From positions 1-46,603 of the forward strand of contig PLYL01000016.1 in the NCBI GenBank assembly GCA_003151795.1: DNA of 46,603 nt, read 5' to 3'. The stretch is from Candidatus Yanofskyibacteriota bacterium. Lineage in GTDB: Bacteria; Patescibacteriota; Minisyncoccia; 2-02-FULL-40-12; GWA2-44-9. Both the position numbers and the translations under genes were made by a program. The notes beneath the pieces are model-generated. The model did no database searches, was not told the DNA's origin, and saw only the letters and a list, made by a program, of their open reading frames with translations. Below, one piece after another: positions 1 to 46,603 of this stretch. Within the stretch, counting starts at the first letter, position 1; every line of letters starts with the position of its first letter.

Positions 1-33
1 TTACCGATGTATCTCATCTTCTGCAGTGACAGT

Positions 34-65
34 GTCACCACTCATGTCACCAAAAATGTCACCAC
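34..65. repeat. Three GTCACCA repeats
   Basis: GTCACCA occurs three times at 34-40, 46-52 and 59-65, just downstream of yraN. The same hexamer forms a larger cluster at 4074-4212. This is seen directly; the function is unknown. Confidence 0.6.
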
Positions 66-80
66 TATAATAGCCTAAAA

Positions 81-100
81 CCTGCCTGCCGGCAGGCAGG
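81..100. repeat. 20-bp perfect palindrome (LPAGRQ type)
   Basis: CCTGCCTGCCGGCAGGCAGG is a perfect palindrome just after the yraN stop codon. An identical copy lies at 776-795. Translated copies of such sequences give LPAGRQ or PACRQAG peptides. This is one of several short palindrome types dispersed in this window. Confidence 0.8.
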
Positions 101-109
101 TATAGCTTT

Positions 110-481
110 TTAATCGATATTTTTATAGTGCCTGATTTTAGCCACGCCCCGCTCTTTGACGAATGACACCGAAACGACATCCATCTGCCAGGGCTGGTCG
201 GCGGGATAGTGGTAATCCGAGAGATAAGTCCGGGCGATGCGCGCCATGCGATGGCGCTTGTCGGCGTTGACCCGAAGTTCGGGCTCAAAACCGGGAATGT
301 CTTTTTTGCTGGCTTTAACTTCGACGAAAATAACTATTTCCTCTTTTTCGGCAATGACATCGATTTCACCCCAGGGCTTGCGGTAGTTGTGGCCCAGAAT
401 TTTATATTTTTTGGACTTTAAATATTCCGTCGCATAATGCTCGGCAAAAAATCCCAATTCGCTTGTTCCGTGACTGGTCAT
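110..481 (-). CDS. yraN: YraN/UPF0102 family endonuclease-like protein
   Basis: The 123-aa protein matches the usual length of the UPF0102 family. The family has a PD-(D/E)XK nuclease-like fold, and the motif is visible as WGEIDVIA followed by IFVEVKAS, giving the acidic residues and the E-x-K pair. The cellular role of the family is not settled; a link to DNA repair or recombination is usually assumed. The ATG at 481 is the natural start because the family motif GxxGEx2A is preserved as GTSELGFFAEHYA. The start codon directly abuts one arm of a long inverted repeat (482-501 with 601-620), so the leader may be strongly structured. Confidence in the family is high; the function is inferred. 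Confidence 0.88.
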   Translation of the reverse strand: MTSHGTSELGFFAEHYATEYLKSKKYKILGHNYRKPWGEIDVIAEKEEIVIFVEVKASKKDIPGFEPELRVNADKRHRMARIARTYLSDYHYPADQPWQMDVVSVSFVKERGVAKIRHYKNID

Positions 482-620
482 CCAGGTAGTAGAAATCCGA
501 CATCCGCCTCAGATTGTATCCGAAGGCAATGAATATCGAAATAATAATATTAAAAACAATAAACTATATATTACTAATATACGGCGGTTGATACAATCCG
601 GTCGGATTTTCACTACCTGG
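482..620. repeat. Imperfect inverted repeat upstream of yraN
   Basis: Arms CCAGGTAGTAGAAATCCGAC (482-501) and GTCGGATTTTCACTACCTGG (601-620) pair over 20 bp with two mismatches. A shorter inner pair, ATTGTATC with GATACAAT, is also present. The left arm ends exactly at the yraN ATG. The rest of the 482-706 gap holds no gene I can support. Confidence 0.7.
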
Positions 621-775
621 CCATTGTGGATAGACGGGATTGCCACCATCGGTCAATTATGATACCTTCGGTGTACGTTCTCGCAGGAGGATTTTTCCGT
701 CTCTAGGCCTATTTTAGCCCCAATCTAATTAAGACTACTCCCGCAAAAATAGTTCGCCGAGTTCAATCAGCTCTT

Positions 776-795
776 CCTGCCTGCCGGCAGGCAGG
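776..795. repeat. 20-bp perfect palindrome, second LPAGRQ-type copy
   Basis: This copy is identical to the palindrome at 81-100. It sits inside the upstream extension of the LysM-CHAP reading frame and would be read there as LPACRQAG. Confidence 0.8.
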
Positions 796-931
796 TCGGC
801 TTTTTTGGTCTCGTTTTGAGCATGTTTTTAAGTCAGAAAGAGTCGGCCTCACAGCCACTCTGGGAATCGTTTTAATACTCATAATCATTAAAGGGCCCGG
901 TGTTGGCCAACCAGGAATCGTCGGCAATGTT

Positions 932-1816
932 GTGCGGCATTATACCGAAGAAACGTCAGCTTCTATCATCCCGGTTGCGACAAACCTTCAGCTGGCCGAT
1001 ATCAGCAGTCTTATGGGAACCGCCGGCTCGATCCCCATTCAACAAGACCAAGGAGGAGATTCGAGGCAGGGTACCCAGCCAAGCACCTACACAATCCAGG
1101 ACAAGGACAGTACTATCCAAGCCATTGATTCGGTCTCAACGGATTATCTTGACAGCTTTAAAGCCGATCAGGTCGTCCAATATACCGTTCAGTCAGGCGA
1201 CAGTATCGGTTCCATCGCCTCCGATTTCGGGGTCAGCGTCAACACTGTCATTTGGGCTAATAATCTAAAGAATCCAGACATCCTTAGTCTTGGCGAGGTG
1301 CTCAAAATCCCCCCGGTAACGGGTATCATCCACACCGTTCAAAATGGGGACACGGTTGCATCGATTGCCAAGAAATATAAAGCTGATTCTGGCAAAATCC
1401 TGTCTTTCAATGACTTAACGGATAATCAAGCTCTGCAAACTGGAAATGAGCTGATGGTGCCTAATGGGGAACTGTCCGGCCCTATCCCTTCCGTTAAATT
1501 AGCCAATAAAGGCTCTAGGGGTTCTGGAATTTATGTATCAGTCGGAGATGGCCAATGCGTGCCATTTGTGCAGGCCCACGGATTTTCCAATTTGCACGGA
1601 AATGCGTATCAATGGGCTGAATATATCAATTCCAAAGCCCCTGTAATCGGCGGAGTGGCAGTACTCAAGGGTGGGCGATATGGCCATGTCGCCTTAATTA
1701 CCGCGATTAAGCCTGACAGTGTCCAAGTGGTGGAACAAAACTATTACGGTGCTTACATTATAGACCACCGTGAAATTTCCTTAAACGATAGATCTATCGT
1801 CGGGTTCATTCAGTAG
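932..1816 (+). CDS. LysM-CHAP cell-wall hydrolase/amidase-like protein
   Basis: Two LysM repeats are visible (VQYTVQSGDSIGSIASDFGV and IHTVQNGDTVASIAKKYKA), followed by a C-terminal CHAP-type domain with the conserved segment GQCVPFVQ and a later GHVALI, giving the Cys and His of a papain-like peptidoglycan amidase or endopeptidase. It probably binds and trims peptidoglycan outside the cell. The GTG at 932 is only the track start. The same frame stays open back to 707 and encodes a hydrophobic stretch, TATLGIVLILIIIKG, that would be an N-terminal anchor. There is no ATG, GTG or TTG in that extension; an ATT at 728 is the best candidate. The palindrome at 776-795 falls in this part. Domain assignment is firm; the start is not. 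Confidence 0.82.
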   Translation: MRHYTEETSASIIPVATNLQLADISSLMGTAGSIPIQQDQGGDSRQGTQPSTYTIQDKDSTIQAIDSVSTDYLDSFKADQVVQYTVQSGDSIGSIASDFGVSVNTVIWANNLKNPDILSLGEVLKIPPVTGIIHTVQNGDTVASIAKKYKADSGKILSFNDLTDNQALQTGNELMVPNGELSGPIPSVKLANKGSRGSGIYVSVGDGQCVPFVQAHGFSNLHGNAYQWAEYINSKAPVIGGVAVLKGGRYGHVALITAIKPDSVQVVEQNYYGAYIIDHREISLNDRSIVGFIQ

Positions 1817-1874
1817 GAAGACAAACTCTGCTCTTCGGGCCAAATCTTCAGTTTCGAATGAAACTACCGAGACT

Positions 1875-3413
1875 TTAATTACCTTCGCCCATTAACTTTT
1901 CATTAATTTTTAAGCTGATTGCCTCCGCGACATGATTGGGTTTAATAAGGTCTGATTGTTCTAAATCGGCAATGGTCCGCCCGAGCTTCTTAATTTTGTG
2001 ATAGGCCCGCAGAGATAGCGACTTGGTCGCGACCGCGTTCTGGAGAAGTTTTTCCGCTTCCGGCTCTAACACGCACCACTTATCGATATTTCGGTAGGAA
2101 ATCTCGGCATTAGTGAATATCTTTGAATTTTTAAATCTCGCCAGCTGGATCGCCCGGGCCGTGGTTACTTTTCCCCTGATTTCATTAAACTTTTTGACGG
2201 GCATTGGTTCCTGGGCGGTGGCGGCGGTTTCCCTCGGAACGTTGATTTGGATATCAATCCGATCCAAGAGGGGACCGGAGATTTTCTTTTTGTAACGAAT
2301 GACGTTCATGGGCGAACAAATACAGTTGGCTTTTGGTTCGCCGTAATTACCGCAGGGACAAGGATTCATGGCTCCAACCAGCGTGAATTTGGCGGGCAAT
2401 CGGATTGATCCAGCGGCTCGGGAAACTGTGATTAGACCTTCTTCGAGCGGTTCGCGCAGGCTTTCCAAAACATGGCGGGGAAATTCGGGTAATTCATCGA
2501 GAAACAAGATTCCGCGATGAGCCAGGCTAATCTCGCCGGGTTTAGGATTAGCCCCGCCCCCAACCATCGCTGGCGCGGAAGTAGTATGGTGCGGACTGCG
2601 AAACGGCCGGTCCGCCATGAGCGATGAGCCATTGACCAGGCCCATTGAGCTGTAGATGCGGGTTACTTCGATGGCTTCCGGAAATGAAAGATTAGGCATT
2701 AAATCTACCAAAGCCTTGGCCAGTAGAGTTTTCCCGGAACCGGGCGGACCGCTCATGAGAATGTTGTGCCCGCCGGCCGCCGCCACCGTGAGCGCCCGTT
2801 TGGCCGTTTCCTGGCCTTTAATGAGGCGGAATGCTTCACCATCGTCTTCGGAAACAACAGCCGTGGAAGCTTTGTATTTGGTCGGCTTTAAAGGTTTCAT
2901 GCCGCTAAGATGGTCGATCAGCTCGGTGATACTGCCGACGCCAAAAACATTCAGCCCTTCGATAACTGAAGCCTCGCCGGCATTGGCAATGGGTACGATA
3001 ATTTCTTTAAAACCTAGATTTTTAGCCAATATCGAGGCCGAGAGAACGCCATTGACCGGCTTGATGGCTCCGTTCAAAGACAATTCGCCCAAGAATATTT
3101 TATCGCCGGTATCAAATTTTACTTGTTCGGTTTCCAAGAGATACCCAACCGCGATGGGGAGGTCGTAGGCGGGACCTTCTTTGCGGATATCGGCCGGCGC
3201 GAGATTGATGATAATCTTCTTGTGTTTCGCGCTGGGCGGAATAAGGGCATTCGAGCGAATAGCCGAGGCGATTCTTTCTTTAGACTCTTGGACGGCCTTA
3301 TCCGGCAGGCCGACAATATTAAAAGCGTGCAAACCGGGGGTTGAATCAACTTCAACTTCAATTAATTGCGCGTCGATACCGCTGATTGAAGCCGAGAAGA
3401 GGCGAACAGACAT
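1875..3413 (-). CDS. comM: ComM/YifB family Mg-chelatase-like AAA+ ATPase
   Basis: The 512-aa protein has full family length (E. coli YifB is about 506). It has an N-terminal S5/Lon-like domain, then an AAA+ core with Walker A GPPGSGKT near residue 220 and Walker B ILFLDELPEF, a Cys cluster (CPCGNYGEPKANCICS), and the Mg-chelatase C-terminal domain. ComM proteins are hexameric helicases that promote branch migration while transformed DNA is integrated. Together with the pilus operon and comF in this window it supports a competence role. It lies 12 bp downstream of the DksA-like gene on the same strand and probably shares its transcript. Confidence 0.93.
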   Translation of the reverse strand: MSVRLFSASISGIDAQLIEVEVDSTPGLHAFNIVGLPDKAVQESKERIASAIRSNALIPPSAKHKKIIINLAPADIRKEGPAYDLPIAVGYLLETEQVKFDTGDKIFLGELSLNGAIKPVNGVLSASILAKNLGFKEIIVPIANAGEASVIEGLNVFGVGSITELIDHLSGMKPLKPTKYKASTAVVSEDDGEAFRLIKGQETAKRALTVAAAGGHNILMSGPPGSGKTLLAKALVDLMPNLSFPEAIEVTRIYSSMGLVNGSSLMADRPFRSPHHTTSAPAMVGGGANPKPGEISLAHRGILFLDELPEFPRHVLESLREPLEEGLITVSRAAGSIRLPAKFTLVGAMNPCPCGNYGEPKANCICSPMNVIRYKKKISGPLLDRIDIQINVPRETAATAQEPMPVKKFNEIRGKVTTARAIQLARFKNSKIFTNAEISYRNIDKWCVLEPEAEKLLQNAVATKSLSLRAYHKIKKLGRTIADLEQSDLIKPNHVAEAISLKINEKLMGEGN

Positions 3414-3425
3414 GATAATTATTTA

Positions 3426-3782
3426 TTACTCGGCATGAGCCACGCAATAGGGCGTCGCGGGAAGAGCTTCGAGGCGATGGGCGGGGATTTCTACGCCGCA
3501 CTTCTCACAAACGCCGTAGCGGCCCGTTTTGAGCTTCTCTTGAGCTTTTAAAATCGCCTCGAGATGATGTTTAAGCTCCTGTTCAAGGGCCGTGTTGGTT
3601 TCGGTGAGGGTGGCCTCCCGAGCAATGTCATCTTCGCGGACATCGCCCTCATAGTCGGCTGGCTTGGGCTGGAATCCGCCCGAGGCCGGATCTTTAATCG
3701 CTACTTCACCCAGCTCTTTGCGAATCAGAGCTTCTTCTTCTGATAATAAGCGGGTTAGTTTTTCTAGATCTTGGGGGGTCAT
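3426..3782 (-). CDS. TraR/DksA-type C4 zinc-finger protein
   Basis: The 118-aa protein has an N-terminal coiled-coil-forming segment (LEKLTRLLSEEEALIRKEL) and a C-terminal four-cysteine-like finger, CEKCGVEIPAHRLEALPATP, then YCVAH. This is the architecture of the DksA/TraR family, which enters the RNA polymerase secondary channel and adjusts promoter response, often with ppGpp. The fourth ligand position reads CVAH rather than CxxC, so zinc binding may use a histidine or be weakened. The start MTPQDLEKL fits the family. It sits directly upstream of comM on the same strand. Confidence 0.85.
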   Translation of the reverse strand: MTPQDLEKLTRLLSEEEALIRKELGEVAIKDPASGGFQPKPADYEGDVREDDIAREATLTETNTALEQELKHHLEAILKAQEKLKTGRYGVCEKCGVEIPAHRLEALPATPYCVAHAE

Positions 3783-3820
3783 ATAAAGTTCATAGTATTC
3801 CTATATATAAAAAATGCAAA

Positions 3821-3973
3821 CCCAGTAATACTACCGCGACAAGTTATTCGTAGAAACGAATGACCAAGCTGTAAGCAAGTCGCGGAAGATATACTGGGCA
3901 AATAAATGAGGAACAAAAGAAGGCGCAGATAGTCGCTTTTAAGATATAATTGCGAGTGTGACACTGCGCCTTC
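3821..3973. repeat. Two imperfect/perfect inverted repeats in a 500-bp gap
   Basis: CCCAGTAATACTACCGCGAC (3821-3840) pairs with GTCGCGGAAGATATACTGGG (3879-3898) over 16 of 20 positions. A second pair is GAAGGCGCAG (3919-3928) with CTGCGCCTTC (3964-3973). The ORFs drawn across this stretch (3779-3964, 3958-4167) show no family signal, and I treat the gap as non-coding. Confidence 0.55.
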
Positions 3974-4073
3974 GAAACCAAGTTTGCCAGCAGTCCATAA
4001 TTGTTATCAAACCGCTAGCCGATATAAAAGAACGATACTGCAACTTGCCCTTACTCATCCAGTATAGGGCCAT

Positions 4074-4212
4074 GGTGACAGTGGTGTCAATGTTGATAAG
4101 TGTCACCATGATGTCACCATGTCACCACATCAATATATTGGCTCTATATAACTACTTTCAGTGGTGACAGGAGGTGACACGGTGTATGTCACCACGTCAC
4201 CAAAATGTCACC
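4074..4212. repeat. Dense GTCACC/GGTGAC repeat cluster
   Basis: At least nine copies of GTCACC or its complement occur here, for example at 4074, 4102, 4113, 4121, 4163, 4173, 4188, 4196 and 4207, in both orientations with 8-11 bp steps in places. A DnaA-box-like TTGTCCACA follows at about 4223. It looks like a multi-site protein-binding region; the binding protein is unknown. Confidence 0.6.
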
Positions 4213-4230
4213 TAACAACAGGTTGTCCAC

Positions 4231-4259
4231 AATGACACCCGCATAATGCGGGTGTCATT
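4231..4259. terminator. Hairpin, likely terminator of the 4286-5677 gene
   Basis: AATGACACCCGCA pairs perfectly with TGCGGGTGTCATT (13 bp) around a 3-nt loop. It lies just past the stop of the minus-strand gene. The T-tract is weak, so the terminator call is inferred from position and stem strength. Confidence 0.55.
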
Positions 4260-4285
4260 TAATAAAATAGATTTTGGCGGGCTAA

Positions 4286-5677
4286 TTATAAGTTGCCTGG
4301 GACCAAGAAAGTATCAATCGTGGCAAACATGGCTTCCCGAGAACCGGCAATGACCAGATATGTTTTACTGTTGTACTGTACGAGGGCATAGTCGATGGAA
4401 TGATCAGGATAAGGGAAGTTCTTAAATCTCACCGATACGCCCCTGTAGTTAGTCGCCAGGAATGAGCTGGTATTTTTAGCCGGCGCGATTGCCATGACGC
4501 CCGATAAATTCGCGCTCATCGTCGGTTCCCAGCCTTGAAGAATACTGGCGGAGGAACTGGCTACTTCACTGACCATCACCAGCCGAGAGCCCGGAGCGAC
4601 ATTAGTGACCGGCCGGCCTTTAGTATCAAAAGATTCTTTTTGGCCATATAGCAGGAACTTGTAATTCTGGCCGAGTGCCGTTTGGAGAGCGGGCGGATAC
4701 GCTACTATAAAACGATTGAGAAAACCGGAAATTGTCAGGATCTGGGCGCTGGCCGAAGCCCCGCCACTTGCGACATCGATTACTGTCAAAGTTCCTTGAG
4801 TTATATTGGGCTGGGCACTGATAGCGTTGCTGAACGCGACAGTTGGGTCGCCCGATGAGGGAAGCACAATCGCCCCGCCATGGGTCGTGAATATTGTCGA
4901 TAAGACGTCGGGATTGGGCGTGGCCGTTGGGCGAGGAGTGAAGGTCGCCACCGGAGATTCCACGGCGACTGGGCTCGAACCTTGAATCATAAAGTACCAA
5001 TAGAGTACCCCGAGGAGCACCACCGCGACGGCAATCCCGGCAAAAAGAAGATTCCTTGAACCGGCCGGCTTGGCCTCGGCGGGCGGAACATAGAACTGAT
5101 TTTTCTGGTCTAGCTTCGTTTCGGGCGTTTTGGCGGCTGAAGGCATCGAGGGCATTATCGGGCGAGGAATCGGCGCGGATGTTGGAACCTTTGGCGCTTG
5201 CTGGTTTGGAGAGGATGGCAATGGGGCGGATTTAACAGCGGAAGGCAAGCTGGTCGTGGACATTGGCTTCGATGGGGCCGGTACCGGAGCCGCGGGCACC
5301 GCCGGCTTAGCCGGCACGGGAGTATTGTCGATTTTCCTAGGAATATTAACGCCTTGGGGCTGTTGGCCGGCTTTTAGCTTAGCCAAATCATCGCTCATCG
5401 TCCGGATAGATGATTGATATTCCTTGGGCACGGACAGAATAACTGGAGAAACCGGCGGGACTGGGGTTGGGGTTGATGTTATTGGCGGCGGAGTCGCGGG
5501 CCGAGGCGGCAGGCTCGGAGCCGAAGACATTGGCGCCGATTGCGACATCGGCTTGGGTGCTGGATTTACAGGTGACGGAGAAGCCGGACTTGGCGCGGAA
5601 CCTTGCGGACGGCTTAATTCTTTGACCAAATCATCGATGTTAGTTTGAGGAGCTGACGAATTTGGGCTATCGGCCAT
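4286..5677 (-). CDS. Proline-rich single-pass membrane protein, unknown function
   Basis: The 463-aa protein has three visible parts. Residues 1-200 are a Pro/Ala/Ser-rich low-complexity region, so likely disordered and cytoplasmic. A single transmembrane segment near 208-230 reads NLLFAGIAVAVVLLGVLYW. After a second Pro/Thr linker comes an extracytoplasmic domain of about 200 residues, ending DTFLVPGNL. No family is recognised. The outer domain has alternating hydrophobic strands and could be a small alpha/beta fold. A promoter-like pair (TTGCAC, 17 bp, TAATAA) lies 16-44 bp upstream, which would give a very short leader. It is bounded by hairpins at 4231-4259 and 5737-5776, so it appears to be its own transcription unit. 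Confidence 0.75.
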   Translation of the reverse strand: MADSPNSSAPQTNIDDLVKELSRPQGSAPSPASPSPVNPAPKPMSQSAPMSSAPSLPPRPATPPPITSTPTPVPPVSPVILSVPKEYQSSIRTMSDDLAKLKAGQQPQGVNIPRKIDNTPVPAKPAVPAAPVPAPSKPMSTTSLPSAVKSAPLPSSPNQQAPKVPTSAPIPRPIMPSMPSAAKTPETKLDQKNQFYVPPAEAKPAGSRNLLFAGIAVAVVLLGVLYWYFMIQGSSPVAVESPVATFTPRPTATPNPDVLSTIFTTHGGAIVLPSSGDPTVAFSNAISAQPNITQGTLTVIDVASGGASASAQILTISGFLNRFIVAYPPALQTALGQNYKFLLYGQKESFDTKGRPVTNVAPGSRLVMVSEVASSSASILQGWEPTMSANLSGVMAIAPAKNTSSFLATNYRGVSVRFKNFPYPDHSIDYALVQYNSKTYLVIAGSREAMFATIDTFLVPGNL

Positions 5678-5692
5678 AAATAAGAGATTAGA

Positions 5693-5721
5693 TTATTAAT
5701 TTAAGTCTATCACAAGTGCAA
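5693..5721 (-). promoter_or_regulatory. Candidate promoter of the proline-rich membrane protein
   Basis: On the minus strand TTGCAC (-35) and TAATAA (-10) are 17 bp apart, and the gene starts about 15 bp downstream of the -10 box. The fit is moderate. Confidence 0.4.
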
Positions 5722-5736
5722 ATTATTTTATGCACA

Positions 5737-5776
5737 GAAATTAAAGAACCGCCTTCTGATGCGGTTCTTTAATTTC
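5737..5776 (-). terminator. pnp terminator hairpin
   Basis: GAAATTAAAGAACCGC (5737-5752) pairs perfectly with GCGGTTCTTTAATTTC (5761-5776) over 16 bp around an 8-nt loop. It lies 17 bp past the pnp stop. Confidence 0.75.
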
Positions 5777-5792
5777 TTATAGACCGAACTGA

Positions 5793-7925
5793 CTAGTCTC
5801 TCGGCGGCTTCATCGTCAAATTCAAACGGCCCTGGTCGTCGATTTTTTTCACCCAGACATGAACTTTTTGGCCGTCTTTGACTTTGTCGCCGGGATGATT
5901 GACCCGCTCGTTGGCCATTTCGGAGACGTGGACCAAACCATCGATGCCAGGGAGAATTTCGACGAAGGCGCCGAAGTCCATAATCTTGACGACCGTACCG
6001 TCGAATTCGTCGCCCGGTTCGGGTTCATAGGTAATTTGTTTGATGAGCTTGAGAGCTTTCTCCATGCCTTCGGCCGTAGCGGAAGTGACAAAGACCGAAC
6101 CGTCGTCTTCGATATCGATCTCGGCGCCGGTCTGCTCGATGATGCCGTTGATGTTCTTGCCGCCCGGACCGATTAAGGCGCCAATCTTGGCGGGATTAAT
6201 TTTGACGGTCTGGATGCGCGGGGCATGCGGGGAGAGGTCAGCCCGATGCGTGGCAATCGCAGTCGTGAGGACTTTGAGAATTTCGAGGCGGGCTTTCAAG
6301 GCTTGGACCAAAGTCTCTTCAACAATCTGGGGCGTGATGCCGTCAATCTTTACGTCCATCTGCATCCCCGTCACGCCCGTGGCGGTGCCGGCCACTTTCA
6401 AATCCATGTCGCCATGGTGGTCTTCGGGGCCTTGAATATCCGTCAGGATTTTATATTTTTCGCCTTTGGCATCAATCATGAGACCCATGGCGATACCGGC
6501 GGCCGGGGCCTTAATCGGTACGCCGCCGTCCATGAGAGCCAGAGTTGAACCGCAGACCGAGGCCATCGAGGACGAACCGTTCGAGGACAGAATTTCGGAT
6601 ACCAAACGGATGGTGTACGGGAAATCAGCCCGGTCGGGAATAATCGGTTCCAGGGAACGTTCGGCCAGATAGCCATGGCCGATGTCGCGCCGGCTGGGAC
6701 TGCCGATGCGCTTGACCTCGCCGACGCTGTACGGCGGGAAGCCGTAGTGGTGCATGAACCGCTTCTTAGTCAAATCAATTTCCATCGACTCAAACCATTG
6801 TTCCATCCCCGGCGCGCCAAGGGTGAGAATTGATAACGCTTGAGTCGTCCCGCGATTAAACAAGCCGGAGCCATGCGTGCGAGGCAGTATCGAAGTATCG
6901 GCGGAGAGGGGACGCAACTGGTCCATGGCGCGGCCGTCTGGGCGTTTGCCTTCGTTGAGAATGTTTTTGTGCACGGCGTGGTCGATTTCATCTTCAAAGA
7001 TAATGCCGGCTTCGTCGAGTTTTTTCTTTAACTCCGCGTCGTTATCATGAGCAGACAGATCCTTGAATTCTTCTTTGAGGTAGGCCATCAATTCTTCTTT
7101 GACTTGGCCTAGACCTTCATAGAAAGCCGTTTTTTCTTTGCCTGGAGCGTAGAGTGCAAGCATTAGCTTGGGGCCGGAAAAGTTCTTAACCATGGCCGAC
7201 AACGTCTCGTCGTGGGTGAAGATTTCCAATTCTTTTTTCTTCTTACCTACTTCGTCCGCGATTTTGATTTGAAAATCAATCAAGCCTTTGAGGGCTTCAA
7301 AGCCTGTCTTGATAGCATTGGCCATATCGGCTTCGGACACGATCTTAGCGCCGGCTTCAATCATGTTGATTTTGGTGACGGTACCGGCCACGACAATATC
7401 AAAGTCGCTCGTGGCTCGTTCTTTGTAGGTTGGGTTCAGCACCAACTTTCCTTCCACTCGGCCAATGCGAATTCCGGCCACGGGGCCGGCCCAAGGAATA
7501 TCGGAGATCATCAGCGCCAGCGACGCGCCGAATAAAGCCGGGATGTCCGAATCATTCACGCCGTCGAACGACAATACCGTGGCGATGACTTGGATTTCGT
7601 TGCGGATTTTATTGTTGAAACGAGGCCGAATCGAACGGTCAATCAATCGGCCCGTGAGAATCGCATCTTCGGTCGGACGGCCTTCGCGCTTAATCCATTT
7701 AGAGCCTTTAATTTTTCCCGCGGCGTAGTACTTTTCTTCATACTCAACTTGCAACGGCATGTAGTCCGTAGCCTTGGTGTGAGCCGACATGGTGGCATTA
7801 ACCATGACCGTGGTTTCGCCGTACTGAACGCTGACTGTGCCATTAGCCTGACCGCCGAAACGGCCAATTTCCACCATGAGCGGTTTGCCCGCAAACTCGG
7901 TATTATATTTTTTAACTTCTGCCAT
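5793..7925 (-). CDS. pnp: Polyribonucleotide nucleotidyltransferase (PNPase)
   Basis: The protein (710 aa from the chosen start) has the complete PNPase order: first RNase PH domain, helical linker, second RNase PH domain (FMHHYGFPPYSVGE, then RRDIGHGYLAERSLEPIIP), KH domain with IGPGGKNINGI, and C-terminal S1 domain (VHVSEMANERV). It degrades RNA 3' to 5' phosphorolytically as a trimer. I chose MAEVKKYNTEF at 7925 instead of the track start at 7964, because the extra residues are translated from an inverted-repeat arm. That arm (7926-7943) touches the ATG, and its partner is about 100 nt upstream, so the leader can form a long-loop hairpin. Autoregulation of pnp through a leader hairpin is known in E. 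coli; any such role here is inference. Confidence 0.95.
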   Translation of the reverse strand: MAEVKKYNTEFAGKPLMVEIGRFGGQANGTVSVQYGETTVMVNATMSAHTKATDYMPLQVEYEEKYYAAGKIKGSKWIKREGRPTEDAILTGRLIDRSIRPRFNNKIRNEIQVIATVLSFDGVNDSDIPALFGASLALMISDIPWAGPVAGIRIGRVEGKLVLNPTYKERATSDFDIVVAGTVTKINMIEAGAKIVSEADMANAIKTGFEALKGLIDFQIKIADEVGKKKKELEIFTHDETLSAMVKNFSGPKLMLALYAPGKEKTAFYEGLGQVKEELMAYLKEEFKDLSAHDNDAELKKKLDEAGIIFEDEIDHAVHKNILNEGKRPDGRAMDQLRPLSADTSILPRTHGSGLFNRGTTQALSILTLGAPGMEQWFESMEIDLTKKRFMHHYGFPPYSVGEVKRIGSPSRRDIGHGYLAERSLEPIIPDRADFPYTIRLVSEILSSNGSSSMASVCGSTLALMDGGVPIKAPAAGIAMGLMIDAKGEKYKILTDIQGPEDHHGDMDLKVAGTATGVTGMQMDVKIDGITPQIVEETLVQALKARLEILKVLTTAIATHRADLSPHAPRIQTVKINPAKIGALIGPGGKNINGIIEQTGAEIDIEDDGSVFVTSATAEGMEKALKLIKQITYEPEPGDEFDGTVVKIMDFGAFVEILPGIDGLVHVSEMANERVNHPGDKVKDGQKVHVWVKKIDDQGRLNLTMKPPRD

Positions 7926-8061
7926 CCCGCACATAACGAGCATATGGCTTGGCTGTCTCGACACTCATCGTCTAGGACAATAGAGTGCGCCATAAAAACC
8001 CGCCTATTAATTATTGAGTTAATCGCCCGCCATTCAGAGACTAATGCTCGTTATGTGCGGG
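7926..8061. repeat. Long-loop hairpin element, CCCGCACATAAC family, copy 1
   Basis: CCCGCACATAACGAGCAT (7926-7943) pairs perfectly with ATGCTCGTTATGTGCGGG (8044-8061). The outer 12 bases are shared with the elements at 28538 and 35382, while the inner six differ. It occupies the pnp leader. The remaining gap up to 8248 shows no gene. Confidence 0.85.
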
Positions 8062-8204
8062 ACCGACAAAGAGAGAAGAAGCAATACTGGCCGCAGACCT
8101 CGACTATCGAGAACTATGGCCAAAATTGAGCCCCATTCGTTTTGCTTTGCGCTTCCTTGTGGGTTGTTAATTAACTTGCAGTGACTATACCATTCATGGC
8201 CTTT

Positions 8205-8237
8205 AAAAACAATGAGCGCCCGCGAGAGTTGCGCTCA
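8205..8237 (-). terminator. Intrinsic terminator of the 8249-8779 gene
   Basis: On the minus strand TGAGCGC pairs with GCGCTCA around an 11-nt loop, followed by TTGTTTTTAAA. This is a standard stem plus T-tract just downstream of the stop. Confidence 0.7.
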
Positions 8238-8248
8238 TCGCGGGCGAG

Positions 8249-8779
8249 TTAGTTCGGAAAGAACCGCAGAGATTTGCCCTCTGAATTTCCCGGAAGCGCG
8301 GGCCGAAGCCGTGCATAGTAAACGACGGTCGTGCCACGGTCGTCTACTGTCTTCGTCCAACGACTTTTGCCTGCTTCTTCCTGAAACTTATTAAAGGCGA
8401 GAATCGCCCGAGCCCGCCCTTCTTCGACCGCTTCGTACTTAGCGGCTTGCGAATCATTAGTCACCGGGTCTATTCCGAGCCCCAGCATAATGTTCGCCAT
8501 CTTCTCGGAATCTGAAGTCCGTCTCGGCGTTTCCAGTTCGAGTTCAAAACCATGTTCAAACACCCGGCAAGCAAGCTGGTACTGCTCTTCACTCATGCTG
8601 CCAGAACGCCCGCGCCTCACGATCGTTTCACCGAAGTCCCGAACGAGCCCTCTCACCATCCTGGTGAGCACATCTCTGTCTACCGGTGCTCCGGTGCCAA
8701 TGCTAAGTTCCAGCACTTCGGCTCGGGAACTTGCATCGCCTTCTGTAATCCTTACCGTCAATTTAACTGGTGCTGGCAT
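8249..8779 (-). CDS. Hypothetical protein, 176 aa
   Basis: I do not recognise a family. The ATG at 8779 (MPAPVKLTVRITEGDAS) is preferred to the track start because a good ribosome-binding site, AGAGGTGG, lies just upstream of it. No signal peptide or membrane segment is visible, so it is probably cytoplasmic. The N-terminal 35 residues look like a beta-rich piece, followed by helical segments (RDVLTRMVRGLVRDFGETIVRR) and a C-terminal stretch rich in Arg and Pro. Clear Shine-Dalgarno and flanking hairpins (8205, 8799) make it an independent unit inserted between pnp and the NYN gene. Base composition is higher in G+C than the AT-rich neighbours. Confidence 0.65.
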   Translation of the reverse strand: MPAPVKLTVRITEGDASSRAEVLELSIGTGAPVDRDVLTRMVRGLVRDFGETIVRRGRSGSMSEEQYQLACRVFEHGFELELETPRRTSDSEKMANIMLGLGIDPVTNDSQAAKYEAVEEGRARAILAFNKFQEEAGKSRWTKTVDDRGTTVVYYARLRPALPGNSEGKSLRFFPN

Positions 8780-8798
8780 AGGCCACCTCTGCAAAGAC

Positions 8799-8822
8799 AA
8801 TACCGCCTTCCGGCGGTATTGT
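8799..8822. terminator. Hairpin between NYN gene and 8249-8779 gene
   Basis: CAATACCGCC and GGCGGTATTG form a 10-bp perfect stem with a 4-nt TTCC loop, 20 bp past the NYN stop. The tail is only moderately T-rich, so it may act as a terminator of the NYN gene. Confidence 0.55.
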
Positions 8823-8841
8823 CAAATTTTATTCCTAAAAA

Positions 8842-9354
8842 TTACTTTAACAACACCTTGTCCTTAACTTCTTCCAAATCGAGGTAGTTGTTGGTGGCTT
8901 CGATGAGACGGCCGGAGGTGGAGCGGCCGAAACCGGCGACTTCGACGATGGTGCCGTTGAATTTAAGGTAATCGACGAGGGGCTCATAATCACCGTCACC
9001 GGAGACGATGACGATAACGTCGACAAGCTTGGCAAGAGTGATGGCATCAATGGCGATAGCGACGTCCCAGTCGCCCTTTTTCATGCCGCCAGGGAAGACT
9101 TGGAGATCTTTTGATTTTAATTCGTAGCCGGCTTTTTCGAGCGCAGAAAAGAAAGCTTTTTCTTCTTCGGTGTCAGATTTGACAACATAGGCGATGGCGC
9201 GGACCAATTCGCGGTTCGCGGTCGTGAGTTTGAGAAGTTCGCCGAAATTAACGCGGGCTTTATATAAATTCTTAGCCGAGTGGTACATATTCGAAACATC
9301 GACCAAAATACCAACCCGATGATTCTTCCTTTGAGGAACTGTGAGTTTGTTCAT
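8842..9354 (-). CDS. NYN domain (LabA/DUF88-like) ribonuclease
   Basis: The 170-aa protein shows the NYN fold signatures: an early acidic strand VGILVDVSNMYHSAKN, a central KKGDWDVAIAIDAITLA, and VIVSGDGDYEPLVDYLK with the catalytic-type aspartates, then VEVAGFGRST. NYN domains are PIN-like metal-dependent nucleases acting on RNA. The Asp residues expected at the active site are all present. It lies between rpsO and pnp, which is suggestive of RNA processing, but a shared transcript is not certain because a 172-bp spacer separates it from rpsO. Confidence 0.88.
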   Translation of the reverse strand: MNKLTVPQRKNHRVGILVDVSNMYHSAKNLYKARVNFGELLKLTTANRELVRAIAYVVKSDTEEEKAFFSALEKAGYELKSKDLQVFPGGMKKGDWDVAIAIDAITLAKLVDVIVIVSGDGDYEPLVDYLKFNGTIVEVAGFGRSTSGRLIEATNNYLDLEEVKDKVLLK

Positions 9355-9526
9355 ATATAACTTGCTGACCGCTCTGCTCGGCCTTCTGGCCTTTAAGCAG
9401 GCTCTTGACCATCTTCTTCGTTAAAAGCTCCGCTTGCTCTTCGTCATATGTCTATATGACTTCATTGCAATGCTCGCTTTTGCCTCGAATCTGGTCAAGT
9501 CAGCGGCGTTCTATTAAAATCTGAAA

Positions 9527-9790
9527 TTATAAACCTAATTTTTTGGTCAAGCTGGCGTGCCGTTTTGGATTGTCGCGTTTCAAGAAATCCATCAATCGTT
9601 TGCGCTTGGCCACCATTTTCAAGAGACCCAGGCGGGAGCTATTGTCTTTGCCGTGCTTTTTTAAATGCTTGGCAAGCATTTCGATTTCTTTGGTAAACAA
9701 AGCCACCTGGGCTTCAGCCGAGCCGGTGTCTTTGTCATGAATCCGGACTTGTTCTAAAACTTTCGATTTTTGCTGGGTAGTTAAGGCCAT
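9527..9790 (-). CDS. rpsO: 30S ribosomal protein S15
   Basis: The 87-aa protein is close to the usual 88-89 residues. Diagnostic segments are DTGSAEAQVALFTKEI and HGKDNSSRLGLLKMVAKRKRLMDFL, followed by the basic C-terminus. S15 binds the central domain of 16S rRNA early in 30S assembly. The rpsO-pnp order is conserved widely, but here two other genes lie between them. The 9355-9526 spacer downstream holds no gene I can support. Confidence 0.97.
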   Translation of the reverse strand: MALTTQQKSKVLEQVRIHDKDTGSAEAQVALFTKEIEMLAKHLKKHGKDNSSRLGLLKMVAKRKRLMDFLKRDNPKRHASLTKKLGL

Positions 9791-9893
9791 GGGAATAGGG
9801 GTATGTATTAAGTATTATGGAAAATAAAACTAAATGTATTCTATCACGGATTTTGATTGCTTACAATAGCTTATATTTTGCGACGTAAAGATG

Positions 9894-9899
9894 TATAAT
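9894..9899 (+). promoter_or_regulatory. -10 box upstream of the Xer recombinase
   Basis: TATAAT lies about 9 bp upstream of the ATG at 9908. A weak -35 (TTATAT) is 17 bp further upstream. The transcript would be nearly leaderless. Confidence 0.4.
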
Positions 9900-9907
9900 G
9901 ACCGTAT

Positions 9908-10852
9908 ATGGCTGATTTGAAAACTCTTAAAATACAATATCTGGAATACTTAGAGATCGAGAAGAATCGGTCGCCTAAGACACTGGAAAACTATGGACGA
10001 TATTTGGATAGGTTTTTGAACTTTGCCAAAGTGAAAAACGCGGAAGACTTGGATGATGAGCGCATCCGCCAATATCGTCTGCATTTGAATCGCCTGAATA
10101 GAGGAGATGGCCCCTCCTTCGCCAAGGCTTCGGCGGGCGAGCGACCCTTGATGAAAGTTACCCAGAATTACCATGTCATTGCATTGCGGAATTTTTTAAA
10201 GTATCTCGCCAAGCGGGGAGTGCAAAGCGTCTCGGCAGAAAAGATTGAATTGGGCCGAGCCGAGGACCGGCATGTGACTTTTCTTGAACATAGCGAGTTA
10301 GACAGATTATTAAATGCGCCGGAAGGGGACAAGTTGGACGCTCTGCGGGACCGAGCGATGTTGCGGATGCTTTTCTCCACGGGTATGCGCGTCTCCGAAC
10401 TCTGCTCAATGGACCGTAACAAGATTGACGTAAAGCGAGGCGAGCTGTCAGTGCTCGGTAAAGGTCGGAAGATTCGCTTGGTCTTTCTGTCCGAGGACGC
10501 TAAAGATTACATCGCTCAATACCTCGCCAAAAGAACCGACGTCGATGAGGCTTTGTTCATCCGCATTCCCAAATCTGGCAAGTTTGGCAAAGATTCAGAC
10601 CTGCGTCTCACGCCCCGCTCGGTTCAGCGCATCGTCCAAAAATATGCCATCAAAGCCGGCATCATGGGCAAACACGTTTCGCCCCACACTTTGCGTCACA
10701 GCTATGCCACTGATTTATTAAGAAATGGCGCCGACATCCGCTCCGTCCAAGCCATGCTCGGCCATTCTTCGGTTACGACTACCCAAATCTACACCCACGT
10801 CACCGACACCCAGTTGCGGGAGATTCATAAAAAATTTCACGATAAAAAATAA
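9908..10852 (+). CDS. Tyrosine recombinase XerC/XerD-like
   Basis: The 314-aa protein has an N-terminal SAM-like core-binding domain (residues 1-100) and a C-terminal catalytic domain. The catalytic set is visible: Arg in STGMRVSELCSM, Lys in VLGKGRKIRLV, HTLRHSYAT (H-x-x-R), GHSSVTTTQIYTHV (His and the nucleophilic Tyr). It probably resolves chromosome dimers as the single Xer of this cell, although a mobile-element recombinase is not excluded. A palindromic insertion near residues 68-80 adds PSFAKASAGERP in the core-binding domain, in frame. Whether it is XerC, XerD or a single XerH/XerA-type enzyme cannot be told here. Confidence 0.92.
   Translation: MADLKTLKIQYLEYLEIEKNRSPKTLENYGRYLDRFLNFAKVKNAEDLDDERIRQYRLHLNRLNRGDGPSFAKASAGERPLMKVTQNYHVIALRNFLKYLAKRGVQSVSAEKIELGRAEDRHVTFLEHSELDRLLNAPEGDKLDALRDRAMLRMLFSTGMRVSELCSMDRNKIDVKRGELSVLGKGRKIRLVFLSEDAKDYIAQYLAKRTDVDEALFIRIPKSGKFGKDSDLRLTPRSVQRIVQKYAIKAGIMGKHVSPHTLRHSYATDLLRNGADIRSVQAMLGHSSVTTTQIYTHVTDTQLREIHKKFHDKK
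10108..10146. repeat. SFAKASAGE-type palindromic insertion in xer
   Basis: The sequence around CCTTCGCCAAGGCTTCGGCG is an imperfect palindrome encoding PSFAKASAGERP in the recombinase. It is one of several in-frame palindromic insertions in this window. Confidence 0.6.
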
Positions 10853-10919
10853 AATCTAAAAATCCTCCGACTGGAGGACTTCTAAACTAACACCAAACAC
10901 GCGCTAAGTTATCAACCTT

Positions 10920-11171
10920 CTATTCGGCTTCGACTTTGAGAACAATCGCTCCTTCGCGAACTTTGCCGGTGGCCTGCAGGCCGACGACGTCGCCCTTCTT
11001 GGCTTGCTTAACTTCTTCGTGATCCACCTGCATCGAGCTGACGGTTTGCTCAAAATCCGAGCCGTGGCCCTCGAATTTGATTTTGTCGCCCACTTTAAGA
11101 CCGGCGGCTAATTCAACGATAGCCACCCCGAGCTTGTCGTAATAATGGGTCACTTTTCCGACCGGTTTCAT
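10920..11171 (-). CDS. EF-Tu domain 2-like small protein
   Basis: The 83-aa protein (from MKPVGKVTHYY) is almost entirely one beta-barrel like domain 2 of translational GTPases: GKVTHYYDKLGVAIVELA, LKVGDKIKFEGHGSDFEQTV, SMQVDHEEVKQAKKGDVVGL. Such stand-alone proteins are annotated as translation elongation factor-like and have no proven role. No G domain is present, so it is not a GTPase. The ATG at 11171 is preferred to the one three codons upstream, but the evidence is weak. Confidence 0.8.
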   Translation of the reverse strand: MKPVGKVTHYYDKLGVAIVELAAGLKVGDKIKFEGHGSDFEQTVSSMQVDHEEVKQAKKGDVVGLQATGKVREGAIVLKVEAE

Positions 11172-11227
11172 ATAGCCCAATTATATAAAATGGGACTGCG
11201 CAATGCAAGGCCCCGTTTATGTAAAGA

Positions 11228-11806
11228 TTATTTGTATTTCGGATGCTGTTCTTTTTTGCCAGCACGATGGGATTCGTCACGGGCGAGGGCGAAGAATAAA
11301 CTGGAGAGGCGGTTGAGATAGGGGACAATATTGCCGTCAATTTTCAATTCCCAATTTTTCTCCCTGCGGGAGATCTCCCGCAGGGAGACAATTTTCAAAA
11401 CAGACCGCTCAACTTTGCGGGAACGGGCGCGGAGCATGTCGAGCCATGCCGAATTGCGGGTCGAACCGGAAATAACAAAGCCCTTCGGAGATTTTAATTT
11501 ATTTTCGATGGTATCGATGATTTGTTCGGACCAGACGATTTTTGCCGGCAAGAAAACAGGCGGTTTTCGTTTTTCTTTCAGCATAACATAGGCAACATTG
11601 GCCTGTATGATAAAAAGGTCTTCCTGCACTTGATGGAGAATCTTTTCCAAACGCAAGGAAATACGGTCAGCTTTGAGAACACCAATCATGCTATTCAATT
11701 CATCGAGCTCGCCCAGAGTTTCGGTAAACGGATTGGTCTTCTTAATCTTCTTCTTACCAATAATACTGCTCCCCGAATCACCTTTGCGGGTATAGAAAAT
11801 TGTCAT
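11228..11806 (-). CDS. PduO-type ATP:cob(I)alamin adenosyltransferase
   Basis: The 192-aa protein starts at MTIFYTRKGDSGSS (11806); the track start at 11935 runs back through a tRNA. PduO features are the N-terminal YTRKGDSG, the helix TLGELDELNSMIG, and the C-terminal YLNRLSSLFFALARDE. The enzyme transfers the adenosyl group of ATP to cob(I)alamin. A perfect 30-bp palindrome (11359-11388) is translated as SLREISRRE inside the protein, just after RKVERSVLKIV and before the last helix. The start lies 2 bp after tRNA-Leu, so both could be on one transcript. Confidence 0.9.
   Translation of the reverse strand: MTIFYTRKGDSGSSIIGKKKIKKTNPFTETLGELDELNSMIGVLKADRISLRLEKILHQVQEDLFIIQANVAYVMLKEKRKPPVFLPAKIVWSEQIIDTIENKLKSPKGFVISGSTRNSAWLDMLRARSRKVERSVLKIVSLREISRREKNWELKIDGNIVPYLNRLSSLFFALARDESHRAGKKEQHPKYK
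11359..11388. repeat. 30-bp palindrome inside the adenosyltransferase gene
   Basis: The element is a perfect palindrome of the TCTCCC...GGGAGATCTCCC...GGGAGA type centred on AGATCT. It is read in frame as SLREISRRE. Related copies lie at 11945, 12318, 13733 and 44220. Confidence 0.85.
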
Positions 11807-11808
11807 AG

Positions 11809-11890
11809 TGCCCGAGGTGGGACTCGAACCCACATGCCTTTCGGCACACGATTTTAAGTCGTGCGTGTAAACCATTCCACCACTCGGGCA
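11809..11890 (-). tRNA. tRNA-Leu (TAA)
   Basis: The minus strand reads TGCCCGAGTGGTGGAATGG..., with anticodon stem CACGA/TCGTG and loop CTTAAAA, giving anticodon TAA. The variable arm and the T-arm GTGGGTTCGAGTCCCAC are intact, and the acceptor pairs TGCCCGA with TCGGGCA. Confidence 0.92.
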
Positions 11891-11904
11891 TTGATTTATC
11901 AAGA

Positions 11905-11996
11905 GGAGGTGCAGGAGGGAATCGAACCCTCGCATAATCGTTTTGTCATGGCTTCGCCAGATCTCGCGAAGCGAGACAGACCGCTATTCCACCTCT
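11905..11996 (-). pseudogene. Broken tRNA with palindromic insertion in the anticodon region
   Basis: The minus strand has an intact T-arm (GAGGGTTCGATTCCCTC) and 3' acceptor CTGCACC, but no D-arm. The anticodon region GCGGTCT is followed by a 33-nt palindrome-like insertion (11945-11977) and then AAAACGATTATGC. The anticodon-stem halves do not pair. Its 3' acceptor pairs perfectly with the 5' half at 12350-12381 (GGTGCAG), not with its own 5' end. I therefore call it a degenerate or recombined tRNA gene. Confidence 0.5.
11945..11977. repeat. Palindromic element in the broken tRNA
   Basis: The 33-nt segment starts GTCATGGCTTCGCCAGATCT and ends GCGAGAC. It keeps the central AGATCT and outer GTC...GAC of the family but is diverged. 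Confidence 0.65.
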
Positions 11997-11997
11997 G

Positions 11998-12069
11998 AGG
12001 CGCGAGTGGGAGTCGAACCCACGCATAGCGGTTTTGCAGACCGCCGTGTTACCGTTTCACCATCGCGCC
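11998..12069 (-). tRNA. tRNA-Cys (GCA)
   Basis: The minus strand reads GGCGCGATGGTGAAACGG..., with anticodon stem GCGGT/ACCGC and loop CTGCAAA, giving GCA. The T-arm GTGGGTTCGACTCCCAC and the acceptor GGCGCGA/TCGCGCC are intact. Its 5' end overlaps the 3' end of the GIY-YIG gene. Confidence 0.93.
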
Positions 12070-12306
12070 ATACTTCTTCTTTAAAATCTCTTTTTGTTGT
12101 CCTGTTTTTAGGAACATCTCTAATCGTACTGCCTCACCACGCGAATCGCAATCTCTACTCTCCATCAGTTTCCAAGGTCTGTATGGCTTAGTAGATCTCA
12201 CTTTGCCTGCATTATGAAGAGCGAAACGTCTTTCCAAATTTTCTGTGCTACCGACATACAAATCTCCATTTTTCTTACTGCGAAGGATATAAACAAAATA
12301 GTTCAT
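12049..12306 (-). CDS. GIY-YIG domain nuclease (UPF0213/YhbQ-like)
   Basis: The 85-aa protein is a single GIY-YIG domain: YFVYILRSKKNGDLYVGSTE, then the conserved Arg in LERRFALHNAGK and Glu in GEAVRLEMFLK. This size is typical of stand-alone GIY-YIG proteins rather than of homing endonucleases with extra DNA-binding parts. The last residues (YGAMVKR) are translated from the tRNA-Cys 5' end, an overlap of about 21 bp. It sits between two tRNA fragments that both carry a palindromic insertion, which is why a link with tRNA rearrangement deserves attention. Confidence 0.88.
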   Translation of the reverse strand: MNYFVYILRSKKNGDLYVGSTENLERRFALHNAGKVRSTKPYRPWKLMESRDCDSRGEAVRLEMFLKTGQQKEILKKKYGAMVKR

Positions 12307-12317
12307 ATATTTCTTTT

Positions 12318-12349
12318 GTCTCCCTGCGGGAGATCCCCCGAAGGGGGAC
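12318..12349. repeat. Palindromic element at the tRNA 5' fragment
   Basis: The 32-nt element begins GTCTCCCTGCGGGAGATCCC and ends GGGGGAC. It lies between the tRNA 5' half and the GIY-YIG start. The right half differs from the left, so it consists of two stacked hairpins. Confidence 0.75.
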
Positions 12350-12381
12350 AGACCGTAGCGTTACCACTTCGCCACTGCACC
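12350..12381 (-). pseudogene. tRNA 5' half, truncated in the anticodon loop
   Basis: The minus strand GGTGCAG is followed by TGGCGAAGTGGTAACGCTAC, which is a complete D-arm, and then GGTCTG, where the palindrome at 12318-12349 begins. No 3' half follows; the GIY-YIG gene does. The acceptor half GGTGCAG pairs perfectly with CTGCACC of the fragment at 11905. It begins 2 bp after the infB stop. Confidence 0.5.
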
Positions 12382-12382
12382 C

Positions 12383-13942
12383 TTACAACGTGCGGGCGAT
12401 ACTTTCTTCCTGGTATATTTCCAGAATATCGCCGACTTCGATATCAATCGCGGACTTCGAATCAATGATATCAATCCGCATGCCGGTTTCCAAGCCTTCG
12501 GCCACTTCGGGCACGTCTTGTTTGGCTTGCTGAACCTGGCCGACCTTGGCCAGCATGAGGCTCTTGCCATCGCGCTGAACATCGCACAACGCGCCCCGGA
12601 CTAATTTGCCGGACAAGACCCGGCCGCCGACGACTTGGTTGCGAGAATCTTTTTTGAATAAAGCCAGAATCTTAACTTTGCCGAGCACTTCCCGCCGCAC
12701 TTCAGCCGTCAATAAACCGGCCATTTCTTTGCGGATATGCTCAATCAGTTCATAGATGACATCGAACGTAGCGATGCTGACGTGTTCTTTTTCGGCCAAC
12801 TTGCGAGCCGAAGTTTCAACGGGCACGCGAAAACCAATCACCGAACCGCCCCCGCCAATCGCCGACCGGACATCAGAATCAGACACCGCGCCGATATCAT
12901 AGCTCAACACCGTGTACATAACTTCCTCGGATTTGATGTGCTTGAGGGCCATCTCGATGGCTTCCAGAGAACTGGAAACGTCGGTCTTAATCACCAACTT
13001 TAAATATTTCTTGGCCGGGTCAATCTGGGTATGGCTGGTTTTAAGAAAAGAAAAGAGGGGAGTCAGATCCACGTTTGAGGCCGCCAAGACTTGGGCTGAA
13101 TCTTTATCTAGCGCGGTCGTGAATTCTCGACCGATCTCGGGCGTATTCGTCCAGCCCGTAATTAAAACCGGTTGCGACGGTCCGGCCGTATCGAGCCGAT
13201 TGCCGGTAAAATCTTCCATCGATTTGACCTTGCCGACCACGGCTCCGGCGACAATCCAATCGCCGACGGACAAAATACCCTTGCGAATCAGGGCCGTCGC
13301 GACGTAACCGCGGCGCTTATCCAAATTGGATTCAATAATCACGCCCATCGCCGGCAAAGACAGGTCTTCTTTGAGATCCTCTAGCTCGGCCACTAGTAAA
13401 ACCATATCTAGCAATTCATTGATGCCGGTCTTTTGTTTGGCCGATATTTCGACGACGGGCACGGTGCCGCCCCAGTCTTCGACCAGAACTTCTTCGCCGG
13501 CCAAATCTTGTTTCACTTTTTGGACATTCGCGCCCGGCTTGTCAATTTTACTAATCGCGACCACAAAAGGAATCTTTTCTTCTTTGATAATTTTAATGGC
13601 TTCTTGCGTTTGGGGTTTGACGCCTTCGTCGGCCGCCACGACCAAAATCGCCACATCGGCGACTTTGGCCCCGCGCGACCGAATCGCGCTGAAAGCTTCG
13701 TGGCCGGGCGTATCGAGAAACGTAATCATCTTGTCTCCCTTCGGGAGATCTCCCGAAGGGAGACCCACGACGGCTTGGTAAGCCCCAATGTGTTGGGTAA
13801 TCCCTCCCGACTCTCCACTGGCGATATTGGCTTTGCGAATCACGTCCAACAAACTCGTCTTGCCATGGTCGACATGCCCAAGCACCACCACAATCGGCGG
13901 TCGATGTTCAGTATTGCTCGTTGTTGGCTTGATATCTGGCAT
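12383..13942 (-). CDS. infB: Translation initiation factor IF-2 (short form)
   Basis: The 519-aa protein lacks the long N-terminal extension of E. coli IF-2 and starts almost at the G domain. G1 is [12 protein letters not shown] near residue 22, then [12 protein letters not shown]3 DTPGHEAF, and G4 SKID (usually NKID). The beta-barrel domain II, domain III and the C-terminal initiator-tRNA-binding barrel follow. IF-2 places fMet-tRNA on the 30S subunit and promotes subunit joining. A perfect 32-bp palindrome at 13733-13764 inserts [12 protein letters not shown] between the switch I strand and G3, where other IF-2 proteins have a short turn. A tRNA fragment follows 2 bp after its stop. Confidence 0.95.
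13733..13764. repeat. 32-bp perfect palindrome inside infB
   Basis: It begins GTCTCCCTTCGGGAGATCTC and is self-complementary over all 32 bases. It is read in frame as part of [13 protein letters not shown]. Confidence 0.88.
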
Positions 13943-13992
13943 TTAAGTGCCGTAATTTTACCATTCCAAACCCCTAAAGTCAAAGAAAAAGA

Positions 13993-14021
13993 TTGAAATA
14001 AGGCCACTGAAATGCTATTAT
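13993..14021 (+). promoter_or_regulatory. Promoter of tRNA-Ser (GCT)
   Basis: TTGAAA and TATTAT are separated by exactly 17 bp. The -10 box ends 12 bp before the tRNA 5' end. Confidence 0.7.
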
Positions 14022-14033
14022 ATGGTATCGTTT

Positions 14034-14122
14034 GGAGACGTGTCAGAGTGGTCTAATGTGCCTCTTTGCTAAAGAGGTGTTCGGGTTAAACCGAACCGGT
14101 GGTTCGAATCCACCCGTCTCCG
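14034..14122 (+). tRNA. tRNA-Ser (GCT)
   Basis: The acceptor GGAGACG/CGTCTCC, anticodon stem CCTCT/AGAGG with loop TTGCTAA (anticodon GCT at 14068-14070), a long variable arm (TTCGGGTTAAACCGAA) and the T-arm are all intact. Confidence 0.94.
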
Positions 14123-14123
14123 C

Positions 14124-14231
14124 ATTGACAACCTATTATCGGTGTGTTCCCGTATACTCGCGAGAGTAGCGAGACCCGAGTACCCGATAGTATTGGTTGA
14201 AACAAAAAGAGCGATGCACCGCTCTTTTTGT
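14124..14231 (+). ncRNA. Conserved structured element after tRNA-Ser, copy 1
   Basis: The roughly 108-nt segment is closely similar to 25126-25232 after the second tRNA-Ser. It has an outer stem (AACC...TATCGG with CCGATA...GGTT), an inner CTCGC/GCGAG hairpin and a final terminator-like hairpin ACAAAAAGAGCG/CGCTCTTTTTGT. Two base pairs change as A-T to G-C between copies, which indicates selection on RNA structure. The last hairpin also ends recombinase 1. Confidence 0.6.
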
Positions 14232-14233
14232 TT

Positions 14234-15574
14234 TTAGGCTTCCTCAATCAGAGTAATTTTCTTGTCTTTGTAATTCAGCCTGCTTCGAAGATTCGCTAGC
14301 AACTCGCGCTTGTCTGATACACTGCCTTCCTTGAGAAGATACTTGGCATACTGGCGGATATTGACGTCATCTTCTTCAACTAGCGCTTTGCCGCTTCGGC
14401 CATTTACTATTTTCTGAAGCTTATTGAATCGTCGTATCTCATCTTCTAGCTTGGTTCGCATACCCAGCTCATTAATATTCACTTGGTCTATTATTTTGAG
14501 AAGCTCATCAATCAATTCTTCTTCTCGGATATATTTATTCTTGCAGTTCCGATCTCTGGCTCGGCTACAGCCGTAGTAGATGTAGTGCGCTGACGTGCCG
14601 TCTTTCAAGACCTTCCATTTCTCCTCAGCGGATATGCCGGATTGGCAATAGCCACAGGTAAACAGCTTCGTGAATGAGAACTCTTTATTCTCTCGCTGAA
14701 TATTATCCCGATTGAGTTGAGCTTGGACTTTCTCAAAAAGCTCTTGGTCAATAATTGGCTGATGCTTGCCCTGATACCAGTTACCACTTGCGCGAGGCCG
14801 TTCAAAGACCCCGTAGTAGAATGGACTCTGCAATGTCCGGTACACGCCGCTTAATGTCAGCGGCTTATTTCCTCTGGTATAGAAGTTCAGCTCGAATCGG
14901 AGCCAATTGTATACTTTCCGGCCAGAAAAGTTTTCGTACGCCACTTTCTCAAACATCTTTTTGATAGTCGGTGCACGCAGGGGATCGACGATGACTTGGC
15001 ACTTCTTGTCCATCAGCCCCTGACTCAGATAGCCCAGCGGAGCTCTTCCAGCCCAGAGACCCATCTCGCATCGGGTACGAAGACCTCGTTTCACGTTCAC
15101 GCCTCGGTTATCATTCTCCAGTTTGGCTTGGCTCCCTAAAATCATGAGAAGGAATTTCTCGCTCGGGCTATTGGTAAATCTTTGGCCATACGTCCGGATC
15201 TCTATAAGGAGCTTGGCATCCATGAGGTCAACGATTTTGCCTAAGTCTCCGGCGTTCCTACTAATGCGATCGGGTGCCCATGTCAGAATGCCGTTGTACT
15301 TGCCTTGGCGTATCTCATCCACAATCTCATTGAAGATGGGACGCTGGCCAGTCTCTTTGGCTGAATGGGACTCGCGCTTCATACCTACGATCTCAAGGCC
15401 CTCCTTTTCTGCCAAAAGTAGCATCTCCTTAATCTGACTATCAATGGAGAGGATCTGGCGTTCCTCTGATTCCGTGCTTTTCCTCGCATATAGCACATAC
15501 TTGATCTTCTCCGGCGCAACCGCTATGGGGGCTGGGAAGGCCCCTGAAAGCCCTTGTTTTGGTATGTTGTTCAT
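14234..15574 (-). CDS. Large serine recombinase 1
   Basis: The 446-aa protein has an N-terminal resolvase domain (YVLYARKSTESEERQ, with the catalytic Ser after RK), a recombinase domain (GLRTRCEMGLWAGRAPLGY) and a zinc ribbon with CGYCQSG and a later CSRARDRNCKNK, then a short coiled coil. Such enzymes integrate, excise or invert DNA between att sites through a 5'-phosphoserine link. About 30 residues precede the domain; an internal start is possible but MNNIPKQG is the only good ATG. It ends 3 bp from the structured element behind tRNA-Ser, a typical place for an integrase. Confidence 0.92.
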   Translation of the reverse strand: MNNIPKQGLSGAFPAPIAVAPEKIKYVLYARKSTESEERQILSIDSQIKEMLLLAEKEGLEIVGMKRESHSAKETGQRPIFNEIVDEIRQGKYNGILTWAPDRISRNAGDLGKIVDLMDAKLLIEIRTYGQRFTNSPSEKFLLMILGSQAKLENDNRGVNVKRGLRTRCEMGLWAGRAPLGYLSQGLMDKKCQVIVDPLRAPTIKKMFEKVAYENFSGRKVYNWLRFELNFYTRGNKPLTLSGVYRTLQSPFYYGVFERPRASGNWYQGKHQPIIDQELFEKVQAQLNRDNIQRENKEFSFTKLFTCGYCQSGISAEEKWKVLKDGTSAHYIYYGCSRARDRNCKNKYIREEELIDELLKIIDQVNINELGMRTKLEDEIRRFNKLQKIVNGRSGKALVEEDDVNIRQYAKYLLKEGSVSDKRELLANLRSRLNYKDKKITLIEEA

Positions 15575-15689
15575 ATACCAATGAATGACGCACTGGTGGG
15601 AGGAGTCCAGAGCGTCCCGAGTGCTTGGAGTTGATAAGTAAAGCCCAGAATTAAGCTATAATATTGTTAGAATATAATTAATAAAATCT

Positions 15690-16118
15690 ATGGACACACC
15701 AATACCAGAAAATCAAAATGTAACGGTCACTCCAGTACCGATACCTCCCAATGTCACACCGGCACCAATGTCTCCACCCTCGCAACCAATTCCAACTCCT
15801 AATCAGCCGCTTAGTCATTCCAGTAACACAGGTACGGCGATTCTCGCATACCTCGGTATTTTAATCATCGTGCCATTTCTGACTGATGCCAAAAATGATC
15901 CGTTCGTGAAATTTCACATCAAGCAAGGCTTAGCTTTAATTATCTCGGAACTTGTTGGTTCGTTTATATTTGTCATTCCGATTTTGGGCTGGATCGTCGG
16001 AGCATTTCTCGGGTTATTCAATCTAATTATGATTATCACTGGTATTATTAATGCCGCCACTGGCAAACAAAAAGAATTGCCCATCCTCGGTCAATTCGCT
16101 CGTAATTTTAATTTCTAA
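15690..16118 (+). CDS. DUF4870/Tic20-like small membrane protein
   Basis: The 142-aa protein has a Pro/Thr-rich N-terminal tail of about 50 residues followed by three hydrophobic segments: AILAYLGILIIVPFL, ALIISELVGSFIFVIPILGW and FLGLFNLIMIITGIINA. The phrase DPFVKFHIKQGLALII between the first two is typical of the DUF4870/Tic20 membrane family, whose function is not established. It opens a plus-strand run of membrane and secreted proteins that extends to 21.5 kb. Confidence 0.72.
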   Translation: MDTPIPENQNVTVTPVPIPPNVTPAPMSPPSQPIPTPNQPLSHSSNTGTAILAYLGILIIVPFLTDAKNDPFVKFHIKQGLALIISELVGSFIFVIPILGWIVGAFLGLFNLIMIITGIINAATGKQKELPILGQFARNFNF

Positions 16119-16121
16119 CTC

Positions 16122-16577
16122 ATGATTCTTGCTGACAGCGCTGATCCAGAACTTCTTCGACGCTTAGGTTATCATGCCCATTGGTACGATAACTTTTTGC
16201 TAGGCCTTTTGGTTTTCTTTGGTGTTAATTTCTTAATTAACTCGCTCATAATTTTTTTCATCATACCCAAAAACCGATTGAAAAATTTATTGATACCAAG
16301 CTCCTTAGTGAGAATAGCGATTGTTAGTGCCCTAGGCCTTGGTTCTGATTTGTTCGGAGGTTTTGTCGGGCAAACGATTCAAGGATACGGTAATGGATTG
16401 GATCTAATGCTGGCGGGATTAATAATCTTTGTGCTAGTTGGCCTAAGCTACTATTTGATTTATTCAAAAGTAATTTCTAGAGATACTAGAAGACGAATCC
16501 GTGATTCTATAATTTTTTCTCTAATTAGTAACCCTATTTGGATATCCTCATTTATTCTCATTATGGCGCGATCATGA
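16122..16577 (+). CDS. Four-helix membrane protein, unknown function
   Basis: The 151-aa protein starts MILADSADPELLRRLGYHAHWYDN and then has four hydrophobic segments (LLGLLVFFGVNFLINSLIIFFII, IVSALGLGSDLFGGFVG, MLAGLIIFVLVGLSYYLIY, IIFSLISNPIWISSFILIM). No family is recognised. The gene begins 3 bp after the previous stop, so the two are probably co-transcribed and translationally coupled. Its stop TGA overlaps an ATGA that would be a natural start for the next gene. Confidence 0.65.
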   Translation: MILADSADPELLRRLGYHAHWYDNFLLGLLVFFGVNFLINSLIIFFIIPKNRLKNLLIPSSLVRIAIVSALGLGSDLFGGFVGQTIQGYGNGLDLMLAGLIIFVLVGLSYYLIYSKVISRDTRRRIRDSIIFSLISNPIWISSFILIMARS

Positions 16578-16620
16578 TTTAGACCTCCAAAAATACATCA
16601 CTCAATCCCGCGCGACAGGA

Positions 16621-17148
16621 ATGACCGACGACCAGATCCGAGAAAATTTAGTTGGGCAGGGGTGGGGGGAGAAAGATGTCATGTCAGTATTAACCCCAAA
16701 CATGGCAACGGCTACTCAAAACACAATACTGAAAAAGACTTTCATCATCTTGATTCCAGTCCTTTGGATTATTGCCCTTTTTCTTCCGGCGTATATATTT
16801 CCTCCATCAGCGTATGATTCAAAGCAAGCAACCTATTTCGGCTATGATTGTCTTCTGTGGGGATGGGCCGGTGGAGGTATAGCTTTTATCGCTTGGATAA
16901 GCAACCTTCCTTGGCTCATATCTTATATTTTGTTAGCATCAAAGAAATCAGCGCGAAAAAAGTCTATAGTTTTTGCCGGTATTGCTTTTGCCCTCTCGCT
17001 TAGTGCTCTCACTACAACCGAACTCCTGCGCGACGAAGCAGGACATACTGGACAGGTTAACGCCTCAATTGGCGCTTATGTCTGGATCTTGTCTATGCTT
17101 ACCCTGCTTATTGGCAACATCATTTTGTATAAAATAAAATCTAACTAA
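16621..17148 (+). CDS. Membrane protein with N-terminal DDQI...QGW motif
   Basis: The 175-aa protein has four to five hydrophobic segments. Its start MTDDQIRENLVGQGWGEKDV is the second half of a motif seen complete in the next gene (QQYINQQKSAG, then VADAQIRQTLVQQGW). The first half, LDLQKYITQSRATG, is present in the same frame just upstream (16579-16620) but has no start codon. An ATG at 16574 would reach it only with one extra base. A single-base deletion, sequencing error or unusual start is therefore likely. I do not recognise a function; it belongs to the envelope-protein cluster. Confidence 0.6.
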   Translation: MTDDQIRENLVGQGWGEKDVMSVLTPNMATATQNTILKKTFIILIPVLWIIALFLPAYIFPPSAYDSKQATYFGYDCLLWGWAGGGIAFIAWISNLPWLISYILLASKKSARKKSIVFAGIAFALSLSALTTTELLRDEAGHTGQVNASIGAYVWILSMLTLLIGNIILYKIKSN

Positions 17149-17160
17149 AAAACAACCAAC

Positions 17161-17766
17161 ATGATGACACTGGAAGTACAACAATATATCAATCAACAAA
17201 AGTCAGCGGGAGTAGCGGATGCGCAAATTCGCCAAACTTTGGTCCAACAAGGTTGGGCGCAGGTTGATTTAGATCAGGCGTTTGGTGTAATTTCCACAGG
17301 ACCAGTTGTACCTCAAGCACCACTTACTACAAATTCTCCAACAGGAACAACCGGGCATAAGTGGTTGAAAATTATTGGAGTTGTTGTTCTCGTATTCGTG
17401 ATTCTGATTGCAATAATTGTTTTCTTTGCGCTATCCGCCACCTCTGCTCCCACCAATGCGGCTCGGACATTTGTCCAGGACATGGCCAACAATCAACCCG
17501 ACCAAGCTTATAGCTTAACTTCGCAGGCTTTCCATCAGCAGAATTCGCCCAACATATTAAGTGGCTTACTGACTCAATATCCTGACATCACGAAAATTTC
17601 AGATATCACGCTCAATAATCGAACCGTTACAAACAATACTGCTGAAATATCTGGTACGGTTACGACTTCAACCGGAACCTATCCAGTGGACGTAAAGCTC
17701 ATTAATGAATCGGGTGGCTGGAAGGTCTATTCATTCCACATTACATTCAGCCAAATTAAAAATTAA
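17161..17766 (+). CDS. Membrane-anchored protein with DUF4878-like domain
   Basis: The 201-aa protein has a short cytoplasmic motif (LEVQQYINQQKSAGVADAQI, ending QQGW), a Pro/Thr linker, one transmembrane segment (WLKIIGVVVLVFVILIAIIVFFAL) and an outer domain of about 110 residues. The outer part (AARTFVQDMANNQPDQAYSL, then GGWKVYSFHI) resembles NTF2-like DUF4878/DUF4864 domains, which fold as small cone-shaped binding domains. The same N-terminal motif is in the preceding gene, so they are probably paralogous at that end. Function is unknown. Confidence 0.65.
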   Translation: MMTLEVQQYINQQKSAGVADAQIRQTLVQQGWAQVDLDQAFGVISTGPVVPQAPLTTNSPTGTTGHKWLKIIGVVVLVFVILIAIIVFFALSATSAPTNAARTFVQDMANNQPDQAYSLTSQAFHQQNSPNILSGLLTQYPDITKISDITLNNRTVTNNTAEISGTVTTSTGTYPVDVKLINESGGWKVYSFHITFSQIKN

Positions 17767-17786
17767 AGTATATCGGTAGTCATAAC

Positions 17787-19664
17787 ATGAAACAAGTATT
17801 TATTTTAATAGGCACTGGCCTTCTTATGTTTTCTACATTATTTAGTTTTCAATCAAAAGCCGCTTCACCTCCAACAATACAAACCCCAAAAACCTGCGGC
17901 GAATATCTTGATTCCTATAGTGCAATGGAATCTTTGATACCAAATCTAACCAATCCTAATAACAACAAGGATTTGGGTAGCTTCCCTCAGCCACAAATTG
18001 TTAAAACTCAGGGCGATACATATTTTCCGGCAGATAAAATCCAGTCCATATGGGGAGAAAACATTACGGCAACCTCCTATTTTGATAAAGCTATAGATGC
18101 TCAAGTTAAAGCAGCAACACAACGGATAGCGGAGCAAGGTCAAAAATTGCAAAATCTTTTACCGCCTGAATTACGCTCCATGGTAACTCCTGCACCATTA
18201 TCGCCTACAGCCGACAATCATCTGGGAGAGGTCAACTGGGCGACGTGCACTATTCATTTTTCTTCACCCACTGATTTTATCTTTGCCGGCTACTCAGAAT
18301 TAAGTACCCAAGCTCCTAGTTACAATAAAGATGCCATCACTCAAGAAATTATTCAAAAATCTCCTGGGACTACCATTAACAATGTTGAAGCATCCAATAA
18401 AATAGGCGACAGCTATTATTATATAGATGCATCATTCTCGGCTGGTAAAACCAGCATCCATTATTTTGCCGTTTCCGCGACCAAAAGTAAATTTACTGGT
18501 TCAGTAATGTTTTATGACCAAGCCAAACGATCAAAAGCCGAAGATATTCTAAGATTAATTCTTGATGGGACAAATGGAAATAACTCAGCGACTCCAATGG
18601 CACCAACTCCGATTCAATCAACAATTCCGCAAGATCAAAAAGTGCCGATTATTGATTCCGTGAGCACCAGCCCCACCAATGCCGCGCTGTCAGCGGGCAA
18701 GGAATTTTTCCATGATCAAATCGGCATTGTTACGTTTGTTGACAACAATCTAGTCCTAGTCATTAAGGGCAAGAATCTTACCGGCGCATCCCTTAAAACT
18801 GATAACATCGGCCTTAATAGTAACTCGGGTATAGAATTCAAGGGCATTCAAGTCAGCGCCGATGGAACTATGGTAGCTGCCCAGACAACCATTAAACCAA
18901 CGGCCAAAGAAGGGGCTACCCAACTTACACTTACAAATTCTGCTGGTAAATCAACAACCACTAAAATTGAGATACTGATTACAGGTACGCAATACCTTCA
19001 ACGTAAATTTGCCGACAACAGTAATGTAAAATTTTTCGGCGATTGGCCGGACTACATGCCCTACCAAAGAGTGTTGGATCTGGAAAAATATGTGCAGATG
19101 GGGCTTCAGGCAATTAATAAAAATACCTATAACAAGCTAGGTATAATGACTCAAATCTACGAAATGAATTCCTGGAATAATTTTCAGATGGCAAAATATT
19201 GTCCGCTTTCATTCAAAGTTATTGGATGCGCAAGCCCGACTAGCCGTGTTATTTATGTCTCGGAATATACGCCTCCTCCGGGCAGTGATCAAACTGTGGA
19301 TGCCACTATTCTTCACGAATCCGCCCACAAACTCCATTTTTATTACGAAGGCAATTATGCTCCGGTGCCATCAACAACCAACGGTTTTGATGGAGAATGG
19401 AAAGCTGTATTGGGTAATTTGGGATCATGTAGTTATCTTCCGCTACTCAATGACAATAGTTGGTCTGATAAGAGTAGGAAACCGTCCCACTGCGGTTTTG
19501 AGTGGTCATATGGCGCATATCAGATACCATCAAAGTTTTATGAAGACGTAGCCACCTCAACCGAAACAGACAGACTAAATCCGGCAAAACTCAAGCAGAA
19601 TGAAGCATTAGGAGACCCTCGTTATGCTAAGAAAGTTAACCTTTTAGACAAATATGGATTTTAA
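17787..19664 (+). CDS. Secreted protein with HExxH metallopeptidase-like motif
   Basis: The 625-aa protein begins with a signal peptide (MKQVFILIGTGLLMFSTLFS, cleavage after QSKA). A middle section near residues 290-400 (DSVSTSPTNAALSAGKEFFH, then TQLTLTNSAGKSTTTKIEI) looks like an IPT/Ig-type beta domain. The C-terminal 220 residues contain ATILHESAHKLHFYYEG, an HExxH zinc motif, followed by DGEWKAVLG where a third ligand glutamate could lie. This suggests an extracellular zinc peptidase, but no exact family is recognised and activity is unproven. It overlaps the next gene by 11 bp. Confidence 0.72.
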   Translation: MKQVFILIGTGLLMFSTLFSFQSKAASPPTIQTPKTCGEYLDSYSAMESLIPNLTNPNNNKDLGSFPQPQIVKTQGDTYFPADKIQSIWGENITATSYFDKAIDAQVKAATQRIAEQGQKLQNLLPPELRSMVTPAPLSPTADNHLGEVNWATCTIHFSSPTDFIFAGYSELSTQAPSYNKDAITQEIIQKSPGTTINNVEASNKIGDSYYYIDASFSAGKTSIHYFAVSATKSKFTGSVMFYDQAKRSKAEDILRLILDGTNGNNSATPMAPTPIQSTIPQDQKVPIIDSVSTSPTNAALSAGKEFFHDQIGIVTFVDNNLVLVIKGKNLTGASLKTDNIGLNSNSGIEFKGIQVSADGTMVAAQTTIKPTAKEGATQLTLTNSAGKSTTTKIEILITGTQYLQRKFADNSNVKFFGDWPDYMPYQRVLDLEKYVQMGLQAINKNTYNKLGIMTQIYEMNSWNNFQMAKYCPLSFKVIGCASPTSRVIYVSEYTPPPGSDQTVDATILHESAHKLHFYYEGNYAPVPSTTNGFDGEWKAVLGNLGSCSYLPLLNDNSWSDKSRKPSHCGFEWSYGAYQIPSKFYEDVATSTETDRLNPAKLKQNEALGDPRYAKKVNLLDKYGF

Positions 19665-20313
19665 ACGTATCGCACAATTTATCGTCATCGCTTTGATCGT
19701 CTTTCCGATTTTTGCTTTTGCAAGTTCACAGGATTATTTATTGGTTACATTTGACTACAACTACACGACCCATGTTTTCAGTAATATCTCCGCCGATCAG
19801 CGGGTAATTGATCCTCTAAGTGTGGCTGGTCAGGATGTTGGGGACTACACCATGACTCTTGAGGACTCACAGGGAGTTTTAAGCCAAGCCAAGTTTTTCA
19901 TTCCTGATCCGACAACAGTAGCAACAGAAAGTTTGGGCAATGATACTGATGGTTATGGCTCACCGAAAAACTATTCCGCAACTGTTGAATTAGCTCTTAG
20001 TAGATCTGTCCAGGCGAGCGACGGAACTATAACCATAAGTCATAATGGCCAGGTCTTACTAAGCCAGAAGTTGTCAGACACCCCGATCGCTATTTTAAAA
20101 TCAAGTAGCAATAGCGTCATTATGCCAGCAACTGAGCCATCATTTCCGCCGTATCCGCCGATGCCCCAAAGTAATTCTTTCGTTCACACACTACTGCTAT
20201 GGTCTCCGCTCCCATTACTACTGATTATCTTGATTGCGACCTGGTGGTTTCTTAAAAAGAGATCAACTAATATAGACGCAGCACCTCCCGCAAATACACC
20301 GCCAATTGTTTGA
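19654..20313 (+). CDS. Exported protein with C-terminal membrane anchor
   Basis: The 219-aa protein has an N-terminal signal peptide (FIVIALIVFPIFAFASS), a beta-rich domain of about 140 residues, a Pro-rich spacer (SFPPYPPMPQ) and a C-terminal anchor (LLLWSPLPLLLIILIATWWFLKKRS). This is the arrangement of a cell-surface protein held by its C-terminus. Its start overlaps the end of the HExxH gene, which suggests translational coupling and joint function. No family is recognised. Confidence 0.68.
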   Translation: MDFKRIAQFIVIALIVFPIFAFASSQDYLLVTFDYNYTTHVFSNISADQRVIDPLSVAGQDVGDYTMTLEDSQGVLSQAKFFIPDPTTVATESLGNDTDGYGSPKNYSATVELALSRSVQASDGTITISHNGQVLLSQKLSDTPIAILKSSSNSVIMPATEPSFPPYPPMPQSNSFVHTLLLWSPLPLLLIILIATWWFLKKRSTNIDAAPPANTPPIV

Positions 20314-20365
20314 TGTTGATAAACTTAATATCTTTAATTTTATTATTGGTTTAAAATAAGCGTAT

Positions 20366-21544
20366 ATGAAAACTACTCGCTTCATTATTGTTTTGGTTGT
20401 AGGAATCCTTGTGGCAGGAGCATCACTGGCGGCGACGGGAAGCTTTACTTTATTATCACCGGCAGGTGGAGAACAATGGGTCATCGGAACCACTCATACT
20501 ATTGATTTCCAAGAGAACCAAGGCAGTCTTATGCTTAATAGTACTGATACTATTGGAATATATCTTGAGGGAGTGCCAACTAAATGTGTTTCAGGTTTAC
20601 CATGCCCCATCAAGCTTGGATCAATATTGTATCATCCTCCCTTCACGTGGACAGTAGGGAAAGATGCCAATGGTCGTAATATTCCTGCTGGTCAATATGT
20701 CATTCGGATTGTATATCCTTCGGATGAAACTGATCCCTCGCAGGCAGGGGGAATATATGGAACCTCAACTGAATATAGCTCGATCCATGCCGAAGGCACG
20801 AGTAATACCTTCCAAATCGTTCCCGTCCCGACCGCTACACCAAGACCGACAGCGGTTCCGGGAGCAACCAAGACACCAACACCAATTCCGACAGCCACCA
20901 AAAAACCAGTCGTAACAACAATCGCCACCGCTTGCACCGATGGCGCGACGATAACAAGTTCTGATTTACCGGCAACCATATCGCTTGCTCCCGGAGCAAC
21001 TCAAGTATTCCATACAAATGTTACCAATAATGGAAACACGAATTGGTATGATGGTACTTATTATCAATTAATCAATAATGCCCCACAGAATCTTTTATCA
21101 CCACCTAATGGTCATTTACCCAATGCGGTCTCGGCAAATGGAACGGTAGCATGGAGCTTTGCGATTACCGCCCCACAGACTCCTGGTTCATATCCTATAA
21201 ATCTCCAGATGGTCCATACCAGTGGAGGACAGTACATTAAATCTACTGGAGCTAAGTGCGCCGCCCCTACAAGCGACACACCCTTTGGCCAGGTTCTAGC
21301 AACAACTATCCAAGTGATAGCACCGAGTTCTACACCAAGCCCGTCCACTACACCTATTCCACCAACGACTACATCTAACTGGTTTATGGATAACCTGATG
21401 CTTCTCGGAGTGGGAGCTGTTATACTCATTGCTCTTATTCTTGGGGCTTGGTGGCTTATAAAGCGCAATGCGGGTAGCTCGATGATGCCCCCTCCTTCGG
21501 CTTTACCGCCAACTCCACCCACAACTCCGCCAATCACTCCATAG
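20366..21544 (+). CDS. Surface protein with Ig-like domains and C-terminal anchor
   Basis: The 392-aa protein has a signal peptide (FIIVLVVGILVAGASLAA), an N-terminal domain beginning FTLLSPAGGEQWVIGTTHTI as in Ser-Thr-rich/Kre9-KNH-type beta domains, a Pro/Thr linker (TATPRPTAVPGATKTPTPIP), a second domain resembling the NBR1/CARDB Ig-like fold (GATQVFHTNVTNNGNTNW), another Thr/Pro linker and a C-terminal transmembrane segment. It is probably exposed on the cell surface with a binding or structural role. It ends the 15.7-21.5 kb envelope cluster. Confidence 0.72.
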   Translation: MKTTRFIIVLVVGILVAGASLAATGSFTLLSPAGGEQWVIGTTHTIDFQENQGSLMLNSTDTIGIYLEGVPTKCVSGLPCPIKLGSILYHPPFTWTVGKDANGRNIPAGQYVIRIVYPSDETDPSQAGGIYGTSTEYSSIHAEGTSNTFQIVPVPTATPRPTAVPGATKTPTPIPTATKKPVVTTIATACTDGATITSSDLPATISLAPGATQVFHTNVTNNGNTNWYDGTYYQLINNAPQNLLSPPNGHLPNAVSANGTVAWSFAITAPQTPGSYPINLQMVHTSGGQYIKSTGAKCAAPTSDTPFGQVLATTIQVIAPSSTPSPSTTPIPPTTTSNWFMDNLMLLGVGAVILIALILGAWWLIKRNAGSSMMPPPSALPPTPPTTPPITP

Positions 21545-21584
21545 TTTATACCTCTCAAATTCTAAAAATCTGACACCACGTCGC

Positions 21585-21900
21585 CCTTTTTATACTGTCC
21601 GATCCGTCAGATTCTGAATGAGAATGAGACAGTCCAAAATGCCCTTATGGTGTCTCATTTGTCTCATTCGTTAAAATATCCTAGGTATTTGATAGATTTA
21701 CAAAAGCCAAGTTTTGCAAATGAGACACAGTAAGGTTACAGTCCAATGTCCTATTTCTGTGTCACTTTTGTCACTTTTTAGAATATAGGTTGGTTAAAGG
21801 ATAGCTAAAATTTTGGCATTTTTTGGGTTTTTGATCTATAACCAGTGACACTCAAATATCACGTTTCTGTGTCACTTTTGTAACTGTCACTTTTTTGACC
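21585..21900. repeat. GTCTCA and GTCAC repeat cluster
   Basis: This gap of about 370 bp contains tandem pairs with a 9-bp step (GTCTCATTT-GTCTCATT near 21652; GTCACTTTT-GTCACTTTT near 21762; again near 21874) plus inverted GAGAC and GTGAC copies. No gene is visible. It lies next to recombinase 2 and resembles the GTCACC cluster at 4074-4212. Confidence 0.5.
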
Positions 21901-21914
21901 TAGACCCACATACC

Positions 21915-23462
21915 TCAAAATAGCCTCTGTTCACGCTCCCAAGAAACCCTTATACTGCCTTGTAAGTGGTGGTACTTAACCCGAGTGGCCCGCCAAATGG
22001 GAAAATGCAAGTTTGCAGAAGCCACCTCGCGGTGGCAAAGCCGCCGCTCGGCAAGGATTTGAAAGGGCTTTTTTGGCGAAAAGGAAAAGGATTTATCAAT
22101 CAAAATATGGTTCGAGCCGATTTGTTTTAGAAATGTTGTCATTTCTCCTTTATCCCCAGAGGAAAGCAGTTTCTCCGCTTGATTTAAGGATTTAACCCAG
22201 GCACGAGCCGGTTCGAGCCAAGACACGCCCTTGTCCTCAATTTCGTGGATTCTCTCTTTCATCCCGATTCTCTGGTCAATCATTTTTTGTTTTTGCGCGA
22301 GATATTCTTCTTCTGTAATTACCTCGTCAAGATAAGCAGAAAGCAATTTGTCTAACCTTGTTTCAATATCGGTTAAATCGTTTTTCATACCACCAACCAA
22401 AGCCAAACTATCCTCTTTTGCTTTCTGCTCGTCCTTGTCTAATTCACGTAAAACTTTCTCGGTGTCTTGGCTCGTCAAAGAAACTTTTTGAAGAAAACTT
22501 TTCACTTGTTCAGTAAGTATTTCCTCGCGGACATATTTTTGTGAACACATTTCGCGTTTCTTGGTGCAGCGATAATAGTTATGACCTTTTTGCACTTCGG
22601 CGGTAATCATACATTTACATTCTCCACAAGTTAGTAGTCCGCGAAATGGAAAAGTGTTTTCTGCTTTTCTCGTTTTGATATGTCCACGATCTTTCATCAC
22701 TTCCTGACATTTATCAAAAAGTTTCTTTGAGATTAACAGCTCGTGCGAACCTTGATACGTCTCGCCATTGAATTCGAAAATTCCATAGTAAAAAGTGCTT
22801 TTCAGTATTCGCTGGACACAGGAAACTGCCAGAACATTGCCTTTGTAGCTCCGCAGTCCGAGGTCTTTCCAAATCTTGGCTATCTGTTTCAGGGTATATT
22901 TACCAGTTGAGTAAATCTCAAAACCTTTTCGAACTAGCGGAGCTTTTTCAGTATCAACATCAACATCTCGTGTCTTGTGATTGTTTACATATCCAAGTGG
23001 GGCAAAGCTCGGCCAGATTCCTTTACGAAGTTTCGCCCTATGTCCACGCTTGATATTTTCACTCAAATTATCGACATAATATTTGCTTTGCCCAAAGGCA
23101 ATGTTCAACATGAACTTTCCTTGCGGCGTGTTTTCAAACCAGTGAGTTGGAAATTTAAGGTCTTTTATCTTTCCTGTGTCCAGCAGATAGATAATTTGTC
23201 CTCCATCTATGGAATTTCTGGCGAGACGATCTGGATTCCAAGAGAGTATTCCGTCTGCTTTTCCATTCTCTAAAAATGACAACATTTCGGCGAATTTCAT
23301 TCGACCAGGTTCTTTGGCAGTTTGGGCCTCGCACAGCGAGGCAACAATTTCAAGTTTTTCTTTGGCGGCAAATTCTCGCAATTCAGAAACCTGGGACTCA
23401 ATGCTTCTAACCTGTCGCTCCTCACTTTCTGTCGATTTCCTAGCATAAATTATGTATTTCAT
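21915..23462 (-). CDS. Large serine recombinase 2
   Basis: The protein (515 aa from MKYIIYARKSTESEERQ) has a resolvase domain with the catalytic Ser in ARKSTE, a recombinase domain (RAKLRKGIWPSFAPLGYVNN), a zinc ribbon (CGECKCM, then YYRCTKKREMC) and a coiled coil near residues 385-450. The track start at 23603 is rejected because the first 47 residues are translated from an inverted-repeat copy of the gene's own 3' end. The last 110 bp of coding sequence (21990-22100) recur inverted at 23508-23618. The 3' end also overlaps a 27-bp direct repeat shared with 26419-26445. It is related in motif order to recombinase 1 but clearly diverged. Confidence 0.9.
   Translation of the reverse strand: MKYIIYARKSTESEERQVRSIESQVSELREFAAKEKLEIVASLCEAQTAKEPGRMKFAEMLSFLENGKADGILSWNPDRLARNSIDGGQIIYLLDTGKIKDLKFPTHWFENTPQGKFMLNIAFGQSKYYVDNLSENIKRGHRAKLRKGIWPSFAPLGYVNNHKTRDVDVDTEKAPLVRKGFEIYSTGKYTLKQIAKIWKDLGLRSYKGNVLAVSCVQRILKSTFYYGIFEFNGETYQGSHELLISKKLFDKCQEVMKDRGHIKTRKAENTFPFRGLLTCGECKCMITAEVQKGHNYYRCTKKREMCSQKYVREEILTEQVKSFLQKVSLTSQDTEKVLRELDKDEQKAKEDSLALVGGMKNDLTDIETRLDKLLSAYLDEVITEEEYLAQKQKMIDQRIGMKERIHEIEDKGVSWLEPARAWVKSLNQAEKLLSSGDKGEMTTFLKQIGSNHILIDKSFSFSPKKPFQILAERRLCHREVASANLHFPIWRATRVKYHHLQGSIRVSWEREQRLF
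21990..22100. repeat. Inverted repeat A, copy in recombinase 2 tail
   Basis: The 111-bp segment (starting CCGCCAAATGGGAAAATGCA) is repeated as its reverse complement at 23508-23618. By eye the copies appear identical. Confidence 0.85.
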
Positions 23463-23474
23463 AGTTTTGTAGTT

Positions 23475-23810
23475 AAAAAATTGATAAAAAAATTTCTTTT
23501 GCCCTTCATTGATAAATCCTTTTCCTTTTCGCCAAAAAAGCCCTTTCAAATCCTTGCCGAGCGGCGGCTTTGCCACCGCGAGGTGGCTTCTGCAAACTTG
23601 CATTTTCCCATTTGGCGGTGTATTCTTGAAATAGCTCGAACGGAATTCTGTCCTCGCCCGCCTGCGGCGGGCTCGGGTCGGGAGTGCATGAAATCTGGCC
23701 GGTTCCGAATCGAGAATTCCAAACTGCCAAAGAACCTGAAAACAAATCGGCTCGAACCATATTTTGTAAGGGCAAAAGAAATTTTTTCATAATCAATTTT
23801 TTATTAATTA
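23475..23810. repeat. Scrambled inverted-repeat block built from recombinase 2 fragments
   Basis: Between 23475-23506 and its near-inverse 23768-23802 lie, in order: inverted tail repeat A (23508-23618), repeat B (23614-23718), a fragment encoding QTAKEPG (23719-23738) and a fragment encoding KQIGSNHIL (23740-23767). All except B derive from recombinase 2 but are out of natural order. ORFs drawn across it are therefore not real genes. Confidence 0.7.
23614..23718. repeat. Inverted repeat B, copy 1
   Basis: The 105-bp segment is found as its reverse complement at 24535-24639. It contains a short palindrome CCCGCCTGCGGCGGG (PPQAGE type). Confidence 0.85.
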
Positions 23811-23823
23811 ATTTATAAAACGT

Positions 23824-24483
23824 ATGAACCAACAAAAAGGTTTTGCGAATATAATTTTGGTCGTAGTAATTGTCATACTCGTTGGTGCGGTTGGGTATTT
23901 TGCATTTGTTAAAAAGTCTGAACCTGTTGCTCAGCAACCAACGCCAACTCCTGGTCAAACAAAAACTCCTGTATCCCCGACACCTACTCCTACACCTATA
24001 ACTTCTACGACTCAAAATTATAAAGGTACTGGGTTTAGCGTGAGCTATCCAAAAAGTTGGGTTATTCAAAATCATGGCTGTTCTGATATGGGAGGAACTG
24101 ACTGTACTAATTTAGCTCCTACTGCCGCCATAGCTTATTACAAGCAGAAATACGGTGATGATTCCTTATCTCTAGCGGGATTTAGCGCACACAAGACAAA
24201 TCAAACTCCAAGAGAGTGGCTCGGCACGATTATTGGCGGTGGAACATTTGCAGAAGATAAACAGATTACAATCAACGGATATTCTGCCGCATTTGTAAAA
24301 TCTGTTGCGCCTAATGCGTACACCGACTATTACTATGCTGTCGCGAATAAAGGTACGGTGATTTATTTTGTCTTCAGAAGTTATAGCGAGAGTCATCCTT
24401 ACGGCCAGCCAGTCCAAATAGATGATTACTCACAATATCTATCCGATTTTCAGTCTATTGTGAACTCTATTAAATTCAATTAG
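23824..24483 (+). CDS. Membrane-anchored protein with PsbP/DUF1795-like domain
   Basis: The 219-aa protein has a short N-terminus (MNQQKGFANI), one transmembrane segment (IILVVVIVILVGAVGYFAFV), a Pro/Thr-rich linker (PTPTPGQTKTPVSPTPTPTP) and an outer domain with YKGTGFSVSYPKSWVIQ at its start. That opening is typical of PsbP-like/DUF1795 domains, which are extracytoplasmic lipid- or protein-binding folds of unclear role in bacteria. It lies between two copies of repeat B and may be cargo of the recombinase element. Confidence 0.65.
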   Translation: MNQQKGFANIILVVVIVILVGAVGYFAFVKKSEPVAQQPTPTPGQTKTPVSPTPTPTPITSTTQNYKGTGFSVSYPKSWVIQNHGCSDMGGTDCTNLAPTAAIAYYKQKYGDDSLSLAGFSAHKTNQTPREWLGTIIGGGTFAEDKQITINGYSAAFVKSVAPNAYTDYYYAVANKGTVIYFVFRSYSESHPYGQPVQIDDYSQYLSDFQSIVNSIKFN

Positions 24484-24500
24484 TCCGATTAGGGATTAAA

Positions 24501-24534
24501 AGAATTTGCCGCCAAAGAAAAACTTGAAATTGTT
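24501..24534 (+). pseudogene. Fragment of a serine recombinase gene
   Basis: GAATTTGCCGCCAAAGAAAA and the bases after it encode EFAAKEKLEIV, identical to residues just inside the resolvase domain of recombinase 2. The fragment then runs straight into repeat B. It is a remnant of rearrangement. Confidence 0.65.
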
Positions 24535-24639
24535 AATTCTCGATTCGGAACCGGCCAGATTTCATGCACTCCCGACCCGAGCCCGCCGCAGGCGGGCGAG
24601 GACAGAATTCCGTTCGAGCTATTTCAAGAATACACCGCC
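24535..24639. repeat. Inverted repeat B, copy 2
   Basis: This is the reverse complement of 23614-23718 over 105 bp. Confidence 0.85.
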
Positions 24640-24658
24640 AGTAATAACATCTATAAAC

Positions 24659-25051
24659 ATGGGAGAGATTATCAAGGGAAAATTCGGCGGGAAGGATAAA
24701 GAGAAAGCTCCGAAAAAGGAGCCCGAGCATCAGTCACCCCGGGGTTCGGTTGACATCGATTCACTCCTTGGGAAGTTCGCCAAAGAAATGGTAAGCTCCG
24801 GAATTGAAGTATCCTTGGAAATAAAAATGATGGCCAAGGCTATGGAGATTGAGAGTTACCTAAAGAAACTCGATCTTCCTACAATATCAAATGAAGTTTC
24901 TGCCACAGCTGAACAGCACTGGAAAGGGTTTACCAATGGAGAAGACTTACTAGCCGCGGCTGAAGCTACGACAGAGACGGAATGGAAACATTCTCCAAGG
25001 ACATATTTGGAATTAGCGAAACGACTCAAAAACTTTAGGAGAGATGGCTGA
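24659..25051 (+). CDS. Hypothetical 130-aa protein ending in tRNA-Ser
   Basis: The ATG at 24659 (MGEIIKGKFGGKDKEKAPKK) is preferred over the track start, which runs through recombinase debris and repeat B. The protein has a charged N-terminal 40 residues and then a helical region (LLGKFAKEMVSSGIEVSLEI and onward). No membrane segment or known motif is seen. Its last codons overlap the first 14 bases of tRNA-Ser (ACT). Function is unknown. Confidence 0.55.
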   Translation: MGEIIKGKFGGKDKEKAPKKEPEHQSPRGSVDIDSLLGKFAKEMVSSGIEVSLEIKMMAKAMEIESYLKKLDLPTISNEVSATAEQHWKGFTNGEDLLAAAEATTETEWKHSPRTYLELAKRLKNFRRDG

Positions 25052-25124
25052 GTGGTTGAAAGCAGCGGTTTACTAAACCGCCAAGCTCGCAAGAGCTTCG
25101 TGGGTTCGAATCCCACTCTCTCCG
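25038..25124 (+). tRNA. tRNA-Ser with anticodon ACT
   Basis: The acceptor GGAGAGA/TCTCTCC, anticodon stem GCGGT/ACCGC, variable arm (AAGCTCGCAAGAGCTT) and T-arm are intact. The anticodon loop reads TTACTAA, so the anticodon is ACT (25072-25074) where GCT would be expected. A34 is unusual for a bacterial tRNA-Ser. It may be a functional oddity, a decaying copy or a single-base error. Confidence 0.85.
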
Positions 25125-25125
25125 T

Positions 25126-25232
25126 ATTGACAACCTGTTATCGGCGTGTTACCATATACTCGCGGTAGTGGCGAGAATTGACTGCCGATAGTACTGGTTG
25201 AAACAGAAAGAGCGATGTATCGCTCTTTCTGT
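25126..25232 (+). ncRNA. Conserved structured element after tRNA-Ser, copy 2
   Basis: This is the partner of 14124-14231, with the same outer stem, inner CTCGC/GCGAG hairpin with a different loop, and the closing hairpin ACAGAAAGAGCG/CGCTCTTTCTGT. Differences in the stems are compensatory. It also lies at the 3' end of the minus-strand ATPase gene. Confidence 0.6.
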
Positions 25233-25276
25233 TTTCTAGGCTCCGCTCTGTGTGGAAGTAATTCAGCTGGAGTTGC

Positions 25277-26305
25277 TTATTCTTTGGCAACTCTATTTAC
25301 CATAAATTGAACGGCTTCATTCATGTTTATAGGTTGAATTTTAATATTTGGATGTCTAATTTTAAAGACTCGGAATATCTCATCAGCAAAACCTTGACCT
25401 ATTGATGGAACCTTATCAAAATCAAGCGTAACTGAGCTAAATTTATCTAAACCAGATAATATTCTCCTCGCCTGAGAACGCGAAACATGAACACCCTCGC
25501 CAGAAGTGTACAATCTTACCTTTATTTCTGTTTTGCTAAATCCGAAATCTACATCAGTAAAGTGCTTAAAAACGGAGCTGAGATGTCTTGAAGAGTTCAC
25601 GTCGATAGTTAATTTAACTTTGGTACCACGTTTCAATGCGGGTGGCTTTTGGAAGAAAATTTCGTGAGTTTTATTGTTTACTACTAGTAAATATCCAAAA
25701 CTTTCTAGTGTAAAAACATCACCAACTTTTGAGGTAAAAAATATTCCTTCACCAGAATGAAATTTAGAGGCAGTGGTAGTTTTTCCTTTGAGCAAATCTT
25801 GCATCGCTTCAATTTCTGTTTTTAATTTCTTTTTTTTCATAACATTACGAAACACGCCTATGCCAAAATCATTAACAATGAAAATAAGTTTCCTATTTTG
25901 CATGGATATGTCCACTTCTACGTTTTGTGATTTTGAGTGTTCTATGGCATTATTCAACATCTCAGAAAAACCAAAGTTCAAAATCGCCTTCACATTTTCA
26001 GGAAGTTGTTTGAGTGGGGGATACTGATTTAATATTTGATCATAAACTTCATGTTCATGTAGGTTTTTATTTTTAAGCCGTTTAAATATTTGCGATGGGA
26101 AAAGACCGGCTTCCTTGTAAAGTTCCGGTAAAATGTAATACGCGCTATTAGTAGATCCGACCTTTAATAGTTTATTCTCGTGGATTAAAGCGCGAATCAA
26201 GAAAGAGGCATATTGTCTAGATACGCCAAACTTTGCCACTATGTCTTGGCTCTTGATTTTTTTCTTTATTTTCGCTAACTTTAAGATATCTTCTTTAGAG
26301 AGCAT
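25277..26305 (-). CDS. wHTH, histidine-kinase-like ATPase and STAS-like (DUF4325) regulator
   Basis: The 342-aa protein has an N-terminal winged-helix part (KIKSQDIVAKFGVSRQYASF), a GHKL ATPase domain near residues 110-260 (N-box FSEMLNNAIEHSKS, then IVNDFGIGVF and a GEGIFF lid) and a C-terminal DUF4325 STAS-like part (SRSQARRILSGLDKFSSVTL, then PSIGQGFADEIFRV). It lacks a phospho-acceptor His domain, so it resembles anti-sigma-type kinases rather than a sensor kinase. Combining the ATPase and STAS-like partner in one chain suggests a self-contained partner switch that may bind DNA. A good promoter is present upstream. Confidence 0.8.
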   Translation of the reverse strand: MLSKEDILKLAKIKKKIKSQDIVAKFGVSRQYASFLIRALIHENKLLKVGSTNSAYYILPELYKEAGLFPSQIFKRLKNKNLHEHEVYDQILNQYPPLKQLPENVKAILNFGFSEMLNNAIEHSKSQNVEVDISMQNRKLIFIVNDFGIGVFRNVMKKKKLKTEIEAMQDLLKGKTTTASKFHSGEGIFFTSKVGDVFTLESFGYLLVVNNKTHEIFFQKPPALKRGTKVKLTIDVNSSRHLSSVFKHFTDVDFGFSKTEIKVRLYTSGEGVHVSRSQARRILSGLDKFSSVTLDFDKVPSIGQGFADEIFRVFKIRHPNIKIQPINMNEAVQFMVNRVAKE

Positions 26306-26333
26306 AGTCCTTTATATAAGCTACTTTATTGGT

Positions 26334-26362
26334 ATATTAGTCTATAGTTTATTGATTGTCAA
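26334..26362 (-). promoter_or_regulatory. Promoter of the ATPase/STAS regulator
   Basis: On the minus strand TTGACA and TAATAT are 17 bp apart, about 30 bp upstream of the ATG. Two ATTGTAAAG repeats (about 26377 and 26389) lie just upstream of the -35 and could be an operator. Confidence 0.65.
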
Positions 26363-26562
26363 GTGACTTACCAACAATTGTAAAGTGATTGTAAAGCGAT
26401 TAATTTCCTGTTCAGACCCCCAAGAAACCCTTATACTGCCTTGTATTGGTGAGCACTTAACCCACTATCACCGCCAAAATTAAAACGACCCTGACCGCTT
26501 GTTTTAATCCCCACAACAGAACATACTCAATTAAGAATTGCGCTAATTAAAACCGTAAATAT

Positions 26563-27462
26563 ATGGACAAACAAAACCCTCTGCCGTCGGCTTCTAACTT
26601 ATTTGGACAGTCAGTAAAATGGTACGTCTCGCATTTTCCGATAATTTTTGGGGTAACGATTATTCCTATCATATTAAGTATTGTTGGGATTTATATAAAT
26701 ACCGCCTCCGCTTCGCCATCCTTAGTCGCAGGTGTTGCAGCTTTTATATTTTTCTTTATCACTGTTATCGCAGGATTTCTATCAGAACTAGGCCTCCTTG
26801 CGGTTGTTGCAGGTGGGAGTTCAAGCGTTGGGAATGCATATCGGAAGGGCCTCCCGTTATTTTGGCCATTTATCTGGGTTAGTTTTCTGGTCGGTCTCAC
26901 CGCCTTGGGAGGTTTCGTATTGCTCATTATCCCAGGTATAATAATTGGAATTTTTCTAGGCCAATCAATATACGTTCTCTTTACAGAGGATAGAAGGGGA
27001 ATATCGGCCCTAGTTAAAAGCTGGCACTATGTAAAAGGAAGAGCTGGTTCGGTATTCTGGAGATCATTATTTTTGGGCATTATTGTATTATTAATATCAC
27101 TGGGTATTAGTTTCTTAGTTGGAGGTTCTGCATTATTGTCGCAGATTAAAAATATATCGCATCCCACTGCCATACAACCGGCAGTTTCGAAACTAAGTCA
27201 GATTATTAATACCGCCATAAACCAAATCATCCTAATTCCATTGGGCATCATTTATGGATACCTGCTTTTCAGCGCATTAAGGGCAACAAAAACCGAGCCA
27301 TTAGACGAAGACCGTGAGCACAAACTTAAAAAGAAGATAATCATCTTTATGATTATCGGCATCATCGGGTTTATATTAATTCCTGTACTATTAGTGGCTT
27401 GGCTCTGGGCCGTGCCCCATGGACCTTCTCTTGTGCCTACTACCCTCAATTCTCTACGATAG
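26563..27462 (+). CDS. Multi-pass membrane protein
   Basis: The 299-aa protein has about six transmembrane segments, including FPIIFGVTIIPIILSIVGIYI, AFIFFFITVIAGFLSELGLL, VGLTALGGFVLLIIPGIIIG, LFLGIIVLLISLGISFLVGG and IIIFMIIGIIGFILIPVLLV. The segment VLFTEDRRGISALVKSWHYV between helices is typical of the glycerophosphodiester-phosphodiesterase-like/DUF975 membrane domain group, whose molecular role is unknown. It stands alone on the plus strand after a spacer of about 250 bp. Confidence 0.65.
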   Translation: MDKQNPLPSASNLFGQSVKWYVSHFPIIFGVTIIPIILSIVGIYINTASASPSLVAGVAAFIFFFITVIAGFLSELGLLAVVAGGSSSVGNAYRKGLPLFWPFIWVSFLVGLTALGGFVLLIIPGIIIGIFLGQSIYVLFTEDRRGISALVKSWHYVKGRAGSVFWRSLFLGIIVLLISLGISFLVGGSALLSQIKNISHPTAIQPAVSKLSQIINTAINQIILIPLGIIYGYLLFSALRATKTEPLDEDREHKLKKKIIIFMIIGIIGFILIPVLLVAWLWAVPHGPSLVPTTLNSLR

Positions 27463-27505
27463 GAATTCCTGCCAATAGATTCTAACATCGTCCACTACCC
27501 TCCGC

Positions 27506-27820
27506 ATGTTACTAATCGTCTTCAAAATTCTTGCGGGAATTATCATCGGATATATCTTTTGGAAATCGTTTTCGGGGAGGCATGAAGGGGAGCGACTGGA
27601 ACGCTCTATAAGGCCCGTCATATTCGGCTACTGCGTCCACATCCATCATTGGATATGGTGCACAATTTTGCTGATTGGCTTAACGACTGGCGGTACGACA
27701 AGCTATTTCTCCGTCGGTCTCCTCATCGGCTCAATCATCCAAGGCCTCGCATACCGCGACCGCTTCGTCATCGTCTACAAACCTGAAGACTTCGAAAAGA
27801 TTTACGCCAAATTTAAATAA
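27506..27820 (+). CDS. Small membrane protein with His-rich motif
   Basis: The 104-aa protein has a first hydrophobic segment (MLLIVFKILAGIIIGYIFW), the motif YCVHIHHWIWCTILLIGLTT with three closely spaced histidines, and a third hydrophobic stretch. The histidine run could bind metal or haem, but no family is recognised. It ends 2 bp before the converging comF stop. Confidence 0.6.
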   Translation: MLLIVFKILAGIIIGYIFWKSFSGRHEGERLERSIRPVIFGYCVHIHHWIWCTILLIGLTTGGTTSYFSVGLLIGSIIQGLAYRDRFVIVYKPEDFEKIYAKFK

Positions 27821-27822
27821 TT

Positions 27823-28530
27823 TTAACCTCTTGCCATCGCCAGTCCCATTACATGCACCGCGCCCGAGTCTTTCAGGATACGGGCGCATTCGTTGAGGGT
27901 GGCGCCAGTGGTGCAGACGTCGTCGACGAGAATTATGGAACGGCCACGGAATAGTTCGGAATTCACGCAGGCAAAAAGACCGCGAACATTAGAGAGACGT
28001 TCGGGGCGATCTTCGAGTTTAGCTTGCGGAGTGCCGTGAGCGGTCCGAATTAAGCCCGTACCGACCTCGAGACGATAATGGCGGGCGATTGATTGAGCGA
28101 GAAGTTCGGCCTGATTAAATCCGCGCCAATATTCTCGAGTTTTATAGAGCGGGACCGCGACCAGGAGGGGATTGCCTTGGACCATCGAGAAATAGTCGCG
28201 CTTGGCGAGATGGTCGAGGTATTTGAATGAGAGACGGCTCAATGGGTCAGCAAGATCGGGCAAAAAACGATATTTGAACAGCCTGATAAGCGAGGCGATG
28301 GTATGATTTTTAAAATCGCTGACCACAAGGAGCTGGTCGAGGACGTACTGGTCGCGACAGAAGGTACAGGTTTTGCCCAATGGCGTCGGACGATGACAAC
28401 CCACGCATTCGTTTTGTTTTTTGATGGGCAGAGCGTTAAAGCAGGGCTGGCACAGATATTTTTTATCCAAATATTTACCGCAACCGATGCACCGATAGGG
28501 GAAGATTAAATCGACAAACCAATTAAACAT
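27823..28530 (-). CDS. comF: ComF family phosphoribosyltransferase-like protein
   Basis: The protein (235 aa from MFNWFVDLIFPYRC) has the ComF double zinc ribbon (CIGCGKYLDKKYLCQPC, then CVGCHRPTPLGKTCTFC) and a type I phosphoribosyltransferase domain with VPLYKTREYWRGFNQAELLA and the PRPP loop ILVDDVCTTGATLNE. ComF proteins are required for natural transformation and are thought to assist single-stranded DNA handling in the cytoplasm. The first six residues of the track ORF come from a hairpin element and are dropped. It diverges from the pilus operon. Confidence 0.92.
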   Translation of the reverse strand: MFNWFVDLIFPYRCIGCGKYLDKKYLCQPCFNALPIKKQNECVGCHRPTPLGKTCTFCRDQYVLDQLLVVSDFKNHTIASLIRLFKYRFLPDLADPLSRLSFKYLDHLAKRDYFSMVQGNPLLVAVPLYKTREYWRGFNQAELLAQSIARHYRLEVGTGLIRTAHGTPQAKLEDRPERLSNVRGLFACVNSELFRGRSIILVDDVCTTGATLNECARILKDSGAVHVMGLAMARG

Positions 28531-28537
28531 AGAGTGG

Positions 28538-28606
28538 ACCCCGCACATAACAAGCTGTAGCCGCTTTGCGGCTTCAGTCTCAAGTTCAGCTTGTTATGTG
28601 CGGGGT
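28538..28606. repeat. Hairpin element, CCCGCACATAAC family, copy 2
   Basis: ACCCCGCACATAACAAGCTG (28538-28557) pairs perfectly with CAGCTTGTTATGTGCGGGGT (28587-28606). An inner AGCCGC/GCGGCT hairpin lies in the loop. It fills most of the comF-pilM divergent spacer. Confidence 0.88.
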
Positions 28607-28655
28607 GGATATTGACAGATGGTTATTATGCTACAATGAAATCAACTATCTCCTC

Positions 28656-29705
28656 ATGTTCAATCTTTTCGGATCAAAAAGCAAACTCGGCATTGATATC
28701 GGCACCGCCTCGATTAAAGTCGTCGAACTTGAGAACAATAATAATCGCTTCGCCCTTAAAAACTACGGCCTCTTTGAGATGAAGAGCGACAAGAATGTGC
28801 CCACCGGCGAACAGAGCATTCTCAAACTCCCTGACAGCGAAATTATTTGGGGCATTAAAGAAGTCCTCGCTAAATCCAAAATTACGGGCCGGGACGTGAT
28901 TGCTTCAATTCCGGCCTTCTCCACCTTCGCCACCGTCATCTCAATGCCGTATCTGTCCGAAGACGAACTGGCTAAGGCAATTCCGTTTGAAGCCCGCAAG
29001 TACGTCCCGATTCCGCTCGAAGAAGTCGTCCTGGATTGGTCGATCATCGGCGTGACGGGCGAAGGGGCCCGGCCGACGGTCGAAATTTTCCTGGCCGCCG
29101 TGCCCAAAGACGAGACCGTCCGCTATCAAAATATCATGGCCGGCGCGGGCCTGAATCTCAAAGCCCTCGAATTGGAAAACTCCGCCCTCATCCGCGCTCT
29201 GCTCGGCAATGACTTGGCCCCGACGGCGATTATCAATATCGGCGGACGAAGCACGTCCATCGTCATCGTCAGCAAAGGCTACGAACGCCTGTCGCACAAT
29301 TACGAAGTCGGCGGATTTGAAATCACCAAAAGTATTTCCCGTTCTCTAAATATCAGTCTCGACAAGGCCGACGAACTCAAAAAGCGCCTCGGCATGAAGC
29401 CGACCGACGAAAACATCATCAATGAAGCTATGAGCTCGCTGATTGACATGATGGCCTTTGAAACCAAGAAGACCATGAGCTCCTTCGAGAATGCCCGGGG
29501 CGAGAAAGTGGCCCGGGTCTTACTGGTCGGCGGGATGGTCAATATGCCTAATTTTCTCAACTATTTTAAACAGAAATTGGGCCAAGAAGTCTTCGCCGGC
29601 AACGCCTTCGCCCGCATCGTCTATCCGGCCGGCCTCGCCCCCGCCATCGGAGAGTTAGCCAGCACCTTTGCCGTGGCAGCCGGTTTGGCCATGCGAGATA
29701 TCTAG
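28656..29705 (+). CDS. pilM: Type IV pilus assembly protein PilM
   Basis: The protein (349 aa from MFNLFGSKSKLGIDIGTASI) is an actin-like ATPase. Phosphate-binding loops GIDIGTASIKVVEL and INIGGRSTSIVIV and the adenosine motif VLLVGGMVNMPNF are visible. PilM sits on the cytoplasmic face and binds the N-terminus of PilN, linking the pilus motor to the membrane complex. I use the internal ATG because the earlier part of the track ORF is the hairpin element. It is the first gene of the pilus operon. Confidence 0.93.
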   Translation: MFNLFGSKSKLGIDIGTASIKVVELENNNNRFALKNYGLFEMKSDKNVPTGEQSILKLPDSEIIWGIKEVLAKSKITGRDVIASIPAFSTFATVISMPYLSEDELAKAIPFEARKYVPIPLEEVVLDWSIIGVTGEGARPTVEIFLAAVPKDETVRYQNIMAGAGLNLKALELENSALIRALLGNDLAPTAIINIGGRSTSIVIVSKGYERLSHNYEVGGFEITKSISRSLNISLDKADELKKRLGMKPTDENIINEAMSSLIDMMAFETKKTMSSFENARGEKVARVLLVGGMVNMPNFLNYFKQKLGQEVFAGNAFARIVYPAGLAPAIGELASTFAVAAGLAMRDI

Positions 29706-29812
29706 GGGGCAGCCCGACAGTGGCAGATAGCATACATGTCATGTTGATATATAGAAGACACGAAAGTCGAATAGTGAGCTATAATGAAAGGTGGCGGAAT
29801 TATTTATAAATA

Positions 29813-30370
29813 ATGGCGGACAAAGGCGGACTACAATTGCTTCCGGAGAACAGAAAGCGGATTGACGTTAAGATTCCGGGGGAAAACAGGCTCATCCAGC
29901 TCGGCGCGGGTCTTATTGTTTTGGTGCTCGTCATCGCCGGGGGATTGTGGCTGTACAGCAATAGCCTCGCCAATCAAATCGCCAGCGATGACCAACAGCT
30001 CGCGGCCCTGGAAGCCCAGCGCGATAAAACAGCCGAACAGAATTTAATTACCCTGTCCAAGCAAGTCGGCATCACCAGCCAGATTCTCAAAAATCACATC
30101 TATTGGTCCATCGGCCTTTCTAAAATCGAATCCGCGCTCCAGAACAACATCCAGTTCAAATCCCTCTCGGCCGTCTTGAGCGAAGATAGCCTCCATATCC
30201 GCGCCTTGAGCGACAATTACACCACGATTGCCAAACAGCTGGCCGCTTTTGTCGCTGATGATTCAATTACAGACGTGACCCTGGACGGCGTCAGCTCGCT
30301 TACTTCCGGCAAGCTTGATTTCAACGCCAGCGTTAAATTCGACCCGGCGAAATTTTTAATGAACCAATGA
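29813..30370 (+). CDS. pilN: Type IV pilus assembly protein PilN
   Basis: The 185-aa protein has a short cytoplasmic N-terminus (LQLLPENRKRIDVKIPGENR), one transmembrane helix (LGAGLIVLVLVIAGGLWLY), a coiled coil and a ferredoxin-like outer domain. This is the PilN/Fimbrial-assembly layout, although the usual INLLP-type PilM-binding motif is modified. It overlaps pilO by 4 bp (ATGA), indicating coupled translation. Confidence 0.82.
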   Translation: MADKGGLQLLPENRKRIDVKIPGENRLIQLGAGLIVLVLVIAGGLWLYSNSLANQIASDDQQLAALEAQRDKTAEQNLITLSKQVGITSQILKNHIYWSIGLSKIESALQNNIQFKSLSAVLSEDSLHIRALSDNYTTIAKQLAAFVADDSITDVTLDGVSSLTSGKLDFNASVKFDPAKFLMNQ

Positions 30371-30894
30371 CCCTATCCCGCCCTTACATCGGAGCCTCCC
30401 TCATCGCCCTCGCCGGAATCCTTTTCTGGGTCTTGCTGATGCCGGTTTATGACAACGTCATGGCCCAGCGCGATGCCATCGCCCAAAGGGCCGATCTTCT
30501 TCAGAACCGAAGCGATATTATCGCCAGCATTAAGACTATGGCCCAGGCATACGCGGCCAGAGCCACGGATATCGCGCGCTTTTCGTCCATCGTGCCGGCC
30601 CAAAAAAGCGACCCGGAAATAATCTCTTCGCTCCAAGCCCTCGCCACCCAGAACGGCCTCCAGCTTACGACCATTGCTTTGAGCGGGGACGTGAACCAAG
30701 ACACCAATCCGTACCAAGAACAATCCATCGACCTCGGCCTGACCGGCAATTATCCGTCGTTCAAATCTTTTTTAATCGCCCTTGAAAGAAACATCCGCCT
30801 CATTGATATTATCTCAATTGACGCCAGCCCCACATCCGATAATTCGCCGATTATCAGTTTCCGGATTAAAGGCAATGCTTATTATCTAAAATGA
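30367..30894 (+). CDS. pilO: Type IV pilus assembly protein PilO
   Basis: The 175-aa protein has an N-terminal transmembrane helix (YIGASLIALAGILFWVLLM), a coiled-coil stretch and a ferredoxin-like domain (LGLTGNYPSFKSFLIALERN, then SFRIKGNAYYLK). PilO pairs with PilN in the inner-membrane alignment complex. Four-base overlaps with both neighbours place it in one tightly coupled operon. Confidence 0.85.
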   Translation: MTLSRPYIGASLIALAGILFWVLLMPVYDNVMAQRDAIAQRADLLQNRSDIIASIKTMAQAYAARATDIARFSSIVPAQKSDPEIISSLQALATQNGLQLTTIALSGDVNQDTNPYQEQSIDLGLTGNYPSFKSFLIALERNIRLIDIISIDASPTSDNSPIISFRIKGNAYYLK

Positions 30895-31172
30895 CCTCCC
30901 CATCCTCTTCCAAACTGCTTTATATCGTGCTCATCATCGCCATCGGCTTGGTCGGCGGCTATGTCGCATACAGCCAGTGGCTCAAGCCGGCCGAAACCTT
31001 GATTCCGGCGCCGGCCATCAGCAACCAGGACAGTCTGGCGGCATTTAAAAATCTAAAAATAGATTTTAGCGTTTTAGACAATTCCGCCTACAAGAGCCTC
31101 ATCACTTCCGGCGAATCGCCGGTCAACCCCGGCATCACCGGCAAGAAAGATTTATTCGCGCCGACACCATAA
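30891..31172 (+). CDS. Small single-pass pilus operon protein (PilP position)
   Basis: The 93-aa protein has an N-terminal membrane helix (LLYIVLIIAIGLVGGYVAYS) and a short outer tail ending GITGKKDLFAPTP. It takes the place of pilP, but without an outer membrane a PilP lipoprotein would not be expected and the sequence has no lipobox. I call it by position only. It overlaps pilO by 4 bp and ends 3 bp before pilB. Confidence 0.65.
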   Translation: MTSPSSSKLLYIVLIIAIGLVGGYVAYSQWLKPAETLIPAPAISNQDSLAAFKNLKIDFSVLDNSAYKSLITSGESPVNPGITGKKDLFAPTP

Positions 31173-31175
31173 TGC

Positions 31176-32930
31176 ATGCCCCAACTCATACCCACGACAC
31201 TATTTCAGGAACTCCTGCGAGCCAAGATCATTACGCCTGAACAGGGCGTAAATATAGAGGACATCGCCAAGAAAGAGGGGAAGGATTTAGGCCAGATTTT
31301 GATTGCGCAAGGAATTATTTCCGATGACGACCTCGCGGAGCTCAAGTCCAAGCTCTACCGGCTGCCGGTCATGCATCTCGCGGAAATCGAGCTTAGCCAC
31401 GAGGCCCTCAAAGAAGTCGGGGAGGATGTGGTTAATTTTTACAAAGTCACGCCTTTCGGCAAAGAAAATTCCATATTGAGAATCGGCATTCTTAATCCGG
31501 AAGACGTCGAGGCTTTGGAAGCGCTTAAATTTGTCGCGGCGGACAAAGGCCTCACCCTCGAGAAATACGTCATTACCTACAAAGACTTCGACGCGATTGT
31601 CCGGAACTACCGGACCCTTTCGGGCGAAGTCGGCAAGGCCCTGGAATCGCTCAATGAAGAGTTCGGCAAAAAAGTAACCGCCGCGCCCGGCCAAAGCTTG
31701 GAAGAAATCACCGCCGAAGCGCCGGTGACCAAGATTGTCGCGGTTATCATCCGCCACGCCGTCGACTCCCGGGCTTCGGATATCCACATTGAGCCCTTCG
31801 AAGACCGGGTCCGAGTCCGGTTCCGCGTCGACGGCGTTCTCGTGACCGCCCTCACGCTGCCTAAAAACCTGGACTCGGCCGTAGTCACGCGCATCAAAAT
31901 TCTTTCGGACTTGAAAATAGACGAAACCCGCTTGGCCCAAGATGGCCGATTCTCGACGCGCCTCAACGACCGCAAAATCGACTTCCGCGTTTCGACCTTT
32001 CCCACCAAGAACGGCGAAAAAATCGTGATGCGGATTTTGGACCCGCTGTCGGGTTCAATTGATTTGCCCGATTTAGGCCTCGACGGCCGATCTTTGGAAG
32101 TCGTGGTCCGGGCGATGGCCAAACCCTTTGGCTCAATCCTGATTACCGGGCCGACCGGGTCCGGCAAATCCACCACCCTCGCCGGCATGCTCAAGCGCAT
32201 CAACACCGACGATGTGAATATCGTCACGCTCGAAGATCCGATTGAATATTACGTTGACGGCGTGAACCAATCCCAAATTCACGAAGAAATCGGCTACACC
32301 TTCGCCTCGGGCTTGCGCCATATCCTGCGGCAAGACCCCGATATCATCATGGTCGGGGAGATTCGAGACAAAGAAACCGCGTCCCTGGCGACGCAAGCCG
32401 CCTTGACCGGCCATATCGTGCTTTCCACTCTGCACACCAATGATGCCGTGGGCGTCGTGCCGCGCCTGATTGACATGGGCGTCGAGAAATACCTGATTCC
32501 TTCGACTTTAAATGTCGCGGCCGCCCAGCGTTTGCTCCGCCGCTTATGCGCCACTTGCAAGCTGCCGGTCAAAGCCAACGCGGCCGAAACGGCCATCATC
32601 GAAAACGCCTTGAAAGATATGCCGGCTTCCTATCAGAAAGAATTACTGTCCAAAGACGGTTACAATATTTTCAAACCCAACCTCGAAAATCCGTGCAAAG
32701 AATGCGGAGGCAAGGCCTTCAAGGGCCGGCTGGGTATTTTTGAAATGCTGGAGATGACGCCGGAATTTGAAAAAATAATTCTGGGCAATATTTCCGAAAC
32801 GGACATGCGCGCCGAGGCGAAGCGCCAAGAAATGATTACCATGTTCCAGGACGGAATTTTAAAAGTATTGAAAGGCGTCGTCTCCTTGGAGGAATTATTG
32901 GAAGTCGCCCAAGCGGGGGAGAGTGCGTAG
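31176..32930 (+). CDS. pilB: Type IV pilus extension ATPase PilB
   Basis: The 584-aa protein has an MshEN-type N-terminal domain, then the secretion-ATPase core: SRASDIHIEPFEDRVRVRFR, Walker A GPTGSGKSTTL near residue 325, Asp box TLEDPIEYY, Walker B DPDIIMVGEIRDKETA, His box LSTLHTNDAV, and the tetracysteine site (CATC, then CKEC). This hexameric ATPase drives pilin polymerisation. Length and all motifs are normal. Clustering with pilT and pilC shows a complete motor. Confidence 0.95.
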   Translation: MPQLIPTTLFQELLRAKIITPEQGVNIEDIAKKEGKDLGQILIAQGIISDDDLAELKSKLYRLPVMHLAEIELSHEALKEVGEDVVNFYKVTPFGKENSILRIGILNPEDVEALEALKFVAADKGLTLEKYVITYKDFDAIVRNYRTLSGEVGKALESLNEEFGKKVTAAPGQSLEEITAEAPVTKIVAVIIRHAVDSRASDIHIEPFEDRVRVRFRVDGVLVTALTLPKNLDSAVVTRIKILSDLKIDETRLAQDGRFSTRLNDRKIDFRVSTFPTKNGEKIVMRILDPLSGSIDLPDLGLDGRSLEVVVRAMAKPFGSILITGPTGSGKSTTLAGMLKRINTDDVNIVTLEDPIEYYVDGVNQSQIHEEIGYTFASGLRHILRQDPDIIMVGEIRDKETASLATQAALTGHIVLSTLHTNDAVGVVPRLIDMGVEKYLIPSTLNVAAAQRLLRRLCATCKLPVKANAAETAIIENALKDMPASYQKELLSKDGYNIFKPNLENPCKECGGKAFKGRLGIFEMLEMTPEFEKIILGNISETDMRAEAKRQEMITMFQDGILKVLKGVVSLEELLEVAQAGESA

Positions 32931-32999
32931 CGTGGGACAACTTTTTCAAAAAAGTTTTCCCAACGATTCAAAAAATATAAGGAATTACTGAACTATCAT

Positions 33000-34073
33000 A
33001 TGGAAAACCCGCAAAAATATCTTGAAGAGTTACTGACCGCGGCCGGCCAGAATGGCGCCTCGGATTTGCATCTCTCGCCTTCAGCTTATCCCACCCTCCG
33101 CGTCGACAGCCGGCTGGTCCCGCTCGTGAACCACGAAATTATGAGCACGGAGACGTTAAAAGACCTCGTTTCCGCCCTGCTCGGCCCGGAACGCCTGGCG
33201 CGTTTCCTCTTGGAAAAAGAAATCGACTTTTCGTTTGAACTCGGCGGGAACCGCTACCGCGTCAATGCCTACCAATCTCGGGGCTCTTACGCGGCCACAT
33301 TACGGCTCATTGCCAGCCAAATCAAGACCTTGGCCGAACTGGGCCTGCCCCCAATCCTGAATATTTTTACCAAACTTTCCCAAGGCTTTGTCCTAGTCGT
33401 CGGACCCAATGGACAAGGCAAGTCCACGACGATGGCCAGCCTGATCAATATTATCAACAAAGAACGGGGCGAGAAGATTATTACCATTGAAGATCCTATC
33501 GAATATATCTTCACGCCGGAAAAGAGCGTTATTGACCAGCGGGAAGTTTACCAGGACACGCTTTCGTTCGATAAAGCGATCCGTTCCTCCATCCGAGAAA
33601 ACGTTAATGTCTTGATGATTGGGGATATGCGGGACTACGAAACCATGAGCGCGGCCGCCACGGCCGCCGAGACCGGCCACTTGGTCTTCGCCAGCCTCCA
33701 CACCAACAGCGCTTCCCAGACGATCGAGCGCATCATCGACGGTTTCCCGCCCAGCCAACAATCCCAAATCCGCAACCAGCTCGCCTCCACTATTTCCGGC
33801 GTCGTTTCCCAGCGCCTCGTGCCTCGAATTCAAGGCGGACTCGTCCCGGCGGTGGAAGTGATGATTGCCACCTCGGCCGTCCGCGCCCTGATTCGAGACA
33901 ATAAGCCCCGCCAGCTCGATCAGACCATTGAGACTAGCCAGAATATTGGTATGATATCAATGGATAAGTCGTTAGCCGATTTGGTCAGGAAAAAAGAAAT
34001 CAGCCTCGAACGCGCGGAATTCTACTCCATCAATCCGGAAAATCTGCGCAACTACAGCAATGGAATCCCGTAG
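33000..34073 (+). CDS. pilT: Type IV pilus retraction ATPase PilT
   Basis: The 357-aa protein has an N-terminal PAS-like domain (ASDLHLSPSAYPTLRVDSRL) and the ATPase core with Walker A GPNGQGKSTTM near residue 135 (N and Q replace the usual T and S), Asp box TIEDPIEYIF, Walker B NVLMIGDMRDYETM and LVFASLHTNSA. PilT powers retraction, needed for twitching and DNA uptake. The unusual GDMRD in place of GEMRD is notable because that Glu is catalytic in most members; an Asp may alter the rate. Its stop codon lies within an inverted-repeat arm. Confidence 0.92.
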   Translation: MENPQKYLEELLTAAGQNGASDLHLSPSAYPTLRVDSRLVPLVNHEIMSTETLKDLVSALLGPERLARFLLEKEIDFSFELGGNRYRVNAYQSRGSYAATLRLIASQIKTLAELGLPPILNIFTKLSQGFVLVVGPNGQGKSTTMASLINIINKERGEKIITIEDPIEYIFTPEKSVIDQREVYQDTLSFDKAIRSSIRENVNVLMIGDMRDYETMSAAATAAETGHLVFASLHTNSASQTIERIIDGFPPSQQSQIRNQLASTISGVVSQRLVPRIQGGLVPAVEVMIATSAVRALIRDNKPRQLDQTIETSQNIGMISMDKSLADLVRKKEISLERAEFYSINPENLRNYSNGIP

Positions 34074-34175
34074 GAAGTCGCCCTTACGGGTTTGAAAGTC
34101 AAACGTTTAATTAAGTATCGTAGTGTCGGGTTCACACCAGAGTGTTTGACCGGCTTCTACGACTTCTGACGGGAT
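34065..34175. repeat. Imperfect inverted repeat between pilT and pilC
   Basis: ATCCCGTAGGAAGTCG (34065-34080) pairs with CGACTTCTGACGGGAT (34160-34175) with two mismatches. The left arm contains the pilT stop, and the right arm overlaps the pilC ATG. Confidence 0.7.
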
Positions 34176-35382
34176 GGAATATAAATATCAAGCCAAAAAT
34201 AACGCCGGCCAGATTGTGGAGGGGATTATCGACGCGCCCTCCCAAGACAGCGCCATTTCGATTCTCCACAACAAACAGCTCGTGGTCCTGTCGCTGATTC
34301 TCTTTAAGAAGGACGTGTTTTCTAAAGACTTGAACCAGGTCCTTTCCCGGACGACCAATAAAGATATCGTTGTCTTCACGCGCCAGCTTTCCACCCTCAT
34401 TGAAGCCGATATGCCCCTGGCCGAGGGCCTGCGCACCCTGGCCCAGCAGACCGAGAAACCGGGGTTGAAAAAAATAGTCATGGACGTCGCCAGCGCCGTC
34501 GAAGGCGGATCATCGCTATCCGTGGCCATGGCCGCTCACCCGAAAGTATTTACGGCTTTCTATATTAAGCTGGTTCAGGCGGGAGAAATTACAGGCAAGC
34601 TTGAGAGCTCACTCTCTTATCTGGCCGACTACCTCGAACACAGCCAGAGCATTAATTCAAAAATCACGGGCGCCTTGATTTATCCGGCCTTCGTCGTTTC
34701 GGCCATGATTATTGTCGGGTTGATTATGGGCATCTACGTCCTGCCCCAATTGCTTTCCGTCTTCAAAGACTGGGGCGTCGATTTGCCATTAAGCACCCGG
34801 ATTCTTATGGCCGGCACGGCATTCCTAAATGACTATATCTTCTATATTTTGGCAATTTTGGTCATTGCCGGGTTTTTACTGACCCGATTCCTCCGCAGTC
34901 CGCAAGGAAAAGTTTGGCGGGATAATCTCCTGGTCAATATGCCGGGGCTGGGCAGCGTGGTCCGAAACCTCTATTTGGCCCGCATGGCGGAGAGTCTTTC
35001 CACGCTTATTAAGTCGGGCATCTCAATTCTCGATGCGATCCACATCACTTCAGAATTGGTGGGCAATGAAAATTATCGGAAAATTATGCTCGACGCCGAA
35101 GAAAACGTCCGGAGCGGCGGCAGTATCTCCGAAATTCTTAGCCAGCACAAAGAAATGCCGCCCATGTTCAGTTCAATGGTCGCCATCGGCGAGCGGACCG
35201 GCAAGCTCGACTATATGCTCGAGTACGTTTCTAAATTCTACAAATCCGAATCGGACACGGCCATCGGCAGTATCACCCAGCTGATTGAACCGATCTTGGT
35301 GCTTGTTCTCGGCTTGGCCGTCGCTATCCTGGTGGCCAGTATTCTTCTGCCAATCTACAGCCTCGTCGGATCGGCCGGCTAA
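34174..35382 (+). CDS. pilC: Type IV pilus inner-membrane platform PilC
   Basis: The 402-aa protein has two T2SSF domains and three membrane helices (YPAFVVSAMIIVGLIMGIYV, YIFYILAILVIAGFLLTRFL, IEPILVLVLGLAVAILVASI). It begins with MEYKYQAKNNAGQIVEGIID, typical of the family. PilC couples the cytoplasmic ATPases to the growing pilus. Length is normal. Its ATG is embedded in the 3' arm of the preceding inverted repeat. Confidence 0.95.
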   Translation: MEYKYQAKNNAGQIVEGIIDAPSQDSAISILHNKQLVVLSLILFKKDVFSKDLNQVLSRTTNKDIVVFTRQLSTLIEADMPLAEGLRTLAQQTEKPGLKKIVMDVASAVEGGSSLSVAMAAHPKVFTAFYIKLVQAGEITGKLESSLSYLADYLEHSQSINSKITGALIYPAFVVSAMIIVGLIMGIYVLPQLLSVFKDWGVDLPLSTRILMAGTAFLNDYIFYILAILVIAGFLLTRFLRSPQGKVWRDNLLVNMPGLGSVVRNLYLARMAESLSTLIKSGISILDAIHITSELVGNENYRKIMLDAEENVRSGGSISEILSQHKEMPPMFSSMVAIGERTGKLDYMLEYVSKFYKSESDTAIGSITQLIEPILVLVLGLAVAILVASILLPIYSLVGSAG

Positions 35383-35518
35383 TCCCGCACATAACGGGTG
35401 CCTGCAATAGCGTTGCGACGCTTTCCGTGATTAAAAACATTCATCATACTGCAAGGTTTTTATTACTTAGTCATGCAATACTATTGCTTGAGTAACTAGC
35501 ACCCGTTATGTGCGGGAT
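35382..35518. repeat. Hairpin element, CCCGCACATAAC family, copy 3
   Basis: ATCCCGCACATAACGGGTGC (35382-35401) pairs perfectly with GCACCCGTTATGTGCGGGAT (35499-35518). It starts at the pilC stop codon and fills the pilC-pilin spacer. Confidence 0.88.
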
Positions 35519-35532
35519 GTTGATATCTCTGA

Positions 35533-35560
35533 TTGCGCTCTTTGAAACGTGGCCTATAAT
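35533..35560 (+). promoter_or_regulatory. Promoter of the major pilin gene
   Basis: TTGCGC and TATAAT are 16 bp apart, and the GTG start lies 28 bp downstream. This gives the pilin its own promoter inside the operon. Confidence 0.6.
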
Positions 35561-35588
35561 GAAGTTATTAAATTAATAAATCTCTTTC

Positions 35589-36095
35589 GTGCCTATTAAA
35601 AAATCGTTCCGGCTCTCTCGAGGCTTCACTTTAGTCGAATTGCTGGTGGTCATCGCCATCATCGGCGTCTTGGCCACTTTATTGCTCTTGCAGCTTGGCG
35701 TGGCCCGCCAGCGCGCCCGCGATGCCAAGCGCATTGCCGACGTCAATCAAGTCCGCACCGCCGTCGAGCTCTACTTCGACGACAATGGCCAATATCCGCA
35801 AGTGGCCACCTATGCCGGACTCGCTTCGCTCCTCGCGCCGAAATACTTAGTCCTCCTGCCGCTTGACGCGCTCAATCTTAGCCCGTTCGTCTACAATTAC
35901 GCTTACAACGGCAACACGAAATATCAGATTTCGGCGACCCTGGAGCAGTGGGCTCAAGCCTTGAACTCCGACGCCGACATCAATTCCACCGCCGGCGGTT
36001 GGACCGGCCAGACGGTAGACGGTTCCAAAGATTCCAAAACCGACTGCGCGACTCCTTCCACGACCGCTTGTATCTACGACCAGGGCCAGAACTAA
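35589..36095 (+). CDS. Type IV pilin (major pilin candidate)
   Basis: The 168-aa protein (GTG start) has a type III signal: short basic leader SFRLSRG, cleavage before FTLVELLVVIAIIGVLATLL with Glu at position 5, then a GspG-like globular domain (RQRARDAKRIADVNQVRTAV) and two C-terminal cysteines (DCATPSTTAC) that can form a disulfide loop. Its own promoter and the terminator at 36105 favour strong independent expression, as expected for the main subunit. It is also close to GspG pseudopilins. Confidence 0.92.
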   Translation: MPIKKSFRLSRGFTLVELLVVIAIIGVLATLLLLQLGVARQRARDAKRIADVNQVRTAVELYFDDNGQYPQVATYAGLASLLAPKYLVLLPLDALNLSPFVYNYAYNGNTKYQISATLEQWAQALNSDADINSTAGGWTGQTVDGSKDSKTDCATPSTTACIYDQGQN

Positions 36096-36104
36096 CTCTC
36101 GTCC

Positions 36105-36132
36105 AAATCACCCCGCCCTGGCGGGGTGATTT
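36105..36132 (+). terminator. Pilin gene terminator
   Basis: AAATCACCCCGCC pairs with GGCGGGGTGATTT over 13 bp, followed by TTG. It lies 9 bp past the pilin stop. Confidence 0.8.
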
Positions 36133-36150
36133 TGTGTTATGATTTAGTTA

Positions 36151-36903
36151 ATGACACCGGCCATTATTCTCGCCGTCATCGGCGGACTTATTTACGGAAG
36201 CTTTCTCAACGTTCTGTTGTGGCGGCTGCCGGAAGGAGAGGGGGTTAACGGCCGGTCGCGCTGCCGGTCCTGCCATCATACACTGGCATGGTATGATCTT
36301 ATTCCGATTGTAAGTTTTATCGCCCTTCAGGGAAAATGCCGATATTGCCGCGAACGCATTCATCTTCGCTATCCTTTGGTCGAACTGGCGGCGGCGGCGG
36401 TTCTCGGAATCTTCTTTGCCGTCCGAATACCGTCCCTGAACATCGAGACTATCATCGACATTTTCGGCCTCTTGATATTAGTAAGCTTATTTTTCTTCGA
36501 TCTTTTCTATTTTATCCTGCCGGACGCCATCATATTCCCCGCTATCGGCGTATACGCCGTCTATGACCTTGCCAAACTCGCGCATCCGCTCCCGTATTTC
36601 CTGACCGCATTACTTGCGGCGAGTTTTTTTGCTATACTTTACACAATCTCCGGCGGGAAAAAGCTCGGCTTCGGCGACGTCAAGCTGGCCATCCTGCTGG
36701 GGCTGATATTCGGTTATCCGCTCGGGTTTGTAACCGTGGTCTTAGGCATCTGGCTGGCCGCGCTCGTCGCCCTGGGCCTCCTGCTCACGGGCCGGGCCAA
36801 GCGGACAGACGCCATTCCGCTGGGTTCTTTTTTAGCCATTGCCGCCATCGTCTCGATTATTTTTTATCATGAAACATTTCCTTTCATTTCCCTGTTCCGC
36901 TAA
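36151..36903 (+). CDS. pilD: Prepilin peptidase/N-methyltransferase PilD
   Basis: The 250-aa membrane protein has the N-terminal methyltransferase segment with GSFLNVLLWRLP and two CxxC pairs (CRSC, CRYC), then the aspartic peptidase part with FFDLFYFILPD and GFGDVKLAILLGL carrying the GxGD motif. It cleaves prepilins after Gly and methylates the new N-terminus. All pilin-like genes around it are substrates by motif. Confidence 0.94.
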   Translation: MTPAIILAVIGGLIYGSFLNVLLWRLPEGEGVNGRSRCRSCHHTLAWYDLIPIVSFIALQGKCRYCRERIHLRYPLVELAAAAVLGIFFAVRIPSLNIETIIDIFGLLILVSLFFFDLFYFILPDAIIFPAIGVYAVYDLAKLAHPLPYFLTALLAASFFAILYTISGGKKLGFGDVKLAILLGLIFGYPLGFVTVVLGIWLAALVALGLLLTGRAKRTDAIPLGSFLAIAAIVSIIFYHETFPFISLFR

Positions 36904-37447
36904 AAAAAGCCTGGTCCGGCAAGCCGGATTCACCCTCGTGGAGATGGCGGTGGTCGCCGGGATTATCGGGTTTTTAAGCACCGCGCTCATTATTGATTTT
37001 TCCCGGACGCGAATCGATGTCGACCAAAGCGCCAGCCTGGTCATGGCCACCGTCCGCGAAGCCCAGACCAGAGCCGTTTCCAGTACGGTCTACGGCGGTT
37101 ATAATCCCTGCGGTTACGGCGTTCACTATGTTTCACCCACCCAGCTCGCGATTTATATCGGCCCGGACGCCTCGACGGTAGATTGCCCGAGTATCGCCAA
37201 CAAAAACTATCAGCCCGGCCAAGACGTGCTTCTCGCCCACCAGTCATTCAGCGATCCCAAAATCCAATTCATCAGCCCTTTTAACGATATCTTCTTCCTG
37301 CCGCCGGATCCAAAAACATATTTGAATAACGATGCTTCGCTCAACCAATCGCCAATCGGCATCCAAATCGGCGCGATTGGCGGGACGTGTCCCGCAAATT
37401 GCCGGACCATATTTGTCTATCCGTCCGGCAAAATCGAATCCCAATGA
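36869..37447 (+). CDS. Minor pilin-like protein (GspH/FimT type)
   Basis: The 192-aa protein (from MKHFLSFPCSAKKSLVRQAG) has the prepilin cleavage site before FTLVEMAVVAGIIGFLSTAL with Glu5. The globular part begins with RTRIDVDQSASLVMATVREA, similar to GspH/FimT. It overlaps the end of pilD by 35 bp and the next gene by 4 bp. Such minor pilins form the tip that starts assembly and may bind DNA. Confidence 0.85.
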   Translation: MKHFLSFPCSAKKSLVRQAGFTLVEMAVVAGIIGFLSTALIIDFSRTRIDVDQSASLVMATVREAQTRAVSSTVYGGYNPCGYGVHYVSPTQLAIYIGPDASTVDCPSIANKNYQPGQDVLLAHQSFSDPKIQFISPFNDIFFLPPDPKTYLNNDASLNQSPIGIQIGAIGGTCPANCRTIFVYPSGKIESQ

Positions 37448-37926
37448 CGCATAATAATTTTCAAAAAGGTTTCACTTTGGTCGAAACGCTCGTCACGCTC
37501 GTGATTCTGACCGTCGCCCTCATTCCAATTCTCAATCTCTCTAGCGGCGCTTCAAGAGTCAGCTCGGACATTCAGAACAATCTCGTCGCGGCCGGCCTGG
37601 CCCAAGAGGGCGTCGAGGTCATCCACGCCATCCGCGACACGAACTGGTTTAACAATCAGGCTTTCGACTCGGGTTTGAGCGACGGCGTCTATCAGGTCGA
37701 ATGGAATTCCACAACGTTACTTTCGCTCGATAGCAATCCCGTGCTGAACTTAAACAACGGCCGCTACACCTACTCGGGCGGGACCCCGACCAAATTCACC
37801 CGAACCGTCACCATCACCAAAATTAACACGGGGGAATTGCGAGTCGTCAGCCAAGTTACGTGGCTGGGCCGGGCCAATGACGCCAAATCAATCTCGGCTG
37901 AAGACCATTTATTTAACTGGAAATAA
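37444..37926 (+). CDS. Minor pilin-like protein (GspI/PilV type)
   Basis: The 160-aa protein starts MTHNNFQKG and is cleaved before FTLVETLVTLVILTVALIPI. The following NLSSGASRVSSDIQNNLVAA and GLAQEGVEVIHAIRDTNWF match the PilV/GspI group, with the helix that carries ExxR/N residues. The ATG overlaps the previous stop. It is part of the minor pilin set H-I-J-X. Confidence 0.86.
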   Translation: MTHNNFQKGFTLVETLVTLVILTVALIPILNLSSGASRVSSDIQNNLVAAGLAQEGVEVIHAIRDTNWFNNQAFDSGLSDGVYQVEWNSTTLLSLDSNPVLNLNNGRYTYSGGTPTKFTRTVTITKINTGELRVVSQVTWLGRANDAKSISAEDHLFNWK

Positions 37927-37931
37927 TATTG

Positions 37932-38516
37932 ATGAAATTCCAAATTACAAAATCCAAATTACAAAAAGGACTTGCCCGCCTGAATTTTTGGAACAAAAAA
38001 TCTGGCGGGTTTACGATCGTCGAAGTTCTCGTGTCGGCGCTTGTTTTCTCAATAATCGCCATCGTGGTCAGCGGGCTGTTCGTCCAAATCCTGGACCTAG
38101 AGCAACGGTCATTCGCGTCCCAAAAGATTCAAGAAAACGGTCTCTTTATCATGGAACTCATGTCCCGCGAGATTCGAGTGAGCCAAATAGTAGACACTGA
38201 TCAAACACCGCAGGGGGATTCAATAAATTGTACTCTGACTTCGCTGACGATTCGCCACCCCGTTAATGGCACTATCACGTATACCCTCGCTAATGGCGTG
38301 CTCCAGCGAATCGCCGACGGAATCACAACGGATTTGAGCTCATCCGGCGTAGCATTTTCCCGTTTGAATTTTTGTCTTATGGGTTCCGGCCCGACCGACC
38401 ACCAGCAGGCCCGAGTGGCGATTCTGGCGTCAATCCAGAATAAAACCGGCAAAGAAATTTTAACCACCAGCTTAGAGACAACGGTCTCATCCCGCGATGT
38501 TCAAACCGAATTTTAA
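37932..38516 (+). CDS. Minor pilin-like protein (GspJ/PilW type)
   Basis: The 194-aa protein has a longer basic leader (MKFQITKSKLQKGLARLNFW) before the cleavage site GG/FTIVEVLVSALVFSIIAIVV with Glu5. The globular region (IQENGLFIMELMSREIRVSQ) matches PilW/GspJ. It overlaps the following gene by about 20 bp. Function is inferred from order and family. Confidence 0.85.
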   Translation: MKFQITKSKLQKGLARLNFWNKKSGGFTIVEVLVSALVFSIIAIVVSGLFVQILDLEQRSFASQKIQENGLFIMELMSREIRVSQIVDTDQTPQGDSINCTLTSLTIRHPVNGTITYTLANGVLQRIADGITTDLSSSGVAFSRLNFCLMGSGPTDHQQARVAILASIQNKTGKEILTTSLETTVSSRDVQTEF

Positions 38517-38928
38517 AAATAATCAGCGAGGTTCCGCCCCTCACATGAAGAACCGTGGCCACTTAGTGGCCTGGTCTGCATGCGGCTCTTCATGTGAGGG
38601 GTCCGTAATTATATTTACGCTTTTGATATTGGGGAGTATGCTGGCCATAACCTTGGCCCTGGCAGGTATTTACTTGCCCAAACTGCGGGCGGTCGGGGAT
38701 GCCGGCGCCGGTTCCGTCGGCGCCATCTACGCCGCCGATAGCGCTTTGGAGTGGTGCATTTATACCAATCGCGCGAATCCGGCGCTCCCCCCGCCGGTTA
38801 TGGCTAATGGCGCGACCTATAAAATCTTGCCTGCCAATGCCGCCGATTGCACGGCCTTGCCCCTCAATAACCAAGTCGTCGGCACCTATCGCAATGTCAG
38901 CCGTTCCCTGCAGGTAACCACGCCTTGA
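38497..38928 (+). CDS. PilX-like minor pilin protein with in-frame hairpin insertion
   Basis: The 143-aa protein has an N-terminal leader ending NQRGS, an inserted segment of about 23 residues (APHMKNRGHLVAWSACGSSC), then a membrane helix VIIFTLLILGSMLAITLALA and a small outer domain with AADSALEWCIYTN, typical of PilX-type proteins. Without the insertion the leader and helix would join as in relatives (QRGS-VIIFTLLI). The insertion is exactly the hairpin element at 38537-38601. The insertion sits at the prepilin processing site, so cleavage may be impaired. Confidence 0.8.
   Translation: MFKPNFKNNQRGSAPHMKNRGHLVAWSACGSSCEGSVIIFTLLILGSMLAITLALAGIYLPKLRAVGDAGAGSVGAIYAADSALEWCIYTNRANPALPPPVMANGATYKILPANAADCTALPLNNQVVGTYRNVSRSLQVTTP
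38537..38601. repeat. Hairpin element, CCCCTCAC family, copy 1 (inside pilX-like gene)
   Basis: CCCCTCACATGAAGA (38537-38551) pairs perfectly with TCTTCATGTGAGGGG (38587-38601). The loop contains a further GGCCAC/GTGGCC hairpin. It is translated in frame. Confidence 0.85.
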
Positions 38929-38957
38929 AATAAGGAACAATGAACAAGGACCACTGA

Positions 38958-41009
<2,052 letters not shown>

Positions 41010-41017
41010 CACTCTTC

Positions 41018-41051
41018 GACTTATAATTTAGCGTACGCCAAATTATAAGTC
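41018..41051. terminator. Bidirectional hairpin between ligA and the reverse transcriptase gene
   Basis: GACTTATAATTT pairs perfectly with AAATTATAAGTC (12 bp). It lies between converging genes, and the RT stop codon is in one arm. Confidence 0.6.
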
Positions 41052-42032
41052 ATCCATGATTTTATTTTGTAGCTTCTTTGTATTGCCATGACTCAATAAG
41101 CCAAGATATGATTGCTTCACGGCCCCGTTTCCTTGTTTGGCTTTTAAATTCCTTATCATTCGTCTTTTTGTCGTCGTTCTCAAGACTCGATGATTAGGAA
41201 AATGAACCCAGCCCAGAAAATCAACGCCGGAAAATATGGTCCTAACAGAAACCTTGTCAGGATGTAGCTCCAGTTTCAAGCGTTCAGAAAGGAAAGTTTT
41301 AATCTCGGATAAAATTTCTCCAAGCCGAGCTTTGTCTTTCTCTAAAATGACAAAATCATCAGCATATCTAATATAGTATCTCGCTTTTAGGCGATGTTTC
41401 ACAAATTGATCGAACTCATTTAAATATATATTCACCAGAAGTTGAGAGGTTAGGTTTCCTAGAGGCAGACCGATTCCTTCACGAACAGAGAAACTTTGAA
41501 GTATCAGTCTGAACAAATGAATTATATTTTGATCCTCAATATATTTCTCGAGAATAGACAAAAGAATCCCGTGATCAATGGAAGCAAAGAATTTTCGAAT
41601 ATCGCATTTCAAAACCCAGACCGTTTCTTTCCGGTTATTTGATAGCTGCCACACAAATCTTTTAAGTTTCCTAATCGCTTTGTGTGTCGCTTTGTCATAA
41701 CGGCACGAATATGAATCGGGTATAAATGTCCGATCAAAAAACGGATAGAGTTGCCGATATATGGCGCGATGGAGCAATCTGTCTCGAACGCTTGCCTTAT
41801 GGATATTCCTCGGCTTCGGGTCGGAGATATTAAATGCCTCATATCCTCGATGCCGATATGTCCGAGCGACAAGATCATTATGAAGAGAAATAATATTGCT
41901 CATCAAATTCCTCTCAAACTCCTGCACGTCTTTTCGTTGATGCTTCCCAACTATAAATTCTCTCCATGCGCCAAGGAGATTTTCTAAAGATATGATACTA
42001 TCGTAGGTATGAGTGAATCTAATTCGAGCCAT
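41043..42032 (-). CDS. DGR reverse transcriptase
   Basis: The 329-aa protein is a retroelement RT with the DGR-type signature GLPLGNLTSQLLVNIYLNEF (the [LIV]GNxxSQ motif) and the catalytic YADD box in RYYIRYADDFVIL. Other RT motifs are VLKCDIRKFFASIDHGILL and GVDFLGWVHFP. There is no maturase or endonuclease domain, which fits a DGR RT and not a group II intron. It would copy the TR RNA with errors at adenines. TR lies 0.4 kb upstream on the same strand, then the target gene. Its start overlaps the 5' end of the divergent avd gene. Confidence 0.95.
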   Translation of the reverse strand: MARIRFTHTYDSIISLENLLGAWREFIVGKHQRKDVQEFERNLMSNIISLHNDLVARTYRHRGYEAFNISDPKPRNIHKASVRDRLLHRAIYRQLYPFFDRTFIPDSYSCRYDKATHKAIRKLKRFVWQLSNNRKETVWVLKCDIRKFFASIDHGILLSILEKYIEDQNIIHLFRLILQSFSVREGIGLPLGNLTSQLLVNIYLNEFDQFVKHRLKARYYIRYADDFVILEKDKARLGEILSEIKTFLSERLKLELHPDKVSVRTIFSGVDFLGWVHFPNHRVLRTTTKRRMIRNLKAKQGNGAVKQSYLGLLSHGNTKKLQNKIMDDL

Positions 42033-42421
42033 AATCCTTTAAGCCCCCCCCCAGGCTTCTGCCACTTCTGCAGAAAGTTAAGAGTGTTTATCTCATCTGG
42101 TTTCAATATTACCAAACTCTCCCGCGAGGACATAAATACACGCTCGGCCAGCAGATAGATATTCTGTGGATAGAAATTATAAAATCAATTTCAAGTGCGG
42201 CGTTTTTGCCCCGAACAGAAAAGCTTCCTTTCATACGGCTTGCGATACAACGAGTAGATACCTTAAAAATACTTTTGATGGTTCTGTGGGAAGCAAAATC
42301 GCTTCAAGACAAAAGATATGGACTTCTCTCGATGGAAATTGAAACTATCGGCAAAATGCTCGGCGGCTGGTATGGACAAGTCACAAAACAAAACTCCCTC
42401 GGAGTGCCGAAGGAGAAATGA
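42009..42421 (+). CDS. avd: DGR accessory protein Avd, start disrupted at a C9 tract
   Basis: The plus-strand frame from 42059 to the TGA at 42421 encodes a full four-helix Avd-type protein: LLPLLQKVKSVYLIWFQYY, LPRGHKYTLGQQIDILWIEI, FLPRTEKLPFIRLAIQRVDT and the signature SMEIETIGKMLGGWYGQ. Avd forms a basic pentamer that binds the RT and template RNA and is needed for mutagenic cDNA synthesis. The track reports only the last 71 codons from a TTG. The nearest ATG (42009, MSESNSSHNPLS) is joined to this frame through nine Cs at 42044-42052; ten would restore it. A slip, phase switch, CTG start or sequence error are all possible. It is antisense to the RT-TR strand. Confidence 0.85.
42044..42052. 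repeat. C9 homopolymer at the avd 5' end
   Basis: Nine consecutive Cs separate the only upstream ATG from the Avd frame by one base. Confidence 0.85.
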
Positions 42422-42430
42422 AGATAGTTT

Positions 42431-42555
42431 CGAGCAGAGCCGCGGGATTGTTGTCGTTCCAATCGTTGTCGAGCCAGTTGTAGTTCCGGTGCCACGCACC
42501 GTCGTTGAAGTACAGGTAGCGGACGTACAGGTTGTCGGTCTTCGGATTGCGGTTG
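42431..42555 (-). repeat. DGR template repeat (TR)
   Basis: The 125-nt segment aligns without gaps to 42915-43039. On the minus strand it reads through ten AAC or AAT codons (for example AAC TAC AAC TGG CTC GAC AAC). Twelve positions differ from VR: 11 of its 33 adenines and one of its 92 other bases. It is not part of any protein gene. Its 3' end shares the 17-nt GC-rich run TCCCGCGGCTCTGCTCG with VR, a candidate initiation-of-mutagenic-homology site. The avd stop codon ends 9 bp beyond it. Confidence 0.95.
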
Positions 42556-42795
42556 CGTAGAGCGCGCCATCCAAGTCTTCACCGCCCATTGAAGGCCCGT
42601 GCCGATCTCTGGGCTGTATTTCATGCCGTATCTAAAATACGTTAGCACGCTCTACCAAGTATCTTTATTTTTTAAAGTTTCTGCATACGTCACGCTATCT
42701 CGGTCCGACAAGGACAGAAATATTCTGAACGCATGGATACTGGCTTCGGCATCTGGAGACTTTCGTCCCCAGCATATTCGCCTAACGCCGTTTTT

Positions 42796-42801
42796 ATTAT
42801 A
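42796..42801 (-). promoter_or_regulatory. Possible -10 box for TR/RT transcription
   Basis: TATAAT on the minus strand lies between the target terminator and TR, about 240 bp upstream of TR. The -35 region (TATTTC, 17 bp away) is poor. This is a weak candidate. Confidence 0.35.
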
Positions 42802-42824
42802 CAAAATTTTTTAAAATAGAAATA

Positions 42825-42864
42825 GCCCTGATAGGATTCGCTTGGGGGCAAATCCTATCAGGGC
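42825..42864 (-). terminator. Strong hairpin downstream of the DGR target
   Basis: GCCCTGATAGGATT pairs perfectly with AATCCTATCAGGGC (14 bp, 12-nt loop), followed on the minus strand by TATTTCTATTTT. It lies 42 bp past the target stop and could be a terminator, the post-VR hairpin known from some DGRs, or both. Apart from this and the -10 box, the 42556-42906 gap shows no gene. Confidence 0.8.
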
Positions 42865-42906
42865 AGAGGTTCAGAGGGCCAGGACTTAGCGCCCTAGAAC
42901 CCAGCG

Positions 42907-43578
42907 CTAACTTGCGAGCAGAGCCGCGGGAGAGTTGTCGTCCCAATCGATGTCGAGCCAGTAGTAGAACCGGTGCCACGCACCGTCGTTGAAGTACAGG
43001 CAGCGGACGTATAGGCTGTCGGTCTCCGGATTGCGGTAGATCGTCCCCCAGAAGAAGATGTAGCGAACGTTGCCCTTGTCGTCGCGCTTCCAGTCCTCCG
43101 GGATGAGATGCTGGTTCTCGTAAAGGGCATCGAGAATGTTCGCGTTGAGCACCACCTTCTTGGTGACCTCGTCACGCAACTCGTAGCCCTTGATTGTCTT
43201 GCCATTCAGCTGGCGCTGGGACAGGTAGAGCTCAACTTTGCGCCCACCGACGTACAAGCCGTCGGCACGCTTCTCGACCCCGAACCAGCCGTGGCCCTCG
43301 TGTCTCTCGACCCGCGCGCCATCGAACGGTAGCTTGGGCGAGAAGTCGAGGTTGACCGAGATGGTCGTATCGTTGATCTTGCGCCAGAGGGGCTCGGGGA
43401 CGGGCGGGACGATTGTGGCCTCCGTGATCAGCTTTGCCACCAGCTCGTCGACGAGACGATTCTTGGTGTCTTCTGACAGGCCTAGGACGGCTTCCTCGTT
43501 GCCTTTGATGCCGGTCGTCAGGCGCGTCGTTATTGTCGTGACGAGCCCGAACGCCGAACCAATTTGTGATTTCGCCAT
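42907..43578 (-). CDS. DGR target protein with C-terminal variable C-type-lectin-like domain
   Basis: The 223-aa protein ends in a DGR-type variable region. The N-terminal 70 residues are helical (GLSEDTKNRLVDELVAKLIT) with no signal peptide, so it is probably cytoplasmic. The middle and C-terminal part (HLIPEDWKRDDKGNVRYIFF, then RNPETDSLYVRCLYFNDGAW) resembles the CLec-fold targets common in DGRs. VR covers the last 42 codons except the final two. Nine codons differ from TR: N to Y, K to E, N to S, Y to C, N to F, N to Y, N to I, N to D and N to S. A strong promoter and a GGGAG ribosome-binding site precede it. Its ligand is unknown. Confidence 0.92.
   Translation of the reverse strand: MAKSQIGSAFGLVTTITTRLTTGIKGNEEAVLGLSEDTKNRLVDELVAKLITEATIVPPVPEPLWRKINDTTISVNLDFSPKLPFDGARVERHEGHGWFGVEKRADGLYVGGRKVELYLSQRQLNGKTIKGYELRDEVTKKVVLNANILDALYENQHLIPEDWKRDDKGNVRYIFFWGTIYRNPETDSLYVRCLYFNDGAWHRFYYWLDIDWDDNSPAALLAS
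42915..43039 (-). repeat. DGR variable repeat (VR)
   Basis: This is the 3' end of the target gene, ending 6 nt before the stop. It is the diversified copy of TR (42431-42555) with no indels. Substitutions are at TR adenines except one silent G to A (CTG to CTA). Confidence 0.95.
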
Positions 43579-43677
43579 TGTCGTTGCTCCCTAGCATTGG
43601 CTGCCCCTCATCCCGCGGAATTGCGAGACCCCAGGCTTACCAATTACCGAATACTCAAAGTGCTATCTTACGTTTCA

Positions 43678-43706
43678 ATTATACTCCCATTTTGGTTAAA
43701 AGTCAA
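43678..43706 (-). promoter_or_regulatory. Promoter of the DGR target gene
   Basis: On the minus strand TTGACT and TATAAT are exactly 17 bp apart, giving a leader of roughly 90 nt before the ATG at 43578. Confidence 0.8.
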
Positions 43707-43743
43707 TAGTGGCAAAGGAGCTGATTTATGATAATTTTTAAGG

Positions 43744-44049
43744 ATGTTATCTGATACCGAAGTCGAATATATCGCCAAGCTCGCGAGGATTACCATCAAT
43801 GACGCCGAGAAGGAAAAGCTGAAAAAAGATTTGTCGGCGATTTTGGATTACATCGAAAAACTCAACAAAGCCGATACGTCTTCGGTGGAACCGCTCTATC
43901 AAACCACGGGATTAGTAAATGCCACCCGTATAGATGAGCCGCGCGGAGAGTTCCCGATGAACGATAAGTTGGAGGGATTGCTTATCGGCCAAGCCCCGGC
44001 CCGCAAAGAGCGATTCGTGAAAGTTAAATCAATACTGAACAAGAAGTAA
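43744..44049 (+). CDS. gatC: Glutamyl/aspartyl-tRNA amidotransferase subunit C
   Basis: The 101-aa protein is of normal GatC length, with the start motif DTEVEYIAKLARITINDAEK and the conserved RIDEPRGEFPMNDKLEG. GatC wraps around GatA and stabilises the GatCAB amidotransferase that converts Glu-tRNAGln to Gln-tRNAGln. It is followed 22 bp later by gatA; gatB is not in this window. Confidence 0.95.
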   Translation: MLSDTEVEYIAKLARITINDAEKEKLKKDLSAILDYIEKLNKADTSSVEPLYQTTGLVNATRIDEPRGEFPMNDKLEGLLIGQAPARKERFVKVKSILNKK

Positions 44050-44071
44050 GAATTACGAGTTAAGAATTAAG

Positions 44072-45511
44072 ATGCTAGAAAAAAACCATACAATCAAATC
44101 GGCCAGAGAAGCCCTGAAGAGGAGAGATTTTTCCGTTGAGGAATTGTTTAACCATTATCACCAAAGAATCGTCGAGAAGAATAAAGACCTTAACGCTTAT
44201 CTGACTGTTTTTGAAAATTGTCTCCCTACGGGAGATCTCCCAAAGGGAGAGAAATTGAAAACTGAAAATTCGAAATCACCGCTCTGGGGGATTCCGGTGG
44301 CAATCAAGGACAATATGCTTATCGAAGGGACACGCACTACGGCCGGCTCCAAAATACTGGAAAATTACATCTCCGCCTACGACGCCACGGTGATTAAAAA
44401 ACTCCGCTCGGCGGGAGCGGTATTTCTCGGCAAGACCAACCTCGACGAATTCGCCATGGGCAGTTCCACCGAAAACTCGGCCTATGGCCCGACTAAAAAT
44501 CCATTGGATACTTCGCGCATCCCCGGCGGTTCGTCGGGCGGTTCCGCGGCGGCCGTGGCTGGAGATTTGGCTGTTTTTGCTCTTGGTTCGGATACTGGCG
44601 GTTCGATTCGCCAACCAGCTTCCATGTGCGGAATTGTGGGTCTTAAGCCGACTTATGGGCGCGTCTCTCGGCATGGGCTCATCGCAATGGCTTCTTCATT
44701 TGATCAAATCGGGCCACTCACGAAAACCGTTGAAGATTCGGCGATTGTTTTGAATGTGCTCTGCGGCCATGACATCTTTGATTCCACAACCGTTAATAAC
44801 GCAGTGCCAGATTTTACCGCCGCGCTCAATGATTCCATCAAAGGTTTAACTATCGGCGTGCCTAAAGAATTTTTCGGTACAGGTTTATCGCCAGAAGTTG
44901 AAGAACGTATCAAAACCACTATCACAAAACTCAAAGACCTTGGCTGTAAAATCAAAGAAATATCTCTTCCAAATTTTGAATACGCTCTGGCCGCATACTA
45001 TGTCGCCGTGCCCAGCGAAATTTCCGCCAACCTCGCCCGCTTCGACGGTGTCCGCTACGGCTATTCGGCCAAAGACGGAGAGAATCTCATCGATACCTAT
45101 TTCAAATCCCGCACTGAAGGACTTGGAGCCGAACCCAAGCGCCGAATCATGCTCGGCGCCTACGCTTTGTCATCCGGCTACTACGACGCCTATTATTTAA
45201 AAGCTCAAAAAGTCCGCGCCTTGATTAAAAAAGATTTTGATGAGGCATTCAAAGACGTAGACGTCATCGTCGGCCCGACGGCGCCCAACACCGCCTTCAA
45301 GATAGGGGAGAAAGCGTCCGACCCGCTGGCGTTATACTTGGAAGACGTCTACACTGTGCCGGTTAATCTGGCTGGTTTGCCCGCTATTTCAATTCCGTGC
45401 GGATTGGGAACAGAAAGCAAGATGCCCGTCGGGTTTCAAATCATTGCTAAGCCGTTCGACGAAGCCACCTTGCTCCGCGTCGCGCACCAGCTCGAACAAG
45501 CGCTAAAATAG
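44072..45511 (+). CDS. gatA: Glutamyl/aspartyl-tRNA amidotransferase subunit A
   Basis: The 479-aa protein is an amidase-signature enzyme. The catalytic Lys is in GIPVAIKDNM, and the Ser-cis-Ser-Lys set is completed by GGSSGGSAAAVAGDLAVFAL and GSDTGGSIRQPASMCGIVGL. It releases ammonia from glutamine for GatB. A palindromic element (44220-44251) is translated as CLPTGDLPKGE in the variable loop between the N-terminal helices and the first catalytic strand. Length is otherwise normal. Confidence 0.96.
   Translation: MLEKNHTIKSAREALKRRDFSVEELFNHYHQRIVEKNKDLNAYLTVFENCLPTGDLPKGEKLKTENSKSPLWGIPVAIKDNMLIEGTRTTAGSKILENYISAYDATVIKKLRSAGAVFLGKTNLDEFAMGSSTENSAYGPTKNPLDTSRIPGGSSGGSAAAVAGDLAVFALGSDTGGSIRQPASMCGIVGLKPTYGRVSRHGLIAMASSFDQIGPLTKTVEDSAIVLNVLCGHDIFDSTTVNNAVPDFTAALNDSIKGLTIGVPKEFFGTGLSPEVEERIKTTITKLKDLGCKIKEISLPNFEYALAAYYVAVPSEISANLARFDGVRYGYSAKDGENLIDTYFKSRTEGLGAEPKRRIMLGAYALSSGYYDAYYLKAQKVRALIKKDFDEAFKDVDVIVGPTAPNTAFKIGEKASDPLALYLEDVYTVPVNLAGLPAISIPCGLGTESKMPVGFQIIAKPFDEATLLRVAHQLEQALK
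44220..44251. repeat. Palindromic element inside gatA
   Basis: The sequence starts GTCTCCCTACGGGAGATCTC and ends AAAGGGAGAG. It is an imperfect copy of the infB palindrome and is read in the same frame (LPTGDLPKG against LPSGDLPKG). Confidence 0.82.
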
Positions 45512-45512
45512 T

Positions 45513-46091
45513 ATGCACCAAATATATAATCAATTTATCATCGCGTTCTACCAATGGACTTCGTTCCAAGTCGGCAGTTTTAATTTGGCCGATATGGGCG
45601 CCAATTTTCAAAGTGCCTTCTTAGACTCTTCCTTTGCCTACACTCTTCAAATTATTTCCGCGCTGATAACGATTGTCTTGGGCGCCGCGGCCGCCTACTT
45701 GGTAATCAAGCGAAAAGAGTTTGATAAAATACTGGCCGGACAAGAAGCGGTGCCAGTGGAAATTGCCGGAGTCGGCCCGATTCAAGAACAATGGAACGAC
45801 ATCATGCGCCACATTGATTCCGTCCATGAAGGCGAGTGGAAATTCGCGGTGATTGAAGCCGATACGATTGTTGATGGCGTCTTAAAAAATTACTTCGTCG
45901 GCGATACAATGGGGGAGCGTCTGTTAAATATCGACAAAACCAAGCTTCTCGCCATTGATGACCTCTGGGAGGCCCACAAAATCCGCAATCGTTTGGCCCA
46001 TGACCCGAACTATTTCCTCCGCCACGCCGAAGCCCTCCGCGCCGTCAAACTTTTTAAATCCGTCCTCAAAGAACTCGGGGCGATAGCATAA
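45513..46091 (+). CDS. Hypothetical membrane protein, 192 aa
   Basis: The protein has an amphipathic N-terminus, one clear transmembrane helix (TLQIISALITIVLGAAAAYL) and a helical cytoplasmic domain of about 120 residues (IQEQWNDIMRHIDSVHEGEW, then IRNRLAHDPNYFLRHAEALR). The RNRLAHDP segment resembles the RxxxxH-type phrase of HEPN-like helical domains, but I would not assign a function from it. It follows gatA by 1 bp and ends at a strong hairpin, so it is probably the last gene of the gat transcript. Confidence 0.68.
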   Translation: MHQIYNQFIIAFYQWTSFQVGSFNLADMGANFQSAFLDSSFAYTLQIISALITIVLGAAAAYLVIKRKEFDKILAGQEAVPVEIAGVGPIQEQWNDIMRHIDSVHEGEWKFAVIEADTIVDGVLKNYFVGDTMGERLLNIDKTKLLAIDDLWEAHKIRNRLAHDPNYFLRHAEALRAVKLFKSVLKELGAIA

Positions 46092-46092
46092 T

Positions 46093-46137
46093 AAAACGCC
46101 AGCTGTTGTACCGGGTAGGGCAACATGCTGGCGTTTT
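46093..46137. terminator. Terminator hairpin after the gat operon
   Basis: AAAACGCCAGC pairs with GCTGGCGTTTT, with an inner TGTTG/CAACA. It is placed between converging genes and may work in both directions. Confidence 0.8.
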
Positions 46138-46186
46138 CCGGAATAAATTCCGGGGAAGGCGTGCGACGTGTACGCATGCGTGACTC

Positions 46187-46432
46187 CTATGGTTTGTTGT
46201 CGGTTTGTTCCGCTTCGGGGAAGGCATCGAGGAGCTCGACTTCCCATTCTAGGAGTTGATTGGCATACATCCCATACTCAAGAGCGAATTCTCTCATGCT
46301 CTTGATGAGTTCAGACGCCCCGCGCACAGCTTGAGCATCTACGGGACTCATCCTGAGCAATCGATTCTTGCCCTCTCGGAACCTGACCATGTCCGAGACC
46401 GGATTTACCGACCCCTTGGCTGTTGCACGCAT
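46187..46432 (-). CDS. Hypothetical 81-aa protein
   Basis: I recognise no family. The start MRATAKGS at 46432 has a good ribosome-binding site (AAGGAGTGG) a few bases upstream, which supports it as a real gene. The protein is mostly helical (AQAVRGASELIKSMREFALE) with an acidic C-terminus (EVELLDAFPEAEQTDNKP). No membrane segment is visible. It converges on the gat terminator. Confidence 0.55.
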   Translation of the reverse strand: MRATAKGSVNPVSDMVRFREGKNRLLRMSPVDAQAVRGASELIKSMREFALEYGMYANQLLEWEVELLDAFPEAEQTDNKP

Positions 46433-46503
46433 ACCGCTACCACTCCTTTCGTTTGGATACGAGGAACTGACTGGATTTTATCGAGAGTTTAACATTTCGT
46501 CAA

Positions 46504-46563
46504 CCCCTCACTTGAAAACTAACGTCAGTAAATACCGAGGATAATTAGTTTTAAAGTGAGGGG
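46504..46563. repeat. Hairpin element, CCCCTCAC family, copy 2
   Basis: CCCCTCACTTGAAAACTA (46504-46521) pairs with TAGTTTTAAAGTGAGGGG (46546-46563) with one mismatch. The outer eight bases are shared with the element inside the pilX-like gene. It lies upstream of the 81-aa gene. Confidence 0.8.
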
Positions 46564-46603
46564 TGAAAAGGAGCCTTTGTGGTGTCATTATATCATTTGC
46601 TCG

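Follow-up and report, generated by a model that had tools for sequence, protein, structure and literature searches.

A Patescibacteria diversity-generating retroelement whose mutagenic activity is probably under a phase-variable slipped-strand switch

The window, by which we mean the whole 46,603-nucleotide stretch analysed here, carries a reverse transcriptase (RT) gene downstream of a template repeat (TR) on the minus strand, a target gene ending in a variable repeat (VR) and, between RT and TR on the opposite strand, a reading frame for the accessory protein Avd (Table 1). The RT matched RVT_1 with an E value of 5e-25, and its best match in the PDB was the bRT of the Bordetella phage BPP-1 (8ub7_A, E 1.5e-46), with a group II intron RT at 1.6e-23. 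The avd frame matched the bAvd family PF22296 at E 6.6e-9 and 36.7 bits, slightly below the curated cut-off of 40, and the same family was matched by all 46 members of our avd alignment. Avd is modelled as a bundle of four helices (pLDDT 92.8), which can be superposed on BPP-1 Avd (4dwl) with TM scores of 0.80/0.89 and an rmsd of 1.4. No relatives of the target protein were found by sequence searches of Pfam, NCBIfam, PHROG or the PDB; relatives do occur in other CPR DGR loci, one of them (L029) 46% identical. Its model has a pLDDT of 87, and a fold search, in which the C-type-lectin fold was tested, returned no confident PDB match; the best fold match over the VR half, the C-terminal domain of Bd2740, had a Z score of 4.5, which is weak, and was not trusted. 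No known RNA family was found at the locus in Rfam at E<=1, and a 7-bp inverted repeat following the VR (TTAGCGC/GCGCTAA, 42886-42910) is absent from the predicted minimum-energy fold.

Table 1. Features of the retroelement, with positions numbered from the first letter of the window.
Feature	Position	Strand	Remarks
DGR reverse transcriptase (RT)	41043..42032	-	329 aa; motifs LPLGNLTSQ and YADD; own ATG after the tract
Proposed avd start ATG	42009..42011	+	Complement of the RT His8 codon CAT
C9/G9 homopolymer, proposed phase switch	42044..42052	.	avd in frame with ATG 42009 only if tract length is 1 mod 3 (e.g. 10)
avd reading frame	42053..42421	+	122 aa after the tract; antisense to and head-to-head with RT; PF22296, model
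TR (template repeat)	42431..42555	-	11/33 A vs 1/92 non-A differ from VR
Terminator-like hairpin after target gene	42825..42864	-	17-bp stem; DNA fold z -4.9
DGR target gene	42907..43578	-	223 aa; VR C-terminal (residues ~180-222); ORF list, alignment
VR (variable repeat), 3' end of target ORF	42915..43039	-	Repeat search and exact alignment
GC-rich stretch TCCCGCGGCTCTGCTCG, IMH-like	42915..42931	-	VR 3' end; identical in TR 42431-42447; alignment

TR and VR form the sole direct repeat of at least 30 nt in positions 38000-46603 (126 nt, 90% identity, spacing 484), and neither a third TR copy nor a remote VR was found in the organism's own genome. A preliminary description, based on alignment by hand, had placed nearly all TR/VR differences at template adenines, and its counts hold in an exact ungapped alignment of the minus strand: there are 12 differences, 11 of them at the adenines of the TR (composition A33 C43 G29 T20) and one G>A, and no indels (Fisher p = 1e-6 for the adenine bias). 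The adenines are replaced by T (six), G (four) or C (one), giving nine changed codons (N>Y, K>E, N>S, Y>C, N>F, N>Y, N>I, N>D and N>S), and the alignment bears out both the two AAY codons altered at both adenines (N>F and the last N>S) and the silent exception, CTG>CTA. This silent G/A difference, for which drift of the TR had been suggested, may reflect drift in TR or in VR alike. The ends of the repeat are soft, the first differing adenine (42554) lying one base outside the 126-nt core and a further A>C occurring at 42430, just past the TR end. By analogy with BPP-1, the GC-rich stretch TCCCGCGGCTCTGCTCG shared by the two repeats is best described as IMH-like.

An adenine-biased repeat pair, an RT of the DGR type, a VR at the C-terminus of its ORF and a bAvd gene on the opposite strand together identify the locus as a genuine diversity-generating retroelement (DGR) in a Patescibacteria/CPR genome. 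The same features, together with TR/VR pairs of the same adenine-biased kind at 64 other loci, mean that the mutagenic retrohoming proposed earlier is well supported. The fraction of changed adenines, 33%, corresponds to about one round at the misincorporation rate of BPP-1 bRT, ~31% per adenine (PMC12875486), and gives no date.

The avd frame is interrupted at its 5' end. In the window, avd's own frame has a stop just upstream of the C tract, and no ATG, GTG or TTG lies between the tract and the Avd core, the frame after the tract beginning with two CTG codons. The upstream ATG at 42009 is out of frame with avd at the assembled tract length, from which it leads to a 49-aa dead end; with C10 it would be in frame and give a 137-aa Avd. 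Read in the sense of the RT, the G tract lies in the TR-RT spacer, just before the RT ribosome-binding site. Since nine C's leave avd out of frame, the assembled consensus probably represents an OFF element. A homopolymer assembled from metagenome data may, however, be one nucleotide too long or too short, which makes the ON/OFF call of any single locus, the window included, uncertain. With an element that would have been ON in the past, for about one round, and is probably OFF in the consensus now, the earlier qualification of the retrohoming as 'recent' is not supported.

The 766-kb genome of the organism has only three C/G runs of at least 9, which belong to its two DGRs and to one Gly-rich repeat gene (L186 1501-1511, contig C20), in which Gly codons give such runs by composition. 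The second DGR (L012 8406-10766, contig C7; TR 9782-9901, VR 10169-10288) is laid out like the window's, and its RT belongs to a distant lineage that clusters with phage DGRs. Its C10 tract needs two more C or one fewer for frame, and its RT also has no start after the tract; in the assembled sequence neither avd nor RT is in frame with its upstream ATG. A third, different RT, a 439-aa RT-like ORF without a nearby TR/VR, was seen at L013 5536-6855 (contig C12).

To place the tract in context, 80 CPR and 80 viral relatives were fetched by RT and avd was located with a self-built profile; in almost every CPR-type locus it lies antisense to RT, the two genes being head-to-head. A simple repeat lies between the avd core and an upstream ATG in 78 of the 82 CPR-type loci with avd, and comprises a mononucleotide in 71 (poly-C of 7-14), a dinucleotide in four and a tetranucleotide in three, the tetranucleotide clade using three different units (CCAA, CGAA and GCCA); triplet or hexanucleotide repeats were found at none of the 78 junctions. 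We rejected general CPR composition as the source of the poly-C, because such runs are rare in the window's own genome and confined to the junction, which holds all 66 of the G/C runs of at least 8 in 80 genome loci (493.5 kb), the remaining ~480 kb containing none. In L073, L074 and L071 the assembly has N-gaps at or beside the junction.

Among the 78 junction-repeat loci avd is in frame in 24 and out of frame in 54, and in all 54 OFF loci it is free of internal stops; in close OFF/OFF pairs its pN/pS is 0.11-0.20. Such intact, constrained genes are expected if OFF is temporary. Moreover, 44 OFF loci have adenine-biased TR/VR pairs, and must therefore have been ON before. In 77/77 loci at least one frame gives access to an upstream ATG, compared with 60% at random RT antisense points (p 4e-18, a nominal value that, like others in this comparison, is too strong because the loci are related). 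Within 75 nt, one length class puts avd in frame with an ATG in 65 of the 78 loci, two in 11 and none in two, and the 65 single-state loci divide into 17 ON, 24 one unit short and 24 two units short, indistinguishable from thirds (p 0.47). Loci of the window's genus likewise differ in the units needed for frame, +1 or +2. Where the RT has no start after the tract, one common length frames both genes in 20/20 testable loci. Sequence features of a phase-variable SSR locus are found here, namely a non-triplet repeat in the 5' coding part, a gene framed in one of three length classes, and a gene that stays intact in out-of-frame loci.

The codon on the other strand of the proposed start also bears on this point. 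The RT His8 codon is CAT in 51/52 loci (47/48 by a second count), compared with 573 CAT : 370 CAC at the other RT His codons, and the RT sequence therefore seems to be shaped by an avd start on its other strand; over the whole RT N-terminus the codon signal is weak (Mann–Whitney p 0.048).

Loci without a junction repeat behave differently. In a phylum-wide sample, an RT of this type was present at E<=1e-40 in 98/379 genomes and yielded 29 loci, of which 20 carry a junction repeat and one an internal repeat; avd was in frame in 9/9 without a junction repeat vs 4/20 with one (p 7e-5, for related loci). Eight CPR DGR loci without any simple repeat and with avd in frame (L194-L198, L208, L210 and L218) are perhaps locked ON or otherwise controlled. 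The phylum-wide search also brought up RTs broken between motifs 3 and 4, and at this position, inside the RT coding region, 16 distinct CPR loci (L219-L224, L230, L232, L234, L236-L239, L243, L245 and L249) carry a dinucleotide repeat of 5 to 19 units, GA in 15 and CT in one. Each has exactly one in-frame state, four being ON and 12 OFF in a set picked partly for breaks. Internal and junction repeats never occur together (0/16), and avd is in frame in 14/15 of the internal-repeat loci where it was found. In a tree built by a quick method, with many forks open, the tetranucleotides form one clade, two changes are required to explain the dinucleotides, and the L017/L019 lineage clusters with phage DGRs that lack a repeat, a pattern suggesting that the repeats may have arisen more than once. 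One viral-contig RT (L103 3001-3951) is nested among Kaiserbacteria DGRs and has no repeat, as if the switch had been lost on moving into phage; another viral contig has a G13 run (L161 30-42) ~1.6 kb before a distant DGR RT.

From these sequences we conclude that in most of the surveyed CPR DGRs an essential subunit carries an apparent phase-variable slippage switch. The window very probably holds a complete CPR DGR in which a switch of this kind controls mutagenic activity. In the mechanism we propose, RT and Avd would copy the TR RNA, misreading adenines, and the cDNA would replace the VR at the 3' end of the target gene; the adenine-specific differences, taken with known biology, show this copying and replacement step. 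Avd would be translated from the ATG inside the RT gene, antisense to His8, through the C tract, which, to judge from the sequences, would slip during replication and change length in living cells. An out-of-frame avd would give no Avd and hence no homing: nonsense mutations in avd drop BPP-1 DGR activity to background (PMC12875486), from which we infer that Avd is essential for homing in CPR as well. A lineage would thus diversify while ON, and a slip would then freeze a successful VR. Since one length class in three would give full-length Avd, most cells of an OFF lineage would keep a fixed VR, while rare revertants would resume diversification. In some relatives the tract would also set the RT frame, and in others the RT-internal dinucleotide repeat would have the same role. 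On the scale of the phylum, we consider it likely that slippage switches control DGR hypermutation and have evolved at no fewer than two sites, the avd/RT junction and the RT interior, with some lineages switching both overlapping genes by one tract; a mutator would here be gated by a second mutator, in alternating phases of diversification and fixation.

Other roles for the tract were considered. If Avd were made from a non-ATG start after the tract, the DGR would be always on and the tract incidental, and indeed a GTG or TTG that might serve as a start follows the repeat in 29/54 OFF loci, while the window itself offers its two CTG codons. However, no ATG follows the repeat at any of the 78 loci, the remaining 25 OFF loci, the window included, lack ATG, GTG and TTG alike, and loci without a repeat keep an in-frame ATG; an always-on element also leaves unexplained why a non-triplet repeat has been kept, re-invented with other units and moved into the RT elsewhere, and we regard this explanation as unlikely. 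Homopolymer runs can slip in transcription, and either transcriptional slippage or a programmed ribosomal frameshift on the tract could supply a constant low level of Avd with no switching of the DNA. A programmed shift would, however, fix one phase, and it was on the uniformity of the phases described above that we rejected it; nor are di- and tetranucleotide arrays of 20-40 nt typical slippery sites, which makes constant slippage of either kind very unlikely.

The G tract might instead act in the TR RNA or the RT leader, through RNA structure or RT translation, and not on the avd frame. Its position is suggestive, as it directly precedes the RT ribosome-binding site and falls within the TR-RT spacer, where the RT-binding RNA of BPP-1 is located (PMC12875486). 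Against this, the tract is replaced at other loci by the unrelated units GGTT, TTCG, TGGC, GA and CT, or gives way to a repeat inside the RT coding region, and the sole property common to all of these is a non-triplet unit in a reading frame. An RNA or leader role is accordingly most improbable, and the phase-variable switch remains the reading that we prefer.

In its RT, Avd fold, adenine-specific TR-to-VR change and 3'-end VR, the element resembles the DGR of BPP-1 (bRT, Avd, TR, VR/mtd). In BPP-1, however, avd is co-oriented with RT and upstream of TR, whereas here it is antisense and head-to-head with RT, the TR-RT spacer is itself antisense avd, and the avd frame is broken by a simple repeat with a non-triplet unit. 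The phage-borne relatives L105, L107 and L109-L117 share the gene order, the avd/RT start overlap and the head-to-head arrangement, but lack the repeat, and each of them has an ATG in frame with avd. With SSR contingency loci of Campylobacter, Neisseria and Haemophilus the CPR loci share mono-, di- or tetranucleotide tracts in the 5' coding part and about one-third of phases ON; they differ in that the switched product is part of a targeted mutator and that, at some loci, one tract frames two opposite-strand genes. In its CPR host and cellular target the element is like Patescibacteria DGR clade 2 of Roux et al. 2021 (PMC8144416), in whose text a term search found no mention of a repeat, a switch or an antisense avd. 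Nor was an earlier report of such a switch found in the open-access literature searched.

A DGR that never stopped would destroy the variants it finds. Roux et al. 2021 (PMC8144416) found slower VR turnover in cellular DGR clades and left open whether RT activity is more strongly controlled there, by what means good variants are kept, and why cellular targets change more slowly than phage targets. The switch offers an answer: if confirmed, a frame switch on Avd or RT that is inherited and can be reversed would be a simple way for cellular DGRs to keep good variants, and a general case of one hypermutable system controlling another. Tract length, which is readable from any metagenome, would then predict which lineages are mutating. 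It is also implied that standard gene calling would miss the out-of-frame avd, and part of RT, in many CPR genomes. As a further observation on the overlap of the two genes, RT Ile13 (window 41994-41996) is encoded by ATC in 48/71 loci, above general usage, and this codon is possibly a promoter element for the antisense avd.
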